Positions 1 to 64,000 of a stretch of 64,000 nucleotides of DNA are shown in pieces. This DNA comes from Parapedobacter koreensis. GTDB taxonomy: Bacteria; Bacteroidota; Bacteroidia; Sphingobacteriales; Sphingobacteriaceae. The DNA is taken from contig NZ_FNZR01000001.1 of NCBI RefSeq assembly GCF_900109365.1, forward strand, positions 620,001 through 684,000, in the 5' to 3' direction. Numbering within the stretch: position 1 is the first letter of the stretch; every line of letters begins with the position of its first letter. Made by a program: the position numbers and the translations under genes. A model generated the notes under the pieces. It made no database searches. It worked only from the letters and a program-made list of their open reading frames with translations, and was not told the DNA's origin.

Positions 1-108
1 GGCCGGCAGGGCTTCCTTATTTTCGCCATCGGTCGATTCCCAGTTAATATTATCCGGCACGTTGTTGTCGTCCAGTTCAATAGTCAGTTTTATTTCTGCT
101 TTTTTCAT
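1..108 (-). CDS. gldC: Gliding motility protein GldC, N-terminal part (runs off the window)
   Basis: Partial gene: only the first 36 codons lie inside the window and the rest continues to the left. The translation begins MKKAEIKLTIELDDNNVP and continues with an INWESTDG segment, which matches the conserved beginning of GldC, a small (about 110 residue) soluble protein of the Bacteroidota gliding/type IX secretion gene set. The ATG is the only plausible start, 37 bases after the stop of the membrane protein upstream on the same strand, so it could be the last gene of the helicase transcript. GldC is not strictly essential for gliding in Flavobacterium; its biochemical role is unknown. Identification rests on recall of the N-terminal pattern only. 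Confidence 0.8.
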   Translation of the reverse strand, partial: MKKAEIKLTIELDDNNVPDNINWESTDGENKEALPA

Positions 109-145
109 GCTTAGTTTTAGTTTAGCGTTATCCGCGTTCCATACC

Positions 146-394
146 TTACCATACATTCATTATCCAAATCGCCAGCACCACAAATACCACAAACACACTC
201 TCGGCCATCCACACTCGTTTGATGCTGCGCAGCATCAACCTAAAAAACTGGTCGGCTGCCACCAATATCAGCAAAAGTAACAAAAACCAACCAATGGTAC
301 CCATACCAATTTCGCCGGCAACTAGCTGCCATAGCAACCAAGTCATCAGTAACGCCGACGCGATATTCAGTGGTGTAATCCGCAGTGATCTCAT
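146..394 (-). CDS. Small two- to three-helix membrane protein
   Basis: 82-residue protein with hydrophobic stretches at about residues 9-25 (IASALLMTWLLWQLVAG), 33-47 (TIGWFLLLLLILVAA) and 65-81 (ESVFVVFVVLAIWIM), and a basic loop (RSIKRVW) between the last two, so an inner-membrane protein is expected. I do not recognise a named family. Its start codon overlaps the stop of the upstream DEAD-box helicase gene as ATGA (391-394), a sign of translational coupling, and gldC follows 37 bases later. No catalytic motif is visible. The coding frame is tightly fitted between two real genes, which is the main reason to accept it. Confidence 0.7.
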   Translation of the reverse strand: MRSLRITPLNIASALLMTWLLWQLVAGEIGMGTIGWFLLLLLILVAADQFFRLMLRSIKRVWMAESVFVVFVVLAIWIMNVW

Positions 395-1743
395 CGTTTT
401 TTCCAGCTCGGCTTCGGTTTGCCTGCATTTCCCCCTCGTTTTGCAACCCGCTGGAATTGGCCGGTTTTTTTTTGTTTGCCAACGTTTTGCTTGGCAGCCT
501 TTTTTTCGTGGAAAGCTCCTTTGAAATCCGGATTGTCCTTACGTTTCTGCGCATCAATCTCCCGTGCGATGGCTTGCCGTTCGTCAAACCCGGTTTCTGC
601 TATCGCGACCCCTTCGGGGATATCGGATACCGGAATCTGTTGGCGGATTAATTTTTCGATTTTATCGATATAATACGCTTCTGCAGGATTGCAGAAGGTG
701 ATGGCATCCCCTGTTTGGAATGCCCTGCCCGTACGGCCTATACGGTGTACATAATCCTCAATGACGATGGGTACGTCAAAATTGATGACGTGGCTCACAT
801 TGCTCACGTCCAGTCCACGCGCTGCCACGTCCGTGGCGACCAATATCCGGATATCCCCTTCCTTAAATGCGTTGATGGAATTTATGCGCGTGTTTTGTCC
901 TTTATTGGCATGGATTACCCTGACATTCTCCGTACCATACTTTCGTTCGACAAAGCTGAATACATTGTCTGCCACCATCTTGGTTTTGCAAAACACGATG
1001 AGCCGGTGCAAAGTATCATCATCTTTGAGCAAATATTGCAGCAAATTGATTTTGGTCTTGAGGTTGGGCACATAATACAGCATTTGCCTTACCGTCTGTG
1101 CAGGTGTAGCCTGCTCACTCACTTCCACGATGGTAGGGAATGCCAGAAAGTCACCTGCGATCTTATGTACCAGCTCACTCATGGTCGCCGAGAAGAGCAG
1201 GTTTTGCCGTTTACGGGGTACCACCTCCAATATCCGGTGCAGCTTGCTGATGAAACCCATATCCATCATCTTATCGGCCTCATCCATCACGAGTACCTTC
1301 AGTGATTTGGTGACGATATGCCCAGCTAGATACAGGTCGAGAAACCGACCCGGTGTAGCCACGATGATATCTACACCCTGTTCCAGTGTGGCGATTTGCG
1401 TCTTGGGGCCGAGGCCACCATAGAGTACCACCGTACGCAGATCCGTGTATTTTGCAAATAAACGGATGTTTTCTTCAATTTGCATGGCCAGTTCGCGTGT
1501 CGGCGAAAGGATAAGCGCCCGTGCATCGTTGCCCTGGGCGTAATTGAGCTTCATCAGGATAGGCAGCACGAAAGCCGCAGTTTTGCCCGTACCGGTCTGC
1601 GCAATACCCATCACGTCCTGCCCGGCCAGCGCCGGAGGAATGGCCTTTTGCTGAATAGGAGTTGGCGTGGTGTACCCCGCTTCCTCAATCGCATTCAGGA
1701 TTTGCCTGTTGAACTTGAAATCCGAAAAGGTATTCCGCTCCAT
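391..1743 (-). CDS. DEAD-box ATP-dependent RNA helicase, RhlE-like
   Basis: 450-residue DEAD-box helicase with all core motifs in order: Q motif (TTPTPIQQKAIP), Walker A AQTGTGKT, PTRELA, the DEAD box in VMDEADKMMDMGF, SAT, then RGLDV and HRIGRTGR in the second RecA domain. The last ~60 residues are Lys/Arg-rich, as in RhlE/CsdA-type helicases that act on rRNA or structured mRNA. I start it at the ATG at 1743 (MERNTFSDF), not the codon seven residues earlier, because a perfect -7 box (TATCTTTG on the minus strand, 1748-1755) covers the interval. The gene overlaps the following membrane-protein gene by four bases (ATGA). Exact paralogue assignment (RhlE versus CshA/DeaD) is not possible by eye. 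Confidence 0.93.
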   Translation of the reverse strand: MERNTFSDFKFNRQILNAIEEAGYTTPTPIQQKAIPPALAGQDVMGIAQTGTGKTAAFVLPILMKLNYAQGNDARALILSPTRELAMQIEENIRLFAKYTDLRTVVLYGGLGPKTQIATLEQGVDIIVATPGRFLDLYLAGHIVTKSLKVLVMDEADKMMDMGFISKLHRILEVVPRKRQNLLFSATMSELVHKIAGDFLAFPTIVEVSEQATPAQTVRQMLYYVPNLKTKINLLQYLLKDDDTLHRLIVFCKTKMVADNVFSFVERKYGTENVRVIHANKGQNTRINSINAFKEGDIRILVATDVAARGLDVSNVSHVINFDVPIVIEDYVHRIGRTGRAFQTGDAITFCNPAEAYYIDKIEKLIRQQIPVSDIPEGVAIAETGFDERQAIAREIDAQKRKDNPDFKGAFHEKKAAKQNVGKQKKTGQFQRVAKRGGNAGKPKPSWKKR

Positions 1744-1747
1744 CCGG

Positions 1748-1755
1748 CAAAGATA
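1748..1755 (-). promoter_or_regulatory. Bacteroidota -7 promoter element of the DEAD-box helicase gene
   Basis: Minus-strand TATCTTTG, an exact match to the TAnnTTTG consensus. It ends four bases before the helicase ATG, so transcription probably starts at or next to the start codon. No clear -33 TTG at the usual 17-23 bp spacing was seen. Confidence 0.6.
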
Positions 1756-1797
1756 GGGAATCAATCCAATGTTTGCGTGAATCCTTCTCGTCCATTT

Positions 1798-2148
1798 TCA
1801 ACCCGACCGCTTCACCAGCAATACCTCATCGCTATCTAACAACAGGTAGCCGTATTCGTAGCAAAAGCGGTATTGGTGGCCTTTACCTGTCTCGTACATA
1901 TCGGTGATGTAATCAAAATTAAATCCTTCTTTAACCAGCGTTTTCCACCTCACTTTTACCTTTCCCTCGGGATTGAGGGTTTCGAGGATTCTTCGGTTGC
2001 GTTTCAGGATGCCATTCACTTTTCGGAGATAGCTATTTTCTTCGGCGTTACGCCTGTTGTTGTAGTTGCTGCGGCAAGCATCATCGCAGAATTTTTTATC
2101 TGCGCGGCCAGCAAGCAGCTCCCCGCAATCCAAACATTTTCTTTCCAT
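1798..2148 (-). CDS. Zinc-ribbon protein of unknown function
   Basis: 116-residue protein beginning MERKCLDCGELL with cysteines at residues 5, 8, 21 and 25 (CxxC, 12 residues, CxxxC), a probable zinc-binding ribbon. It continues with an Asn/Arg-rich segment (RSNYNNRRNAEEN) and a compact, charged alpha/beta region ending VLLVKRSG. I recall similar short proteins annotated only as hypothetical in Bacteroidota. No enzymatic motif is visible; nucleic-acid binding is a guess from the basic zinc ribbon. It lies upstream of the helicase on the same strand, 54 bases away, but the helicase has its own promoter box. Confidence 0.75.
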   Translation of the reverse strand: MERKCLDCGELLAGRADKKFCDDACRSNYNNRRNAEENSYLRKVNGILKRNRRILETLNPEGKVKVRWKTLVKEGFNFDYITDMYETGKGHQYRFCYEYGYLLLDSDEVLLVKRSG

Positions 2149-2237
2149 AGGTAATGGTTATGTTTGACAATCGTGCCTAGATGATGCTTTAAAGATAAGG
2201 ATTTTACCTTAAAACGCAATAACGCCTGCACATTTCG

Positions 2238-2245
2238 TAGCTTTG
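2238..2245 (+). promoter_or_regulatory. -7 promoter element of the glycosyltransferase gene
   Basis: TAGCTTTG matches TAnnTTTG exactly and lies 19 bases before the ATG at 2265, a normal leader length. Confidence 0.55.
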
Positions 2246-2264
2246 CCTACTTTACGGTTGCCCC

Positions 2265-3452
2265 ATGCGCATACTCATCATACACAACCACTATCAGGAT
2301 CCCGGCGGCGAGGATGTGGTTTTCGAGCAGGAACGGAGTTTATTGGCTTCCACGGAAACCGTTTCATCGATCACGTTCGACAACCGAAAAGGGTGGCAGG
2401 GAGTATGGCAGACTTTATGGTCGCCATGGAACATATGGGCCGCACGACGGATAAGACAGGCAATACGGCAGCATCAACCCGACGTTGTCCACATCCATAA
2501 CCTACACTATGCCATTGGCCCTATTGCCATCCGCGCGGCCAAACGGATGGGCATCCCGGTCGTGATGACGTTGCACAATTACCGCCTACTCTGCCCTTCG
2601 GCCACCCTATTTTACAACGGAAAGCTGTTTACCGCAAGTATACGTGCACAATATCCTTGGAGAGCCGTCCGCTTGGGTGTACACAGCCATTCCATGTTCA
2701 AAACATTTTGGCTGGCTACCACCACCTGGCTACATAAAAAAATAGGCACCTGGCAACTGGTCGATCGTTACATCGCATTGACGGATTTCGCTCGACAATT
2801 ATTTGTCGATTCATCCCTCGGGATACCTGCGGAAAAATTCATGGTAAAACCGAATTTCGTGGCAGACGTCCACCAAGCGACACAACCACGGGAAAAACAC
2901 ATGCTATTCATCGGTCGCCTTACAGAAGAAAAAGGCATCTCGGTATTGCTGGAGGCATTCAAGGGTACGGATTTCCAGCTACGGATTGCAGGCAATGGTC
3001 CCCTACGGGATAAAATCAGGGATACCGCGGGAAAACATGCTAACATTACCTACCTTGGCGCGCTAGGACGGGCAGCCATCGATAGCCAGCTGGCCAGTTG
3101 CACAGCCCTCGTTTTTCCCTCGATTTGGTACGAGGGCATGCCCATCACGCTACTGGAAGCCTTCGCTACGGGCACGCCTGTCATCGCCAGCGATTTGGGA
3201 GCCATGCAGTCCATGGTATACGAAGGACAAAATGGGGTTAGCTTTCCAGTCGGTGACGCACAAGCCTTGCGCCAAAAGATGGGGCAGTGGCTTGCTATGG
3301 ATGATGCATCCAGGCAACGTATTGGCAATGGTGCTCGGCTTACGTATGAGCAGCTTTACACCGCCAAACGGAACAAAACCCTGCTGTTGGATATTTATCG
3401 TTCAGCAATCCTTTCAATGCCATCCGATGACCTTGCCGGGTCGGGAACATAA
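2265..3452 (+). CDS. Glycosyltransferase family 4 (GT-B fold)
   Basis: 395-residue retaining GT-B glycosyltransferase. The N-terminal half opens MRILIIHNHYQDPGGEDVVF, the glycine-rich acceptor-domain start of GT4 enzymes. The C-terminal half has FIGRLTEEKGISVLLEAF, then IWYEGMPITLLEAF with the E-x7-E nucleotide-sugar motif, followed by GTPVIASDLGAM. These enzymes transfer a sugar from a nucleotide-sugar to a lipid- or polymer-linked acceptor at the cytoplasmic face of the membrane; the substrate cannot be told. It stands alone with its own promoter, with no other polysaccharide gene beside it, and its 3' end faces the dipeptidase gene 19 bases away. Confidence 0.92.
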   Translation: MRILIIHNHYQDPGGEDVVFEQERSLLASTETVSSITFDNRKGWQGVWQTLWSPWNIWAARRIRQAIRQHQPDVVHIHNLHYAIGPIAIRAAKRMGIPVVMTLHNYRLLCPSATLFYNGKLFTASIRAQYPWRAVRLGVHSHSMFKTFWLATTTWLHKKIGTWQLVDRYIALTDFARQLFVDSSLGIPAEKFMVKPNFVADVHQATQPREKHMLFIGRLTEEKGISVLLEAFKGTDFQLRIAGNGPLRDKIRDTAGKHANITYLGALGRAAIDSQLASCTALVFPSIWYEGMPITLLEAFATGTPVIASDLGAMQSMVYEGQNGVSFPVGDAQALRQKMGQWLAMDDASRQRIGNGARLTYEQLYTAKRNKTLLLDIYRSAILSMPSDDLAGSGT

Positions 3453-3471
3453 CAGATTCTTACGAAGTGGG

Positions 3472-4716
3472 TTACCCCCTGTTCAACTCCGCAGCTACGC
3501 GCTGGGCCTCCTTCATCACACGGAAAAAATTGCCGCTCCATATTTTTTTAATGTCTTCCTCGCTGTAACCACGTTTGACCAGCTCATAGGTAATATTGCC
3601 CATTTCGCTTACATCGTACATACCCGTGACACCACCGCCACCGTCCAAGTCAGGGCCAATTCCTACATAATCCACACCCACGAGTTTCACGATGTGGTCG
3701 ATATGATCCACCACCATCTGCAAGGTAGCCGGCTGTTCCGGGAATTGTTTGTTGAGTTCCTGCATTTCCGCAGCCCTCGCTTGTTGCTGCGCTTCAGTGA
3801 GGTCAGCACCCCTTGGATACTTCTCACGAAGTGCCTGCATGGCTTTAGCCCGCTTGGGGTCACCTGCTTTCAGGTAACCGCTGAGCATATTCATCTGAAT
3901 CACCCCGCCTTTAGCTGCTATCGCCTTGATCTGGTCATCTGTCAGGTTGCGCGGATGATTAAACAACGCCCTTGCCGAGCTGTGTGTGGCCACGATCGGT
4001 GCAGCCGAAAGTTCGAGGCAATCCCATACGGTGCCATCGGACGTATGCGATACATCCACGATCATACCCAGCCGGTTCATTTCCTTGACCACCTCAACAC
4101 CGAAGGGGCTAAGCCCATCGTGCTCCGGCCCTTTCGCGTCAGTTGATGAATCACAGATGTCATTATTGCTGGTGTGACATAGCGTCATGTACCGGGCGCC
4201 GAGGTCATAATACGTTTTCAGGAGCGACAGGTCGTTGCCGATGGCCCATCCATTTTCCACTGCGGTGAACACCGAGAACTTACCTGCTTTTTTCAACGCC
4301 ATCGCTTCCTCGGGCGTAGTAGCCAGTCCGGCGATATTGGGGTGGTCATCCGCAATGTGATGCACAATGTCAAAAAGCTCCAGTGCGAGTTTCTTGGCAC
4401 CGGCGTTGCCTTCGGGTGTACGGGCTCCCTGACCCAGGTATACGGCAAAAAACATGGCGTCCATACCCCCCTTTTTTATTCGCGGGAAGTCTACCCGGGA
4501 TCCGGAAGCGCGGGGATTATGTTCTTCGGCCACGTCAAAATCCGGCCGTGAATGCATGAGCATCGGCAGGTCACAATGCGTATCGAGTGTCAATGCTGAG
4601 GCATGGATAGCCGTGGCCTTGGCCTTGATTTGTGGATCGTCATAGGTTTGAGCGAAAACGGCGATGGTTGACAACATAATACTGCCCAAGGCAGCAGGCG
4701 AAGCAATCTTATTCAT
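3472..4716 (-). CDS. Exported membrane dipeptidase, peptidase family M19
   Basis: 414-residue M19 (renal dipeptidase-like) metalloenzyme that hydrolyses dipeptides, often with D-residues, at a two-zinc site. Visible ligands are HxD in TLDTHCDLPM, the bridging Glu in TAVENGW, His in TLCHTSNN, then VDVSHTSD and VATHSSARAL, and the late GPDLDGGG. I place the start at the ATG at 4716, giving a signal peptide MNKIASPAALGSIMLSTIAV ending FAQ, so the enzyme is periplasmic or surface-exposed. A longer frame begins 14 codons upstream but would bury the signal. It is transcribed convergently with the glycosyltransferase gene. Confidence 0.93.
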   Translation of the reverse strand: MNKIASPAALGSIMLSTIAVFAQTYDDPQIKAKATAIHASALTLDTHCDLPMLMHSRPDFDVAEEHNPRASGSRVDFPRIKKGGMDAMFFAVYLGQGARTPEGNAGAKKLALELFDIVHHIADDHPNIAGLATTPEEAMALKKAGKFSVFTAVENGWAIGNDLSLLKTYYDLGARYMTLCHTSNNDICDSSTDAKGPEHDGLSPFGVEVVKEMNRLGMIVDVSHTSDGTVWDCLELSAAPIVATHSSARALFNHPRNLTDDQIKAIAAKGGVIQMNMLSGYLKAGDPKRAKAMQALREKYPRGADLTEAQQQARAAEMQELNKQFPEQPATLQMVVDHIDHIVKLVGVDYVGIGPDLDGGGGVTGMYDVSEMGNITYELVKRGYSEEDIKKIWSGNFFRVMKEAQRVAAELNRG

Positions 4717-4818
4717 AAAAAGTCTTGTCGATTTGGTGTCGTTCTTAATTTCTGCCACTAAAATTAAGTAAAGATTGCCAGTTCACACCTTCTTTTCACA
4801 AAAATGTTATAAAAATTA

Positions 4819-5232
4819 TCACCAGTCAGCCAGTTCCTGCTCAATGTGGCTCAATAGCTGAACGTCTTCGAAGTCAATTTGACCGGTTGCCGCATGCCCT
4901 TGCATTAAAAGCGCTTTCGATCGCGCCAAAAGCATCCATTTTTCTTCGCCGGAGGATTGCCGCATGGCATCATGGTACAGCAATAGGGCCAACGGCCTGA
5001 GTTGATGAGGCTCCAACGTCGCGACAATTTCAGGGAGGTTTTGCACGGGCTGTTGGAGGATGCCTTGACGTTTGGTACCAAAGTATTCCTCATAAAGCGC
5101 GGCCATTTCATCTTGCACATCGGGCAAGGCATCATCCAAGGCTTGGCTATTCTTCCCTTTAACCCGTTCAAGTGCCTCGAAAAAGCGTTTAATCAGCCGC
5201 TCAATATAGTCCTCCCTACGCGATTGGTACAT
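4819..5232 (-). CDS. Uncharacterised helical protein, DUF6483-like
   Basis: 137-residue, charged, apparently all-helical soluble protein starting MYQSRREDYIERLIKRFFEA. The beginning resembles the DUF6483 family of small proteins known mostly from Firmicutes and Bacteroidota, but I cannot verify this. No signal peptide, membrane segment or catalytic motif is seen. It is upstream of the dipeptidase on the same strand with a 102-base gap, and diverges from the esterase gene. Function unknown. Confidence 0.65.
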   Translation of the reverse strand: MYQSRREDYIERLIKRFFEALERVKGKNSQALDDALPDVQDEMAALYEEYFGTKRQGILQQPVQNLPEIVATLEPHQLRPLALLLYHDAMRQSSGEEKWMLLARSKALLMQGHAATGQIDFEDVQLLSHIEQELADW

Positions 5233-5414
5233 CGTCTATTTCCTTTCAAAAACAAATCCATTCAATGCCTGCCGTTGCTTTCTCCATTAGCATTCGGCAG
5301 TTGTTCAAGAATAAGCAATTTTTTTGTTTATCGGAAATCCCTTGATAGACCAAGCTGGACTTTTGAGCAAACGGAATTGAACTCCTCACAAAAATCCAGT
5401 GGCCTTGAGTGCGA

Positions 5415-5422
5415 TAGTTTTG
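5415..5422 (+). promoter_or_regulatory. -7 promoter element of the esterase lipoprotein gene
   Basis: TAGTTTTG is an exact TAnnTTTG match. It ends two bases before an in-frame ATG at 5424, so that ATG is unlikely to be translated; the ATG at 5463 has a normal ~35-base leader and starts a signal peptide. Confidence 0.5.
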
Positions 5423-5462
5423 CATGCAAATGATTGAGCAGTTAAAATTAAATCACAAAACG

Positions 5463-6926
5463 ATGAAAACGCGATCACTTTTTTCGGCATCATTATTCGC
5501 CGCCCTATTCACAACCGGTTGTGCAAGCAAATTTCCGATGACCGAGAGCCAGCAGGCTTCCATGAGCCAAGCTGCCGTAGATACCTTAAAGACGTTTAAA
5601 GACATTCGCATCCCTTTAATCAATCCGTCGGATAACATGATTTTGAAAATCCGCAACCAGTTTGCCCAGTTAGAAAAGGTGCAATTGGCGCAAAACATGG
5701 ATGAGCTTAAGCCCACCATTACCGACACACTTATTGACGGCGTGAAGGTACACGTGATTACACCCCAAACCCTCAAACCGGAAAATCGCGATAAGATCGC
5801 CTATTATATCCATGGTGGCGGCTATGTCATGGGCTCAGCCACCGACCAGACCGGGTTGCTCATGGCGCATGAGCTGGGTTTGAAAACTTATTCCCTTGAC
5901 TATACGCTCGCGCCGGAAGCTAAATTCCCTACAGCGCTGAATGAAGCCCTCTCCGTCTATAAATACCTCGTAGGTCAGTATGATCCGAACAAGATCGTGG
6001 GTTATAGCACCTCTTCGGGATGTGGGCATATGATGGGTATGCTACTGAAAGCCAAAGAAGAAAGCCTGCCGATGATTAATTCCATTGCACTGTTATCCCC
6101 AAGCTTGGATGTATCGGGCGTGGGCGATTCGTACGTGGCAAACGACGGCAGGGATCTACTGGGATTGAAAAACCAAGGCGACAAGCTGTACATCCCCCCA
6201 TTTACCGGCATTAAAGACAAAAGCGATCCGAGATTGAAAAATCCCTTGCTGTCACCGGTTTATGGAACCTATACGTCCGATTTTCCGGCGACCATCATCA
6301 ACACATCTACCCGCGATCTATTTTTAAGCAATTCATCACGCTTGTACTGGAAACTGAAGGCGGCCGACGTACCTGCCCAGTTGGACGTTGCCGAAGGGAT
6401 GTGGCATGCGTTCACCGTATATAAAACCATTCCCGAGGCCATAGCCGCCCGGAAATCCGCCATTGATTTCCTGTTCCGCTCGTTGAATACAAAAAAAATC
6501 GCCCAAACGAATGAACAGCTGGCCAATATAGCTCTTGTAAAAACCTTCGTCGCGGAAGTAATCAATGAAGGGAATATCGAAAAAGTAGATGAACTATGGA
6601 CTAAAGACATGAAGTGGCATTACAGTGAAACTACCCTCAATGGCATCGATGCATATAAAGCTTCACTCAAGGCCAGTATCGGTGGTGCATTCAAGGATAT
6701 GCACCTGGAAATCCTGGATATTGTACCAAATGGCGACAAGGTGACCCTGTATTTTACCAATAGCGGATGGAATGTGGGTTCGTTTAACGGCATACCACCC
6801 ACCAACAAATTCGCCAAATGGCATGGCATGGGCCTTTACCGTATCGCTGGCGGCAAAATTGCCGAGGCATGGTTCAGCGAAGATCTATTGGGCGTGTATG
6901 AGCAATTGGGGTGGATTGGTTTATGA
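5463..6926 (+). CDS. Lipoprotein alpha/beta-hydrolase (esterase) fused to a SnoaL-like domain
   Basis: 487-residue protein in three parts. Residues 1-20 (MKTRSLFSASLFAALFTTGC) look like a lipoprotein signal with Cys20, although TTG before the Cys is an atypical lipobox. Residues ~90-345 are a hormone-sensitive-lipase-type alpha/beta hydrolase: oxyanion motif HGGG at 117-120, probable acid in TSTRDLFLS, and catalytic His in EGMWHAF. The nucleophile elbow reads STSSG near 182-186 instead of GxSxG. Residues ~355-487 form a SnoaL/NTF2-like fold with FVAEVINEGNIEKVDELW and the closing GGKIAEAWFSED. Family knowledge suggests carboxyl-ester hydrolysis in the envelope; the role of the SnoaL part is unknown. 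The TetR and flavin-reductase genes follow on the same strand. Confidence 0.85.
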   Translation: MKTRSLFSASLFAALFTTGCASKFPMTESQQASMSQAAVDTLKTFKDIRIPLINPSDNMILKIRNQFAQLEKVQLAQNMDELKPTITDTLIDGVKVHVITPQTLKPENRDKIAYYIHGGGYVMGSATDQTGLLMAHELGLKTYSLDYTLAPEAKFPTALNEALSVYKYLVGQYDPNKIVGYSTSSGCGHMMGMLLKAKEESLPMINSIALLSPSLDVSGVGDSYVANDGRDLLGLKNQGDKLYIPPFTGIKDKSDPRLKNPLLSPVYGTYTSDFPATIINTSTRDLFLSNSSRLYWKLKAADVPAQLDVAEGMWHAFTVYKTIPEAIAARKSAIDFLFRSLNTKKIAQTNEQLANIALVKTFVAEVINEGNIEKVDELWTKDMKWHYSETTLNGIDAYKASLKASIGGAFKDMHLEILDIVPNGDKVTLYFTNSGWNVGSFNGIPPTNKFAKWHGMGLYRIAGGKIAEAWFSEDLLGVYEQLGWIGL

Positions 6927-6934
6927 CACCCCAA

Positions 6935-6952
6935 TGTCACATTTCTGAGAAA
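6935..6952. promoter_or_regulatory. Operator candidate in front of the TetR gene
   Basis: TGTCACATTTCTGAGAAA, an imperfect inverted repeat, agrees with the perfect palindrome at 7554-7571 at 14 of 18 positions, and both are followed by TT. It sits between the esterase stop and the TetR start, where an autoregulatory site would be expected. A near -7 box, TATTCTTG at 6960-6967, follows. Confidence 0.5.
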
Positions 6953-6978
6953 TTAATCCTATTCTTGTGCCATTATTT

Positions 6979-7536
6979 ATGATACAAGACACGAAACAAC
7001 GAATTGTAGACACTGCCATCGCCGTATTCAATGACGACCAGTCGGCTCCATTGGAAAAAGTCGCCGAAAAGGCGCTGGTGACACGGCGGACACTCCATCG
7101 CTATTTTAAAGATCGCAGTGAATTGCTTACCGCTTGCAGCAAAGACATCCGCAAGCGGTGCAGCGAAGCCATGGCCGCCGCCCTCGATAATCCGGGCGAC
7201 TCCTTGTCCCGGTTGGAACAGCTATTGTATGCTGCAATAGATTGCGGAGCGAAGTATGCCTTCTTTCATAAATTGCATAATAGCGATACACACGACCACC
7301 ACAGCACCAATGACGACTGTGCGGCTTATGAAGCTATGTACCGCCGTTTCCTACAATTCGTTGTACACCTACAAGACCAAGCAATCGTCAGCAAGCACGT
7401 CACTGCCGAATGGGTGTACTGTTTTTTCAGTGGCGTGGTCAATACCGCTGTAAAGGCTGATCATGCGGGAGCAGTGGCCAAAATGAACCAAAAGCAATTT
7501 GCTTGGTTTTCGTTTAGCAGGGGCATCGGCATTTAA
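6979..7536 (+). CDS. TetR/AcrR family transcriptional regulator
   Basis: 185-residue one-component repressor. Residues ~4-50 carry the TetR helix-turn-helix (DTKQRIVDTAIAVFN, then LVTRRTLHRYFKDRSELL); the rest is a helical ligand-binding domain with a His-rich patch (HDHHSTNDD). I use the ATG at 6979; the GTG four codons upstream overlaps a likely -7 element. The flavin-reductase gene begins 52 bases after the stop. An inverted repeat before this gene recurs before the flavin-reductase gene, so the regulator probably controls itself and its neighbour. The ligand is unknown. Confidence 0.88.
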   Translation: MIQDTKQRIVDTAIAVFNDDQSAPLEKVAEKALVTRRTLHRYFKDRSELLTACSKDIRKRCSEAMAAALDNPGDSLSRLEQLLYAAIDCGAKYAFFHKLHNSDTHDHHSTNDDCAAYEAMYRRFLQFVVHLQDQAIVSKHVTAEWVYCFFSGVVNTAVKADHAGAVAKMNQKQFAWFSFSRGIGI

Positions 7537-7553
7537 AAAATTTTATAACACCA

Positions 7554-7571
7554 TGTCTCATTTTCGAGACA
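7554..7571. promoter_or_regulatory. Perfect palindromic operator candidate before the flavin-reductase gene
   Basis: TGTCTCATTTTCGAGACA has perfect 6-bp arms (TGTCTC/GAGACA) around a 6-bp centre, 17 bases before the ATG at 7589. A close relative lies before the adjacent TetR gene (6935-6952), making both good candidates for TetR binding. Confidence 0.6.
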
Positions 7572-7588
7572 TTTATAGTTATCCTCAT

Positions 7589-8497
7589 ATGCAACAGCAA
7601 ACAAACTTTGACGTAGTAATCGTTGGCGGCAGCTACGCAGGCCTCGCCGCCGGCATGGCACTGGGCCGATCCATACGCCGGGTGCTCATCATTGACGGCG
7701 GTAAGCCCTGCAACGCGCAGACACCCCACTCCCACAATTTCCTTACCCAAGATGGCAATACACCGGCTGGCATTGCCACACTTGGCCGCGAACAAGTGCT
7801 CGCCTATCCAACGGTACAAATTATACAGGACGAGGCAATCGATGTCTCCGGCGAAAACCTGGATTTCCGAATTGAAACGGCTGCGGGAACACGGATAATA
7901 GCTAAAAAAGTACTATTCGCTACCGGCATCAAAGACCAATTGCCTGCAATCGATGGCTTTGCTGCGTGCTGGGGCATATCGGTGATACATTGCCCCTACT
8001 GCCATGGCTATGAGTATCGCAATGAACCCACCGGCTTATTGGCCAATGGCGAAATGGCCTTCGAAAAAAGCCGCTTGATAGCCAACTGGACTAAGCAACT
8101 CACCGTATTTACCAATGGCGAGCCCACCATTTCAGACGACCACGCCAAGCAACTCGCAGCCATGGATATTGCCATCGTGACCGCCCCGCTACAACAAGTC
8201 GTGCACACAGCGGGTCACCTGAACCATATCGTATTGGCAGATGGCAACAAATTTGCCCTGACGGCATTGTATGCCGCTGTCCCGTTCGTGCAGCACTGTC
8301 CCTTGCTGGAACAACTGGGCTGTGAATTACTGGAGTCCGGACATGTCAAGGTAGATGGTTTCCAAAAAACTACGGTACCGGGGATTTATGCTGCCGGTGA
8401 TAACGTCACCAAGATGCGCAGTGTGGCATCAGCCGTCGCTGGGGGCACCACGGCAGGCGCATTTATCAACCATGAGCTGATAAGTGAGGGATATTGA
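7589..8497 (+). CDS. Thioredoxin-reductase-like FAD/NAD(P)H oxidoreductase
   Basis: 302-residue flavoprotein. The FAD-binding GxGxxG variant is IVGGSYAGLAAGMALG at the N-terminus, a redox pair CPYC follows in ISVIHCPYCHGYEYRN, and the C-terminal FAD signature is GIYAAGDN. The architecture is that of low-molecular-weight thioredoxin reductase, but Bacteroidota have many such paralogues acting on other disulfides or small molecules, so I do not call it TrxB. The start is the ATG at 7589; longer readings run into the TetR gene and across the palindrome at 7554-7571. Probable control by the neighbouring TetR protein is an inference from that palindrome. Confidence 0.88.
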   Translation: MQQQTNFDVVIVGGSYAGLAAGMALGRSIRRVLIIDGGKPCNAQTPHSHNFLTQDGNTPAGIATLGREQVLAYPTVQIIQDEAIDVSGENLDFRIETAAGTRIIAKKVLFATGIKDQLPAIDGFAACWGISVIHCPYCHGYEYRNEPTGLLANGEMAFEKSRLIANWTKQLTVFTNGEPTISDDHAKQLAAMDIAIVTAPLQQVVHTAGHLNHIVLADGNKFALTALYAAVPFVQHCPLLEQLGCELLESGHVKVDGFQKTTVPGIYAAGDNVTKMRSVASAVAGGTTAGAFINHELISEGY

Positions 8498-8646
8498 AGA
8501 CATCAGCAAATAGCCAACTGAAACCCAGCGTTTAAAACCTGTGGTTATGCAAAAGTGTAACAATAAGCCTGCTTTTTCATCCAATAATAGTAAACTTGCA
8601 TAACGTTTAGTCGACGCTTAAGTTCTTTTAACCAAAAATATCACAT

Positions 8647-9984
8647 ATGAAGAAAACGCTATCCATTACCGCGTTTGTCGGCCTGTTGCTTTGCAATGGA
8701 GTCATTGCAGATGCCCAGAACCGCATTGAATTCAAGGAATTCAAGCTCGATAATGGCCTCACCGTACTGATGCACCAAGACAATACAACGCCTATTGTGG
8801 CCGTATCGGTGATGTACCATGTGGGCTCAAAAAACGAAAATCCCGAACGGACGGGATTTGCGCATTTCTTTGAACACTTGCTGTTCGAGGGTACCGAAAA
8901 TATCGGACGCGGCGAATACATGAAAAAAATCGAGTCCATTGGTGGCACGCTCAATGCTTATACTTCAAATGATATCACCTACTATCATGAAGTGGTACCG
9001 GCAAATTATCTCGAAACAGCGCTCTACATGGAAAGTGAGCGGATGCTACATGCCAAGATTGACACCGTAGGTGTAGAAACCCAGCGCAACGTAGTAAAAG
9101 AGGAAAAAAGGCAGTCCTACGACAACCGTCCGTACGGCACTATCTTGATGGAAACGTTTAAACGCACCCATCAGGTACATCCTTACAACTGGACGGTCAT
9201 CGGTTCAATGGAACACTTGGATGCGGCTACACTGGATGAATTTATGCAGTTTTACCGGACATACTATGTACCCAACAATGCCGTTCTTTCCATTGCTGGC
9301 GACATTGACTACAACCAAGCGGAAACTTGGGTACGCGAATATTTCTCCGAAATACCGGTTGGCACCGGCACCATCAACCGGCCGAATATAACGGAACCCA
9401 AGCGCACACAGGAAATAAGCGACGTCGTGTACGACAATATCCAGCTGCCTGCCGTCATCCTGGCGTACAACCTGCCACAAAAAAAACACCAGGACTCTTA
9501 TGCGCTGAGCATGCTCTCTACTTACCTCACCGGAGGGAACAGCTCACTGCTGACCAAAGAGGTAGTGGATAAGCAGCAGAAAGCCATAGGCGTAGCGGCA
9601 TTCCCGCTTGACCTCGAAGACGGTGGTGTGCTGCTGACCTATGCCATCGCCAATATGGGGATATCGGCAGACACGTTGCAACAGGCGCTTGACGAGCAGA
9701 TCGAAAAAGTCATCGCCAACGGCATATCGGAAAGTGATTTTCAGAAACTGCAAGCGCAGGTGGAAAACGCCGTGGTGAGCCGCCATGCATCCGTGGCCGG
9801 GATAGCGGAAAGCCTTGCCGAGGCGAAAACCTTCTTCGGCGATGCCGACGAGGTAAACCATGAAATGGAGAAGTACAACAAGGTGACACGTGAAGATATT
9901 CAACGGGTAGCGCAGCAATACCTGGCCAGAGAAGGCCGCGTGGTCTTGCGCTATTTACCGAAATCTGAAGAACCGAAACAGTAA
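8647..9984 (+). CDS. Exported zinc peptidase, family M16 (active subunit)
   Basis: 445-residue M16 (pitrilysin/PqqL-like) metallopeptidase with a signal peptide (MKKTLSITAFVGLLLCNGVI then ADAQ). The inverted zinc motif HxxEH is HFFEH at residues 73-77, and the third ligand Glu is in VVKEEK near 152-153, at the spacing usual for the family. The protein should cleave peptides in the periplasm. The next gene, 32 bases downstream, is an M16-fold protein without the zinc motif, so the two very likely form the catalytic and non-catalytic halves of a heterodimer. A near -7 box, TAAACTTG, occurs at 8591-8598. Confidence 0.93.
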   Translation: MKKTLSITAFVGLLLCNGVIADAQNRIEFKEFKLDNGLTVLMHQDNTTPIVAVSVMYHVGSKNENPERTGFAHFFEHLLFEGTENIGRGEYMKKIESIGGTLNAYTSNDITYYHEVVPANYLETALYMESERMLHAKIDTVGVETQRNVVKEEKRQSYDNRPYGTILMETFKRTHQVHPYNWTVIGSMEHLDAATLDEFMQFYRTYYVPNNAVLSIAGDIDYNQAETWVREYFSEIPVGTGTINRPNITEPKRTQEISDVVYDNIQLPAVILAYNLPQKKHQDSYALSMLSTYLTGGNSSLLTKEVVDKQQKAIGVAAFPLDLEDGGVLLTYAIANMGISADTLQQALDEQIEKVIANGISESDFQKLQAQVENAVVSRHASVAGIAESLAEAKTFFGDADEVNHEMEKYNKVTREDIQRVAQQYLAREGRVVLRYLPKSEEPKQ

Positions 9985-10016
9985 CCGCTTATTTTCAAGC
10001 TAACGAAATCAACAAC

Positions 10017-12062
10017 ATGAAGAAAATCAGCATATATCTATTGGCCTTGGCCGGCACCTGCACCACAGCTTTCGCACAGGTAGACCGTAGCAAGTACCCC
10101 GAACCGGGCCCGGCTCCGCAAATCAACATCGGCGATCCGGCCACCTTTACATTGGACAATGGCTTGAAGGTGTTCGTCGTGGAAAACCACAAGCTGCCAC
10201 GGGTGACGTATTCACTCGTGATCGACCGCGACCCCATCCTGGAAGGCGATAAAGCAGGGCTCACCTCCCTCGCTGGCGACATGCTCATGGGCGGCACGGC
10301 CACGCGCAGCAAAGATGAACTCGATGAGGCCATTGACCGTATCGGTGCACGCATCAGCGCTTCTTCTACCTCGGCAAGTGCATCTTCATTGAAAAAGTAC
10401 AACGGCCAGTTGCTTGAACTGTTTGCCGATGTATTGTTCAACCCCGTATTTCCTCAATCGGAGCTCGACAAGCTGAAAAAACAACTGATCTCATCGCTGG
10501 CGGCTGCCAAAGATGATCCCAATAGCATCATCGGCGTTGTACGGAATGCGGCTATGTATGGCAAAGATCATCCCTATGGGGAAACTGAAACGGAAAAGAC
10601 GGTAGAAAACCTGCAAGTGGCCGATTTCAGAAATTATTACAGTACCTATTTCAAACCCAATGTGGCCTACTTAGCCATCGTGGGTGACATCACGGCGGCT
10701 GAAGCCAAAGAACTGGTGGGCCAGTATTTCGCTGGCTGGCAAAAGGGAGACGTACCCAAGCACGAGTGGTCGGCTCCGCAGCCACTACAAGGCAATAAGG
10801 TCGTGGTGGCAAACCGATCGGCAAGTGCCCAATCGGTCATCAACGTGGGCTATCCGCTTGATTTGAAACCCAATAACCCGGATGTCATCGCCGTCAATGT
10901 GGTAAGCCGCGTGCTTGGTGGCGGTTCGTCCGGACGCCTGTTTCTCAACCTTCGGGAAGATAAAGGATACACTTATGGCGCTTATGGCGGCATTACGCCA
11001 GACAAGCTGGTGGCTACACTCAATACCAGCGCTTCCGTGCGCAACTCGGTGACCGACAGCGCTACCCGGGAGTTTATTCATGAACTGGACAGGCTACGCG
11101 AAAAAACCATCACCCAGGAGGAGCTTGACCTTGCAAAGGCAGCCCTCGCCGGCAGCTTCGGCCGGTCATTGGAGCAGCCTTCTACGATTGCCAGCTTTGC
11201 CATCAATACCGAGTTGCAGAAGCTGCCAAAAGACTACTATAAAAACTACCTCAAAAACATGGATGGCATTACCTTGGCCCAAATCAATGATATTGCTGCT
11301 AAATATGTGCGCAACAGTGGCCTGCAAATCACTATTGTGGGTAAAGCGGATGATTTTGCGGACAAGATGGGTGCCTTTGGTGACGTGCAGTTTTATACCG
11401 TCACCGGCGATCCGGAAGTAAAAGTAGCCATTACCGATGCGAGCGTCACGGCCGAAGGTGTCATTGAAAAATACATCGAGGCCATAGGCGGCCGTGAAAA
11501 GCTGGCGGCCGTAAACAGCATCCGGCTAATAAGTGAAGCGGAAATACAGGGAATGGCCATTACCATCGAACAGCTGGTGGATAAGACCAAAGGCATCGCC
11601 GTACAAAACACCAAGCTTGGCGCTCAGGTATTGTCCAACGTGCGTGTCACCAAAGACAAGGTAACGGTATCCGCCCAAGGGCAATTACAGGAGCTTCCCG
11701 CTGAGGCAGCAGCAGCCTACCAAGCATTGCTGGAAATCTTCCCCGAACTTTCCTATCAAGAAAAAGGTGCTCAGCTGGAGTTGGATGGAATTTCCAAGGT
11801 GAATGATGAGGATGCTTACAAGGTGAAGGTAACCCAGGGCGGCAATACGTCCACGGAATATTTCAGCGTAGCGACCGGCCTCAAATTGAAGACAGAAAGC
11901 CCACTTTCAGGCGAAACTACCGTGGACAACTATGCTACTTATGACGGTATCCAGTTGCCAGAAACCATTACCGTCGTGAACCAGATGGTACCCATGCCCC
12001 TGAAAGCCGTGACCAAAGAAGTGGTCATCAACGGCGAAATCAGCGATGAAGAATTGAAATAG
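10017..12062 (+). CDS. Exported M16-family protein, non-catalytic partner with extra C-terminal domain
   Basis: 681-residue secreted protein (signal MKKISIYLLALAGTCTTAFA). Residues ~40-455 follow the two-domain M16 fold: FTLDNGLKVFVVENHKLPRV, and later GSSGRLFLNLREDKGYTYGAYG, the substrate-side R/Y motif. At the place of HxxEH it reads TSLAGDMLMGG, so zinc binding is lost. From ~475 a further ~200 residue region (starting VIEKYIEAIGGREKL) resembles an outer-membrane-lipoprotein-type beta sheet domain often found in exported Bacteroidota proteins. It directly follows the active M16 gene; co-transcription and heterodimer formation are expected. A strong hairpin ends the unit. Confidence 0.9.
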   Translation: MKKISIYLLALAGTCTTAFAQVDRSKYPEPGPAPQINIGDPATFTLDNGLKVFVVENHKLPRVTYSLVIDRDPILEGDKAGLTSLAGDMLMGGTATRSKDELDEAIDRIGARISASSTSASASSLKKYNGQLLELFADVLFNPVFPQSELDKLKKQLISSLAAAKDDPNSIIGVVRNAAMYGKDHPYGETETEKTVENLQVADFRNYYSTYFKPNVAYLAIVGDITAAEAKELVGQYFAGWQKGDVPKHEWSAPQPLQGNKVVVANRSASAQSVINVGYPLDLKPNNPDVIAVNVVSRVLGGGSSGRLFLNLREDKGYTYGAYGGITPDKLVATLNTSASVRNSVTDSATREFIHELDRLREKTITQEELDLAKAALAGSFGRSLEQPSTIASFAINTELQKLPKDYYKNYLKNMDGITLAQINDIAAKYVRNSGLQITIVGKADDFADKMGAFGDVQFYTVTGDPEVKVAITDASVTAEGVIEKYIEAIGGREKLAAVNSIRLISEAEIQGMAITIEQLVDKTKGIAVQNTKLGAQVLSNVRVTKDKVTVSAQGQLQELPAEAAAAYQALLEIFPELSYQEKGAQLELDGISKVNDEDAYKVKVTQGGNTSTEYFSVATGLKLKTESPLSGETTVDNYATYDGIQLPETITVVNQMVPMPLKAVTKEVVINGEISDEELK

Positions 12063-12065
12063 GAT

Positions 12066-12110
12066 TTTTAGCCGGTTCCGTGGGCTTGCCGCCGGCGGCA
12101 CCGGCTAAAA
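12066..12110. terminator. Bidirectional terminator between convergent genes
   Basis: An 11-bp stem (TTTTAGCCGGT at 12066-12076 with ACCGGCTAAAA at 12100-12110) encloses a smaller palindrome TGCCGCCGGCGGCA. T-runs on both sides allow function in both directions. The stop codon of the minus-strand FMN reductase (12105-12107) lies inside the stem. Confidence 0.75.
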
Positions 12111-12626
12111 CCTAATAAACTCTTCAATCTGCTCATTGGTAAACCGTACAGTATCTTCCTTGTACAAGTTGCCTTCGGTGTCAAATTCATTAAAAATATG
12201 AGGGATGTGGATGCGCAACGGCAATACATGTAGCCGTACGTAATGGCAGACACCCGTAAAATGGTCTACCCCCCGGATGTTGCCATATTTACCGCTGGAG
12301 AGCCCCACCAATGCGGCTTTCTTATTAAAAAAACTATCGGGAAACTTGCAAGCATCCACAAAGGTTTTCAAAATCCCCGGAAAGCTTCCATTGTACTCGG
12401 GGATTACAAAAATGAATTTCTCCGTAGCATTGATACGTTCTTGATACGGGAGGAAAGCATCGCTCCGGGTTTTGTACATATCAGCCGATATAAAGTCTAC
12501 TGATAAATCCGTTAACGAGAGGATATGGGCCGGTACTCCTTTCTTCAGGAGCTGATGTTGATAATAACTGGAAAGCTTAAACGTATTACTATGAGGGCGG
12601 TTTGTCCCGGATATAATGGTAATCAT
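12105..12626 (-). CDS. NAD(P)H-dependent FMN reductase, flavodoxin-like fold
   Basis: 173-residue protein with the FMN-phosphate loop SGTNRPHSNT at the N-terminus, the flavin-ring motif PEYNGSFPGILKTFVD and a third loop GLSSGKYGNIRG, the pattern of the NADPH-dependent FMN reductase family (ArsH/SsuE/azoreductase-like). It would reduce flavin or quinone-like substrates in the cytosol. Single gene, divergent from parA and convergent with the M16 pair; its stop codon is part of the shared terminator stem. Physiological substrate unknown. Confidence 0.9.
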   Translation of the reverse strand: MITIISGTNRPHSNTFKLSSYYQHQLLKKGVPAHILSLTDLSVDFISADMYKTRSDAFLPYQERINATEKFIFVIPEYNGSFPGILKTFVDACKFPDSFFNKKAALVGLSSGKYGNIRGVDHFTGVCHYVRLHVLPLRIHIPHIFNEFDTEGNLYKEDTVRFTNEQIEEFIRF

Positions 12627-12718
12627 AATGGATTAAATTAAAAAGCGTATCTTAGCCCCTTGTATTTAGCATGGCTGAAAAGCTTAAAAGTACAAATTAA
12701 TGAAATTTTTCATCACCC

Positions 12719-13516
12719 ATGGGTAAAATCATTTCAATAGCCAATCAAAAAGGGGGAGTAGGTAAAACGACTACCTCCATCAACCTTGCGGCCAGTTTAG
12801 CTGTGCTGGAATACAAAACCTTGTTGGTAGATGCCGACCCGCAAGCCAACTCGACCTCCGGAATCGGATTTGACCCACGTGCGATTAAAGCCAGCGTCTA
12901 TGAATGCTTGATTAATGATCTCGATCCGCATGAGGCTATCCAGCATACGGATACGCCGAACCTCGATCTCTTGCCTGCGCACATTGATTTGGTCGGCGCC
13001 GAGATCGAAATGATCAACCTGCATGAACGGGAATACAAAATGCGGGGCATTCTGAGCCAAGTGAAAGATGAATATGATTTTATCGTAATCGATTGCTCAC
13101 CTTCCCTCGGGCTCATCACCATCAATGCGCTATCGGCCTCCGACTCGGTGATTATTCCGGTGCAGTGCGAGTACTTCGCCCTTGAAGGATTAGGTAAATT
13201 GCTCAATACCATCAAAATCGTGCAAAACCGACTAAATACCGCATTGGAAATCGAAGGCATCTTATTGACCATGTATGACGTTCGCCTCCGGCTATCTAAC
13301 CAAGTGGTAGAAGAAGTGAAGACGCATTTCCACGAATTGGTCTTTGATACCATCATCCAGCGCAATACGCGGCTCAGCGAAGCGCCAAGTTTCGGCATCT
13401 CCGTGATCATGCATGATGCCAACAGCAAAGGCGCTATCAACTACCTGAATCTGGCCCGTGAAATCCTTGAGAAAAACAACCTCAATAAAGAAGAAAAAGA
13501 ACAAGTAAGCGTATAA
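12719..13516 (+). CDS. parA: Chromosome partitioning ATPase ParA (Soj)
   Basis: 265-residue deviant Walker ATPase. It begins MGKIISIANQKGGVGKTTTS, with the signature Lys in KGGVGKTT, then VDADPQANSTSG and DFIVIDCSPSLG. ParA binds DNA cooperatively as ATP dimers and is driven by ParB to move replication origins apart. parB follows after six bases and DUF5683, dapB and lepB come next, a gene order seen in many Bacteroidota. Length and absence of an N-terminal helix-turn-helix mark it as a chromosomal type Ia-like/Soj protein. I saw no exact parS consensus in the window. Confidence 0.95.
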   Translation: MGKIISIANQKGGVGKTTTSINLAASLAVLEYKTLLVDADPQANSTSGIGFDPRAIKASVYECLINDLDPHEAIQHTDTPNLDLLPAHIDLVGAEIEMINLHEREYKMRGILSQVKDEYDFIVIDCSPSLGLITINALSASDSVIIPVQCEYFALEGLGKLLNTIKIVQNRLNTALEIEGILLTMYDVRLRLSNQVVEEVKTHFHELVFDTIIQRNTRLSEAPSFGISVIMHDANSKGAINYLNLAREILEKNNLNKEEKEQVSV

Positions 13517-13522
13517 TACAAC

Positions 13523-14446
13523 ATGGCAGCACAACAACGGAAAATAGGATTGGGTAAGGGATTAAGTGCGTTGCTCGACGATTCGGAAGAGGTAATCAAG
13601 CGGCCATCTGAAAACAGCGTCACGGAAGTACCTTCCTCACGGAAAGCTCCGGGCACAATCAGTGCAGTAAGCGTTTCTAAAATCGCCATCAACCCCTTCC
13701 AGCCACGTACGGATTTTGATGAAGAAGCACTACGCGAACTGGCGGATTCCATCAAACTGCAAGGGCTTATACAGCCCATCACGGTAAGGCAGGCCGAAGG
13801 CGACACCTACCAGCTGATTAGTGGTGAACGGCGGTTGCGGGCAGCAAAATTGGCGGGATTGACCGAGATACCGGCTTACATCCGTACGGCTAATGACCAG
13901 CAGATGCTGGAAATGGCGCTCATTGAAAATATCCAGCGTGAAAACCTCAATGCCATTGAGGTAGCGCTGAGTTTCCAGCGGATGATTGAGGAATGCAATC
14001 TCAAACAGGAAGAACTTGGCGATCGGGTAAGTAAAAACCGCTCAACGGTGACCAACTACCTGCGCCTGTTGAAACTGCCGCCCGTCATACAGGCGGCCAT
14101 ACGCGACGGGCAATTAAGCATGGGACATGCCCGGGCGCTGATCAACGTATCCGAAATCGACAAGCAACTCTATATTTTCCGTGAAATTGTCAAGAAGGGA
14201 CTATCTGTAAGGAAAACCGAAGAACTGGTACGGGATATCCAACAATATACCAATAGGCAAACTGACAAACGGGACAAAACACCGGCCTTGTCTTTCCAAT
14301 ACCAGAAGGTGGAAGATGACCTGGCTTCCAAATTTGCCACGCGGGTGAAACTGAAAGTTTCAGGCAAAAAAGGTGATGGCGCTATTGAAATCCCGTTCCA
14401 TTCGGAAGATGATCTCAACAGGATCCTTGAATTATTAGATTGGTGA
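13523..14446 (+). CDS. parB: Chromosome partitioning protein ParB (Spo0J)
   Basis: 307-residue CTP-dependent DNA clamp. It opens with a basic segment RKIGLGKGLSALLDD, typical of ParB; the ParB/sulfiredoxin domain has NPFQPRTDFDEEAL and the CTP-binding GERRLRAAKLAGLTEIPA; the arginine-rich patch is ENIQRENLN; and the parS-reading helix-turn-helix is LGDRVSKNRSTVTNYLRLL. The C-terminal ~45 residues form the dimer domain. It follows parA by six bases and its TGA overlaps the ATG of the DUF5683 gene by one base (TGATG), so the three are translated from one message. Confidence 0.95.
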   Translation: MAAQQRKIGLGKGLSALLDDSEEVIKRPSENSVTEVPSSRKAPGTISAVSVSKIAINPFQPRTDFDEEALRELADSIKLQGLIQPITVRQAEGDTYQLISGERRLRAAKLAGLTEIPAYIRTANDQQMLEMALIENIQRENLNAIEVALSFQRMIEECNLKQEELGDRVSKNRSTVTNYLRLLKLPPVIQAAIRDGQLSMGHARALINVSEIDKQLYIFREIVKKGLSVRKTEELVRDIQQYTNRQTDKRDKTPALSFQYQKVEDDLASKFATRVKLKVSGKKGDGAIEIPFHSEDDLNRILELLDW

Positions 14447-15183
14447 TGAACCGATTGCTCATTATCTTCCTATTGGCTCTTGGGGTTATGGGCAGCCTAC
14501 AAGCCCAGGAGCTTGATAGTTTGCGTAGGGATACCATCCCCAAAAAGGTGGACTCCCTTGCTATAGATACCGCTGGCGCGCGGGCTACCGAAACCCGCCG
14601 GGAGCGGCGGCAACGGGAACGGCTCGAACGGGAAGCCCAAGAAGAGAAACAAACGATATTTAAAGATTCTGCACGGCTGGCACTGGAAGCCATGTCCGTA
14701 CGGCCATGGAAGCAGTCGCTCAAGGTACCCGGTTGGGGGCAGATTACCAACGGCGGCTGGTGGTGGCTCAAGGTACCTGTGATTTATGGCGGTTTCGTAA
14801 GTGCGGTGCTCGTATTTGAGTTTAACAATCGATACTATCGAACGTATCGCAGCGAGGCGCAGTACCGGTTGAATAACAATCATGCCATTCCACCCAATAC
14901 GAATTTCCCATACCTTGAGGCCGGCAGCCAAGCCACCGATCGCTTAATTGCCGGCATGGACTATTACCGACGTAGCCGCGACCTCACGATCTTGGTGACT
15001 GTGGGATGGTGGGGCATACAAGCCGTGGAGGCCTACGTCACTTCCATGCTCAAACACCGCTGGGATATAAGCGATGATTTGGGCATCAACATTTCTCCTA
15101 CACTGCTGCAACAGCCAGCCACATCACTGGCCTATCAGAACCGCCCCTATGCCATCGGCTTTAAGGTGGGATTTAGATTTTAA
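14446..15183 (+). CDS. DUF5683-family exported/membrane protein
   Basis: 245-residue protein with a signal peptide (MNRLLIIFLLALGVMGSLQA, then Q). A charged, Arg-rich linker (residues ~45-75) leads to the family core: WKQSLKVPGWGQITNGGWWW, then hydrophobic LKVPVIYGGFVSAVLVFEF and a second segment LTILVTVGWWGIQAVEAYV, probably membrane hairpins. DUF5683 proteins are widespread next to parB in Bacteroidota; function unknown. Start codon ATG at 14446 shares its A with the parB stop. The C-terminal beta-like stretch (YAIGFKVGFRF) resembles an outer-membrane strand ending in Phe, a hint at outer-membrane location. Confidence 0.87.
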   Translation: MNRLLIIFLLALGVMGSLQAQELDSLRRDTIPKKVDSLAIDTAGARATETRRERRQRERLEREAQEEKQTIFKDSARLALEAMSVRPWKQSLKVPGWGQITNGGWWWLKVPVIYGGFVSAVLVFEFNNRYYRTYRSEAQYRLNNNHAIPPNTNFPYLEAGSQATDRLIAGMDYYRRSRDLTILVTVGWWGIQAVEAYVTSMLKHRWDISDDLGINISPTLLQQPATSLAYQNRPYAIGFKVGFRF

Positions 15184-15223
15184 AAAAAATCAGGTTCCAC
15201 TAAAAATGATTCACATTTTATGC

Positions 15224-15231
15224 TAAGTTTG
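15224..15231 (+). promoter_or_regulatory. -7 promoter element of dapB
   Basis: TAAGTTTG matches TAnnTTTG and ends 20 bases before the dapB ATG, so dapB-lepB can be expressed apart from parAB. Confidence 0.55.
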
Positions 15232-15251
15232 CGAATTAGCGATTTACTTAC

Positions 15252-16001
15252 ATGAACATTGCATTACTCGGATATGGTAAAATGGGGCAACTTATCGAAA
15301 AATTTGCCCTGCAACGTGGCCATCAAATCCACCTCATCGTGGATGAAAGTAATCGGGAAAGCATCGACGCCACAGATTTAGCAGGTGCTGATATGACCAT
15401 TGACTTCAGTAGGCCTGAAGCCGCTGTAGCTAATATCGATTTGTGCTTTGAAGCGAATGTACCTCTTGTGGTAGGCACTACCGGTTGGTATAATCAGCTT
15501 GAAGCGGTAAAAAAAAGATGCATAGCTGGTAACAAAACGTTGCTGTACGGCTCTAACTTCAGTATTGGAGTAAATGTGTTTTTTTATATCAACGAACTGT
15601 TGGCCACTGCAATGAACCCATACCAGCAATATGATGTACAGGTAGAAGAGATCCACCATACCCAAAAGCTGGATGCCCCCAGCGGTACGGCTATCACGAT
15701 AGCAGAAGGCATCATCGAACACACCGATTCCAAAACGGAATGGATAAACAACCTCATCGGTGAGGGTGAAGAATCTATTCCAAAACCCCATCAATTGCTC
15801 ATTGAAAGCCACCGTATCGAAGACGTGCCCGGCACACATACGGTGTTGTATAGTTCTGAGGTCGATCAGATTGAATTCAAACATACTGCACATAGCCGTG
15901 CTGGATTTGCCTTGGGTGCAGTGATCGCTGCCGAATGGCTTGAGGGCAAAACCGGGTTTTACCAAGTGACCGAAATGTTTAACTTTGGCGGGCACGTGTA
16001 A
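15252..16001 (+). CDS. dapB: 4-hydroxy-tetrahydrodipicolinate reductase
   Basis: 249-residue DapB, the NAD(P)H-dependent reductase of the lysine/meso-diaminopimelate pathway, needed for peptidoglycan. Seen: the Rossmann start MNIALLGYGKMGQ, GTTGW, SNFSIGVNVFF, and the catalytic/substrate motif EIHHTQKLDAPSGTA with the paired histidines and Lys. The C-terminal AHSRAGFALGAV is also typical. Length is normal for the Bacteroidota form. It has its own -7 box, and lepB follows 38 bases later. Confidence 0.95.
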   Translation: MNIALLGYGKMGQLIEKFALQRGHQIHLIVDESNRESIDATDLAGADMTIDFSRPEAAVANIDLCFEANVPLVVGTTGWYNQLEAVKKRCIAGNKTLLYGSNFSIGVNVFFYINELLATAMNPYQQYDVQVEEIHHTQKLDAPSGTAITIAEGIIEHTDSKTEWINNLIGEGEESIPKPHQLLIESHRIEDVPGTHTVLYSSEVDQIEFKHTAHSRAGFALGAVIAAEWLEGKTGFYQVTEMFNFGGHV

Positions 16002-16039
16002 TATAGCTGACAAACATATTTTAAACAAAAACCTATTAT

Positions 16040-17464
16040 ATGGGATATATCGTTTTTGCAATCATTCTTGTCCTCATTCATTTTGGCCTGTGGAAACTTT
16101 TTGCCAAAGCTGGTCACGCGGGCTGGGAATCCCTCATACCGGTTTATAGAGAATTTATTATCGCCAAGCACATTACCGGACGTCCAGCGTGGTGGATTGC
16201 TTTGCTACTCATCCCCATCGTGAATATTTTCATTTTTTTCGGGTTGTACCTCGATTTGGTGAAAGCTTTCGGTAAACGCCGGTTTTGGGAATACGCGGCC
16301 ACCGTGCTACTCCCTTTTGTGGTATTGCCCTGGTGGGGCAATGATCCTAAGGTAGTCTACCTGGGCAAATCCACTTCGCCGGAGTTTAGGGAAAAATATC
16401 CATATAAAAAATCCGTTGCCCGTGAATGGGCAGACGCTATCGTATTTGCCGTGGTGGCTGCGACGCTTATACGGGGCTTCCTCATCGAGGCTTATATGAT
16501 TCCCACGGGCTCCATGGAGAAAAGCCTGTTAGTAGGCGATTTCCTCTTTGTGAGCAAGCTGAATTACGGTCCCCGGATACCCATGACGCCCATCGCATTT
16601 CCCTTTGCACACCATACCATGCCGCTTATTGGCGGGAAGGCGTATTGGGAAGGCGTGAAGATCGGATATAAGCGGCTGCCGGGCTTCCAAGAGATTAAAC
16701 GGAACGATGTGGTGGTATTCAACTATCCCATGGAGGCCGATCCTCCTTTCAGCAGACCGATAGATAAGCGCGAAAATTACATTAAGCGCGCGGTGGGCGT
16801 TCCTGGCGATACCATTTCGCTGCGCGAAGCGCTTCTCTATGTCAATGGCGAAAAGGGATTTGTGCCCCCCAACGGTCAATTGGATTATTACGTATACACC
16901 GATGGCACCGGGTTGAACCCACAACGCCTGCTGGACATGCGTATCGAATCCAATCCGTATGCGCGGGAACCTTACCAGCTTTTCCTTACTGACAAAGCTT
17001 ATGAGGAAGTGAAAGGCTGGGCTAACGTAACCCGCATCGTACCCAACATCAGGCACCGTGATACGGCGGAACCTGGTGTATTCCCGAATAATCCGCTGTA
17101 CCATTGGAACATCGACAACTTCGGGCCGATCATCGTGCCTAAAAGGGGTTGGACGATAACCCTTGATAGCCTCACCATGCCGCTCTATGAGCGTGCTATC
17201 CGGGTATATGAAGGCAATGAACTGGAAAGCCGCGCAGATGGCGTCTACCTCAATGGCAGCAAGGCCGATAGCTATACCTTCAAAATGAACTACTACTGGA
17301 TGATGGGCGACAACCGCCACAACTCCGAGGATGCACGCAGCTGGGGTTTTGTGCCCGAAGACCATATCGTAGGCAAAGCGCTGTTTGTATGGCTGAGCTG
17401 GGATGAAGATGGCACCTTCCTGAGCAAGATCCGATGGAACCGCATTTTTATGGGGATTAAATAG
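16040..17464 (+). CDS. lepB: Signal peptidase I with N-terminal membrane domain
   Basis: 474-residue S26A signal peptidase that cleaves signal peptides on the outer face of the inner membrane. Residues 1-100 form an extra membrane region (DUF5684-like: [20 protein letters not shown], several helices). A helix near 130-150 precedes the catalytic domain: Ser158 in [13 protein letters not shown], general-base Lys249 in [13 protein letters not shown], and the late box [16 protein letters not shown]. About 180 residues longer than the E. coli core because of the N-terminal domain and an insert between the Lys and the GDNR box. Its last eight bases overlap the 3' end of pdxJ on the other strand. 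Confidence 0.94.
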
Positions 17465-18176
17465 TGGCCAATGCCAAATACCGCTTAATAGTCTCTTCCA
17501 ACCCCAGATATAGCGCATCGGCTATCAAAGCATGGCCAATGCTCACCTCCAGTAGCCCCGGTATATGTTGGCTGAAATACCGGAGATTGTGCAAATCGAG
17601 GTCATGCCCTGCATTGAGTCCCAGGCCTGCCTGCTGCGCTACTTCCGCAGCAGCGATGTAGGGCGCTATGGCACGTTCACGATCGTGGTGATACTCCTGC
17701 GCATAGGACTCCGTGTATAATTCCACACGGTCCGTACCGGTTCGGGCAGCGGCTTCCACCATCCTCGGATCAGCGTCCAAGAAGATGGAGACACGGATTC
17801 CCTCGCCTTTGAATAAGGCACAAATATCCTGTAAATAAGCTTGATGTTTGATGGTATCCCACCCGTGATTGGAGGTAATCTGTCCGGCAGCATCGGGCAC
17901 CAGTGTCACTTGGGCTGGCTGGCTATCCAGTACGAGGCGGACGAACTTCTCCTCTTCACTATTGCCCTCGATATTTAGTTCGGTCTGGATATTCGCCTTT
18001 AAATCGTACACATCTTGATACCGGATGTGCCGCTCGTCGGGCCGTGGATGTACGGTGATGCCCTGCGCACCGAACCGCTCGCACGCCAAAGCTGCCTGGA
18101 GCACATCTGGATTGTTGCCCCCCCGCGAATTGCGAAGTGTGGCGATTTTGTTGATATTGACAGAAAGTCTTGCCAT
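17457..18176 (-). CDS. pdxJ: Pyridoxine 5'-phosphate synthase
   Basis: 239-residue TIM-barrel PdxJ, which joins 1-deoxy-xylulose 5-phosphate and 3-amino-2-oxopropyl phosphate to make pyridoxine 5'-phosphate (vitamin B6). Diagnostic segments are [37 protein letters not shown], the middle [17 protein letters not shown], and [13 protein letters not shown] followed by [12 protein letters not shown]. Length is standard. It is convergent with lepB, overlapping by eight bases, and diverges from cdaA. A perfect -7 box on the minus strand lies 15 bases before the ATG. Confidence 0.96.
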
Positions 18177-18191
18177 GGAGATTGTTTTTTA

Positions 18192-18199
18192 CAAAGGTA
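18192..18199 (-). promoter_or_regulatory. -7 promoter element of pdxJ
   Basis: Minus-strand TACCTTTG, an exact TAnnTTTG match, 15 bases upstream of the pdxJ ATG. Confidence 0.55.
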
Positions 18200-18223
18200 T
18201 AAATTTCCTAAATTGCGGGAATT

Positions 18224-19006
18224 ATGGAGAATTTCGACTTTAGCTTTCGGTTATTAGATATTATTGACATCTTTCTCGTAGCTGTCATCCTTTACTATAT
18301 CTACAGCCTTATACGGGGCACCATTGCGGTCAACATCCTCATCGGTCTGGGCCTGATATATGTCATCTATGTCCTTGTCAAGCAATTCAATATGCATCTG
18401 CTTACGGAGATTTTCGGCGGGTTCATCAGTGTGGGATCGCTGGCGTTGGTCGTCGTCTTCCAGCAGGAAATCCGGCGTTTCCTCATCCATATCGGCAAAA
18501 ACATCTCCGTAAAGCGGAAAAACTTCCTTTGGTCTATCTTTGTGAGCAAAAAAGCTGCAAAACAGGACAACCATTCGCGTCTCAAACCCATCATCGATGC
18601 TTGTAGGAGCCTATCCAAATCCTATACCGGGGCCTTGATGGTATTTGCCAAATACTATGATGAAGAGTACTATCAAACAAGTGGCGAATACCTGGAAGCC
18701 CAGCTATCCAAACGGTTATTGGAGAGCATTTTCCAGAAGAATAGTCCGTTGCACGACGGGGCAGTGGTCATTGTGGATTTTAAAATCATGACGGCCAGTT
18801 GCGTGTTACCGCTTTCTGACAGTGAAGATTTACCGCTCCATTTTGGTTTGCGGCACCGCGCAGCCATTGGCGTGACGGAAGTAAGTGATGCAATCGCAGT
18901 GGTCGTGTCGGAAGAAACCGGGGAAATCTCGTTTGCCAAGGATGGCAATGTAAACATGAATATCAGCCATGAAGAGTTGGAAGAGCTGTTAAATGCCAAT
19001 CTATAG
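18224..19006 (+). CDS. cdaA: Diadenylate cyclase CdaA (c-di-AMP synthase)
   Basis: 260-residue membrane-bound DisA_N-domain enzyme that condenses two ATP into cyclic di-AMP, a messenger controlling potassium and turgor. Three hydrophobic helices (LLDIIDIFLVAVILYYIYSL, AVNILIGLGLIYVIYVLV, and FISVGSLALVVVFQQ) precede the catalytic domain with DGA in PLHDGAVVIVDF and RHR in LRHRAAIGVTE, the two motifs required for catalysis. No cdaR/glmM follows, unlike in Firmicutes. A perfect hairpin terminator follows after 17 bases. Confidence 0.95.
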   Translation: MENFDFSFRLLDIIDIFLVAVILYYIYSLIRGTIAVNILIGLGLIYVIYVLVKQFNMHLLTEIFGGFISVGSLALVVVFQQEIRRFLIHIGKNISVKRKNFLWSIFVSKKAAKQDNHSRLKPIIDACRSLSKSYTGALMVFAKYYDEEYYQTSGEYLEAQLSKRLLESIFQKNSPLHDGAVVIVDFKIMTASCVLPLSDSEDLPLHFGLRHRAAIGVTEVSDAIAVVVSEETGEISFAKDGNVNMNISHEELEELLNANL

Positions 19007-19023
19007 GCCTACTTGATATGAAA

Positions 19024-19056
19024 AAAATCCGGTCCGCTTGGGGCAGACCGGATTTT
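19024..19056. terminator. Bidirectional terminator between cdaA and the DUF2911 gene
   Basis: Perfect 11-bp stem AAAATCCGGTC/GACCGGATTTT with an 11-base loop, A- and T-runs on either side, between two convergent genes. Confidence 0.85.
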
Positions 19057-19061
19057 GGGTA

Positions 19062-19910
19062 TTATTGCTGGGTCTCGGCCAATACCTGGCCATTCAGCCG
19101 GACATATTCCGGATTGTTTTGCTGTTTGGCAATCGCAATGCCTTCGGTAGCGGTAGCAGCGGCGCCCTTTTTATCTCCAGCCTTGAGCTGAATACGTGCT
19201 TTCCAGTATTTGATATAGGGAGCTGGATTAGGCGCTTTATCAGCTTCATTCATCCACTCCAGGGCTTTTTGGATATCCTTATTATTGGCGTAATAATATT
19301 GTGCAGCCTGCATATAGGGCTTCCGTTCGCCCTTCATTGCTTCATCAATGGAAGCCATGATTTCAGCGTCCTGATCCACCGTCAAATCGAAGCCGATTTG
19401 TGTGTTTTCCCAAGCTATATTCAGTTTAGTGCTTTGAGCCGTCACGTCGGAAAACGTCATGATAAAGGTTTCTACCGATTCGTCCAGCTGCTTAGGGCTG
19501 ACTTTGAACCGGAACAAATCTTCTTCTTGTTTGTACGAATACGCTCCCCACTGCTGGCTGTTTTTTGTAAAAATCACCGTCCATTCATCGGTACCCGGTA
19601 TCGTAAGCAACCCATAAGTACCAGGGGCTACCTTATTGCCTGCAATGGTCACCTCACTATCGAACGTAAGCGACGGAATATTATTAGCTCCCGTACGCCA
19701 TACTGTATCATAAGGTTCTAACCCGCCGAATATTTTCCGGCCATTCATATTGGGACGGCTGTAGGTGAGCGTCACCGTACCGATGCCAAGCCCCTGTGTA
19801 ATGGTTTGGGCACTGCTGGCAGGGGGCAATTTCAGCTGGGCTTTTGCTGGCTGCCAACTTATGGCAACCGCAACGGCAAGGATTGCCGATGTAAATAGTC
19901 GTTTCTTCAT
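19062..19910 (-). CDS. Exported DUF2911 domain protein
   Basis: 282-residue protein with signal peptide MKKRLFTSAILAVAVAIS (then WQPAKA). The DUF2911 core covers ~30-175: TVTLTYSRPNMNGRKIFGG, VWRTGANN, and VTIAGNKVAPGTYGLLTIPG. The last ~90 residues are helical, TPR-like (IMASIDEAMKGERKPYMQAA, ALEWMNEADKAPNPAP). Common in Bacteroidota as a periplasmic protein of unknown function. Monocistronic: it ends at a shared hairpin and begins 224 bases after the transporter gene's stop. Confidence 0.87.
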   Translation of the reverse strand: MKKRLFTSAILAVAVAISWQPAKAQLKLPPASSAQTITQGLGIGTVTLTYSRPNMNGRKIFGGLEPYDTVWRTGANNIPSLTFDSEVTIAGNKVAPGTYGLLTIPGTDEWTVIFTKNSQQWGAYSYKQEEDLFRFKVSPKQLDESVETFIMTFSDVTAQSTKLNIAWENTQIGFDLTVDQDAEIMASIDEAMKGERKPYMQAAQYYYANNKDIQKALEWMNEADKAPNPAPYIKYWKARIQLKAGDKKGAAATATEGIAIAKQQNNPEYVRLNGQVLAETQQ

Positions 19911-20064
19911 ACTGCTTGTTGTTTGTTTACAATGGCTCGAAATTAAGAAATATCCCCGAGTGGCAAATCAACCCATCGACAAAAACCCAACATTACCTAA
20001 ATATTACAATTCAGGTATAATACGTCGATACTCCCTGCGTTTTAAAGGTGTTATTTCACAAAGT

Positions 20065-20109
20065 CCTGTTTTCCTGTGCCGTGTTTGAACGTGGCGCAGG
20101 AAAATCAGG
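20065..20109 (-). terminator. Hairpin downstream of the sugar transporter gene
   Basis: CCTGTTTTCCTGTGCC (20065-20080) pairs with GGCGCAGGAAAATCAGG (20093-20109) with one bulge and one G-U pair. It lies 26 bases after the minus-strand transporter stop and is followed on that strand by a modest T-rich stretch, so it is a probable terminator; the weak U-tract lowers confidence. Confidence 0.5.
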
Positions 20110-20134
20110 CACAAATGTCGTCAAGACAGATTGA

Positions 20135-21433
20135 TTAATTAGCAGCAGTTTGTTTTTTTCCAGTTTTGTGGCCGGATTTGGCATAATAAAGAATATAGAG
20201 GTAGCATATACCCATTAATACCAAAAAAATTAACTGAAAATCGTAGCTATCTTTCAACGTGGCAAATAGCTGTGGGATGACTGCCCCTCCAGCAATCCCC
20301 ATGACCAAAAGTGCAGCGCCTTTTTCGGTAAACTTGCCCAACCCAGCGATGGCCAGCGGCCATATAGCCGGCCACATCAACGCATTTGACAGCCCTAAAA
20401 GAGCCACAAAGGCCACGGAGGTGTAACCGGTAGTCAGATACGCCCCTACCGTGAAGAAAATTCCCAGTATGGCGGATAGCCTCAATGCTTGCCCTTGGCT
20501 CATGATTTTCGGTATGGTAAACAAACCAACAACATAGCCCACCAACATCGCCCCAAGCGTAAAGGAAGTATAAATGGTAGTCTCTTCCGGTGGGATATTG
20601 AATCCCTGTGCATAGGCTCCGATGGCATCTCCTGCCATCACTTCCACCCCTACATACAGGAAGATACAAAGCGCCCCCAGCAATAAATGCGGAAACTGGA
20701 GCACACTGGTCTTTTCGCTAGCCAACGATGTATCACCCACAGGCTCGGCATTTATCTCGGAAGCATTTATCTCCGGCAAAGCCGACTTGGCTACCCAGAT
20801 TGCCAATGCCACTAAAATGAGTGCCATCACCATATAGGGAGCATATATCTTGGATGCAAACTCATTGAGGATGGCTTCAGCAGCATCATGTGATCCAGCC
20901 TCGGCAACGCGCTTGTCCAAATCGCGTACATCTTTGAATACCAAAGTGCTAATGACAATAGGGCTCAAGATACCGGCGAGCTTGTTGCATATTCCCATGA
21001 TGCTAATGCGGCGTGCGGCTGTCTCAATAGGCCCTAAAATGCTGATATAGGGATTTGACGCGGTCTGCAACAATGACAACCCCGAACCGATAACGAATAA
21101 GCCGGCAAGGGATATGTTGTAATTACGTTGGGTAGCATAAGTACCGAAAATAAAGGCGCCCACAGCCATCACGAGCAACCCCAGCGCCATGCCTTTTTTC
21201 ATGCCGGTGCGTTCCAGTATCCAGGAAGAGGGCAATGCCAAAAAGAAATAAGCCATATAAAATGCCGTCGTGACCATGAATGCTTTGGCATAAGTATCTA
21301 GACTAAATGCCAGTTTTACAAACGTGATCAGCGGGCCATTGATCCACGTAACGAAGCCGAAAATGAAAAAAAGAATACCAATAATGACCATCGGTCCAGT
21401 GGTTGATTTAGGGGCAGTAGCATTGATACTCAT
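20135..21433 (-). CDS. Sugar:proton symporter, FucP-type major facilitator
   Basis: 432-residue MFS transporter with about 12 hydrophobic helices. Near the N-terminus FGFVTWINGPLITFVKLAF and the following YMAYFFLALPSSWILERTGMK match the FucP/glucose-galactose MFS family (the FxFGFxTxxN pattern), as does GLSLLQTASNPYISILGP. Such carriers bring hexoses across the inner membrane with protons; which sugar cannot be told. A central hydrophilic loop (~195-225) separates two six-helix halves. A terminator hairpin at 21544-21574 insulates the gene from dinB upstream, so it has its own promoter. Confidence 0.92.
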   Translation of the reverse strand: MSINATAPKSTTGPMVIIGILFFIFGFVTWINGPLITFVKLAFSLDTYAKAFMVTTAFYMAYFFLALPSSWILERTGMKKGMALGLLVMAVGAFIFGTYATQRNYNISLAGLFVIGSGLSLLQTASNPYISILGPIETAARRISIMGICNKLAGILSPIVISTLVFKDVRDLDKRVAEAGSHDAAEAILNEFASKIYAPYMVMALILVALAIWVAKSALPEINASEINAEPVGDTSLASEKTSVLQFPHLLLGALCIFLYVGVEVMAGDAIGAYAQGFNIPPEETTIYTSFTLGAMLVGYVVGLFTIPKIMSQGQALRLSAILGIFFTVGAYLTTGYTSVAFVALLGLSNALMWPAIWPLAIAGLGKFTEKGAALLVMGIAGGAVIPQLFATLKDSYDFQLIFLVLMGICYLYILYYAKSGHKTGKKQTAAN

Positions 21434-21543
21434 GTTGGGGGCGGAGTTAATGTTTCGTTCTTACAAGACTATGAAATTAAATCTATAATTGGAACAAAAA
21501 AGATTATGCAAACGGTTGATTAACTTTCGGAGGGGTAAAAATA

Positions 21544-21574
21544 GGAAACGCCCTGAAGTTATCAGGGCATTTCC
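21544..21574 (-). terminator. Terminator after dinB, before the transporter gene
   Basis: On the minus strand GGAAATGCCCTGA, a 5-base loop and TCAGGGCGTTTCC form a 13-bp stem with one mismatch, followed directly by TATTTTT. Confidence 0.75.
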
Positions 21575-21697
21575 TACACCTAAACCGTATCATAAAACCA
21601 TGGAAATGGTTTCGTAGATACTATAATTACAAAAGATTTGCAAAAAGGTTTTTTTAAAATTCTTTATTTTTTTTTAATCGTTTAAAATATATGCTAT

Positions 21698-21776
21698 TCT
21701 CCAAGCGGTCTCAGGCGAAACCTTGGAGACGGCAGCGAAGCGAACCGGATCCAGTTGAGGAGTAATCGCTTGAATC
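21698..21776. repeat. Palindromic intergenic repeat, copy A
   Basis: 79-bp copy of an element present twice. It shares with copy B the core CGAAACCTTGGAGACGGCAG and the following CGAAGCGAACCGGATCC, displaced by 107 bases. Its right end CGCTTGAATC is the exact reverse complement of copy B's left end. Its own left end is diverged (10 of 15 positions). Looks REP- or MITE-like. Confidence 0.7.
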
Positions 21777-21804
21777 ACCCACCACCATTCCAAACAATCC
21801 CATC

Positions 21805-21885
21805 GATTCAAGCGGTTGCAGACGAAACCTTGGAGACGGCAGCGAAGCGAACCGGATCCCCAGTTGAGGAGCAATCGTTTGAATC
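21805..21885. repeat. Palindromic intergenic repeat, copy B, with 15-bp terminal inverted repeats
   Basis: 81-bp element bounded by GATTCAAGCGGTTGC (21805-21819) and GCAATCGTTTGAATC (21871-21885), inverted repeats matching at 13 of 15 positions. The interior contains a small hairpin-prone core GGCAGCGAAGCGAACCG. It ends five bases from the dinB stop codon. Differs from copy A by a CC insertion and a few substitutions. Confidence 0.75.
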
Positions 21886-21890
21886 ATCCA

Positions 21891-22403
21891 TCACTCACCA
21901 AGATACCGCTCACGGATGACATTGCGGTGGTGATTGAGGTGGCCAGCAATAATATACATAAAAGCCCGCACGCTGATAAGCCGCTCAGACGCTATCCCCT
22001 TGCGCATCAGCTCATGGTCATTCAACCGCTTGAAAAGCGCCAGGTTTGATTTCCGCACCAAGACGAATTCGTCTGAAAGGCTTTTCAGCGATCGCTCGTT
22101 AAATCGCGCATTAGCCACAAAGTCTTCCGGTTCAAAACCAATCAGTTCTTTCGTATCATTACGCGCAAACCGCAAGGCCCGGTAAGCCATAATACGCTCT
22201 GTATCGATAACGTGGCCCACGACTTCCTTGACGGTCCATTTCCCCTCGGCATAAGCATATTCGGATTTTTCAGTGGGAATGCTGGCCAGAAATGCCGGGA
22301 ATGTCTTGATTTGTTCATTGAGCAGTTTAAGCACATCTCCGGTGACGGTCTCTATGTAGGCGGAATAGATTGCCGGATATTCATCAGATTTCAGCGGGTT
22401 CAT
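21891..22403 (-). CDS. DinB-family protein
   Basis: 170-residue four-helix-bundle protein of the DinB/YfiT type. Visible metal-ligand histidines are in VKEVVGHVIDTERIMAYR (His of the GH-x-D motif) and near the C-terminus in YIIAGHLNHHRNVIRERYL, the spacing expected for this superfamily, whose characterised members are thiol-dependent transferases or metal hydrolases. I start it at the ATG at 22403 (MNPLKSDEYP); an upstream ATG at 22427 is possible. It overlaps the 3' end of the histidine-kinase gene by 20 bases, so the two are co-transcribed. Substrate unknown. Confidence 0.85.
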   Translation of the reverse strand: MNPLKSDEYPAIYSAYIETVTGDVLKLLNEQIKTFPAFLASIPTEKSEYAYAEGKWTVKEVVGHVIDTERIMAYRALRFARNDTKELIGFEPEDFVANARFNERSLKSLSDEFVLVRKSNLALFKRLNDHELMRKGIASERLISVRAFMYIIAGHLNHHRNVIRERYLGE

Positions 22404-23610
22404 ACGTTTGGCTACTTGGTAATACAATTCTAAATGTGGTTCCTTTGTCTATCTCTGATTCCTTCACAAAAATCTGTCCCTTATGGTATTCGATCATCCG
22501 CTTGGTAAGGCTTAATCCAAGCCCCCATCCTCGTTTCCTGGTCGTAAAGCCCGGCTGGAAGACTGCATCAAATTTGGTGCGGGGGATTCCTTTTCCCGTA
22601 TCACTAATGTCTATAAAAATTTGCTCTTTTGCAATATTCTCCGAAACAACGATGTCTATCCTACCGGCAGACTCAATGGCATTCGCTGCATTTTTCAATA
22701 AATTTTCCAGCACCCAGTCAAATAACGGCACATTCAACATGGCTTCCACCTTAGTATCACCGGAGACATTAAAAATAATCTTATCGCTTGTCCGTACCTT
22801 GAAATAATTGACGAAATCGACTACTACCTTATACACAGCCTGGCTTTGCAGTACAGGAGCTGAGCCGATTTTAGAAAATCGGTCGGCCACAACTTCCAGC
22901 CGCTTCACGTCGCTCTCCATTTCGGTGAGCAGCGGGTCATTCTCTGCATAAAACTTAGCACGCACCAATTCCAGCCATGCCATGAGCGAGGAGATAGGTG
23001 TACCCAGTTGGTGGGCGGCTTCCTTGGCCATCCCCACCCATACCAAATTTTGCTCGGACTTGCGGATGGAATTGAATACCGTATACGCGATACCCAAGAA
23101 TATCGCAATCAACGAAAGTTGGACATAAGGAAAAAAGCGCAGTTGGTTTAGCAACAGTGAATCTTTATAATACACAAACCACTGCCCCCCAACAGGAAGA
23201 TCAATGATAATCGGCGGATGGCTTTCCTTCATAATAGTCAACTGCCTTTTAAAATATGCCGGATCATACAGCAAGTCTGCATTGCCATTTTCCTCCAATT
23301 CAATGGTTCTTGTCGAATCCAAATCACGCCAGTAGATAATACTGTCGCGCGCATCGGCAATGATGGCAGGTAAGGAAAGGCTATCACGCACGGCAAAAAT
23401 AAACGTAATGGCCTCGTCATCCAAGTCGGGCATGGTAATGATATTTCGGGTACTCATCGCCCATACCTCGGCCTTAGTCCGCTCAGACTTGGAAAGGTTT
23501 CTCACCAAATAATTGGTGTACAGCAGCGAAGCCCCCGCAATAAGGGCCGCAAATATCAGCAAAGCGAATTTCCACCGCTGCTGGTTGTATTGGTAAGGAG
23601 TGAGGTTCAT
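22384..23610 (-). CDS. Orphan sensor histidine kinase
   Basis: 408-residue membrane kinase. An N-terminal helix (FALLIFAALIAGASLLYTN), a ~110-residue periplasmic sensing region and a second helix (LSLIAIFLGIAYTVFNSI) come before the dimerisation box with the phospho-acceptor His in EAAHQLGTPISSLMAWLE. The ATPase domain has the N box LLKNAANAIE, DTGKGIPRT and GWGLGLSLTKRMIEYH. No HAMP domain is evident. No response regulator is adjacent, so the partner is elsewhere. I start at 23610 (MNLTPYQY); a longer frame to 23676 would leave almost no room for the divergent gltX promoter. dinB overlaps its end. Confidence 0.92.
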   Translation of the reverse strand: MNLTPYQYNQQRWKFALLIFAALIAGASLLYTNYLVRNLSKSERTKAEVWAMSTRNIITMPDLDDEAITFIFAVRDSLSLPAIIADARDSIIYWRDLDSTRTIELEENGNADLLYDPAYFKRQLTIMKESHPPIIIDLPVGGQWFVYYKDSLLLNQLRFFPYVQLSLIAIFLGIAYTVFNSIRKSEQNLVWVGMAKEAAHQLGTPISSLMAWLELVRAKFYAENDPLLTEMESDVKRLEVVADRFSKIGSAPVLQSQAVYKVVVDFVNYFKVRTSDKIIFNVSGDTKVEAMLNVPLFDWVLENLLKNAANAIESAGRIDIVVSENIAKEQIFIDISDTGKGIPRTKFDAVFQPGFTTRKRGWGLGLSLTKRMIEYHKGQIFVKESEIDKGTTFRIVLPSSQTYEPAEI

Positions 23611-23714
23611 CCTTCTGCCGTTATGTTCTCCTGTTTTGTCATCCTTGATAATTTTATAGCCACCGCCAAAATACATAATTCTACCTTAAATGGTAGTTTC
23701 GGTGCCGCATTTTT

Positions 23715-23722
23715 TATCTTTG
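23715..23722 (+). promoter_or_regulatory. -7 promoter element of gltX
   Basis: TATCTTTG, an exact TAnnTTTG match, separated from the gltX ATG (23727) by only four bases, suggesting a leaderless transcript. Confidence 0.6.
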
Positions 23723-23726
23723 CCCC

Positions 23727-25259
23727 ATGGATCAGGACAGGAACGTAAGGGTGCGATTCGCACCAAGCCCTACAGGGGGATTGCATTTAGGCGGTGTACG
23801 CACGGCATTATTCAACTACTTGTTTGCCAAGCAACATGGCGGTACATTCGTGCTGCGCATCGAGGATACTGACCAGACCCGCTTTGTACCCGGTGCTGAG
23901 GAATACATCCAAGATTGCCTCCGCTGGTGCAGCATCGAGCCGGATGAAAGCCCCATTCATCGTGGCCAATACGGCCCCTACCGCCAGAGTGAGCGTAAAG
24001 CTAACTATCGGAAATATGCGGAGCAGCTCGTAGCCAATGGCTATGCGTACTATGCCTTCGATACCACAGAAGAACTTGACATCCAACGCACTGCACAAGC
24101 AAACTTCAAGTACAGCCACGAAAACCGGCTACAATTGCGCAACTCACTGAACTTACCTGCCTCCGAAACGGAGCAGTTGCTTGCCGAGGGTCATCCCCAC
24201 GTGATCCGCATTAAAATGCCCGTTGGTGAAACCATAGGCTTCGAAGACCTCATCCGTGGGATGGTGAGCTTTGACTCGTCGTTGGTAGACGATAAAGTAC
24301 TGCTCAAAGCCGATGGCATGCCCACCTATCATCTTGCAGTAGTGGTGGACGATTACCTCATGGCCATTACCCATGCCTTCCGTGGTGAGGAATGGCTGCC
24401 CTCTGCACCTGTACACATCCTCCTGTGGGAATACCTCGGCTGGCGCAATGCCATGCCACGGTGGGCACACCTGCCACTCATCCTCAAGCCTGACGGCAAT
24501 GGCAAGCTTAGCAAACGCGATGGCGATCGATTGGGCTTTCCAGTGTACGCGATGAATTGGCATGATCCCAAAACTGGCGACCTTACCAAGGGATTCCGCG
24601 AAATGGGCTTCTTGCCCGAAGCCTTTGTAAACATGCTAGCTTTGCTGGGCTGGAATGACGGCACCGACCAGGAAATCTTCACCCTTGATGAGCTGGTAGC
24701 GAAGTTTTCAATAGACCGCATCAGCAAGGCCGGTGCCAAATTCGATTTTGAGAAGGCCAAATGGTTTAACCACGAATGGATCAAACGGAGTGATGATAGC
24801 GCCTTGCTGCCAGGACTCTATGGGATATTGGTGGCCAACGGCATCCATGACACCAATGAGCAATACCTCCTGGCCATACTGGCACTGGTGAAAGAGCGGC
24901 TCACTTACACCTCTGATTTCTGGGAGCAAGCGTCTTATTTCTTTAAGCGCCCCGAGGGTTATGACCTACCTGCTGTACAACCCAAGTGGAGTACCGAAAA
25001 GACTGCATTCTTCACAGACATGATAGCTAAGCTAGAAGATTTCGACCCTTGGCACAGCGTCGAGCTGGAGAGCTTCTATAAGCTGGCCATCAATGCCTCT
25101 GGTATGAAGATGGGTGAACTGATGCTACCCTTCCGCATCATGCTGGTGGGTGGTAAGTTCGGGCCACATGTATTTGACATTGCCGCGCTGCTGGGACGTG
25201 AAGAGACTGTAGCGCGGATGAAAAAAGGGCTAGAGGCTTTTACCCAAGTAATTCCTTGA
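23727..25259 (+). CDS. gltX: Glutamyl-tRNA synthetase
   Basis: 510-residue class I aminoacyl-tRNA synthetase charging tRNA-Glu. The HIGH-type motif is in RFAPSPTGGLHLGGVRTALF and the KMSKS-type motif is KLSKRDGD near residue 258. RIEDTDQTRFVPGAEEYI is the conserved active-site strand. Length is normal for a discriminating or non-discriminating GluRS; which one cannot be told. The gene converges on the SNF2 helicase and the two coding regions overlap by 20 bases, so there is no room for a terminator between them. Confidence 0.96.
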   Translation: MDQDRNVRVRFAPSPTGGLHLGGVRTALFNYLFAKQHGGTFVLRIEDTDQTRFVPGAEEYIQDCLRWCSIEPDESPIHRGQYGPYRQSERKANYRKYAEQLVANGYAYYAFDTTEELDIQRTAQANFKYSHENRLQLRNSLNLPASETEQLLAEGHPHVIRIKMPVGETIGFEDLIRGMVSFDSSLVDDKVLLKADGMPTYHLAVVVDDYLMAITHAFRGEEWLPSAPVHILLWEYLGWRNAMPRWAHLPLILKPDGNGKLSKRDGDRLGFPVYAMNWHDPKTGDLTKGFREMGFLPEAFVNMLALLGWNDGTDQEIFTLDELVAKFSIDRISKAGAKFDFEKAKWFNHEWIKRSDDSALLPGLYGILVANGIHDTNEQYLLAILALVKERLTYTSDFWEQASYFFKRPEGYDLPAVQPKWSTEKTAFFTDMIAKLEDFDPWHSVELESFYKLAINASGMKMGELMLPFRIMLVGGKFGPHVFDIAALLGREETVARMKKGLEAFTQVIP

Positions 25260-28125
25260 TATCGTCCTGGGTAAGTGACTTGATGAAGCTTTCCTCCGTG
25301 GTGATAAGCGCATCGGCAATGGTTTTTTTACGGTTTTGCAAGGCCAGTATCTTTTCTTCGACCGTATCCTTGGTGATGAATTTGTAGATGAACACATTAC
25401 GTGTCTGCCCGATGCGGTGCGTGCGATCAATGGCTTGCTGCTCTACCGCTGGGTTCCACCATGGATCAAGGATAAACACATAGTCTGCCTCCACGAGATT
25501 CAGCCCCACCCCCCCTGCTTTGATGGAAATGAGAAACAATCGGGTGTCTTCGTTTTCCCGGAACTGCTTGACTACTTCTTCGCGATTTTTGGTAGCCCCA
25601 TCCAAGTAGGCATAGCCGATGCTGTGTTTATCGAAATATTGCTTGAAAATCACCAATTGCTTCACGAACTGCGAAAATACCAGCACTTTATTGCCACGCC
25701 GTAGTACACTTTCAAGCGTATGAATAACGCTCTCGAACTTGCCAGATTCACCTTTGAAGGCACTGTCTACCATTCGGGGGTGATTGGCCAGCTGCCGTAA
25801 CTTGGTCAGCCCCTGCAATAAGGTAATTTGAGGGGTTTTAGTCTTTTCGTCACCGAGATTCTCCAATATCGCATTGCGGTATTCTGATTTTATCCGTTCA
25901 TAACGCTCCGCTTGTTCCTCCCCCATGGCGCAATAAAAAACCTGCTCCGATTTGGGCGGCAGCTCTGTGGCTACCTGGCTCTTGGTACGCCGCAGGACAA
26001 ACGGCTTGATGATGGCTTGCAGACGCCTGGCCTTTTCCTCGTCCTTTTTCTTTTCGATGGGCTGCACAAACTCCTGCTGGAAATAATGATAGCTCCCCAG
26101 CAAACCGGGGTTGAGAAAAGACATCTGCGACCATAAATCAGCTACGGAATTTTCCACGGGCGTACCGCTAAGCACCAGCCGGTGCTTACTTTTGAGGCTT
26201 TTCACGGCCTTAAACGATTTGGATGTGGGATTCTTGATGATTTGGCTTTCGTCAAGAATGATGTAGTTGAAATAAAATGCGCTCAGCAGCTCTTCATCGC
26301 TGCGGACGATGCCGTATGTAGTAATGATGAGGTCGTAATTTTCAAATCCCGCGGCATCTTTATGCCGATTTATACCGGTATGCACCAAAATGCGTAGATC
26401 AGGCACAAATTTGTCCGCTTCGTTTTGCCAGTTGTATACCAGTGAAGTAGGCATGACAATGAGGGAGGTGGATGGTCCCGCTATATGTTCTACCTCCTCT
26501 TTCTGCTTCTGAAGGAAGGCCAATGTCTGAATGGTCTTTCCCAACCCCATATCATCGGCAAGGCAACCCCCAAACCGATATTGCTGCAAGAAGTGGAACC
26601 AATTGTATCCAGCCCGCTGATAGGGTCGCAAAGAGCCTTTGAATTGCCGGGGTTCATCGACATCTGCTATGGTTTCAAACCCTGCTAATTGGGCCAGTCT
26701 GCGGTCCATCGTCAACGCGGTATGTTCGGAAATATCGCTAAGCAACCCTACGTGATATTTACTTAGCCGAATGCTCTTTTTGTCTTCCGAGAAATGGAAC
26801 AGTTGATTGTAACGCGCAAACCACTCTTCGGGAATAGTGGCCACCTCGCCATTTGGCAGCATGAACTCCTTGACATTGTTCAGGATATGGTTACGCAGCT
26901 GGGTAAATGGTATTTCATACTGACCGAACCGGGCAATAGCCTGCACATCAAACCAATCGTTGCTTTCATTGACAGACAGATCCAACTCCGTACGGCCAAA
27001 GAAAAACCGCTTGTTGGGGTCTTCCTGTACGATTTCATAGCCCAAGCGATGAAGTTCTTCATTGTTGTCACGCAGCCAGTCCATCGCAGACACTGTGCCT
27101 GCGCCATTCAGCTCGGGCTCAAGATCACTGAAAAGCGTACTGGTCTTCTGCAAGCCCATGCCCAATAGCTCCTGCAACCGGTTTTCTTCCCATTGCAGCG
27201 AACGCTTGATGCGATGGAAGGTGTACTGGTCTGTGGCTTCATCATACTGCATCCGTACTGTCACCTTATTTTCGCCACCGGACGTAAAAAGGTAAGGACC
27301 GTAACGGAAATTCAATTGCAATTGCGAAGTACCATTTTCAACGTAAAGCAATTTGATGACGGGAGCCGCGTTGTGCTGGTGTGTTTCAATGGCAAACCCT
27401 TCCGCATATACATGGTGCTTTTCAATCAATCCGCGAACAAAGGTTTCAAAATACTTGTGCTCTGTCACCCGTGCCACGGAGATGTATCGCTTTTGCATAA
27501 ATGGCGACAGCTTCTTCCCCTCCAATGGTTGATCAAAATGATACAACACGTTTTCTAGCAAGAGCCAAGCTTGCTGGTTGATGACCACCTGTGCGTCTTT
27601 ATACATAAATTCGATGCGATGGCCTTCATACTTAAGGGTAGGAAAATAGCGGGTTTCTTCGCCATTACGCCGGAAGTGAAACAACACAGAAGCTGCTTGG
27701 GGAGCGATTTCAAGTCGCTGTTCGGCAGCATATCCATCCTTACTCATCAAAAACAACGGTTTGTTTTTGAGCAGTTCCAGCGCCTGTAGCAGCCGACGTT
27801 CAATTTTGGGCCGGATGTACTCGAAAAATTTTTGGTTAAACACCTTAGCGAAAAAATCGACCGGCCTGACAGGTTTTTTATGATAGCGCTTAATAATATT
27901 GGTTTGCTCTACCTCTTCCAGCAATTTAATAAGCTTATGATCGGTTTCATCTAATACATCGGCGTAGTCTGCTGATGTGTTGCTGAATACCCGCCGGTGT
28001 GTCAATGAATACCCACCATTGGGATTGAGCTGTACCACATGCGGCTCTATCAGGTAACCCAGATAGGGGTGTTCGCAAAGGGAATAGACCAATTCGTAAG
28101 ACTGTGTAGTATCGACTTGCTGCAT
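25240..28125 (-). CDS. SNF2-family DEAD/DEAH-box helicase
   Basis: 961-residue Swi2/Snf2-type ATPase. The ~450-residue N-terminal part is specific to the bacterial HepA-like group and has no motif I can name. The motor begins at RPYQRAGYNWFHFLQQY, Walker A is DDMGLGKTIQTL, the Walker B is ILDESQII (DESQ instead of DEAH), followed by SGTPVENSVADLWSQMSFL. The second lobe has VFSQFVKQ, GGVGLNLVEADYV and DRTHRIGQTRNV. Such proteins translocate on DNA and remodel protein-DNA or RNA polymerase complexes. The PIF1-like helicase gene lies 95 bases upstream on the same strand, so they may form one unit. Confidence 0.93.
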   Translation of the reverse strand: MQQVDTTQSYELVYSLCEHPYLGYLIEPHVVQLNPNGGYSLTHRRVFSNTSADYADVLDETDHKLIKLLEEVEQTNIIKRYHKKPVRPVDFFAKVFNQKFFEYIRPKIERRLLQALELLKNKPLFLMSKDGYAAEQRLEIAPQAASVLFHFRRNGEETRYFPTLKYEGHRIEFMYKDAQVVINQQAWLLLENVLYHFDQPLEGKKLSPFMQKRYISVARVTEHKYFETFVRGLIEKHHVYAEGFAIETHQHNAAPVIKLLYVENGTSQLQLNFRYGPYLFTSGGENKVTVRMQYDEATDQYTFHRIKRSLQWEENRLQELLGMGLQKTSTLFSDLEPELNGAGTVSAMDWLRDNNEELHRLGYEIVQEDPNKRFFFGRTELDLSVNESNDWFDVQAIARFGQYEIPFTQLRNHILNNVKEFMLPNGEVATIPEEWFARYNQLFHFSEDKKSIRLSKYHVGLLSDISEHTALTMDRRLAQLAGFETIADVDEPRQFKGSLRPYQRAGYNWFHFLQQYRFGGCLADDMGLGKTIQTLAFLQKQKEEVEHIAGPSTSLIVMPTSLVYNWQNEADKFVPDLRILVHTGINRHKDAAGFENYDLIITTYGIVRSDEELLSAFYFNYIILDESQIIKNPTSKSFKAVKSLKSKHRLVLSGTPVENSVADLWSQMSFLNPGLLGSYHYFQQEFVQPIEKKKDEEKARRLQAIIKPFVLRRTKSQVATELPPKSEQVFYCAMGEEQAERYERIKSEYRNAILENLGDEKTKTPQITLLQGLTKLRQLANHPRMVDSAFKGESGKFESVIHTLESVLRRGNKVLVFSQFVKQLVIFKQYFDKHSIGYAYLDGATKNREEVVKQFRENEDTRLFLISIKAGGVGLNLVEADYVFILDPWWNPAVEQQAIDRTHRIGQTRNVFIYKFITKDTVEEKILALQNRKKTIADALITTEESFIKSLTQDDIKELLG

Positions 28126-28220
28126 CTAACAACTGTGGTATCTGAAAAAGGCACTAAAGATACAGAAATCTATGCAATAATCGCACTGCCTTTTGTTAAG
28201 ACTTAGGCGTTTTCGGCTTT

Positions 28221-30440
28221 TTATTTTTTTATGGAGGCTTGGGCAACTCGGATTTCGTGGTATTCGACGTCGGGGCCTAAGATGGATTTAATTGCTGATG
28301 AAGGTTTACCCGGATTTTTTCGCAAGGTGTCCAAGATGGTTTCCAATTTAGCGGCATCCACCAGTTGGGTGGCCTCAACACCGTTGCCGATGAATTCGAG
28401 CAGATGGCCGATGACGGTACCGCTGGTGAGCCCCCGCTCAGTGGAAATTTCGCCTATGGATTTGCCGGACTGGAAGAGCTCAAAACTAATGCGTTTCGTT
28501 TCGCCCTTTTTTGCTTTTGGGGCTGCGGACGTGCCGGGTATTTCGGATGGATCTAGCGCAATGGCGGCCAGCCCGTCTGCTTTGGTCACGATCGCTTGCA
28601 GGGCATCCCCCTTGACCAGCGCCTCGGCAATGGTGGCGCATTGCCGCAATTGCTCCCGCTTGCGCTTTATAGCTACCAACGATTCTTTCAGCGCTTCCAC
28701 ATACTTCTTGGTGCGTTTTTTTATCGCCCACATGGTCAGGTGCACTTCAAGTACTGTAACCAATTCGGCATCTATCTGAGGTAAAAACCAAGCTACGGCT
28801 TTCGTGGTACGTTCGTGTATCCGGACGTAATCGGGATGCGTTTGCTTATTGAGCAATCCATCTAATTGGTTTCTGAATTTGTTGGCCACGTCCCGCAAAT
28901 TTTCACAGGTACGGAACAACGCTTGCACAACGTGCATGGCTTCGGCCTGATCAGCGATATTACGGGTAGTCAAATCCGTACTCAATGTTGCCAATGTTTC
29001 GACCACGGTGTCCCATTTAAACGCTTGGAGGAGCATATGCCCGATATAATTGCGCTGTGAGGCCTCTAACAGGGCAGGCACATCCTCTTCTGCAAGCATA
29101 TTGCTCGAAAAAAGGGCTACCTGCTGATCGGTACGGATGCTGTGCGCTGGAATGCGGGAATATAATACCAACCCATCAAGCGTGCGCAGGCGACTCAGGG
29201 CCACATACACTTGCCCAGCAGCAAAAGAGCCACCTGCATCGATAATGGCCTTATCAAACGTAAGCCCCTGGCTTTTATGGATGGTAATCGCCCAGGCCAG
29301 CCGCAAAGGGAATTGCGCGAAGGTGCCCAACACTTCTTCTTCGATTTTATCTTCCACCTTGTCATAACGGTACCGAATGTTTTCCCACGCCTCGCGCTTC
29401 ACTTCAACGGCCTCACCACCATCCGTGAAATCGACAATCAACGCATCACCCGATTCATCAATGTGCTTGACATAACCGATTTTGCCATTATAATAGCGGC
29501 GTTCGTCGCCACTGTCATTACGGATAAACATCACCTGTGCGCCGACTTTCAACTCCAGTTCGACCTCTACCGGGTATAAGCTTTCGGGAAAATCGTTTGA
29601 CACCTTGGCCTTCAGTGCCGTCGTTTTACCTGGAAGAGCCTCCAGTTCCCGCCGATTGATCGCATCAGCCCGGTGGTTGTGGGTGGTGAGTGTAATATAG
29701 GGTTCGTCTTTAGCCGGTACGAAATCAGGGTTGTAATAGGTATTAAGCAATTCCAATTGTTCCGTAGAGCAGCAGTTGTTGCGAATATCGTTGAGGATGT
29801 CTATAAATGTCTGCTCACTTTGACGGTATATTTTCTTCAGTTCCAACAGCAGCGGGGGGTATTCACGCAGCACCTTGGCATCAAAGAAAAATGGGGTCGG
29901 ATAATGGTGATTCATGACTTCTCGCTCCCGCTCTTTTACCACGGGTGGCAACTGGTACATATCTCCGATAAATAATACCTGTAATCCGCCGAAAGGACGT
30001 GCATCGCGCCGTACCGATTTCAGGATAGCATCAATGGCATCCAACGTATCAGCGCGCAGCATGGACACTTCATCAATGACCAACAAATCAATTTCCTGCA
30101 GCAGGGCACGCCGCTGCTTGGTGAGTTTCACCTTGCCGAATAGACGGCGGCGGTTGTAGATATGGCTATCGTCATCATTCCATGCCAGTGCATAGTCTTC
30201 GATATACATTCCAAAAGGCAACCAAAATAAGGAATGCAATGTAGTGCCACCCGCATTCATCGCCGCTACGCCCGTGGGTGCCGCCACAGCCATTTTCTTG
30301 TAACTATGCTGCCGGATGTATTTCAGAAACGTCGTTTTTCCTGTACCGGCTTTACCGGTGAGGAAGATGTTGCGGTTGGTCTGGTTTACAAACGATACCG
30401 CTTGCATAAACGCCGTATTTTGCACATCTAATTCGGCCAT
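28221..30440 (-). CDS. PIF1-like helicase with C-terminal helix-turn-helix
   Basis: 739-residue superfamily 1B helicase. Walker A is TGKAGTGKTTFLKYI, then APTGVAAMNAGGTTLHSLF, Walker B VIDEVSMLR, sensor GDMYQLPPV, and the late motifs HKSQGLTFDKAIID and VYVALSRLRTLDGL, all typical of Pif1/RecD2-type enzymes. Residues ~480-650 are helical and charged; ~660-735 contain a predicted helix-turn-helix (SGKSIGEISTERGLTSGTVI) as in the HTH_40/RecQ-like C-terminal module. It probably unwinds 5'-tailed DNA. Located upstream of the SNF2 gene on the same strand and divergent from feoA. Confidence 0.92.
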   Translation of the reverse strand: MAELDVQNTAFMQAVSFVNQTNRNIFLTGKAGTGKTTFLKYIRQHSYKKMAVAAPTGVAAMNAGGTTLHSLFWLPFGMYIEDYALAWNDDDSHIYNRRRLFGKVKLTKQRRALLQEIDLLVIDEVSMLRADTLDAIDAILKSVRRDARPFGGLQVLFIGDMYQLPPVVKEREREVMNHHYPTPFFFDAKVLREYPPLLLELKKIYRQSEQTFIDILNDIRNNCCSTEQLELLNTYYNPDFVPAKDEPYITLTTHNHRADAINRRELEALPGKTTALKAKVSNDFPESLYPVEVELELKVGAQVMFIRNDSGDERRYYNGKIGYVKHIDESGDALIVDFTDGGEAVEVKREAWENIRYRYDKVEDKIEEEVLGTFAQFPLRLAWAITIHKSQGLTFDKAIIDAGGSFAAGQVYVALSRLRTLDGLVLYSRIPAHSIRTDQQVALFSSNMLAEEDVPALLEASQRNYIGHMLLQAFKWDTVVETLATLSTDLTTRNIADQAEAMHVVQALFRTCENLRDVANKFRNQLDGLLNKQTHPDYVRIHERTTKAVAWFLPQIDAELVTVLEVHLTMWAIKKRTKKYVEALKESLVAIKRKREQLRQCATIAEALVKGDALQAIVTKADGLAAIALDPSEIPGTSAAPKAKKGETKRISFELFQSGKSIGEISTERGLTSGTVIGHLLEFIGNGVEATQLVDAAKLETILDTLRKNPGKPSSAIKSILGPDVEYHEIRVAQASIKK

Positions 30441-30568
30441 AACGCTGAAGGAGGTTTAGCTGTCAATCTCAGAACAGCAGGTAAACAAACAAAAGTACTA
30501 TTTTTTTCCATATCTGCTGCCACTGCTCGCTAAAGCAATTTCCTAATGTTTAGATTCATTATAATTAG

Positions 30569-30576
30569 TACCTTTG
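30569..30576 (+). promoter_or_regulatory. -7 promoter element of the feo operon
   Basis: TACCTTTG matches TAnnTTTG and ends 25 bases before the feoA ATG. I did not find an obvious Fur box in the 160-base gap. Confidence 0.55.
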
Positions 30577-30601
30577 GCAACGATTAGCAAACATCCATGT
30601 A

Positions 30602-30844
30602 ATGTCACAGCACAAATCCATTAATCATTTAAGAAAAGGAGAGATGGCGACCATCACTGGGTACCTTGCAGGTGAAGTGCCCATCAAAATCTATGAAATG
30701 GGGCTTTTGCCTGGGGTGGTGCTGACGATGAAGCAGCAGTTACCATTCAACGGGCCTGTTTGTATCCATATCCAGGACAACCCCAATGCCATCGCATTGC
30801 GCCGTTCCGAGGCAGACCTTATTTTAATCGAATCCCTATCATAA
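30602..30844 (+). CDS. feoA: Ferrous iron transport protein FeoA
   Basis: 80-residue SH3-like protein: SINHLRKGEMATITGYL, then IKIYEMGLLPGVVLTMKQ and the closing ADLILIESLS, the pattern of FeoA. It is a small cytosolic accessory of FeoB. The feoB ATG follows three bases after its stop, and a short Cys-rich membrane protein gene follows feoB, completing a three-gene Fe(II) uptake operon with its own promoter box. Confidence 0.93.
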   Translation: MSQHKSINHLRKGEMATITGYLAGEVPIKIYEMGLLPGVVLTMKQQLPFNGPVCIHIQDNPNAIALRRSEADLILIESLS

Positions 30845-30847
30845 ACT

Positions 30848-32932
30848 ATGACCGAGATCAAAATCGCCTTGGTGGGAAACCCCAATGTAGGTAAATCCAC
30901 GGTGTTCAATAAACTGACCGGGCTACGCCAAAAAGTGGGCAACTACCCGGGTATCACGGTGGAGAAGAAAACGGGGAGCTTTACTTATCAGCATACCAAA
31001 TACCAACTTATCGATCTGCCCGGGGCATATGGCATCCATCCATCGTCCTTGGATGAGGAAATCGTCTATGAGGTACTCGCCAATAAAAATAACCCCAACC
31101 ATCCTGAACTGGTAGTCGTGATAGGCGATCCATTCAACTTGAAACGTTCGGCCTTGCTCTACCAGCAGATACGGGAGATGGGGTTGCCTGCCATTTTTGT
31201 GATTAACATGATCGATGCGGCCGAGCGTGCGGGAATCTCCATTGATGTAAGCCAGCTGGAAAAAACACTATCAACCAAAGTAGTGCTTACGGATGCACGC
31301 TCAGGCAAGGGCATCGACGCCCTGAAAGCCGCCCTGCAAGACAAGCCCAATGGGTATACACCGTCATTCAGTATACCGGAGGAATATGCCGCCATTACCC
31401 AACAGGTGAAGGAGCAGCTTGGATATACCAACGATTACATCGCATGGCTGTACTTATCTCAGAAGCATAGCAAACATTTAGATCCGGCGTTAGCTGCCAA
31501 AATCACAGCCATCCGGGGGGAGCACCACATCAATTATCATCGGCTACAGATACATGAGACGATGGCGAGGCATAATATGCTAGACCGCCAGTTGGCCAAC
31601 GTAGTGAAAGATCCAGCCAAAAAGCGGGAAAGTTTTACGACACGCCTGGACAACCTGCTGATCCATCCATTTTGGGGATACATCATGTTTTTCGCTTTGC
31701 TGATGCTGATTTTTCAAGCCATCTATACGTGGTCAGGCCCTTTTATGGACGCCATCGACAGTACCTTTACGTGGCTAGCGGCCAGTGCAGGCGAACGATT
31801 GCCGGATGGTCCCATCAACGGATTGCTGACAGATGGCATCATTACTGGCATCGGTGGCATTGTCATCTTCATTCCCCAGATTGCCATCTTATTTGTATTC
31901 ATCTCGCTCATGGAAGAATCGGGCTACATGAGCCGGGTGGTCTACCTGATGGATCGGTGGTTGCGCCCCTTCGGGCTCAGTGGAAAAAGCGCTGTGCCCC
32001 TCATGTCGGGTGCAGCATGTGCCATTCCCGCCGTCATGTCTGCCCGTACCATCGAAAACGATAAAGAGCGATTGATCACGATATTGGTCACGCCGTTTAT
32101 GACCTGCTCCGCACGGCTCCCTATTTACATCGTCATCATTGGCTTGGTTATCCCCCAGGAACGTTTCGTGGGATTGGATTTACAGGGGCTTGTCCTCTTT
32201 GGTATGTATGTATTGGGCATATTGGCAGCCTTGGGAAGTGCTTGGATACTGAAGCAATTGATGAAAACCAACTACAAGAGTTTTCTAATCCTTGAAATGC
32301 CCACCTATAAATACCCCGTGATACGAAACGTGCTATTAAACGTATGGGATAAAACCATGGGTTTCGTATTGGGGGCAGGGAAAATCATTTTGGCTATCAG
32401 CATCATCTTATGGGTATTGGGATCTTTTGGCGTAGGCGAACGATTTACTAATGCGGCGGATGTCGTACACATGGAACATCCGGAACTTGACGGTGAAGCA
32501 CTTGAAAATGAAGTGCAGTCACAGCAATTGGAATATTCTTTTCTTGGCACAATGGGACGGTTCATCGAACCGGCAATTGCGCCCTTGGGTTATGATTGGA
32601 AGATGGGCATCGGACTGATATCCTCTTTTGCAGCACGGGAGGTATTCGTCAGCACGATGGCGACTGTCTACAGCCTGGGTGGCACCGATGATGAGCTGAC
32701 CATCCGTGAGCGTATGGCCAGCGAAATCAACCCCAACACGAATCGCCCAGCATACAATTTTGCTTCGGGCATCTCCCTGCTGTTGTTTTATGCATTTGCC
32801 ATGCAATGTATGAGCACCATCGCTATTGTCAGGAAAGAGACAAATTCCTGGAAATGGACGTTGATACAATTGACATTTATGACCGGATTTGCGTACCTTG
32901 CAGCTTTGGTAGCATATCAACTTTTGAAATAA
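30848..32932 (+). CDS. feoB: Ferrous iron transporter FeoB
   Basis: 694-residue inner-membrane Fe(II) transporter. The N-terminal G domain has GNPNVGKSTVFNKLTG, the G3 DLPGAYGIHP and G4 INMID; a helical GDI-like region follows; then ~10 hydrophobic segments with the two Gate repeats, including MEESGYMSRVVYLMDR and the Cys-containing MSGAACAIPAVMSART, and later FAAREVFVSTMATVY. Slightly shorter than E. coli FeoB, as usual in Bacteroidota. Flanked by feoA (3-base gap) and a Cys-rich helper gene (3-base gap). Confidence 0.96.
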   Translation: MTEIKIALVGNPNVGKSTVFNKLTGLRQKVGNYPGITVEKKTGSFTYQHTKYQLIDLPGAYGIHPSSLDEEIVYEVLANKNNPNHPELVVVIGDPFNLKRSALLYQQIREMGLPAIFVINMIDAAERAGISIDVSQLEKTLSTKVVLTDARSGKGIDALKAALQDKPNGYTPSFSIPEEYAAITQQVKEQLGYTNDYIAWLYLSQKHSKHLDPALAAKITAIRGEHHINYHRLQIHETMARHNMLDRQLANVVKDPAKKRESFTTRLDNLLIHPFWGYIMFFALLMLIFQAIYTWSGPFMDAIDSTFTWLAASAGERLPDGPINGLLTDGIITGIGGIVIFIPQIAILFVFISLMEESGYMSRVVYLMDRWLRPFGLSGKSAVPLMSGAACAIPAVMSARTIENDKERLITILVTPFMTCSARLPIYIVIIGLVIPQERFVGLDLQGLVLFGMYVLGILAALGSAWILKQLMKTNYKSFLILEMPTYKYPVIRNVLLNVWDKTMGFVLGAGKIILAISIILWVLGSFGVGERFTNAADVVHMEHPELDGEALENEVQSQQLEYSFLGTMGRFIEPAIAPLGYDWKMGIGLISSFAAREVFVSTMATVYSLGGTDDELTIRERMASEINPNTNRPAYNFASGISLLLFYAFAMQCMSTIAIVRKETNSWKWTLIQLTFMTGFAYLAALVAYQLLK

Positions 32933-32935
32933 GCG

Positions 32936-33100
32936 ATGGATGCAATTACGATTCAATACTTGGCGGTCGGCGCGTTATTTTTAGTGGCATTGGTTTACCT
33001 GATTCGGCGGACAAGGCGTTCGCTAAGCGGAAGCAAAGGCTGTTCGAAAGGCTGCGGATGTGAATTTAGTGAGAAAACAAAAACGCTTAAAACCGAATAG
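32936..33100 (+). CDS. FeoB-associated Cys-rich membrane protein
   Basis: 54-residue protein, easily missed by length filters. Residues 6-24 form one transmembrane helix (IQYLAVGALFLVALVYLI), followed by a basic stretch RRTRRS and then a Cys cluster, KGCSKGCGCEF (Cys36, 40, 42). This is the pattern of the FeoB_associated family, whose members sit after feoB and may take over FeoC's role or handle the iron delivered. The ATG lies three bases after the feoB stop. The stop codon is immediately followed by nested palindromes (33101-33123). Confidence 0.85.
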   Translation: MDAITIQYLAVGALFLVALVYLIRRTRRSLSGSKGCSKGCGCEFSEKTKTLKTE

Positions 33101-33123
33101 GGTTTTGAAAACCTGTCAGGTTT
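33101..33123. terminator. Nested palindromes at the end of the feo operon
   Basis: GGTTTTGAAAACC (33101-33113) and AAACCTGTCAGGTTT (33109-33123) are both inverted repeats and overlap, so only one can fold at a time. Directly after the last feo stop codon; a terminator or a dispersed intergenic palindrome are both possible. Confidence 0.45.
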
Positions 33124-33156
33124 CTATTATATTAGCCGATTCAAATAAAAAAACCA

Positions 33157-33657
33157 ATGACTTACCAAACAAAGGAAGAACTTTTTGACGAAATAGCAGG
33201 AATTCTCACCGGCCAAGGATTCCAAATCGTGCAACAGGACCAAACCCGCCCTTGGGGTGGTTTCTTTGTAATTGAAGAATCGCAGGCCCAAGCGTTTGCC
33301 AACACTTACTTCAATGGGCTTGATGTGCAGGAACTTAAGATATCCGGCAAACTCAGCCCCAAAATCCTCGTTGTGGCTCCCGGGAAACGCCTTTCCTGGC
33401 AATATCATCACCGCCGCGCGGAAATCTGGCAAGTGGTACGCGGCATCGTCGGTGTGGTGACCAGTGATACGGATGAGGAACATGAGTTGCAAATCCTGAA
33501 CCCCGGGGACGTCATCCGGCTCAACCAGGGAGAACGCCATCGCCTTGTAGGGCTTGATGAATGGGGCGTGCTTGCTGAAATATGGCAGCATACCGATGCC
33601 GACAATCCGTCGGACGAAGAAGATATCGTACGGGTTCAGGACGACTTCGGACGGTAA
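33157..33657 (+). CDS. Cupin protein, type II mannose-6-phosphate-isomerase-like
   Basis: 166-residue single cupin. Core segments are RPWGGFFVI, SPKILVVAPGKRLSWQYHHRR (His pair of cupin motif 1), AEIWQVVRGIVGVV, and NPGDVIRLNQGERHRLVGL (cupin motif 2 His). This resembles the isomerase domain of type II phosphomannose isomerase/GDP-mannose pyrophosphorylase (the RPWG start is characteristic). It may isomerise a phosphorylated sugar, but no other sugar-nucleotide gene is adjacent. It converges on the sulfatase gene with a six-base gap. Confidence 0.8.
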   Translation: MTYQTKEELFDEIAGILTGQGFQIVQQDQTRPWGGFFVIEESQAQAFANTYFNGLDVQELKISGKLSPKILVVAPGKRLSWQYHHRRAEIWQVVRGIVGVVTSDTDEEHELQILNPGDVIRLNQGERHRLVGLDEWGVLAEIWQHTDADNPSDEEDIVRVQDDFGR

Positions 33658-33663
33658 GGTTTG

Positions 33664-35109
33664 TCAGTAGACTTCCGATCCTTGATAATAAAATGGGAAT
33701 ATTGAATTTTCTTGATGGGCTTCATCCATTGCCTGCCTGAGTAGCGTTACGACATCAGGATGCTTATCTGCGATGTCGTAGCGCTCAATAACATCGGTGG
33801 AAAGATCATAAAGTTCAATGGGCGCATCGGCACTTTTCTTTGCCTGCAATCGCACACCTTTCCAGCGCCCCATGCGTACGGCCTGCCGACCTCCATCTTC
33901 ATGAAATTCCCAATACAGATAGGGATGTTGCCGTTGGCCGCTACGCCCCAGCAATGTGGGCACGAATGACAGTCCGTCCGTATAACGGGGTTGTGGAGCG
34001 GCGGTAATTTCCACCAACGTAGGCATGATATCCCAAAACGCGCCGAGGTGGTCTGAAATGCTGCCTGCAGCTACCTTCCCCGGCCACCTTACGATAAACG
34101 GTGTGCGAATGCCACCCTCGTAGAGATCACGTTTGACACCACGTAAGCCGCCGGAGCTATTGAAAAATTGCGGGTCGGCACCACCTTCACGATGTGGTCC
34201 ATTGTCGCTGGCGAAAATAATTATCGTATTATCCGATAGGCCCAGCTTATCCAATTGGTCCAGCACCTCACCGACATACGCGTCTAAACGCGATACCATT
34301 GCTGCAAAAGTAGCGCGGGGCTTAGACACGGAAGCATACCCGCCTACCGTGGCATCCGACCCGTAGCCATTGCCTTTATACGGGGTTTCTCCAAACGCAT
34401 GCTCATACCGCTTGTAATGTTCATCTTCCGGCCCTTGTAGTTCGGCATGGGGCAAGACGGTGGGAATGAACAGGAAAAAAGGATTGTCTTTATTGTCCTC
34501 GATAAAAGCCAATGCTTTTTCTTGAATAATAGCCGGTGCATAGTGTTTCTTCTGCGACAGGTCATTACCTTCCAGCACCACTTTTTCGGCATTATGCCAC
34601 AAATGAGTGGGATAATACCGGTGTGACTGGCGCTGGCAGTTGTAGCCAAAGAATTCGTCGAAGCCTTTACGAATCGGATCGCCGCTGGTCCCTACCATAC
34701 CCAATCCCCACTTCCCAAAAGCCCCAGTTGCATATCCGACCGATTGTAGCAGCTGGGCAAATGTCTGTACAGAGTCTGCCAACGGCTCCTGCCCCTCTGG
34801 TTGAATCTCTTTATTGCCCCGTACATACGTATGGCCCGTATGCTGACCGGTAAGCAATGCCGACCGAGATGGGGCGCATACCGCAGTCCCAGCATAGAAT
34901 TGCGTAAATCGCATGCCTTCGGTAGCAAGTCGGTCGATGTAGGGTGTATGTATCTTATGCTGGCCATAACAGCCAAGATCGCCGTAGCCAAGATCATCGG
35001 CCAAGATAAATACAATATTAGGTGGTTTGCGTGCTGATTGCTGCTGGTGTGACATACAGCGAACAAATGATGCCCCAATCAAAACAACAATGACTATTAT
35101 CTCTTTCAT
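33664..35109 (-). CDS. Exported arylsulfatase, family S1
   Basis: 481-residue formylglycine-dependent sulfatase. An N-terminal hydrophobic signal (MKEIIVIVVLIGASFV) precedes the metal-binding ILADDLGYGDLGCYG (Asp38, Asp39), then the modification motif CAPSRSALLTG with Cys78, which must be converted to formylglycine, and the late metal site SDNGPHREGG. The enzyme would remove sulfate esters from glycans or small molecules outside the inner membrane. No maturase gene is in the window. It follows the deformylase-fusion gene by 10 bases, so both are on one message. Confidence 0.93.
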   Translation of the reverse strand: MKEIIVIVVLIGASFVRCMSHQQQSARKPPNIVFILADDLGYGDLGCYGQHKIHTPYIDRLATEGMRFTQFYAGTAVCAPSRSALLTGQHTGHTYVRGNKEIQPEGQEPLADSVQTFAQLLQSVGYATGAFGKWGLGMVGTSGDPIRKGFDEFFGYNCQRQSHRYYPTHLWHNAEKVVLEGNDLSQKKHYAPAIIQEKALAFIEDNKDNPFFLFIPTVLPHAELQGPEDEHYKRYEHAFGETPYKGNGYGSDATVGGYASVSKPRATFAAMVSRLDAYVGEVLDQLDKLGLSDNTIIIFASDNGPHREGGADPQFFNSSGGLRGVKRDLYEGGIRTPFIVRWPGKVAAGSISDHLGAFWDIMPTLVEITAAPQPRYTDGLSFVPTLLGRSGQRQHPYLYWEFHEDGGRQAVRMGRWKGVRLQAKKSADAPIELYDLSTDVIERYDIADKHPDVVTLLRQAMDEAHQENSIFPFYYQGSEVY

Positions 35110-35119
35110 TTATCGAAGA

Positions 35120-36364
35120 CTATTGCCGTCTTAAACGCTTCTCCAGATACAAATCCACTTCCCCATTGATGAGCTGGTAGGTTCCGGCTGCCTGCTCGGC
35201 TAAGCGGTCGGTAAAAAGGATACCGTAAAGATGATCGGTTTCATGCTGAAAGATAACAGCTGTAAAGCCTTCAACCATTTCCTCATGCTCTTCCCCATCA
35301 GTGTCCTGATAGGTAAGACGGATGGTGTAATTGCGCAATACCTGCCCCATAGTATCCGGTATGGAAAGGCAGCCTTCCACGCCTTTACGCAACAATTTAG
35401 AGCGCCATGTGATTTTTGGGTTCACGTATAACTCCAGTGGTTCGCCAGCTTTATCAAAACGCTGCACCCAAATCAGGTTGCGATTGATACCCACCTGCGG
35501 TGCAGCGATACCCACACCTGGATGGGTTGAATCCGTTACCGCGAGGTACATCCGCTGAGCCAGTAGCGGCAAAAGTGCATCCTTGGGATCGATATCTTCC
35601 GATAGGCTTTTGAGTATCCGCGTTTCATCCGGCACCGTATCCTGGATGACGCGTAGCAGTTGCGTAGTGTCTCCTGAACGAATCAAGTTCCGTTCCGCTT
35701 CCGTCAGGGGCTTAGGCGGGACATTCGGGCGTGGTCGCTGTTTCATGGGGCCGGTATATTTTTTTTCTCCCGCTGGGATAGCGATGGACAAATTATTCGC
35801 TTTTGGCGGTACCGGGCAACGGTAGCCGCTGCTATATGCACAATAAGGGTTGTAAGCGTCATTAAAATCGATAAGGATATGGCCATCCCGGATATCGGCC
35901 ACCGACAAATCCAAGTATCGCCCACCGCCATACGTATCACTACCGTTGGTCATGTCTGTAAAGGGCAAAAACAAATGATTACGATAAATAGGACTGACAA
36001 ACAAATCCGCGCTTCGGTACAACGTCAATTCAACAGGCTCACCGTGGAGCTGGAAACGAGCTTTACCATACCGCACATAGGCTTTGCTGGTGCCATCGGA
36101 AGTAGGCATCCTAAACGGCTGCTCGTCATGAAGGAGCTCCACGCTTGCACGTATCCGATAGGTGCTGTCTGGCTCGTAATAATGGAGATATGGGGTATCC
36201 GCTTCGTTCAACGGTGTGGATGGTTCCTTCAAAAAGCCCGCCATCTTGTCTTGCCGCAGCATGAGTACGCTATCCCTGTACGTCTGCGCATAGCTTATCA
36301 CAATGCTTCCAACAAACAGTATTACAGACCATAAAACCTTTCGCAAAAGTAGCATTCGCTCCAT
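35120..36364 (-). CDS. Exported DUF1684-peptide deformylase fusion
   Basis: 414-residue fusion. Residues 1-27 look like a Sec signal (RKVLWSVILFVGSIVISYAQ). Residues ~28-200 match DUF1684: ARFQLHGEPVELTLYR, LFLPFTDMTNGSDTYGGGRY, DFNDAYNPYCAYSS and YRCPVPPKANNL. Residues ~245-410 are a complete peptide deformylase: GVGIAAPQVG (Gln290), EGCLSIP (metal Cys332) and QHETDH (His374, Glu375, His378). All catalytic residues are present. Deformylases normally work in the cytosol on nascent proteins, so an exported one is unusual. I chose the ATG at 36364; in-frame ATGs at 36394 and 36430 would extend the signal region. The sulfatase gene follows after 10 bases. Confidence 0.88.
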   Translation of the reverse strand: MERMLLLRKVLWSVILFVGSIVISYAQTYRDSVLMLRQDKMAGFLKEPSTPLNEADTPYLHYYEPDSTYRIRASVELLHDEQPFRMPTSDGTSKAYVRYGKARFQLHGEPVELTLYRSADLFVSPIYRNHLFLPFTDMTNGSDTYGGGRYLDLSVADIRDGHILIDFNDAYNPYCAYSSGYRCPVPPKANNLSIAIPAGEKKYTGPMKQRPRPNVPPKPLTEAERNLIRSGDTTQLLRVIQDTVPDETRILKSLSEDIDPKDALLPLLAQRMYLAVTDSTHPGVGIAAPQVGINRNLIWVQRFDKAGEPLELYVNPKITWRSKLLRKGVEGCLSIPDTMGQVLRNYTIRLTYQDTDGEEHEEMVEGFTAVIFQHETDHLYGILFTDRLAEQAAGTYQLINGEVDLYLEKRLRRQ

Positions 36365-36487
36365 ATTTAGCAGTAAAATTAACGGGTAACGCATCACCGA
36401 CACCGATAGCCAAAGATGCAATATCCGCATGACTTTTCCTTATTTTATTTTAGCCGACACCTCCTGAACAAATAGCCTTCTCAAGAT

Positions 36488-36521
36488 AAAGCGGAACTCC
36501 TGATGGGCAGGAGTCCGCTTT
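36488..36521. other. Long hairpin upstream of the deformylase-fusion gene
   Basis: AAAGCGGAACTCCTG (36488-36502) and CAGGAGTCCGCTTT (36508-36521) form a 14-bp stem with one bulged A and a 5-base loop. No T-run follows on the minus strand, so it may be a 5'-leader structure rather than a terminator. Confidence 0.5.
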
Positions 36522-36575
36522 GCTAACCAATTATAAACCTATATGATATGAGAAGAGACTATTGATACAAAAAAA

Positions 36576-36596
36576 CCCCTTCATTACGTGAAGGGG
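36576..36596. terminator. Rho-independent terminator after the tiny open frame
   Basis: CCCCTTCA, loop TTACG, TGAAGGGG with A-run on one side and CTTTT on the other; works in either direction. On the minus strand it lies 38 bases after the stop of the 24-codon frame. Confidence 0.8.
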
Positions 36597-36633
36597 CTTT
36601 TACATTCATGCTAGTGTATTTCTTAAAGCACCT

Positions 36634-36708
36634 TCAATGATCCATGCTACACATCGACATATAGCTGATCGCAACAGATTTATTCATTTTCAGTGTTTTT
36701 GCTTTCAT
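36634..36708 (-). CDS. Candidate 24-residue peptide gene
   Basis: Open frame of 24 codons. It begins MKAKTLKMNKSV and ends SYMSMCSMDH, with a basic N-terminal part and a Ser/Met-rich C-terminal part holding a single Cys. It has its own signals: a perfect -7 box (TATATTTG, minus strand) four bases before the ATG, a 37-bp palindrome overlapping that box, and a terminator 38 bases after the stop. I do not recognise the peptide. It could be a ribosomally made precursor, a regulatory leader, or a non-coding RNA whose short frame is chance; the arrangement as an isolated transcription unit is the supporting fact. Confidence 0.4.
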   Translation of the reverse strand: MKAKTLKMNKSVAISYMSMCSMDH

Positions 36709-36712
36709 GATA

Positions 36713-36720
36713 CAAATATA
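36713..36720 (-). promoter_or_regulatory. -7 promoter element before the tiny open frame
   Basis: Minus-strand TATATTTG, an exact TAnnTTTG match, four bases before the ATG at 36708 and overlapping the end of the large palindrome. Confidence 0.5.
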
Positions 36721-36755
36721 AAATAAAGTATACTAAAATAGTATACTTTATTTTA
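36719..36755. promoter_or_regulatory. 37-bp perfect palindrome (17-bp arms)
   Basis: Arms 36719-36735 and 36739-36755 are exact reverse complements around AAA. Within it the 8-bp palindrome AGTATACT occurs twice, 13 bp apart, like a double operator for a dimeric regulator. It overlaps the promoter box of the tiny frame. It could alternatively be the terminator of the GMC oxidoreductase gene, whose stop is 38 bases upstream on the same strand. Confidence 0.6.
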
Positions 36756-36792
36756 CAAAACACACAAATACCTGTTTTACAGTTAAATATTT

Positions 36793-38508
36793 TTACAAAT
36801 CACCTTTTTTTAACTCATTTACGGCATGATCCACCGCGCGTGCTGTAAAGGCCATATAGGTAAGCGTAGGATTTTGTGTGGCTGTAGAAGTCATGCAAGC
36901 ACCGTCAGTCACATAGACGTTTTTGCACAGGTGCAATTGATGCCATTTATTGACCAGCGAGGTTTTCGGATCATGGCCCATACGTACACCGCCCATTTCA
37001 TGGATATCGTTGCCGGGCCGGCGATTGTCATCCATAGTTTGGATGTTTGTGAAACCGGCTGTCTCATACATTTCAGTCATTCGATCATAGTAGTCCTGGC
37101 GGCGTTGCCAATCACTGTCATCATATGCTACAGAAATATGCAGCATCGGGACGCCCCAAGCGTCCTTCTTGTCACTATCTAGCCAAACTTGGTTGCTTTC
37201 CTTGGGAATGGTTTCGGCCATCATGTGCGAATGAACCCTCCAATTGCTGAGTGTTGGCGTCAATAGGCCCTCTTTAAGGCCTGTACCGACACCGTTGGTA
37301 TCCCGCATTTCTTGTCTGCTGGCACCAAAAGCTGCCGCCCATCCGCGTAAGAAATCCGTTTCCTGCCGATCAACGTTTCTGAAATTTGGTATATAACCCC
37401 CACCAGCGGGATTACGACCATCCGTTTTATATTGCAGCAGCCCGTCATATTCAGCACTGATACGCGCTGTATAGTTGTGAAATGCAACATATTTGCCTAA
37501 TAACCCATTGTCATTCCCCAATCCATTGGGGAAACGTTCAGAGGTAGAGTTTAGCAAAATCAAATTGGTATTTAGGGTCGAAGCATTTACGAAAATGACT
37601 TTAGCATAAAACTCCAGCTCTTCTTTGCTATTGGTATCCACTATTTTCACGCCGGTAGCCTTGCCCGTATCCTTGTCGTACAAGATGGAATGCACAACCG
37701 AAAAGGGTCTTAACGTAAGGTTACCAGTTTTCTGCGCCCAAGGTAAGGTGGATGAATTGCTGCTAAAATATCCCCCAAAAGGGCACCCGCGCTGGCACAG
37801 GGTGCGATTTTGGCATTGCACCCGGCCTTGCTGAATATGGATTGGCTGTGGCTGCGAAAGATGGGCACACCGAGCGCTGATCACATGGCGCCCTTTATAA
37901 TGGTTATCCACGGCTTTCCGGAAATGGTCTTCTGCTGCGTTGAGCGGGTATGCGGGCAAAAATTCGCCATCCGGTAGTGTGGCCACGCCGTCCCGATTGC
38001 CCGAAATGCCCACAAAACGCTCCACATAGCTATACCAAGGAGCAATATCGTTGTAGCGTATCGGCCAATCCACTGCAAACCCGTCACGAGCGGGGCCTTC
38101 AAAATCGTACGCGCTCCATCGTTGTGTTTGGCGGGCCCAAAGCAACGATTTTCCCCCCACCTGATATCCTCTTAGCCAATCAAATTCTTTATCTTGTATA
38201 TAGGGATGCTCTTCGTCTTTCACGAAAAAATGCGCTGAATCTTCACGATAGGCATAACAACGATTGGCTATCGGGTTCAACTGCCTATCCTGAAAGGTCA
38301 TTTCCCCTCGATGTTCCAACTCATAGGGATAGAGGTTGGTCGTGGGATAATCCTTCACGTGCACAACATCACGCCCCCGCTCCAACACCAGTGTTTTCAA
38401 GCCTTTCTCTGTAAATTCCTTAGCAGCCCACCCGCCGCTTGCACCGGATCCGATGACAATGGCATCAAATGTCCGATCCTTCACACTATCTACTGCGATA
38501 TTAGCCAT
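36793..38508 (-). CDS. GMC-family flavin oxidoreductase
   Basis: 571-residue FAD-dependent GMC oxidoreductase. FAD site: FDAIVIGSGASGGWAAKEF and ending TLVLERGRD; a Cys-rich stretch CQNRTLCQRGCPFGGY; the C-terminal catalytic region IHEMGGVRMGHDP and ATQNPTLTYMAFTARAVDHA. With the gluconate-2-dehydrogenase subunit 3 gene immediately upstream, it matches the catalytic subunit of sugar dehydrogenases such as the glycoside 3-dehydrogenase or gluconate/sorbitol dehydrogenase types. It lacks an obvious signal peptide and may be exported bound to the Tat-signal partner. The GH130 lipoprotein gene upstream suggests a glycoside substrate. Confidence 0.93.
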   Translation of the reverse strand: MANIAVDSVKDRTFDAIVIGSGASGGWAAKEFTEKGLKTLVLERGRDVVHVKDYPTTNLYPYELEHRGEMTFQDRQLNPIANRCYAYREDSAHFFVKDEEHPYIQDKEFDWLRGYQVGGKSLLWARQTQRWSAYDFEGPARDGFAVDWPIRYNDIAPWYSYVERFVGISGNRDGVATLPDGEFLPAYPLNAAEDHFRKAVDNHYKGRHVISARCAHLSQPQPIHIQQGRVQCQNRTLCQRGCPFGGYFSSNSSTLPWAQKTGNLTLRPFSVVHSILYDKDTGKATGVKIVDTNSKEELEFYAKVIFVNASTLNTNLILLNSTSERFPNGLGNDNGLLGKYVAFHNYTARISAEYDGLLQYKTDGRNPAGGGYIPNFRNVDRQETDFLRGWAAAFGASRQEMRDTNGVGTGLKEGLLTPTLSNWRVHSHMMAETIPKESNQVWLDSDKKDAWGVPMLHISVAYDDSDWQRRQDYYDRMTEMYETAGFTNIQTMDDNRRPGNDIHEMGGVRMGHDPKTSLVNKWHQLHLCKNVYVTDGACMTSTATQNPTLTYMAFTARAVDHAVNELKKGDL

Positions 38509-38541
38509 GTGTATTTTAGTTGTTTAGTTAGTTAGGCTGTC

Positions 38542-39057
38542 TTATACCGGGAAATAGCCGTTATATCTACCGGGTACCAGCTCATATTTTACCAAGTTGG
38601 TCATCACGTACTGAGAATTCATATAACCTTGGATGGTTCTACGTTTAACCAGGCCATAAAACTGTACGAGATTACTATCCCCGCTGTCCGGCGCTTTCCC
38701 GAGCAACGCCGTGCGTTCGTCTATGCCCGCCTCGGCAAACGATCTCCCCAGTTCCTTTTGTGACCAACTTGAAAACGTCGCTAATCCCTTAGTAAATGCT
38801 TGTTGGTCTTCAGGGCTGTGGCAATCATCTATCATCTTCAGTACGAAAAGATGTAAGAGCAATTCTTTTCCTCCCGCAGTATCTGTGGCTGGAACCAGTG
38901 TTTCGACCAGCTCCTCCAACAACGCTTCGTCGGCTTCCGTTACCGAGAGGTTGGCCAAAGCGATGGTGGCCTTGCGTGACTCATGGAAACACGCAGGAAG
39001 TACCAGTGTACCCCCAGCAATGTACAGTAACGTACGTACTGCCGATCTACGATTCAT
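38542..39057 (-). CDS. Gluconate 2-dehydrogenase subunit 3 family protein (Tat lipoprotein)
   Basis: 171-residue protein. It starts MNRRSAVRTLLYIAGG with a twin-arginine motif and continues to LPAC (Cys23), so it is probably Tat-exported and lipid-anchored. The body is helical (SVTEADEALLEELVETLVPA, then GGKELLLHLFVLKMIDDCH), the family pattern. Such small subunits escort the flavoprotein subunit across the membrane and help electron transfer. The GMC gene follows after 33 bases. No cytochrome c subunit gene is adjacent. Confidence 0.9.
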   Translation of the reverse strand: MNRRSAVRTLLYIAGGTLVLPACFHESRKATIALANLSVTEADEALLEELVETLVPATDTAGGKELLLHLFVLKMIDDCHSPEDQQAFTKGLATFSSWSQKELGRSFAEAGIDERTALLGKAPDSGDSNLVQFYGLVKRRTIQGYMNSQYVMTNLVKYELVPGRYNGYFPV

Positions 39058-39093
39058 AGTTCATCATTCATTTGGTCTTCAATAATACAAAAT

Positions 39094-40293
39094 TTATTCG
39101 ATATCAAACGGTAAGGGATCCGGTGCAGCCGGGTTGGCAGGATCATAGACTGCTACCGCCACCCGTGAATCTGCACAACCATAATACAAAAACCACTTAT
39201 TGCCATAGTAGACCAGTCCTTCAATAAATACCGTACCATCAACATATTGCCCACTTTTTTCGAAAGATTCCATCGGACGGAGAAATGGTGCATCCAAGCG
39301 GTCGATAACTTTGCCGGGATCGTTGCTATCGAAGAGCACCTGGCCGGCGCTATAAGTGCCTTTGTTAAAACGCCGATCACCTTTCTCGGGGTCGTTCTTG
39401 CCGTTGTAAAGCAGTACAATCCCCTTGTCAGTGAGGATTGCCGGAGGGCCACATTCAGTCAGGCTGCTGTCGAAATATCCTTTCCGTGGTGAAATGAAGG
39501 CTTTCAGTTGGCCGTTTTCATCGACCACCGGATCCCATTTGATTAGATCATCGGAAGTCGCGCCATATACACCATGTTCTCCCCAATACAGCCAGTATTT
39601 GCCATTAATCTTCGTGATGACCTGGCGTCCATCCACGACCTTGGTAAGGATAGCGGCCGATTTATGTGGGGTATTGAAGATTGCCGGGTAAGTGTTGTTG
39701 CCCTTGAAGATAGACCCATGTTTTTCCCAAGTAACCAAATCGTGGGAAGTAGCGACTCCCAATCGTGGGATCTCCCTGTTCCATTGGGTATAAAACATGA
39801 CATACATACCGTCTATGGTCTGCGCGATACGGGGGTCTTCTGTCCCGCCCGGCCATTCATAAGCTTTCTGATTGTCGTCAGCGGGGTAAAAGACCGGTGT
39901 GCTTTGACGTTCGAAATAAAATCCGTCATTACTCACGGCATAGCCAAGCCGGGATGTGCGGTGGCCGATACGCACGCCGGATTTGTCTTCGGCTCGGTAC
40001 AACACGACGATCTGGCCGTCTATTACAGTGGCTGCGGGATTGAATGTATCATTTGATTCCCAGGCGACGAGGGTATCAGTCATCGGATCTTTGAAAAGGG
40101 AAGCAGCTATCGGTGAGATTACCGGATTTATACCCGCTGGGCGTTCAAAGCCTCCGAAAGCCCAATCGGGCAGTGCCCAGGAAGTATCCTGAGCCGTGAC
40201 GATCTGTTGGTCACCAGCTTGCTGATAGCAGGCTTCTAGCGTAACCATAGATGACAGCGATAGCGCAATCGCGGCAACATATCTTAGTTTCAT
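39094..40293 (-). CDS. GH130-like glycosidase/phosphorylase lipoprotein
   Basis: 399-residue five-bladed beta-propeller of the GH130/GH43-like superfamily. Start chosen at 40293, which gives a lipoprotein signal MKLRYVAAIALSLSSMVTL ending LEAC (Cys22); an upstream ATG would add a spurious extra hydrophobic segment. Motifs include PAATVIDGQIVVLYRAED, GGTEDPRIAQTIDGMYVMF and YNGKNDPEKGDRRFNKG. GH130 enzymes cleave or phosphorolyse mannosides; divergent lipoproteins like this may have other specificities. The two oxidoreductase genes lie downstream on the same strand, 36 and then 33 bases apart, implying an operon. Confidence 0.87.
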   Translation of the reverse strand: MKLRYVAAIALSLSSMVTLEACYQQAGDQQIVTAQDTSWALPDWAFGGFERPAGINPVISPIAASLFKDPMTDTLVAWESNDTFNPAATVIDGQIVVLYRAEDKSGVRIGHRTSRLGYAVSNDGFYFERQSTPVFYPADDNQKAYEWPGGTEDPRIAQTIDGMYVMFYTQWNREIPRLGVATSHDLVTWEKHGSIFKGNNTYPAIFNTPHKSAAILTKVVDGRQVITKINGKYWLYWGEHGVYGATSDDLIKWDPVVDENGQLKAFISPRKGYFDSSLTECGPPAILTDKGIVLLYNGKNDPEKGDRRFNKGTYSAGQVLFDSNDPGKVIDRLDAPFLRPMESFEKSGQYVDGTVFIEGLVYYGNKWFLYYGCADSRVAVAVYDPANPAAPDPLPFDIE

Positions 40294-40342
40294 GAGAATA
40301 AAGATAATGGATACCGCTGAAATAGCCATAAGCAGACACCAT

Positions 40343-40369
40343 AAAAAAAGCTGCCTCAAGGGGCAGCTT
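40343..40369 (-). terminator. Terminator of the cold-shock gene
   Basis: Stem AAGCTGCC/GGCAGCTT with a 6-base loop, followed on the minus strand by a run of seven T; 30 bases after the cold-shock stop codon. Confidence 0.8.
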
Positions 40370-40398
40370 CAACAAAAACCAATCGAATTGACTTTCTG

Positions 40399-40590
40399 TT
40401 AGATGAGCCTGACATTCACCGCATTGAGGCCTTTTTTACCTTTTGCGATTTCAAAAGACACATCATCCTTTTCGCGGATCTTGTCAATCAGACCAGATAC
40501 ATGAACGAAAACATCTTCACCGCCTCCTATTGGGGTGATAAATCCGAAACCTTTGGTCTCATTGAAGAATTTTACTACACCTTCTTGCAT
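40399..40590 (-). CDS. Cold-shock domain protein
   Basis: 63-residue CspA-type single-strand nucleic-acid binding protein with RNP1 (KGFGFITP) and RNP2 (DVFVHVSGL). It begins MQEGVVKFFNETKG. RNA chaperone role is inferred from the family. Monocistronic with a clear terminator. The upstream region is long and gene-free (to the divergent macroglobulin promoter), so a structured 5' leader, common for csp genes, is possible but I cannot show one. Confidence 0.95.
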   Translation of the reverse strand: MQEGVVKFFNETKGFGFITPIGGGEDVFVHVSGLIDKIREKDDVSFEIAKGKKGLNAVNVRLI

Positions 40591-40978
40591 GGGTAATCTA
40601 AAAATAAAATTAAATAAGGGCGAATGTATGGATTATTTATGCCAATCTTGTCAAAAATCTTGGGTAAATCGTTTTTCTTCTTACCTTTACAAAAACCACT
40701 GTGACCATTGATAGTCATGGTGATACCTAAAATCGAAAAAGCACAGGCAACTAACCATCTCCCAACTATCCAAAACCTACGATAATGGCGTACAAGCCCC
40801 AAAGCGGATCGCAACACGTCGGACAATCGAGCGGCTGTGACATTGTTAGAATAGAAAAATCTCAAAAACTTATGGATTTGGCATGCTTGTAGCATCTGTG
40901 TACAACAATGCGTCATTACAGCGTACATGCTATTTCACTAAGTTTGTAAAACCATTGAGGGACTTTAATTCTAACACC
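40591..40978. other. 388-base gene-free stretch between csp and the macroglobulin gene
   Basis: Divergent intergenic region. A plus-strand promoter box lies at 40939-40946. The part next to csp is A/T-rich and may be its leader. A 35-codon plus-strand frame (40785-40892) has no convincing signals and is not called. Confidence 0.6.
40939..40946 (+). promoter_or_regulatory. -7 promoter element of the macroglobulin gene
   Basis: TAAGTTTG, an exact TAnnTTTG match, 32 bases before the ATG at 40979. This argues against any earlier in-frame start such as 40883. Confidence 0.6.
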
Positions 40979-43900
40979 ATGATTCGTAATGCATTCTTAT
41001 CATTGCTATTGTTTTCCGCTGCGGTTGCTTCAGCCCAGCATCCACACAAAGACGACCCATTCAAACAGCAATGGCAGCAGGTAGACACCCTGATGGAAAA
41101 AGGGCGGCCGGAATCAGCCGCCGTGATTGCACGATCGGTATTGGCTGCTGCACAGAAAGATGGCAACAGGGCTCACACGATTAAGGCGCAGCTCTTCCTA
41201 ATGGGAGTGGATGAACGTATTCAAGAAAACGCTACTATTCACAACATCCAACGAATCGATTCGGTCATCCAAGTGAGTGAAGGGCCTGAAAAAGCAATTT
41301 GGCAAAGCATCAACGCCGAACTCTACTGGCAGTATTACCAACGTAATCGCTGGACCATCCTTGGCCGTACACCAGTAGCTGGAGTGCCTCCAGCAGACAT
41401 TGCTATGTGGGATGCAGGCGCCTTCATCGCCAAAGCAAGTGCGCTCTATCAAGCGTCGATCTTAGACAGTGAACCACTCAAGGCCATACCCGTGGAGCAT
41501 TACATTCCCCTCATCGCCGAAGGTGAAAACACCCGCCAGCTACGCCCCACATTGTATGACTTCCTTGCCTTCCGTGCCATCGCCTTTTTCGAAAATGATG
41601 AAAAGGACATTGTCCGCCCGGCTTATCAATTCGAAATCAGCGGTACCTTATGGTTTGAGCCCGTAGAACTTTTTGCCGATGTAAAGGTGAATCCTGCACA
41701 ACCGGAGGCCCTGCATTTCCGGGCATTGCATACCTACCAACAGGTACTTGCCTTCCACCTCCATGATGAACAACCGGACGCGCTCATTGATGCCGATCTG
41801 CAACGGCTTGCTTTTGTGCACCGGTATGCTGTACATCCTGAAAAAGACAGTTTATACCTGCGTGGGTTGACTAGATTGGAACAACGCTATTCGAATACGC
41901 CTGCCGCTGCGCAGGTTTCCTTCGCAATTATCCAGTGGTTATATGATCACCGATTTAACCAAGGCGACGAAAAGGTAGATCTCCGCCTGTTGAAAGAGCG
42001 GTTGGATGCGCTGATCTCCCGTTTCCCCCACTCCGAAGGGGCAGCGAATGCCGCTAGGCTACGCCATGAGCTTACTAGCCAATCGTTGAGCCTACAAACA
42101 GAAGAAGTCGTACTGCCTCGGGAAAACAGCAAGGCCCTGGTAACGTACCGGAATCTCAACAAAATATACCTGAGCTTATTCAAAATCTCTTCACCAATAG
42201 ATGCTCAACGGCTCAGGCCGAGTGAAGCGGAGCAAACCAAAATACGCCAAACCCAGCCGCTACGCACGTGGGAGCAAACATTGCCGGCTGCCGATGACCA
42301 TTATGAACACCGTGCCGAGTTGAAAATCGACTCGCTCCCCGTAGGTTCATACCTGTTGGTGGCTTCAGCAGCCCCGGAATTGCAAGCGGACAAAAACATC
42401 TTACATGCTACGCCATTTCAAGTCTCCTCGTTGAGCATGGTGACGAACACGGGCAAAAACGGTCATTGGCTGTTTGCCTTGCACCGCAAATCAGGCATGC
42501 CGCTGCGTGGTGCCAAGGTTATCTATTGGGCAAGTGTCTGGAACGCCGGGCAAAAAGACTATCAGCACATAAAACTAGGAGAAACCACGACGGACGAAGA
42601 TGGCAAAGCGGCAATACGCAATGAGGGGGCAAAACAGGCCGCAATATACGGCTCAAACTATACTCGGGTAACGCGAATCACCCTCATCCATCACGGAGAT
42701 TCGCTCCAATTACCTGGTCACTATTATCCCATTAATAGCGACGACAAGCAACCCGAAAATCGTAAGCACGCTTTTTTCTTTACTGATCGTGCTATTTACC
42801 GCCCCGGACAACCCATTTACTTCAAGGGAATATTGGTGGAATACAACCCCCTGAGCAAGGCATCCAACGTATTGCCAAATCAACAGGACACGGTAACCCT
42901 TTATGATGTAAACGGACAAGAGGTGACAAAATTGGTTGTCACCACGAATGAATACGGTTCATTTTCAGGCCAATTTGTCGCCCCTGAAAATGGCCTTACC
43001 GGCCAGATGCGCCTAGGTAATGACCAAGGATCGGTCTACTTTGTCATGGAAGAATACCGACGACCAAAGTTTCAGGTCGTGTTTGACACGCTGAAGACCA
43101 ATATCGCCCTCGGCAAGGAGGTCACGGTAAGCGGCAAGGCACAAGCGTATGCTGGTAACACGATCGATGGGGCTGAAGTTCGGTACCGGGTGGTACGACG
43201 TGCGCGGTTTCCATATTTCTGGGCATTTTATCGGTGGGGACAACCTCATTCACCTGAAATGGAAATTGCCAGCGGAACGTTAACTACCGACGCTGAGGGC
43301 ACTTTTGATGTGTCTTTCAGTACAATACCCGACAGGCAGCTCAACCCAGAAACGTTACCGGTATTCACCTATACGGTATATGCGGACATCACGGACATCA
43401 ACGGCGAAACCCAACGTAATTCCATAGCCATCAGTGCGGGCTACCGCTCCCTGCAACTGATGGCTTCAATTGATGAGCAACTGAACTTACACCAGCAGCA
43501 ACGATTGCTCGTGCATACCCAAAACCTCAATGGTACAGCTACCCCGGCAACGGTTGCCATAGCTATCCGCCCACTCCGGTTTCCCGGAAGACTGTACAGG
43601 AAACGATTGTGGGAGAAACCCGACCAGCACCTCATGAGCGAAGCGGAATTTCGTACAGCGTTTCCCGACGATGAGTACAACGATGAAGCGGATCACCTCC
43701 AATGGGCTCCGGAAGACATGCTGTGGTCGGCTTCAATAAATACGGAAAAGACCAACGAAGTAATAGTGCCTGCGAAGGTGTGGAAGCAGGAAGGCTGGCA
43801 CGTCATTGAGTTGACTACACAGGATCCACAGGGCAACGTCATTACCGAAAAGAAATATGTCTATGCCGTTGATACCGCCGGACGAGCCAGACCGCAAGCC

Positions 43901-46900
43901 AATTTGCTGGTGTATAACAATAAGACGTCGCTGGAACCGGGAGAGTCGCTGCAGCTGATGATAAAGACAGGTAGCGACAGCACCTATGTATTGGAAACCA
44001 ATACTGACACGGCTCAGGAATTTACGGCTTTCTCCACCTCACGGCTCGTCAATCGTGCGATTGTGGAACAAGATCGGGGTGGAATAGCTTTCTCATGGTT
44101 GTATGTATACAACAATCGCGTGTACACCACATCGCAGCATATCATGGTGCCTTGGTCAGACAGGGATCTCCAACTGGAATGGGCGACCCATCGTGACAAA
44201 CTACTCCCGGGTGATGCCGAAGAATGGCGGCTAACCATCAAGGGGGCAAAAAAAGAACAAGTAGCTGCAGAGTTGCTGGCCGGACTTTACGATGCGTCAC
44301 TTGATGCACTGAATCATCACCAATGGCATTGGAATGCATTGACGGAGACAACTTTTTTAACAAATTATTGGAATGGCAGTTCGGGATTCGGGCAGTCTGT
44401 AGGCTACAATTGGCTAAACAGTCTCCAAGCTCCACCGCCTGCTGGTTATGACAAGCGCTATGACGAACTCGACGAATTAGCCCGCTTGATTTATCCAGTT
44501 GGCGGGAGAATAATGATACGCGGGGTGGCTAATGCCTATGGAACGGCTGCACCGCAAGCCGAACGCTTGGAGGCAACGGATGCCTTTGCATCAAAGGCAA
44601 TGGAAGATGAAGAACAGATCTCCGGCTACGAAGACTCCGCGAGTGGCGGAAAGGTAATGCAGGATGATCCCGAACAGCTTGAAAATATTCCGTTACGCAC
44701 GAACCTTCAGGAAACCGCTTTCTTTTTCCCGCAACTGCAAACCGATGCCGAGGGCAACGTGTCACTTCAGTTTACCATGCCGGAGGCACTTACCGAATGG
44801 AAGTTCATGGCTTTTGCCCATACACCGGATTGGAAAACCGGTTACCTCGAAGGCAGCGTGAAAACCCAAAAAGAGTTGATGGTAATGCCTAACTTGCCCC
44901 GCTTTGTCCGCCAGGGCGATACCGTCCGTATCAGCGCTAAAATCAGCAACATCGGTACAACGAACCTCAAAGGTACGGCCAACTTGGAGCTTTTGGATGC
45001 CACTACATTACAACCGGTAAGGGGCTTAGTCAAGGAGATTTCGTCAAGGGATTTTGCAGCAAACGCCAACCAAAGCACGACCGCAGCTTGGACGCTCCAC
45101 ATACCAACAACCCATTTCAACCCAATAGTGGTACGCATCACGGCAAGGGCAGGCAATTTCACCGACGGGGAGGAAAACACCTTGCCTGTGATTACCAATC
45201 GAATGTTGGTGACCGAAACACTGCCGATGCCCACCCGCGGCAATGAACGTAAGGCCTTTGAACTGGAAAAGCTGGCACAGACGACAAGCAGTACGCGCAT
45301 AAACCATGCGCTGACCGTGGAATTTACAGCTAATCCGGCTTGGTACGCCGTGCAGGCGCTCCCTTATTTGATGGATTATCCGTATGAATGTGCTGAACAA
45401 GTATACAACCGCTTTTATGCCAATGCCTTGGCGGCACACATCATAGCACAGGCACCGCGCGTGAAGGCTATCTTTGACCAATGGAAAGGGAGCGATACAA
45501 CAGCCCTTTTATCCAACCTGGAGAAAAACCAAGAACTAAAATCAGCTTTGCTTGAAGAGACGCCTTGGGTCATGGAGGCCAAAGATGAAAGTGAGCAAAA
45601 GCGGCGCATTGCTCGGCTGTTCGATAGCCATAAATTGGCCTTGGGCCTTCAGCAAAACCTGGCCAAGTTAGCCGAAATGCAACTGCCCGACGGTAGCTTT
45701 CCGTGGTTCCGAGGTATGCTGAGCGACCGCTACATTACACAGTATATCGCGACAGGCATCGCCCGCCTACAGCACCTCGGTATAGCGGCTGCGCAATCGG
45801 AGGTGGCTGAAGGGATACTCGTGAAAGCGATGGGCTACCTTGACCACGAGCTTAAAGCCAACTACGATCTATTGGTCAAAAGCAAAGCTGAATTGGAAAC
45901 CCAACAAATCAGCTCCATTCAAATCCAGCAACTCTATTTACGCAGCCTGACACGGGATATTGCCATTCCCGCCGAAACCCAAGCGGCGTATGATTATTAT
46001 GTATCACAAGCCACCAATCATTGGCCGCAATTCAACCCTTATCTGAAAGGCCAACTGGCGCTTGCACTAAATCGTCGTGGCAACAATAAGGCTGCTGCCG
46101 AAATCATCACATCCCTCCGTGAGACCGCGATTAACAGCCCCGAATTGGGGATGTATTGGAAATCCATGCCCCAGGGGTATTGGTGGTATGAAGCACCAAT
46201 AGAAGCCCAGGCGCTACTTATTGAAGCTTTTGCCGAAGTGGGAAACGATACCCGGGTTGTGGATGACCTCAAGGTATGGCTACTCAAACAAAAGCAAACA
46301 CAGCATTGGAATACCACCAAAGCAACGGCTGACGCCATCTACGCATTGCTGTTGCAAGGAAGTGATTGGCTGATAAATGAGCCTACGGTGACCATCACGC
46401 TTGGCAAGGAAACGATCCGCACCACGGATGTGAAAACCGAAGCGGGCACCGGATATTTTAAGAAGCGTTTCGACGGCGACGTGATAACCCCTGAAATGGG
46501 CAATATCTCCATAACAGTAGATAAGGCGACCAACGAAGGCGTAGCCTGGGGCGCGGTATATTGGCAATACTTTGAGGATCTCGATAAAATTACCGCAGCC
46601 GAGACACCGTTGAGCTTGCGCAAGCAACTTTATATTGAACGGAATACGGACAACGGCCCGGTGTTGGAAGAAATCAACGCGGCCAACACGCTGCACGTGG
46701 GTGATAAAGTGAACGTACGCATCGAACTACATGTGGATCGTGACATGGAATATGTTCATTTAAAAGACATGCGGGCAGCATGTTTTGAACCCGTCAACGT
46801 GCTGAGCGGATACCGATACCAAGGTGGATTGGGATACTATGAAAGCACCCGCGATGCGGCAACTAACTTTTTCTTCAACTACCTCCGCAAAGGCACTTAT

Positions 46901-47035
46901 GTATTTGAATATCCTGTATTTGTGTCTCAGGCGGGCGACTTCTCCAACGGCATTAGCACGATACAATGCATGTATGCACCGGCATTCAGTAGCCATAGCG
47001 AAGGAATACGGGTGCGGGTAGCTGGCGATCAATGA
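40979..47035 (+). CDS. Bacterial alpha-2-macroglobulin family protein
   Basis: 2018-residue exported protein with signal MIRNAFLSLLLFSAAVASA. Middle part holds MG domains, with the MG2-type FFFTDRAIYRPGQPIYFKG near 600. A disordered-looking acidic linker (EDEEQISGYEDSASGG is part of it) precedes the conserved TAFFFPQLQTDAEGNVSLQF-type segment. The thioester motif CAEQ is at Cys1471 in YPYECAEQVYNRF, so covalent trapping is possible, and an alpha-helical toroid follows. These proteins trap attacking proteases in the periplasm. The usual partner gene for penicillin-binding protein 1C is absent; parE follows. The signal is a plain Sec type, not a lipobox. Confidence 0.93.
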   Translation: MIRNAFLSLLLFSAAVASAQHPHKDDPFKQQWQQVDTLMEKGRPESAAVIARSVLAAAQKDGNRAHTIKAQLFLMGVDERIQENATIHNIQRIDSVIQVSEGPEKAIWQSINAELYWQYYQRNRWTILGRTPVAGVPPADIAMWDAGAFIAKASALYQASILDSEPLKAIPVEHYIPLIAEGENTRQLRPTLYDFLAFRAIAFFENDEKDIVRPAYQFEISGTLWFEPVELFADVKVNPAQPEALHFRALHTYQQVLAFHLHDEQPDALIDADLQRLAFVHRYAVHPEKDSLYLRGLTRLEQRYSNTPAAAQVSFAIIQWLYDHRFNQGDEKVDLRLLKERLDALISRFPHSEGAANAARLRHELTSQSLSLQTEEVVLPRENSKALVTYRNLNKIYLSLFKISSPIDAQRLRPSEAEQTKIRQTQPLRTWEQTLPAADDHYEHRAELKIDSLPVGSYLLVASAAPELQADKNILHATPFQVSSLSMVTNTGKNGHWLFALHRKSGMPLRGAKVIYWASVWNAGQKDYQHIKLGETTTDEDGKAAIRNEGAKQAAIYGSNYTRVTRITLIHHGDSLQLPGHYYPINSDDKQPENRKHAFFFTDRAIYRPGQPIYFKGILVEYNPLSKASNVLPNQQDTVTLYDVNGQEVTKLVVTTNEYGSFSGQFVAPENGLTGQMRLGNDQGSVYFVMEEYRRPKFQVVFDTLKTNIALGKEVTVSGKAQAYAGNTIDGAEVRYRVVRRARFPYFWAFYRWGQPHSPEMEIASGTLTTDAEGTFDVSFSTIPDRQLNPETLPVFTYTVYADITDINGETQRNSIAISAGYRSLQLMASIDEQLNLHQQQRLLVHTQNLNGTATPATVAIAIRPLRFPGRLYRKRLWEKPDQHLMSEAEFRTAFPDDEYNDEADHLQWAPEDMLWSASINTEKTNEVIVPAKVWKQEGWHVIELTTQDPQGNVITEKKYVYAVDTAGRARPQANLLVYNNKTSLEPGESLQLMIKTGSDSTYVLETNTDTAQEFTAFSTSRLVNRAIVEQDRGGIAFSWLYVYNNRVYTTSQHIMVPWSDRDLQLEWATHRDKLLPGDAEEWRLTIKGAKKEQVAAELLAGLYDASLDALNHHQWHWNALTETTFLTNYWNGSSGFGQSVGYNWLNSLQAPPPAGYDKRYDELDELARLIYPVGGRIMIRGVANAYGTAAPQAERLEATDAFASKAMEDEEQISGYEDSASGGKVMQDDPEQLENIPLRTNLQETAFFFPQLQTDAEGNVSLQFTMPEALTEWKFMAFAHTPDWKTGYLEGSVKTQKELMVMPNLPRFVRQGDTVRISAKISNIGTTNLKGTANLELLDATTLQPVRGLVKEISSRDFAANANQSTTAAWTLHIPTTHFNPIVVRITARAGNFTDGEENTLPVITNRMLVTETLPMPTRGNERKAFELEKLAQTTSSTRINHALTVEFTANPAWYAVQALPYLMDYPYECAEQVYNRFYANALAAHIIAQAPRVKAIFDQWKGSDTTALLSNLEKNQELKSALLEETPWVMEAKDESEQKRRIARLFDSHKLALGLQQNLAKLAEMQLPDGSFPWFRGMLSDRYITQYIATGIARLQHLGIAAAQSEVAEGILVKAMGYLDHELKANYDLLVKSKAELETQQISSIQIQQLYLRSLTRDIAIPAETQAAYDYYVSQATNHWPQFNPYLKGQLALALNRRGNNKAAAEIITSLRETAINSPELGMYWKSMPQGYWWYEAPIEAQALLIEAFAEVGNDTRVVDDLKVWLLKQKQTQHWNTTKATADAIYALLLQGSDWLINEPTVTITLGKETIRTTDVKTEAGTGYFKKRFDGDVITPEMGNISITVDKATNEGVAWGAVYWQYFEDLDKITAAETPLSLRKQLYIERNTDNGPVLEEINAANTLHVGDKVNVRIELHVDRDMEYVHLKDMRAACFEPVNVLSGYRYQGGLGYYESTRDAATNFFFNYLRKGTYVFEYPVFVSQAGDFSNGISTIQCMYAPAFSSHSEGIRVRVAGDQ

Positions 47036-47138
47036 TGAGTTCGGAAGCAGTTGGTCATGGTGGAATAAAACAAAATTACGTATTATTGCACTGCGTAATC
47101 TTTGAACATACGAATAACTAAGTACGAAGTACGAACTC

Positions 47139-49004
47139 ATGACAGCATATAACGAAGACAGCATACGTTCGCTGGACTGGAAGGAACATATCCGACTACG
47201 GCCCGGCATGTACATCGGTAAGCTGGGCGATGGCTCGGCCTATGACGATGGCATCTACGTATTGCTCAAGGAAGTGGTAGATAACTCCATTGATGAATTT
47301 GTAATGGGGGCTGGGCGAACCATTGAGATATCCGTGAATGAATACAAAGTAACTGTACGGGATTATGGCCGTGGGATTCCTATTGGTTCCGTGGTGGATG
47401 TGGTATCAAAGATCAATACGGGCGGCAAATATGATAGCAAAGCCTTCCAAAAATCCGTAGGTCTCAATGGGGTGGGCACAAAAGCTGTCAATGCGCTTTC
47501 CTCGTCATTTACGGTGCAGTCCTACCGTGACGGAAAAACCCGCATTGCCGAATTCAGCAAAGGCGAGTTATTAAAGGATGAGGAAAAAACCACTACCCAG
47601 CGCAATGGTACCGCGGTAACCTTCTATCCGGATGATAGCATCTTCAGGCACTACCACTATAGGTTGGAATTTGTAGAAAACATGATTTGGAATTATGTTT
47701 TCCTCAATTCGGGATTGACCATCAATTTCAATGGACAGAAGTTTGTCTCGGAGAATGGCCTTAAAGATTTACTTGAACGCAATATCGACGCTGAATCCAT
47801 GCGTTACCCCATCATGCATCTCAGGGGAGACGATATCGAAATAGCCCTCACGCACGGCCAGCAATACGGCGAAGAATATTATTCTTTCGTCAATGGGCAG
47901 CATACCACACAGGGCGGTACCCACCAAGCGGCATTCCGTGAAGCGGTGGTAAAAACTATCCGTGAGTTTTACAAAAAAGATTTTGAGGCCTCTGATATCC
48001 GCGCGTCGATTATCGGTGCCATCGCCGTGAAGGTACAGGAGCCTGTATTTGAGTCGCAGACCAAGACCAAACTTGGTTCGCAGAACATGGGGCCCGAAGG
48101 GCCGACCGTGCGCACCTTCATCAACGACTTCGTCAAAAAAGCGCTTGATGATTACCTGCATAAATCGCCCGATACCGCTGATGCACTGCTGAAACGTATC
48201 CTGCAATCGGAACGCGAACGCAAAGATATCGCGGGCATCAAAAAACTGGCCAATGAGCGGGCAAAGAAAGCGTCTTTGCACAATCGCAAATTGCGGGACT
48301 GTAAAATTCATTACGGCGACAAGCACGAACTGGCGCAGGAGACCACCTTATTCATCACTGAGGGCGATTCAGCCAGTGGATCCATTACCAAATCGCGTGA
48401 CGTACAGACGCAAGCGGTATTCAGCCTCAAGGGTAAGCCGCTCAATGCCTTTGGCCTCACCAAAAAAGTCGTGTACGAAAACGAGGAATTCAACCTCTTG
48501 CAACACGCGCTCAATATTGAAGATGGATTAGACGGCCTGCGATACAACAACATTGTCATCGCCACCGATGCCGATGTGGATGGCATGCACATCCGTCTGT
48601 TACTGATGACGTTTTTCCTCCAATTTTTCCCGGATCTGGTCAAGGCCGGACATGTGTCTATCCTGCAGACCCCTTTATTCCGGGTACGCAACAAGAAAGA
48701 AACCATCTATTGCTACAGCGATGAAGAGCGCCAGCGCGCCATCCTGAAATTGGGTGGTAAGCCGGAAATTACCCGTTTCAAGGGCTTAGGCGAGATCTCG
48801 CCAGAAGAGTTTGGACTATTCATCGGCAAGGATATGCGCCTGGATCCGGTAATCCTCTCCAAAGACCAAAAGATCATCCAATTGCTTGAATATTACATGG
48901 GAAAGAATACTCCCGACAGGCAGAAACATATTGTAAATAACCTGCGCATAGAGGTGGATATTGCCGAGGAACAAAAAGCAGCAGCAACGGAACTGGTGGC
49001 CTGA
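47139..49004 (+). CDS. parE: DNA topoisomerase IV subunit B (ParE-type)
   Basis: 621-residue type IIA topoisomerase ATPase subunit. Seen are the GHKL ATPase features ([38 protein letters not shown]), the Toprim motifs EGDSASGS and [19 protein letters not shown], and the C-terminal [16 protein letters not shown]. At 621 residues without the GyrB insert it fits ParE rather than GyrB. The partner parC is not next door; purU follows eight bases after the stop. A near -7 box (TAATCTTTG, one base long) lies at 47096-47104. Confidence 0.93.
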
Positions 49005-49011
49005 AAAGCAA

Positions 49012-49854
49012 ATGACAAACCAAACCCTCATTCTCATCCAGTGCCGTGACGCCGTCGGTTTGGTGGCACTTATCGCCAATACGGTGGCTGGGCATCGGCT
49101 CAACATTGTGACGATGCGCGAATATGTAGATGAAGCCGCCAACCGGTTTTATGTGCGCATCGTGTGTGCCGGTAAGGCCAAAAGCAGCGAACAGCTGGCC
49201 GAAGACTTGACCCACGCACTGCCGGAAGGGGCTATCGTGACGGTAAACCCACCCCAGCAAAAAAAACTCGCGGTATTGGTGACTAAAGAGCACCATTGCC
49301 TCGGCGACATCATTATCCGTCATTTCTTTGATACCCTGGGCGCAGAAATTTGCTGCGTGGTCGGCAATTACGACGATTTAAGCACGTTTACCAAACGTTT
49401 CAACATCCCCTTCCACCATGTAAGCCACGAAGGGAAAAGCAAGGAACAGTTTGAAGCCGAAATCGCGGATACACTTGAACTTTACCAACCTGATTATGTT
49501 GTGCTGGCCAAGTTCATGCGTGTCCTCTCGCCTGAGTTTGTCATTCGATATCCCGGACGGATTATCAACATCCACCATTCCTTCCTCCCGGCATTTATTG
49601 GAGCAAACCCCTATAAGCAAGCCCATGCCCGAGGTGTCAAACTTATCGGCGCAACGGCCCATTTCGTGACAAATGATCTGGATGAGGGGCCCATCATCGC
49701 GCAGGACATCAAACCTGTCAATCATAGCCATACCGTAAAGGATATGATAAGGGCGGGGAAAGAAGTAGAAAAGTCGGTATTAAGCAAAGCGCTTGCTCTC
49801 ATTATCGAAGATCGGGTGATCATTACGGGCAACAAAACGGTGGTATTCGAATAA
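49012..49854 (+). CDS. purU: Formyltetrahydrofolate deformylase
   Basis: 280-residue PurU, which hydrolyses 10-formyl-tetrahydrofolate to formate and THF, balancing one-carbon pools. An N-terminal ACT domain (LILIQCRDAVGLVALIANTV) regulates the enzyme; the formyltransferase-fold C-terminal half has NIHHSFLPAFIGANPYKQA and HFVTNDLDEGPIIAQD with the catalytic Asn/His/Asp set. Start at 49012, eight bases after the parE stop; a longer frame would overlap parE. Confidence 0.94.
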   Translation: MTNQTLILIQCRDAVGLVALIANTVAGHRLNIVTMREYVDEAANRFYVRIVCAGKAKSSEQLAEDLTHALPEGAIVTVNPPQQKKLAVLVTKEHHCLGDIIIRHFFDTLGAEICCVVGNYDDLSTFTKRFNIPFHHVSHEGKSKEQFEAEIADTLELYQPDYVVLAKFMRVLSPEFVIRYPGRIINIHHSFLPAFIGANPYKQAHARGVKLIGATAHFVTNDLDEGPIIAQDIKPVNHSHTVKDMIRAGKEVEKSVLSKALALIIEDRVIITGNKTVVFE

Positions 49855-49938
49855 AAAAATAACGCCTGTCACATTTTTCCATTACCCTGATTACGGAAAA
49901 GCAAGCAGAATATCATGTACTTTGCTGTTGTATAGACT

Positions 49939-51750
49939 ATGTACATGACGCATTCTTTTCATATTCCCGTATTGGGATTAGCTTTTTCTATTGATACCCC
50001 GCTTAAAGTGGCTCATTATGGTATTTCTTCTGTCGTTTCCATCGTGGACGATGAGCTTATCGAACGAATGAGGCAATTTCACTGCCAACAAGCGGGAATA
50101 TCTTATACAGCCATCAACAAAAAAACACCCGATTGCCGCGCACTGCGCATTACGGCATACCTCGATTTGATCGATGAGTTGGTAGCGGTGCGTACAAATG
50201 AATTAAAACACCAGCCTTTCGAGGCCGGCACGGATATCCAACGATATTTTGAGTGGTTGCCTGAGCATTCCAAACTCAAGGAGCTCTACAAGTCTATGCT
50301 GGAGGAACATGACGAAGAGAAAAAAAGACAGCTGCAGGAGACATTGCGTATGCATATCAAACCCGGGTCGGTAGATGTCAATATCATGGCTAAGGTAGAC
50401 AAATTGAACTTTGGGAACAATGGACTTCCACTCGATGAAAAATATACCGATGCTTTGGCAGCCTTGCGGGGAGCAGCGAATAGCAAGCTCCAAACTTCAA
50501 TCGTGCTTTCCGCCGGGATGAATCCGAGGCTCTATACCTATCTCGGCGAATTTATCGATTTCATGCCCGACAGGGACGGCAAGCTGAAAAAACGGATTAT
50601 CCTTAAAGTAAGTGATTACCGATCCGCACTGATACAAGCCAAATTCCTTGCCAAGAAAGGGCTTTGGGTATCTGAATTCCGCATAGAGTCTGGGCTTAAC
50701 TGTGGTGGCCACGCTTTTGCCACCGAAGGGTTCCTCTTAGGCCCGATACTGGAAGAATTTAAGACAAAAAAGGAATTGCTCCTCGGCGAACTGGCAGAAC
50801 TATATACCAAAAGCATCGCAGCGTTGGGGAAAAAAAGTGACAGCATACCGCGGACGCGTTTCACGGTACAAGGAGGCATCGGCACGGCTGAAGAACACAA
50901 TTTCCTTATCCACTATTACCAACTGGACGGCACCGGATGGGGTAGCCCTTTCCTCCTCGTACCGGAAGCAACAACGGTGGATGACGATACACTAAACAAG
51001 CTAGCCAATGCAGACCATGAAGATTTTTATGTCAGCGGTGCCTCTCCGCTAGGCATCCCATTCAACAATTTCAGGAAAAGCGCTGCCGAACAACAACGCA
51101 TCGAGCGCATAGCCATTGACCGTCCAGGCAGTCCTTGCACGAAAAAATACTTGGTTTCCAATACCGAATTTACTAACCAGCCGATATGTACAGCATCAAG
51201 GCAGTATCAGAACAAAAAAATAAAACAGCTAAAAGCCATGGGGCTACCCCTTGATGAATACCTTCGCCAGTTGAACAAGATAACGGAAAAGACTTGCCTT
51301 TGTGAAGGACTTGCAGCAAGTGCGTATATCAAAAACCATTTGCTTAAAGCGAAGGAAAACGGTGCTGTGGCCATATGTCCAGGGCCGAATCTTGCCTGGT
51401 TCAATCGAACATACACATTAGAAGAAATGATTGGTCATATTTATGGCCGCAAAAACCTGTTGGAACACGTCCCCCAACGCCCCAATTTATTCATCAATGA
51501 ATTAAATCTATATGTCCAGCACATTAAAAAATTCGTTGAAGATAATTGCCATAGCATAACCGATAAAAAGGAGCAGTATGTAGCACGATTCAAGGCCCAG
51601 CTGAATGAAGGGATTGCCTATTACGAACAGTTGTGTAACTATGCCAACGGCATCACCGCTATATTTTCACAAAATACGATGCTCCACCTTGAAAAAGCCA
51701 AATTGCAGTTTTCAGCCATCCAGCTAAAAGAAGATGCGATATGCGATTGA
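49939..51750 (+). CDS. Large protein of unknown function, possibly TIM-barrel
   Basis: 603-residue protein I cannot place. It begins YMTHSFHIPVLGLAFSIDTP and has a run of alternating strand/helix segments, with IVLSAGMNPRLYTYLGEF, ESGLNCGGHAFATEG, TVQGGIGTAEEHNFLIHYY and DGTGWGSPFLLVPEAT, which recall FMN-dependent TIM-barrel enzymes (nitronate monooxygenase or glutamate-synthase-like), but no diagnostic motif is certain. Ten or so cysteines include CLCEGLAASAY and ICPGPNLAWFN. No signal peptide. It stands alone, with its 3' end two bases from the convergent methyltransferase gene. ATG at 49939 or 49945. Confidence 0.75.
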   Translation: MYMTHSFHIPVLGLAFSIDTPLKVAHYGISSVVSIVDDELIERMRQFHCQQAGISYTAINKKTPDCRALRITAYLDLIDELVAVRTNELKHQPFEAGTDIQRYFEWLPEHSKLKELYKSMLEEHDEEKKRQLQETLRMHIKPGSVDVNIMAKVDKLNFGNNGLPLDEKYTDALAALRGAANSKLQTSIVLSAGMNPRLYTYLGEFIDFMPDRDGKLKKRIILKVSDYRSALIQAKFLAKKGLWVSEFRIESGLNCGGHAFATEGFLLGPILEEFKTKKELLLGELAELYTKSIAALGKKSDSIPRTRFTVQGGIGTAEEHNFLIHYYQLDGTGWGSPFLLVPEATTVDDDTLNKLANADHEDFYVSGASPLGIPFNNFRKSAAEQQRIERIAIDRPGSPCTKKYLVSNTEFTNQPICTASRQYQNKKIKQLKAMGLPLDEYLRQLNKITEKTCLCEGLAASAYIKNHLLKAKENGAVAICPGPNLAWFNRTYTLEEMIGHIYGRKNLLEHVPQRPNLFINELNLYVQHIKKFVEDNCHSITDKKEQYVARFKAQLNEGIAYYEQLCNYANGITAIFSQNTMLHLEKAKLQFSAIQLKEDAICD

Positions 51751-51752
51751 AA

Positions 51753-52661
51753 TCACTTACCCCGCTTTTCGTGCTTGCTAAACTTGCCAAAAACACCTAA
51801 GGGTAGCTTACTCCCCGCAGTGGCTTGCAAAAATAACTCACCTGTTTCCAGGTTTTGCACATTGGGCATGGCTGACTTAATCAGGTTTTCTACAATTACA
51901 GACGAGAAGCCCAGCGAGTAGGTGTTTAGCATCAGAAAATGTTCGCGAGGGTCCAGCAACTGAACCACATCGCGCATCATTTCAGCGATGTGATCTTCCA
52001 GCTTCCACTTCTCCCCCTTGGGTCCATGCCCATAGGCTGGGGGGTCAAGAATGATACCGTGATAGCGGTTGCCGCGCTTCAGCTCGCGCTTTACAAACTT
52101 TAAGGCGTCTTCTACTACCCAGCGGATGCCTGATAATCTTGAGAGTTCCTGGTTTTCGTTTGCCCAAGTGACCACTTGTTTGATGGAATCTACGTGGGTA
52201 ACGTCTGCCCCCGCAGCGCGGGCTACCAAAGAAGCCCCCCCCGTATAGGCAAACAGGTTCAGTACCTTCGGTTGTGCCGTGTTAAACGACTTGATGGTCT
52301 CCGAGATGTAGTCCCAATTGACCGCCTGCTCGGGGAAAACCCCCACGTGCTTAAACGATGTAAGCCCAAGGCGTAGCTTGATAGTGATGATTGGATTGCT
52401 GTATTCGATATGCCAACGATCGGGCAATTGGGGCTTCTTTTTAATCCAATCTCCGCTGGTGGCCGAACGACCTTTAAAACGGATGTCGTGGCGGCGAACC
52501 CATTCCACTTCCGGCAATCCTTTGGGCCACACGGCTTGGGGTTCCGGTCGTATTAATACGATATTGCCAAAGCGTTCGAGTTTTTCGAAATCACCGCAGT
52601 CAATAAGTTCATAATCTTCCCAATACTGCGGGGTCAGGAGTTGGATATTGCCGTTTGTCAA
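51753..52661 (-). CDS. SAM-dependent RNA methyltransferase, RlmI-like, without an ATG start
   Basis: About 300 residues. The C-terminal two thirds are a class I methyltransferase: VLNLFAYTGGASLVARAAGA (SAM loop), HVDSIKQVVTWANEN, and the catalytic ILDPPAYGHGPKGEKW with the DPPxY motif of 23S rRNA base methyltransferases. The N-terminal ~90 residues (LLTPQYWEDYELIDCGDFEK) form a substrate-recognition domain. The open frame has no ATG or GTG near its beginning. A TTG at 52682 is inside a perfect -7 box (52680-52687), so I prefer the TTG at 52661; an AUU or AUC start cannot be excluded. Convergent with the unknown gene. Confidence 0.8.
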   Translation of the reverse strand: MTNGNIQLLTPQYWEDYELIDCGDFEKLERFGNIVLIRPEPQAVWPKGLPEVEWVRRHDIRFKGRSATSGDWIKKKPQLPDRWHIEYSNPIITIKLRLGLTSFKHVGVFPEQAVNWDYISETIKSFNTAQPKVLNLFAYTGGASLVARAAGADVTHVDSIKQVVTWANENQELSRLSGIRWVVEDALKFVKRELKRGNRYHGIILDPPAYGHGPKGEKWKLEDHIAEMMRDVVQLLDPREHFLMLNTYSLGFSSVIVENLIKSAMPNVQNLETGELFLQATAGSKLPLGVFGKFSKHEKRGK

Positions 52662-52679
52662 GATAAAAATGCTTTGTGG

Positions 52680-52687
52680 CAAAGATA
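52680..52687 (-). promoter_or_regulatory. -7 promoter element of the methyltransferase gene
   Basis: Minus-strand TATCTTTG, exact TAnnTTTG match, directly in front of the ATG-less coding frame. Confidence 0.5.
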
Positions 52688-52691
52688 AGGA

Positions 52692-53444
52692 TTAAAAACG
52701 CTCCTTGGCGACTTTCATGAATGGACTGGCAAAAACAAAATTATTCAACTCTTGGACATCGGAATGGGCAATTTCTTTATTGGAGCCTTCCCACCATTTT
52801 TGGCCTTTATACAAGAAAAGAATATAATCCCCGATCCCCATCACGGAGTTCATATCGTGTGTCACCACCACAGTCGTGCATTGGTATTCTTCCGTGAGTT
52901 CTGATATCAGCTCATCGATGAGAATCGCTGTCTCGGGATCAAGTCCGGAATTGGGCTCGTCCACAAAAAGATATTTTGGGCTCATGCTGATAGCGCGTGC
53001 AATCCCCACGCGTTTTTTCATACCTCCCGAAAGTTCAGCGGGATACAACTTATTTCGGCCAGCGAGGTTTACACGCTCCAAGCAGAAGTTTGCCCGGTCT
53101 ACCTTCTCGCTTCGGCTCATATCGGTAAACATCTCCAAAGGGAAGATAATATTCTGCTCCACGGTCATCGAATCAAACAAAGCAGAATTTTGAAACAGCA
53201 TGCCGATTTCTTTTCGGATAGGAATGCGATCTTCAAAATTCATGCGTGTGAAGTCTTCCCCCTGATAAAGTACCTTCCCTTGTTCCGGGTTGTGCAATCC
53301 CACCATGCATTTCAATAGCGTACTCTTACCCGAACCCGAACCACCGATTATCAAGCTGATTTTTCCTGCTTCAAACTGGGCGTCAATGCCCCTCAAAACA
53401 TGGTTGTCTCCAAACGATTTATGAATATGCTGAACTTCAATCAT
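52692..53444 (-). CDS. mlaF: MlaF-type ABC transporter ATP-binding protein
   Basis: 250-residue ABC ATPase with Walker A GGSGSGKSTLLKCMVGL, Q-loop LFQNSALFDS, signature LSGGMKKRVGIARAIS, and Walker B LFVDEPNSGLDPETA. The GGMKKR signature and the MlaE permease gene 22 bases upstream identify it as the energy subunit of an MCE-type phospholipid transport system that keeps outer-membrane lipid asymmetry. The MCE-domain substrate protein (MlaD) is not in the window. The methyltransferase gene follows with its own promoter. Confidence 0.92.
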   Translation of the reverse strand: MIEVQHIHKSFGDNHVLRGIDAQFEAGKISLIIGGSGSGKSTLLKCMVGLHNPEQGKVLYQGEDFTRMNFEDRIPIRKEIGMLFQNSALFDSMTVEQNIIFPLEMFTDMSRSEKVDRANFCLERVNLAGRNKLYPAELSGGMKKRVGIARAISMSPKYLFVDEPNSGLDPETAILIDELISELTEEYQCTTVVVTHDMNSVMGIGDYILFLYKGQKWWEGSNKEIAHSDVQELNNFVFASPFMKVAKERF

Positions 53445-53466
53445 ACGACATCAACAGAAAAAATTG

Positions 53467-54201
53467 TTAAAGCATCAAGGCGGTGACAATATAATCCATG
53501 ACCAGGATGGAAATACAACTGATGACCACTCCCCGGGTACTGGCCTGCCCCACTTCCAACGCCCCACCCCGCACATAAAATCCTTTAAATGCAGATACCG
53601 AAGTAATGACAAATCCAAACACGAATGCTTTAACCAAGGCCACGGCCACCGTATAGCCGATAAACCCGTCTGTGATACCACTTATATAATCCGCTGGAGT
53701 GACTGCACCGGACAGTGCACCACCCGCTAGCCCCCCCGTCAATGCAAGGAAAATGGACACGACCACCAATATCGGAATCATGGTGATACCAGCTAGTATT
53801 TTGGGAAGAATGAGATAGCCCGGTGCATTGATGCCCATGATTTCAAGCGCATCAATTTGTTCGGTAACACGCATGGAGCCGATCTGCGAGGAAATAGCCG
53901 ATCCCACTTTTCCCGCAAGTACCAGAGCGGTGATGGTGGGACTTAATTCCAAAATACTTGAATCACGATTGATTTGTCCGATGACCGACGTAGGAATCAA
54001 GTCAGACACCAGTTGAAAAGCAATCTGCATCGTCATTACAGCTCCCACAAACGTAGAAATGATGGCTATCAATCCGAGTGATCCAACACCGATTTCATTC
54101 ATTTCATGGATAATCTCTTTCCAATAAATCCGCCATTTTTCAGGCCGTCTAAAGACCGACTTCAGTAGCAGCAAGTATTGTCCAAAATAAGTAAAAAACA
54201 T
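53467..54201 (-). CDS. mlaE: MlaE-type ABC transporter permease
   Basis: 244-residue integral membrane permease of MCE/Mla systems. Five to six hydrophobic helices; recognisable are FVGAVMTMQIAFQLVSD, the family's central GSMRVTEQIDALEIMGINAP (E-Q-x-D-A-L motif) and GGALSGAVTPADYISG. It forms the inner-membrane core of the lipid transporter with the MlaF ATPase encoded next. First gene of the pair, divergent from the SDR gene; the 144 bases between hold at least the SDR promoter. Confidence 0.93.
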   Translation of the reverse strand: MFFTYFGQYLLLLKSVFRRPEKWRIYWKEIIHEMNEIGVGSLGLIAIISTFVGAVMTMQIAFQLVSDLIPTSVIGQINRDSSILELSPTITALVLAGKVGSAISSQIGSMRVTEQIDALEIMGINAPGYLILPKILAGITMIPILVVVSIFLALTGGLAGGALSGAVTPADYISGITDGFIGYTVAVALVKAFVFGFVITSVSAFKGFYVRGGALEVGQASTRGVVISCISILVMDYIVTALML

Positions 54202-54291
54202 ATAATAAGCTATGCGTAGTCCAAATAGGGTATAAAGCTCCGGCTAAAGATACCCATTTTACGAATATGAACGAAAATAAGCAATCCATTG

Positions 54292-54325
54292 TTTGGCCAT
54301 CTCGCTAATAAACTTCTTAACTTTG
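54292..54325 (+). promoter_or_regulatory. Complete Bacteroidota promoter of the SDR gene
   Basis: TTTG at 54292-54295 is followed after 22 bases by TAACTTTG at 54318-54325, matching both the -33 and -7 consensus elements at acceptable spacing. The ATG lies 20 bases downstream at 54346, excluding the upstream in-frame codon at 54289. Confidence 0.65.
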
Positions 54326-54345
54326 ACATTATAGAAACACAACAT

Positions 54346-55065
54346 ATGTCTACGCTTGTCAATCAAAAGGCCTTAATCACAGGTGCCACGAAAGGCATGG
54401 GGCTCGCTATCGCTGAAAAACTCGCCAGCCTTGGCTGCCATTTACTGCTTTCCGCCCGGGACGGCCAAGCGCTTGGGGCGCTTAAAGCAACATTGGAAAA
54501 CGACTATCCCAATATCCAGGTGCAATATTTGGCGTGCGATTTTGCTGACGGCACTCAGCTTGAGCAACTCACCGAATGGATTGACCGTGTCGCTCCGGAT
54601 TTAACTATCCTCATCAATAATGCGGGTATATTCCGACCTGTATCGTTATTCGACGAATCAACGGAAGATTTTGAGATGCAGATGCATGTCAACTATCATA
54701 CTCCGCACTTACTATCGCGTATCGTAGGCCGGAATATGCAAAAAAATCGAAAGGGCCATATCTTTAATATCAGCTCGATCGCCAGTAGAAAGCCTGTAGC
54801 ATCCGCGGCCACCTATACTGTAACAAAATATGCGGTGATGGGTCTAACCCATATACTGCGGGAAGCATTAGGGCCATATGGTGTAAAGGTAACCGAAGTC
54901 ATCCCCGGTTCAACGTTGACATCCTCATGGGAAGGCACAACAGTTCCTGCGGATCGATTTGTGCTACCGACGGATATCGCTGACGCAATCGCTACCTGTC
55001 TCCAGATGAGTCCAGGTGCCAACGTAGATGAAATCGTGGTAACACCAAAATTTGGTAACATTTAA
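54346..55065 (+). CDS. Short-chain dehydrogenase/reductase
   Basis: 239-residue classical SDR. NAD(P) motif TGATKGMGLAIAEKLA, NNAGI (residues ~90-94), catalytic Ser in FNISSIAS and the YxxxK pair in YTVTKYAVMG. The Thr/Lys after the first Gly (TGATKG) suggests NADPH. It reduces or oxidises a hydroxyl/carbonyl of unknown identity. The PspC gene begins 11 bases after its stop, so this enzyme may head the envelope-related transcript downstream. Confidence 0.93.
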   Translation: MSTLVNQKALITGATKGMGLAIAEKLASLGCHLLLSARDGQALGALKATLENDYPNIQVQYLACDFADGTQLEQLTEWIDRVAPDLTILINNAGIFRPVSLFDESTEDFEMQMHVNYHTPHLLSRIVGRNMQKNRKGHIFNISSIASRKPVASAATYTVTKYAVMGLTHILREALGPYGVKVTEVIPGSTLTSSWEGTTVPADRFVLPTDIADAIATCLQMSPGANVDEIVVTPKFGNI

Positions 55066-55076
55066 ATAGTATAACG

Positions 55077-55673
55077 ATGGATAAGAAACTTCAACGGATA
55101 CCGCACGAGGGTGCTATTGCAGGTGTTTGTGCGGGCTTGGGTGCATATTTTGCCGTAGACAAGACATGGTTCAGGCTTGTCTTTGTCATCAGCGTTTTCT
55201 TTTCGGGTTATATCGGTATCGGTTTGTTGGGGCCGATTGTTTACATTATATTGTGGATTGTCTTGCCCGTGAAAGTATTCTCCTTGCCTCAAGATCCATT
55301 CGACGTAAATTACCGGGCACCAGAGAGTCCCGAAGCCCCCAACACAGCAGTTGATTATACCAACGCCTATGCTTGGAATCCAATGGATAAAACCAGTGCA
55401 TCGGCAAGTCCTTCAAAAGACCGGTATATAGCTGGTCTAATTCTTTTGGTGGTGGGCTTATTTTTTCTGCTACACCAACTAGATATCATCCATTGGCGCG
55501 ATTTTGCCCGCTATTGGCCCGTATTGCTTATCCTTATGGGGTTAGGTAGCATTTTCAGTGCTTTTAATAGCAAGAAAACCTCCACATTCCCCTATGAACA
55601 AGAAAATGGAAATGAGCAGCAATCCGAATCACCAACCGATGATGACGAATCTGCGCATTCTTATACCAAATAA
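55077..55673 (+). CDS. PspC-domain membrane protein with LiaI/LiaF-like helices
   Basis: 198-residue membrane protein. Residues ~3-65 are a PspC domain: KLQRIPHEGAIAGVCAGLGA, TWFRLVFVISVFF, and the following helix. Residues ~115-165 hold a second membrane region (AGLILLVVGLFFLLHQL, ARYWPVLLILMGLG) of the DUF5668/LiaI type, which recurs at the start of the next protein. The last ~25 residues are acidic and Ser-rich. PspC proteins sense or buffer membrane stress. Operon with the SDR upstream (11-base gap) and the LiaF-like gene downstream (9-base gap). Confidence 0.9.
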   Translation: MDKKLQRIPHEGAIAGVCAGLGAYFAVDKTWFRLVFVISVFFSGYIGIGLLGPIVYIILWIVLPVKVFSLPQDPFDVNYRAPESPEAPNTAVDYTNAYAWNPMDKTSASASPSKDRYIAGLILLVVGLFFLLHQLDIIHWRDFARYWPVLLILMGLGSIFSAFNSKKTSTFPYEQENGNEQQSESPTDDDESAHSYTK

Positions 55674-55682
55674 GCTAAGGTT

Positions 55683-56639
55683 ATGAACAAAGAAAAATTG
55701 TGTTGGGGGCTCATCCTGTTGTTTGTGGGAGGAGTCTTATTATTAGATAACTTGAATGTTATCGACTTCTACTGGCGTTCTGTCTTCAGCATGTGGCCAA
55801 TCATCCTTATTATTATCGGTGTCAACCTGCTCGTACCGAAGCAGGGTATTGGCAATGCGGTCTCTATCGTGGTTACCGTGGCTGCTTTGGCCTTCCTTGC
55901 CTATCGAGGCACTTTTCATCCACGCAGCGATTGGTGGGCATTCAACAATAGGGATTGGCGTATTGAACGGAGAACGTCTTCGGATAGCAACGATAGGGTG
56001 CGTCGTGAAAAATCAGAGGGAACCTTTACGCATGAATACGACAGTTCCGTTACCACCGCTCGTCTTCGTATCCGAGGTGGTGCCGTGGAATATGAAATTA
56101 AAGGCCTAACCGATCAGCTCTTCAGCGCTCAAGCCACCAGCACCATCGGTGCCCATCAATTGGAAACCACTACAAAAGGATCCAGCGCGGAGCTTACATT
56201 TAAAATGCAGGACAACAAAAAAGGTACCTGGAATATCGATGGCGACGAAAACTGGGCCAAAATCAGCCTCAATCGCAATCCGGTATGGGATATTGATCTC
56301 GAAATGGGTGCCGGTTCGGCAGAATTTGACCTGACGGAATATAAGGTAGCTAACCTTAGGTTCAAAGGCGGCGCGGCATCTGTCGAGGCCAAATTGGGTA
56401 TGCCATTAGAAGAAACGACAATCTCGGCATCATCGGGCGTCTCCAGCATCGAAATCGAAATACCGAGTGCTGCGGCCTGCCGAATCGTCGCAAAGTCAGG
56501 GCTTTCTTCGCGTGATTTCCCGGGCTTTATCAAACAAGGCGATGGTTCCTATATCACGGAAGGCTATGAACAAGCCAATAATAAATTCAGGATAGACCTA
56601 CAAGGTGGACTGAGTTCCTTTACGGTTAAGCGTTACTGA
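55683..56639 (+). CDS. LiaF-like envelope-stress protein with C-terminal beta domain
   Basis: 318-residue protein. Residues ~6-75 are membrane helices of the LiaI-LiaF-like type (GLILLFVGGVLLLDNLNV, MWPIILIIIGVNLLV). After an Arg-rich patch (NRDWRIERRTSSDSNDRVRR) comes a ~200-residue repetitive beta-strand domain with GGAVEYEIKGL, GAGSAEFDLTEYKVANLRFK and SGVSSIEIEIPSAAACRI, the toastrack/DUF4097-like fold of LiaF and VraT relatives. In Firmicutes LiaF restrains a cell-wall stress kinase; no kinase is adjacent here, so that role is not shown. Confidence 0.88.
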   Translation: MNKEKLCWGLILLFVGGVLLLDNLNVIDFYWRSVFSMWPIILIIIGVNLLVPKQGIGNAVSIVVTVAALAFLAYRGTFHPRSDWWAFNNRDWRIERRTSSDSNDRVRREKSEGTFTHEYDSSVTTARLRIRGGAVEYEIKGLTDQLFSAQATSTIGAHQLETTTKGSSAELTFKMQDNKKGTWNIDGDENWAKISLNRNPVWDIDLEMGAGSAEFDLTEYKVANLRFKGGAASVEAKLGMPLEETTISASSGVSSIEIEIPSAAACRIVAKSGLSSRDFPGFIKQGDGSYITEGYEQANNKFRIDLQGGLSSFTVKRY

Positions 56640-56643
56640 CCCC

Positions 56644-57261
56644 GTGGATACGTCTTCCGACCGATATGAAGTTGTCATTCAAGGGAAGCCACAAGGGCCA
56701 TTTACCTTGGCGGAATTACAGGGCATGAACCTTCGCCCAACCGACTTTGTAAAACCTGCTGGCTATTCGGAGTTTAAAGAACTCCGTGAACTTGCTGAAC
56801 TGTCCAGGCTCCTTGGTGTGACACATCAAATCGCGCAACCTCAATATTTCGCTTCATTGGATATGCGGATGCTATCCACGGGTATCGATTATTTTACTGC
56901 GCTCTGCATGTATGCTGTACTGGCTGCGGTATACCTGGGGGGTGCACCAAATGCACAGGAAAGCGTCCCTGTATTGTTAGCCGGGTTAGCACTCGTTCCC
57001 GTATTCAAATTCATATTATGTGTCGCCATGGAAGGCTCTAAAAAGCATGCCTCCATCGGCAAGATGCTTATCGGCATCAAAGTGACGGATGAGCAGGGGC
57101 GTCCGATTGGCTATGGCAAAGCCCTGTTGCGCAACCTGGCAAAGCTGATAGGAGTATTGACGCTCGGTATCGGCTTTTTTATTGGGTTCCTCGACCGCAG
57201 ACAGCAATGCCTGCACGACAAGATTGCGGGTACGTTGGTCATTAAAGACCGGTTGATTTGA
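56644..57261 (+). CDS. RDD-family membrane protein with N-terminal GYF_2 domain (GTG start)
   Basis: 205-residue protein. Residues ~5-55 match GYF_2 (YEVVIQGKPQGPFTLAEL, then DFVKPAGYSEFKEL), a peptide-binding fold. Residues ~75-205 are an RDD domain with membrane helices (FTALCMYAVLAAVYLGG, VPVLLAGLALVPVFKFIL) and KHASIGKMLIGIKVTD. The start is a GTG five bases after the LiaF stop; no upstream or near ATG fits. Last gene of the SDR-PspC-LiaF-RDD run. Function unknown; some RDD proteins are ion antiporters. Confidence 0.88.
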   Translation: MDTSSDRYEVVIQGKPQGPFTLAELQGMNLRPTDFVKPAGYSEFKELRELAELSRLLGVTHQIAQPQYFASLDMRMLSTGIDYFTALCMYAVLAAVYLGGAPNAQESVPVLLAGLALVPVFKFILCVAMEGSKKHASIGKMLIGIKVTDEQGRPIGYGKALLRNLAKLIGVLTLGIGFFIGFLDRRQQCLHDKIAGTLVIKDRLI

Positions 57262-57295
57262 AATCGTAGGTTCCACAATTCTTGCAATTTATACC

Positions 57296-57303
57296 TAACT
57301 TTG
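57296..57303 (+). promoter_or_regulatory. -7 promoter element of ispG
   Basis: TAACTTTG, exact match, six bases before the first ATG (57310). It includes a TTG that would otherwise look like a start codon. Confidence 0.55.
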
Positions 57304-57309
57304 CATTCC

Positions 57310-59313
57310 ATGATGGACATGAAAATCGGAAATACACTGCCGGGAGGCTATTGCAATTCGCTGACGGAATATTCAAGGTGGCATACACGCGAGGTCACTA
57401 TCGGTAGCGTGCCCATGGGTGGCAGCAATCCCATTCGCATCCAAAGCATGACTACCGTAGATACCATGGATACCATCGGTTCTGTGGAGCAAACGATCCG
57501 TATGGTAGAAGCGGGATGCGAATATGTACGCATTACTGCGCCTAGCGTTAAAGAAGCCCATAATCTTGCTGAAATCAAGAAAGAACTGCGTAAGCGGGGA
57601 TACACCGTGCCTTTGGTGGCCGATATTCATTTTACACCTAATGCCGCCGAGGTTGCGGCCCGCATCGTAGAGAAAGTGCGCATCAACCCCGGCAACTATG
57701 CGGACAAGAAAAAATTCGACCAGCTTAGTTATACGCAGATAGCTTACCAAGCTGAATTAGAACGCATATACACCAAATTTGCGCCGCTGGTAAAAATCTG
57801 TAAGGAGTACGGTACCGCAATGCGCATTGGCACAAATCATGGTTCACTTTCGGATCGCATCATGAGCCACTATGGCGATACCCCAGAAGGCATGGTGGAA
57901 TCGGCCTTGGAATTTATCCGTATTTGTGAAGATCTGCACTATTATAACCTCGTCATTTCCATGAAATCCAGCAATCCGCAGGTTATGGTACGTGCGTATC
58001 GATTACTGGTAGAGAAGATGGTAGCCGAGGGGATGAACTACCCGTTGCACCTTGGTGTCACCGAGGCAGGGGATGGTGAGGATGGACGCATTAAATCTGC
58101 TGTAGGCATCGGCACACTACTCGAAGATGGCTTGGGAGATACCGTACGCGTGTCCCTTACCGAAGAACCTGAATTTGAAGCCCCCGTGGCTATAGCTTTA
58201 GTAAATCGCTATAAAACCCGGCAAGCAGCGGCCTACGATCAGGAATCATCATCCCTTGGACAATATCCTTATTCTCCAGCACCTACCGCCCATGTATCAA
58301 CTGAAGTCAACACATTCATTGGTGGTTCATTGGTTCCCCGGGTAGTTGTTGATATTTCTGGCAAAAACCTGAAAGATCCAGCTATACTCACGGATGTTGG
58401 ATACAAGTACGATATCTTGCTTGACAAGTATCACATGGGTGAGCAATCCGTAGATTTTGTTTACCTCGCTGATAAGCTACCCTCTTTTGCCATGCCCGGC
58501 AACCTTAAACAGCTCTATGATTACCGGATTTGGGTAGGTATCAACGACAAAACAAACATCCACCCGGTATATACACTGGCCGAATTTGTCGAAGCTAATT
58601 TACGAGACACGCAAATCAATCTGGTACGGATATGTCGTGCAGATCTAAGCACGTCACGCTTCGAGGCCTTACCATTGGATAGTACTATCGTTTTCGTGCT
58701 GGAGACCAACGAACTGCATGGCATGGCTGATCAGCGTTTGTTTTTTTCCTTATTAGCTGAGTTGGGTCTCGAAAACCCCGTCATCATCCGCCGCCAATAT
58801 CCAGTCGAGGAATTCACCGGTCCGCAAAATGACCTTATGAATCCTGAAGAACCGGTATCCAAACTGCAATTATATGCTGCTACCGACATGGGCGGGCTAC
58901 TTATCGACGGCATGGGGGATGGTATCTGGATAGATGCACCAAGTATTCCCGTTGACAAATTGGTATCCGCATCCTTTGCCATTTTGCAAGCTACGCGTTC
59001 ACGTATTTCTAAAACTGAATACATCTCCTGCCCAAGTTGTGGCCGTACGTTGTTTGACCTACAGGAAACCACCCAAATGATACGGAGCCGTACTAATCAC
59101 CTCAAAGGACTTAAGATAGGTATTATGGGATGCATTGTGAACGGCCCCGGCGAAATGGCTGATGCAGATTATGGATACGTGGGTGCCGGGCCAGGCAAAG
59201 TCACCCTATATCGGGGTAAAGAAGTGGTAAAACGCAATGTCAGTTCAACCAATGCGCTTGACGAACTCATTGAAATTATATGTGGAGACGGTCGGTGGGT
59301 AAACCCTGAATAA
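57310..59313 (+). CDS. ispG: 4-hydroxy-3-methylbut-2-enyl diphosphate synthase (flavodoxin/ferredoxin), long form
   Basis: About 667 residues. IspG makes HMBPP in the MEP isoprenoid pathway using a [4Fe-4S] cluster. The N-terminal TIM barrel shows MGGSNPIRIQSMTTVDTMDT, PLVADIHFTPN and RIGTNHGSLSDRI. The cluster-binding C-terminal domain has CPSCGRT (Cys574, Cys577) and GIMGCIVNGPGE (Cys608). Between them lies a ~240-residue insert, the extra domain known from the plant and Bacteroidota/Chlamydiae forms; E. coli IspG has ~370 residues. Start: ATGs at 57310, 57313 and 57319 are possible; a TTG at 57301 is in the -7 box. Confidence 0.95.
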   Translation: MMDMKIGNTLPGGYCNSLTEYSRWHTREVTIGSVPMGGSNPIRIQSMTTVDTMDTIGSVEQTIRMVEAGCEYVRITAPSVKEAHNLAEIKKELRKRGYTVPLVADIHFTPNAAEVAARIVEKVRINPGNYADKKKFDQLSYTQIAYQAELERIYTKFAPLVKICKEYGTAMRIGTNHGSLSDRIMSHYGDTPEGMVESALEFIRICEDLHYYNLVISMKSSNPQVMVRAYRLLVEKMVAEGMNYPLHLGVTEAGDGEDGRIKSAVGIGTLLEDGLGDTVRVSLTEEPEFEAPVAIALVNRYKTRQAAAYDQESSSLGQYPYSPAPTAHVSTEVNTFIGGSLVPRVVVDISGKNLKDPAILTDVGYKYDILLDKYHMGEQSVDFVYLADKLPSFAMPGNLKQLYDYRIWVGINDKTNIHPVYTLAEFVEANLRDTQINLVRICRADLSTSRFEALPLDSTIVFVLETNELHGMADQRLFFSLLAELGLENPVIIRRQYPVEEFTGPQNDLMNPEEPVSKLQLYAATDMGGLLIDGMGDGIWIDAPSIPVDKLVSASFAILQATRSRISKTEYISCPSCGRTLFDLQETTQMIRSRTNHLKGLKIGIMGCIVNGPGEMADADYGYVGAGPGKVTLYRGKEVVKRNVSSTNALDELIEIICGDGRWVNPE

Positions 59314-59322
59314 TCCCAAATC

Positions 59323-59823
59323 CTATAATACGGAGATCCGTTTCACAACGGTTTCGCTCCCCGCTGACACCCGGATAAAATAAAATCCGTTAGTCAGTTT
59401 GTTATTGGTTTCAAAAACATGGCTTTGGGGCCCGGCATCCAACTCCTGACTGAACAACGTCATTACTTCATTGCCCAATGCGTCCATGACTTTAATAGAC
59501 ACCGAACTTTGTTTGCCCAAGCGGTATGAAAGGCTAATTTGATCAACAATGGGATTCGGGAAAACTTTTACACCGCTCAATACTTTATCATCTTGGGTAA
59601 CATTCCGAAACGGAAAGAAATTCCTAAACGACGAGAAAAAAGAACGCTGTACACGTTTCTCTGTGGAAAGCTCTACAGCAGTGCTTGTCTTCACTTCACT
59701 GGCTTTCACCACACGGCTTGTATCCGCCATAGCCGTAGATGCCAGTGCAGCACCCGCATTCCCAACAAATGCTGCGGAACCTATTGCTAACATAATGACT
59801 ATGTGGTGTAAAAACTTCCTCAT
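59323..59823 (-). CDS. Short secreted protein with T9SS type A sorting domain
   Basis: 166-residue protein with signal peptide (MRKFLHHIVIMLAIGSAAFV) and a C-terminal ~85-residue type A sorting domain: VKVFPNPIVDQISLSY, IKVMDALGNEVMTL, LTNGFYFIRVSAGSETVVKR and final ISVL. This domain directs cargo through the type IX secretion system. Only ~55 residues, Ser/Thr/Phe-rich (FFSSFRNFFPFRN), lie between signal and domain, so there is almost no cargo. It is convergent with ispG (9-base gap). A -7 box lies 73 bases upstream of the ATG. Confidence 0.88.
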   Translation of the reverse strand: MRKFLHHIVIMLAIGSAAFVGNAGAALASTAMADTSRVVKASEVKTSTAVELSTEKRVQRSFFSSFRNFFPFRNVTQDDKVLSGVKVFPNPIVDQISLSYRLGKQSSVSIKVMDALGNEVMTLFSQELDAGPQSHVFETNNKLTNGFYFIRVSAGSETVVKRISVL

Positions 59824-59896
59824 ATAGTATCTGATTCGAGAGACGTGTAGTTTTAATTTAAGTTTAAAATCACTTAACTACCCACCTCACGTGGTA

Positions 59897-59904
59897 CAAA
59901 GGTA
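59897..59904 (-). promoter_or_regulatory. -7 promoter element of the T9SS-sorted protein gene
   Basis: Minus-strand TACCTTTG, exact TAnnTTTG match, implying a leader of about 65-70 bases. The rest of the 59824-60083 interval is A/T-rich with no gene seen. Confidence 0.5.
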
Positions 59905-60083
59905 GAATAAAGTGCCCAATGCACACAGATAAAAGTATAACTTTTTCATTGATTTAACAATTTTTAACACGTTTAGCTATTAAGGTCGTTGTTATTAGAA
60001 AACGCTTCCGAAAAACGTTATTCAATAGGCCTAACAAAAGAAATTGAAACTTGTTTTTAGAAAATGAAAAAAATTAGCTGATG

Positions 60084-61784
60084 CTATTTGGCCGCGCTCT
60101 CGTCCTTGTTGAGTTTAGAATGCTTATAGCCGTAACCAAAATAAACTAAGAGGCCGATTCCTAACCATACAAGAAAAATAAACCAATTACTGGCACCGAG
60201 TTGCGACATTAGGTATAGGTTTACAAGGATTCCCGCCACAGGCAGCAACGAAAACCGATAAATATAGCCCATGACACACAATATTCCCCAAACCAACCAA
60301 AAAATAACGATAAGTAACTTGTGTTCCAGAATATCCAGCCATGTCAATTGCCGCCATTCTTCAATGATATCCGTCCCATAATAATAAATACCAAATATGG
60401 CTATCAGTAATCCCAAAGTGATGAGGTACCGTCCATTAATATAAGGAACCCTGAACCTGGATTGATTGGAAATACCGGAATAATCCATGTACAATACCCC
60501 GGCGCATACTAAGATAAAGGCGAAAAATGTACCGACGCTTGTCAAATCGACAAAGAAATCCATCTTAAAAAACAGCGCAGGTATAGCTACCATAAATCCG
60601 GTGATGATGGTAGCAAAAGAAGGCGTTTTATAGGTTGGATGTATTTTGGCAAATCGTTTCCAAAGCAACCCATCACGGCTCATCGTCATCCATATCCGGG
60701 GTTGCGCAAGTTGGAAAACCAATAGTGCGCTGGTGATCGCTACCACAGAAGTGACCGATACAATCCCTGCCATATAGTCTACTCCTACATACTCAAAGAC
60801 GAAGGCCAATGGATCTTTTACGTTCAATTCCGTATAGTTTACCATACCGGTCAATACCAGTGTAATCAAGATATACAATACCGCGCAAATCAGCAGGCAT
60901 AATATCATCGCCCTAGGTAAGTCCCGTTGCGGATTCCTGCATTCCTCCGCCGTAGTAGATATCGAGTCAAATCCAATAAAAGCAAAGAATACAGCTGCCA
61001 CACCGCTTAAGACACCCTCAACGCCATTAGGGGCAAAGGGCGTCCAGTTTTCGGGTTTCACGAAAAAAACACCTCCAAAAATCACAAATAAGATGACGCC
61101 TATTTTAATGGCGACCATGATGTTACTTGCTGTCCTGGACTCTTTTATCCCAATGTAAACCAGCCAAGTCACCAAGAAAGTAATCAGTCCGGCAGGTAAG
61201 TCAAATATGAGTGGGATATCTCCTATTCGTGGAGCGTGTTCATAAGCCAAGGCAGCGGTTTGCTCTACTTTAGTCAATGATTCAATCCCTTGCTCCTGTA
61301 ATTTCACGTACGCTTCTGAAGCATAAGCAGGCGCCATGGTAAGCCACCCTGGCAAATGGATGCCAAATCCTTCGAGCATGCTTACAAAATACTGTGACCA
61401 CGAAATAGCCACCACCATATTGGATACCGCATATTCCAAAATAAGCGCCCAGCCGATAATCCAAGCAAACAATTCACCAAACGCTACATACGCATACGTG
61501 TAAGCACTGCCAGACACAGGCACCGTGCTGGCAAATTGCGCATAGGACAATGCAGTAAATACGCACGCAACAGCAACAAACACGAACAACAACGAAACTG
61601 CTGGCCCGCCGTTGAAGCTAGCTAACCCTATCGTGCTGAAAATCCCAGCTCCAACAATAGCAGCTATTCCCAATGATACCAGATCACGTACACCCAGCAC
61701 TTTTTCAAGCTCACCGGATTTGGCGGATTGGGCCGAACTTAAAATATGTGCTACGGTTTTTTTGCGAAAAAGTCTGTTTGCCAT
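60084..61784 (-). CDS. Amino acid permease, APC superfamily
   Basis: 566-residue transporter with about 12-14 hydrophobic helices. Hallmarks are VSLGIAAIVGAGIFSTIGLA (helix 1 substrate loop), GSAYTYAYVAFGELFAWIIG, and AFIGFDSISTTAEECRNPQR, the consensus of cationic/neutral amino acid APC carriers (CAT-like/YfnA). It begins MANRLFRKKTVAHI at 61784; a frame reaching 61820 adds residues of no clear value. Monocistronic on the minus strand; no biosynthetic neighbour hints at the substrate. Confidence 0.93.
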   Translation of the reverse strand: MANRLFRKKTVAHILSSAQSAKSGELEKVLGVRDLVSLGIAAIVGAGIFSTIGLASFNGGPAVSLLFVFVAVACVFTALSYAQFASTVPVSGSAYTYAYVAFGELFAWIIGWALILEYAVSNMVVAISWSQYFVSMLEGFGIHLPGWLTMAPAYASEAYVKLQEQGIESLTKVEQTAALAYEHAPRIGDIPLIFDLPAGLITFLVTWLVYIGIKESRTASNIMVAIKIGVILFVIFGGVFFVKPENWTPFAPNGVEGVLSGVAAVFFAFIGFDSISTTAEECRNPQRDLPRAMILCLLICAVLYILITLVLTGMVNYTELNVKDPLAFVFEYVGVDYMAGIVSVTSVVAITSALLVFQLAQPRIWMTMSRDGLLWKRFAKIHPTYKTPSFATIITGFMVAIPALFFKMDFFVDLTSVGTFFAFILVCAGVLYMDYSGISNQSRFRVPYINGRYLITLGLLIAIFGIYYYGTDIIEEWRQLTWLDILEHKLLIVIFWLVWGILCVMGYIYRFSLLPVAGILVNLYLMSQLGASNWFIFLVWLGIGLLVYFGYGYKHSKLNKDESAAK

Positions 61785-61892
61785 ATACGGATAACCAATT
61801 GCGGCCTGGTTGGTCAACAACCGGCCAAACTTATAAAAAAAAATTAGGATAGTAGGGTTTTACCCGATTATTTTGCAAAATAGCTAAACGAT

Positions 61893-62567
61893 TTATAAAA
61901 GCTTAGACCGGATTTCGTCGAAAATCGGATGAAAATTTCCATCCAGTTTGGCCGTATACTCACTAATCACCTCCACTATCCTTTCCATATGCACATCCTC
62001 GGCCCGCACATCCCATAAACGACGGCATATATTGACCATAGCTGAGGCAATTTCTCCAATTTCCCAATAGCCCTGAATATATTGGGTACGCATGAAGCCA
62101 CTAAAATACACAAAAAAAAATTCGGTATCATTGACGTCACATAATCTCAAAAACCGATCGGCCATTTCATAATCTATGGCAGCTAAATATGCATAAAAAT
62201 CTGACTCATGCACCCAATTATTGCGAAGCAATAGATGATCCAATAGCAGTTCAAGACCAATATGTGACAAGAAAGAAGGCCTAATCGGCGTACCGTCAAC
62301 AGTTGGTGCAAGCAAAATCTTAAGTGCGTGGGTATGGCTATAGAAAAACGAGGAGTTATGAAAATACCGATCGGTATCTATATGCCGCATCCAACCGTGG
62401 TAAATACTTTGGAGTTTGGGGTTATTGCCGAAGCGATCTTCATATTTTTGGGGCCATATGTTAATGTTCCGGTCGGCATTTTTAATTAAATCGGGCAATA
62501 CACTCCCCAGCACCAATTCAGGGTCATGGCTATACCGCTCGAAATAATAATGTGAGAGGAAATTCAT
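61893..62567 (-). CDS. AcpH-like acyl carrier protein phosphodiesterase
   Basis: 224-residue protein starting MNFLSHYYFERYSHDPELVL, the characteristic opening of the AcpH (ACP phosphodiesterase) family, with VLPDLIK and YHGWMRHIDTDRYFH supplying histidine/aspartate metal ligands of the HD-like site, and GLELLLDHLLLRN later. AcpH removes 4'-phosphopantetheine from acyl carrier protein. Start at 62567; an in-frame ATG nine codons upstream is less likely because it crowds the divergent tyrS promoter. The enzymatic activity in Bacteroidota is inferred only. Confidence 0.82.
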   Translation of the reverse strand: MNFLSHYYFERYSHDPELVLGSVLPDLIKNADRNINIWPQKYEDRFGNNPKLQSIYHGWMRHIDTDRYFHNSSFFYSHTHALKILLAPTVDGTPIRPSFLSHIGLELLLDHLLLRNNWVHESDFYAYLAAIDYEMADRFLRLCDVNDTEFFFVYFSGFMRTQYIQGYWEIGEIASAMVNICRRLWDVRAEDVHMERIVEVISEYTAKLDGNFHPIFDEIRSKLL

Positions 62568-62643
62568 CCTGCCGATTTGCAAATTGTTGAACACTTATTG
62601 TGCCAAGATAACGAATTCTGGCAACAATTACGGCATATTCTAC

Positions 62644-62651
62644 TATCTTTG
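62644..62651 (+). promoter_or_regulatory. -7 promoter element of tyrS
   Basis: TATCTTTG, exact TAnnTTTG match, 38 bases before the tyrS ATG. Confidence 0.55.
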
Positions 62652-62689
62652 CCACCATTATTAATTACGCTTTATTACAAGTTAAAACG

Positions 62690-63973
62690 ATGAGTTTTGT
62701 TGAGGAATTACGTTGGAGGGGCATGTTGCATGATATCATGCCTGGTACAGAAGAGCAATTACTCAAAGAGAAAACAGCCGGATATATCGGTTTCGATCCC
62801 ACGGGTGATTCGTTGCACGTAGGTCACCTTACCCAGATCATGACGTTGATACATTTCCAGCAGGCAGGCCACAGGCCGGTTGCCTTGGTTGGAGGTGCAA
62901 CAGGTATGGTAGGAGACCCTTCGGGGAAGTCCGCAGAGCGCAATCTGTTGGATGAGGAAACATTAAACCACAACATATCTTGCCTTAAAAATCAGCTGGA
63001 AAAATTCCTGGATTTCTCAGACCCTCGCCATGGCGCCACCATGGTCAACAATTATGACTGGTTTAAAGACTTCCGCTTCCTGGATTTCATCCGTGATGTG
63101 GGCAAACATATTACAGTTAATTACATGATGGCCAAAGATTCCGTCAAAAAACGGCTTGATGGAGAAAGTGGCATGTCATTTACCGAATTCACTTACCAGT
63201 TGGTACAGGGCTATGACTTTTACTACCTATGGAAAAACCAGCGTTGTATCCTGCAAATGGGAGGTTCAGATCAATGGGGTAATATCGTTACAGGTACCGA
63301 ACTCATCCGCCGCAAAGACGGAGGCACGGCCTACGCCCTTACGACCCAGCTTATAAAAAAGGCTGATGGCAATAAGTTCGGGAAGACTGAAAGCGGTGCT
63401 GTGTGGCTGGACGCCAATAAAACCTCTCCTTACAAATACTACCAATTCTGGCTCAATGCCAGCGATGAAGATGCAAAAACTTGGATTAAGATTTTTACCC
63501 TAAAATCCAAAGCGGAAATCACCGCCATCATCGCTGAACATGACGCCGCGCCTCACCTCCGCATCGTGCAAAAGGCGCTTGCCAAAGACATCACTATCCG
63601 CACACATTCTGCATCAGACTACGAAACTGCGTTAAAAACGTCGGAGTTTCTCTTCGGGAATGGCTCCTTGGACTTCTTAAAGGAACTGACCCATTCGGCC
63701 ATACTGGATGTCTTTGATGGTGTACCCCAGTTTCGTATCCATAAAGAATCACTGGCTGCCGGAATAAATGTCTTGGATCTATTGGCAGTCAACTCCTCAA
63801 TTTTCCCGTCTAAAGGAGAAGCACGTAAAATGATACAAGGTGGGGGCGTATCCATTAATAGGACTAAAATTGCGAATAGCGAACAAGATTTCCACGCGGA
63901 AAACCTCATCAACGACAAATACCTGATTGTCCAACGGGGAAAAAAGAATTATTACCTGCTCATCGTTGAGTAA
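62690..63973 (+). CDS. tyrS: Tyrosyl-tRNA synthetase
   Basis: 427-residue class I synthetase charging tRNA-Tyr. The HIGH-type motif is [16 protein letters not shown], the tyrosine site includes [12 protein letters not shown] and [12 protein letters not shown], and the KMSKS-type motif is [11 protein letters not shown] (KFGKT form of the TyrS 1 group). The C-terminal ~70 residues hold an S4 RNA-binding domain ([19 protein letters not shown]). Complete, ending 27 bases before the window edge. Confidence 0.96.
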
Positions 63974-64000
63974 CAATACCAAGCGGCAAAAAAAAACCGC

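Follow-up and report, generated by a model that had tools for sequence, protein, structure and literature searches.

What is the role of a small isolated unit that begins under a long palindrome and ends in a terminator, in a part of the Parapedobacter koreensis genome that otherwise appears empty? The first-pass annotation of the window (the whole 64,000-nucleotide stretch of DNA analysed here) had described it as a complete miniature gene, possibly for a peptide precursor, a signalling peptide or a small RNA. We will argue from sequence comparisons that the unit is very probably a cysteine-sensing, trp-type leader-peptide transcription attenuator. As a transcription unit, the miniature gene is backed by homology to other leader units, while its reading as a peptide gene is not supported.

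The whole unit lies on the minus strand, a point on which the annotation was silent. Read in that direction, it consists of the palindrome, the −7 box, four bases, an ATG at 36708, 24 codons, a TGA and the terminator hairpin. The features needed for the discussion are the following.

36719-36755, no strand: palindrome of 37 nt, operator-like; its core, 36725-36749, is AAAGTATACTATTTTAGTATACTTT
36713-36720, minus strand: −7 promoter box TATATTTG, matching TAnnTTTG
36634-36708, minus strand: leader peptide ORF of 24 codons plus TGA, starting 4 nt past the −7 box
36649-36651, minus strand: single Cys codon TGT, residue 20 of 24, within Met-Cys-Ser-Met
36636-36634, minus strand: TGA stop codon of the leader ORF
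36625-36635, minus strand: predicted antiterminator 5' arm GAAGGTGCTTT, overlapping the stop codon (pairing p = 0.002 vs shuffles)
36571-36601, minus strand: intrinsic terminator with 13 bp, a loop of 5 and a U-run, −17.1 kcal/mol
36589-36601, minus strand: terminator 5' arm, which is also the antiterminator 3' arm
36494-36516, minus strand: second hairpin, flagged as terminator-like, between the attenuator and the next gene
35120-36430, minus strand: DUF1684 plus peptide deformylase gene, proposed as a possible first target
33664-35109, minus strand: arylsulfatase-type sulfatase (PF00884), candidate second target, 10 nt behind the DUF1684/deformylase gene

These parts agree with what the annotation had claimed: a perfect palindrome with 17-bp arms, a consensus −7 box, an ATG four bases later, a 24-codon frame and a strong terminator. 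The two palindrome arms (36719-36735 and 36739-36755) have 17 nt each, are 100% complementary and stand 3 nt apart; the palindrome sits directly upstream of the −7 box and overlaps it by 2 nt. It indeed contains AGTATACT twice, and this pair pattern has one match in the window and none in 100 shuffles. For Flavobacterium psychrophilum, the accessible text of PMC9723704 reports TAnnTTTG as the −7 consensus of sigma-A. Lone boxes of this type are not enriched in the window, with 44 found and 46 expected. The frame translates as MKAKTLKMNKSVAISYMSMCSMDH, followed by the stop. The surrounding stretch, 36431-36792, is free of frames of 100 aa or more, as had been stated, and the GMC oxidoreductase gene upstream, which ends at 36793, runs in the same direction as the unit. 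With its start codon 4 nt after the −7 box, the leader mRNA is probably leaderless.

When the block was compared across the genus, weak matches to the palindrome turned up near sulfur genes. One such lead came from genome G006: in front of cobA, the siroheme gene that encodes uroporphyrinogen-III methyltransferase, it has the same box below a degenerate palindrome, then a very short ORF that includes Cys, and finally a terminator. The 330 bases upstream were read at all of the best 30 cobA loci in the family. Leaders of this kind are present at 12 of them, in 8 of the 9 genomes of the Parapedobacter genus (P. koreensis included), 3 of the 5 of genus g15 and one of g2. At another 14 loci cobA stands close behind another gene, and the loci of G008, G099 (where the frame is broken), G026 and G066 have no such leader.

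A covariance model, R1, was built from the eight cobA leaders of the genus, with the one of P. koreensis included and the window unit left out. It matches the window over its full length at 36720-36568 on the minus strand (62.8 bits, E = 8.8e-11). In a search of nine genomes, with 150 first-look candidates scored per genome, the window unit is the best match after the eight training leaders (E = 7.7e-9). A strict pattern that spans the stop-codon arm and the terminator arm, TGAAGNNGCTTTN{10,40}AAGCCYCTTC, misses some true leaders but gives five matches in 4 of 399 family genomes, namely four cobA leaders and the window unit, and none in the reversed control. The homology of the unit to the cobA-type Cys leaders of the genus extends from the box to the terminator, and the unit is the third cysteine leader seen in the P. 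koreensis genome. Its spacing is also typical: the start lies 4 nt past a TATATTTG or TATCTTTG box in 11 of the 13 leaders (12 cobA leaders plus that of the window), those of G090 and G022 starting further down.

All 13 leader ORFs contain Cys, which accounts for 28 of their 305 non-start codons (9.2%), compared to 36 of 7311 residues (0.49%) in 11 window proteins. The single Cys codon of the window leader is located 4 codons before the stop. Enrichment near the stop of the codons for one amino acid is what a trp-type leader would display, and the frame control is ambiguous here: TGY codons occur 28 times in frame 0, 30 times in frame 1 and 5 times in frame 2, and since ATG followed by T or C reads as TGY in frame 1, these counts alone are no proof of coding.

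The remaining sequence traits of a trp-type attenuator are also present, namely a leader ORF directly after the promoter and before the terminator, and an arm shared by terminator and antiterminator, the 5' arm of the latter being located at the stop codon. Pairing between the terminator 5' arm and the bases at or shortly past the stop is better than in shuffles, at p <= 0.05, in 10 of the 13 leaders, while the other three are not significant (p = 0.26, 0.11 and 0.07); the combined p of 2e-12 is overstated because of these three and because the leader sequences are related. In nine aligned leaders, pairing is found in 85.6% of the antiterminator cells and 93.4% of the terminator cells, and sliding the alignment reduces it to at most 58% and 64%, respectively. 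The covariation of the antiterminator is modest, as 25 of 500 shuffles reach the observed level. At alignment column 136, in the shared arm, the window has C and most other leaders have T; both partners are G, such that the C of the window keeps both alternative pairs, each as G-C.

Folding of the window leader was simulated with assumed ribosome footprints. For the RNA as it stands before the 3' arm of the terminator is transcribed, the antiterminator folds with the ribosome on the Cys codon (−11.5 kcal/mol), while no antiterminator is obtained with the ribosome at the stop codon (−0.9 kcal/mol). It is important to note that for the full transcript at equilibrium the terminator is favoured at either ribosome position (−21.0 and −17.6 kcal/mol), and the switch would therefore have to be kinetic, operating during transcription as in known attenuators.

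From the architecture, the homology, the Cys codons and the alternative pairing, all of which can be read in the DNA, we infer the transcription, the stalling, the amino acid sensed, the target genes and the regulator in the following scheme. RNA polymerase would start a few bases past TATATTTG, with the mRNA beginning at or beside the AUG, and a ribosome would translate the 24-codon leader. With plentiful Cys-tRNA, it would reach the stop codon and cover GAAGGUGCUUU, the terminator would form, and transcription would stop. A ribosome stalled at the Cys codon would instead leave GAAGGUGCUUU to pair with AAAGCCCCUUC, the terminator would come too late, and transcription would continue, presumably into the DUF1684/deformylase-arylsulfatase pair, the sulfatase of which could free sulfate. 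The palindrome over the promoter would add control by a DNA-binding regulator.

Whether the attenuator controls this pair of genes is, in our estimate, evenly balanced. For the leaders of cobA and of the sulfate operon discussed below, the target gene fits the pathway. Behind the window leader, the next genes are those for DUF1684/deformylase and the arylsulfatase, and the annotated start of the first of them is 140 nt away. Control of the pair is putative, because this gap is long and holds the second hairpin, which may uncouple the attenuator from the gene. The DUF1684/deformylase gene occurs in 8 of the 9 genomes of the genus, and inspection by eye of the 420 bases upstream of seven other copies revealed no leader.

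The GMC protein of the window is 94% identical to that of Parapedobacter luteus, in which the distance between the aligned parts of the GMC and DUF1684/deformylase genes is 114 nt, as against 513 in the window. In P. luteus, a cupin gene follows the DUF1684/deformylase gene and the sulfatase is missing, while in P. pyrenivorans both DUF1684 and the sulfatase are absent from this place. The comparison implies that the leader block and the sulfatase are either additions in the lineage of the window or losses in the others. One result that the first-pass annotation had named as refuting its reading, a lack of conservation of the frame in close relatives, thus does occur at this place, where P. 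luteus is without the entire block. Even so, the frame has a meaning, given that both the architecture and the Cys codons are retained in the paralogous leaders.

An alternative that deserves serious consideration, although we lean somewhat against it, is that the unit is a duplicated cysteine attenuator that now controls nothing. Such a relic or decoy would yield a short terminated RNA, and the downstream genes would have their own promoter or none. The 140-nt gap with its second terminator-like hairpin speaks for this, as do the presence of only one Cys codon in the window leader, the lack of a leader at all seven other DUF1684/deformylase genes examined, and the absence of the block from P. 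luteus. On the other hand, each of the parts, from the operator and box through the start and stop-codon arm to the terminator, is intact, and a relic would not be expected to show the change in the terminator at column 136 matched in both partner arms. In addition, P. luteus also lacks the arylsulfatase, which is a gene of sulfur acquisition.

As to the two downstream proteins, we observe that in 33664-36430 the deformylase is fused to DUF1684 and its N-terminus resembles a signal peptide, although export would be unusual for a deformylase. The DUF1684/deformylase gene recurs near sulfur genes in congeners.

Weak matches of the model pointed to a second class of leaders, upstream of a sulfate-assimilation operon. 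According to Pfam domains in the P. koreensis genome itself, this operon encodes a sulfite reductase, a cobA paralogue, a siroheme-type protein, two proteins of the PAPS-reductase family and a GTPase, and we read its order as cysH, cysD, cysN. A Cys leader precedes the operon in 6 of the 9 genomes of the genus, one example being MKQTNKITMLCCMAVLK, and none was found there in G003, G004 and G008. In G003 (locus L226), the leader frame has no Cys and TGT TGC lies out of frame, as would be expected after an indel.

For the family, 76 upstream regions were taken (40 hand-picked for breadth of genera from 145 matching genomes, the 30 best-scoring loci, and six more), and 69 were evaluated, seven being dropped because the gene start was not matched. 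Each region was shuffled 100 times as a control. A tiny ORF starting 0-15 nt past a box is present in 43 of the 69 (shuffle mean 1.76), and it contains Cys in 42 (0.62), tandem Cys in 31 (0.02), and Cys together with a terminator in 39 (0). Although the search demanded TAnnTTTG only, the box is TATATTTG in 42 of 42 Cys leaders. By genus, these leaders were found in 6 of 9 regions for g1, 10 of 15 for g13, 22 of 24 for g14, 2 of 3 for g18 and 2 of 2 for g21; there were none in the 12 regions of g16 or in the single regions of g15, g2, g25 and g4. Leader peptides with Cys-Cys and Cys-Cys-Cys before the sulfite reductase (L253-L322) occur in several genera of the family and appear to be unannotated.

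Another option considered was that the leader senses methionine as well as, or instead of, cysteine, or that it stalls through a nascent-peptide effect of Met-Cys. This dipeptide is present in 12 of the 13 cobA-type leaders, and internal Met makes up 29 of the 305 codons, compared to 2.0% in window proteins. We find this improbable, as 31 of the sulfate-operon leaders have tandem Cys, and the enrichment of Met may partly reflect restarts or RNA constraints.

The compactness of the unit, with its own promoter and terminator, could also suggest a functional peptide (a RiPP precursor, a signal or an antimicrobial) or a small RNA regulating in trans, and we take the N-terminus MKAKTLKMNK to be loosely similar to Bacteroidota RiPP leaders. 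We nevertheless regard this reading as very unlikely, and the peptide precursor or signalling peptide of the earlier annotation is not supported. A search of 59 other genomes gave no match to the peptide, which also belongs to no NCBIfam or Pfam family, so neither a precursor family nor a homologue supports a RiPP or a signal. What the homologous leaders have in common is limited to the Cys (and Met) codons and the arms of the RNA, and every other residue differs. At the gathering score, Rfam yields nothing in the window or at 13 sulfate-operon loci, and only two 5S rRNAs at the 12 cobA loci; sub-threshold matches (rli38, Phe_leader and others) were taken as chance.

We next consider the palindrome, which appears operator-like and is a candidate operator common to other sulfur genes. 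The annotation had proposed to look for further AGTATACT pairs; the pattern has its one site in the 5.55-Mb genome and no additional ones. In the family, exact pairs are present in 13 of 399 genomes, with varied spacers. In congeners, sites that fit AAAGTMTACT-N5-AGTAKACTTT with no more than one mismatch adjoin susC/tonB-like genes and the gene of a YeiH-type protein (PF03601), the names susC, tonB and YeiH being assigned by eye; they also adjoin genes for a TauE/SafE sulfite exporter (PF01925), DUF1684/deformylase and an XRE regulator. A relaxed pattern with three mismatches shows little excess over its reversed control across the genome (for instance, 3 vs 3 in G000 and 4 vs 9 in G007), and we find no sites convincing apart from those that adjoin sulfur genes and have 0-1 mismatch. 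The palindrome-like site at cobA ends 2-4 nt before the box. That the palindrome is a mere 3' hairpin of the GMC operon, with the rest coincidence, is hardly credible. In favour of this are its position 38 nt downstream of the GMC stop codon and its ability to fold into a hairpin of 17 bp. Against it, similar sites stand 2-4 nt ahead of the same −7 box at cobA, where no GMC gene is located upstream, and also upstream of XRE genes; moreover, outside the AGTATACT cores the palindrome is pure A/T and has no terminator character.

The XRE gene was found in 15 of 121 genomes, with two weak matches in G102, and the palindrome is present upstream of it in 14 of 14 stronger matches. The scores of these sites range from 10.0 to 35.7, those of G026 and G124 being low, whereas chance sites in the window reach 5.8 at most; for G001 the result is circular, because its site was already part of the scoring matrix. 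By eye, 16 genomes have the palindrome-like site at cobA. The XRE gene is present in 13 of them and missing from G007, G009 and G066, and XRE was thus rejected as the sole regulator. An Rrf2 protein was also considered as the regulator; all 9 of 9 congeners have a single copy that is strongly conserved, with no operator site at its own locus. The palindrome may resemble an IscR type-1 box.

Two observations concern the neighbourhoods of these sites. At L130, L131, L133, L134 and L135, the XRE regulator, TauE/SafE and PF03601 proteins, HTTM-like and SusC-like proteins and repeated operator sites are found in an organosulfur-looking cluster. In four congeners (L136, L140, L141 and L142), cobA stands behind catalase-peroxidase-like and DUF2490-like genes, named by eye, a neighbourhood that may link cobA to oxidative defence.

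How does this attenuator compare with known systems? According to the accessible parts of the sources, mycobacteria have polycysteine attenuators on leaderless short ORFs (Canestrari et al. 2020, cited in PMC9031893 and PMC13236596), and cysteine leader attenuators have been described in Actinobacteria (PMC1262725). The mycobacterial ORFs resemble the present ones in being leaderless and short, in their Cys codons and in their location upstream of sulfur genes, and their cysteine-responsive attenuation, again on the accessible text, has its counterpart in the cysteine attenuation proposed here. They belong to another phylum, however, and a run of consecutive Cys codons is absent from the window leader, which has one Cys. 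Furthermore, the accessible text of PMC1262725 gives them no conserved terminator hairpin, in contrast to the intrinsic terminator and the antiterminator arm at the stop found here.

In Rhodobacterales, the uORFC-8-2 motif upstream of cysS combines a short ORF with Cys codons (in tandem), a stem and an intrinsic terminator, as here, and ribosome-mediated attenuation was proposed for it (PMC8632094, as far as accessible). It differs in being alphaproteobacterial and in controlling a cysteinyl-tRNA synthetase, and the accessible text mentions neither an operator palindrome nor leaderless spacing. The trp, his and leu leaders share the leader peptide with cognate codons and the arm common to terminator and antiterminator. 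Compared to them, the present leader starts directly after the promoter box with no evident Shine-Dalgarno sequence, has few Cys codons and carries an operator palindrome on its promoter. Within the same phylum, leader-peptide attenuation in F. psychrophilum and sORF leaders in B. thetaiotaomicron have been noted and are suspected upstream of amino-acid biosynthesis operons; these accounts name no cysteine leader in their accessible parts (PMC9723704, PMC7366714). The literature searched, from which most subscription papers were absent, contained no description of a cysteine attenuator in Bacteroidota. We rate the kind as known and the form as new, with its leaderless spacing, intrinsic terminator, operator, association with the sulfate operon and cobA, and occurrence in Bacteroidota.

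The Cys leaders before the sulfate-assimilation operon and cobA and the promoter operator common to organosulfur genes would fit a cysteine attenuation regulon in Bacteroidota of the Sphingobacteriaceae type, acting on leaderless or nearly leaderless mRNAs; in the lineage of the window, one copy of the switch would have been recruited together with the arylsulfatase for scavenging sulfate under cysteine starvation. We put this larger picture just short of an even chance. Trp-type attenuation needs ribosomes that follow closely behind RNA polymerase, and in Bacteroidota Shine-Dalgarno sequences are rare and coupling has been little studied. A defined family of cysteine leaders would offer a direct test of this coupling in the phylum. 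It also represents a likely control circuit for sulfate assimilation in a group of Bacteroidota, supplies a defined set of unannotated small ORFs, and includes a candidate case of an attenuator switch copied to a new gene.

Elsewhere in the window, the GH130 protein encoded at 39094-40359 scores above the NCBIfam cut-off for beta-1,2-mannosidases of the BT3780 type.
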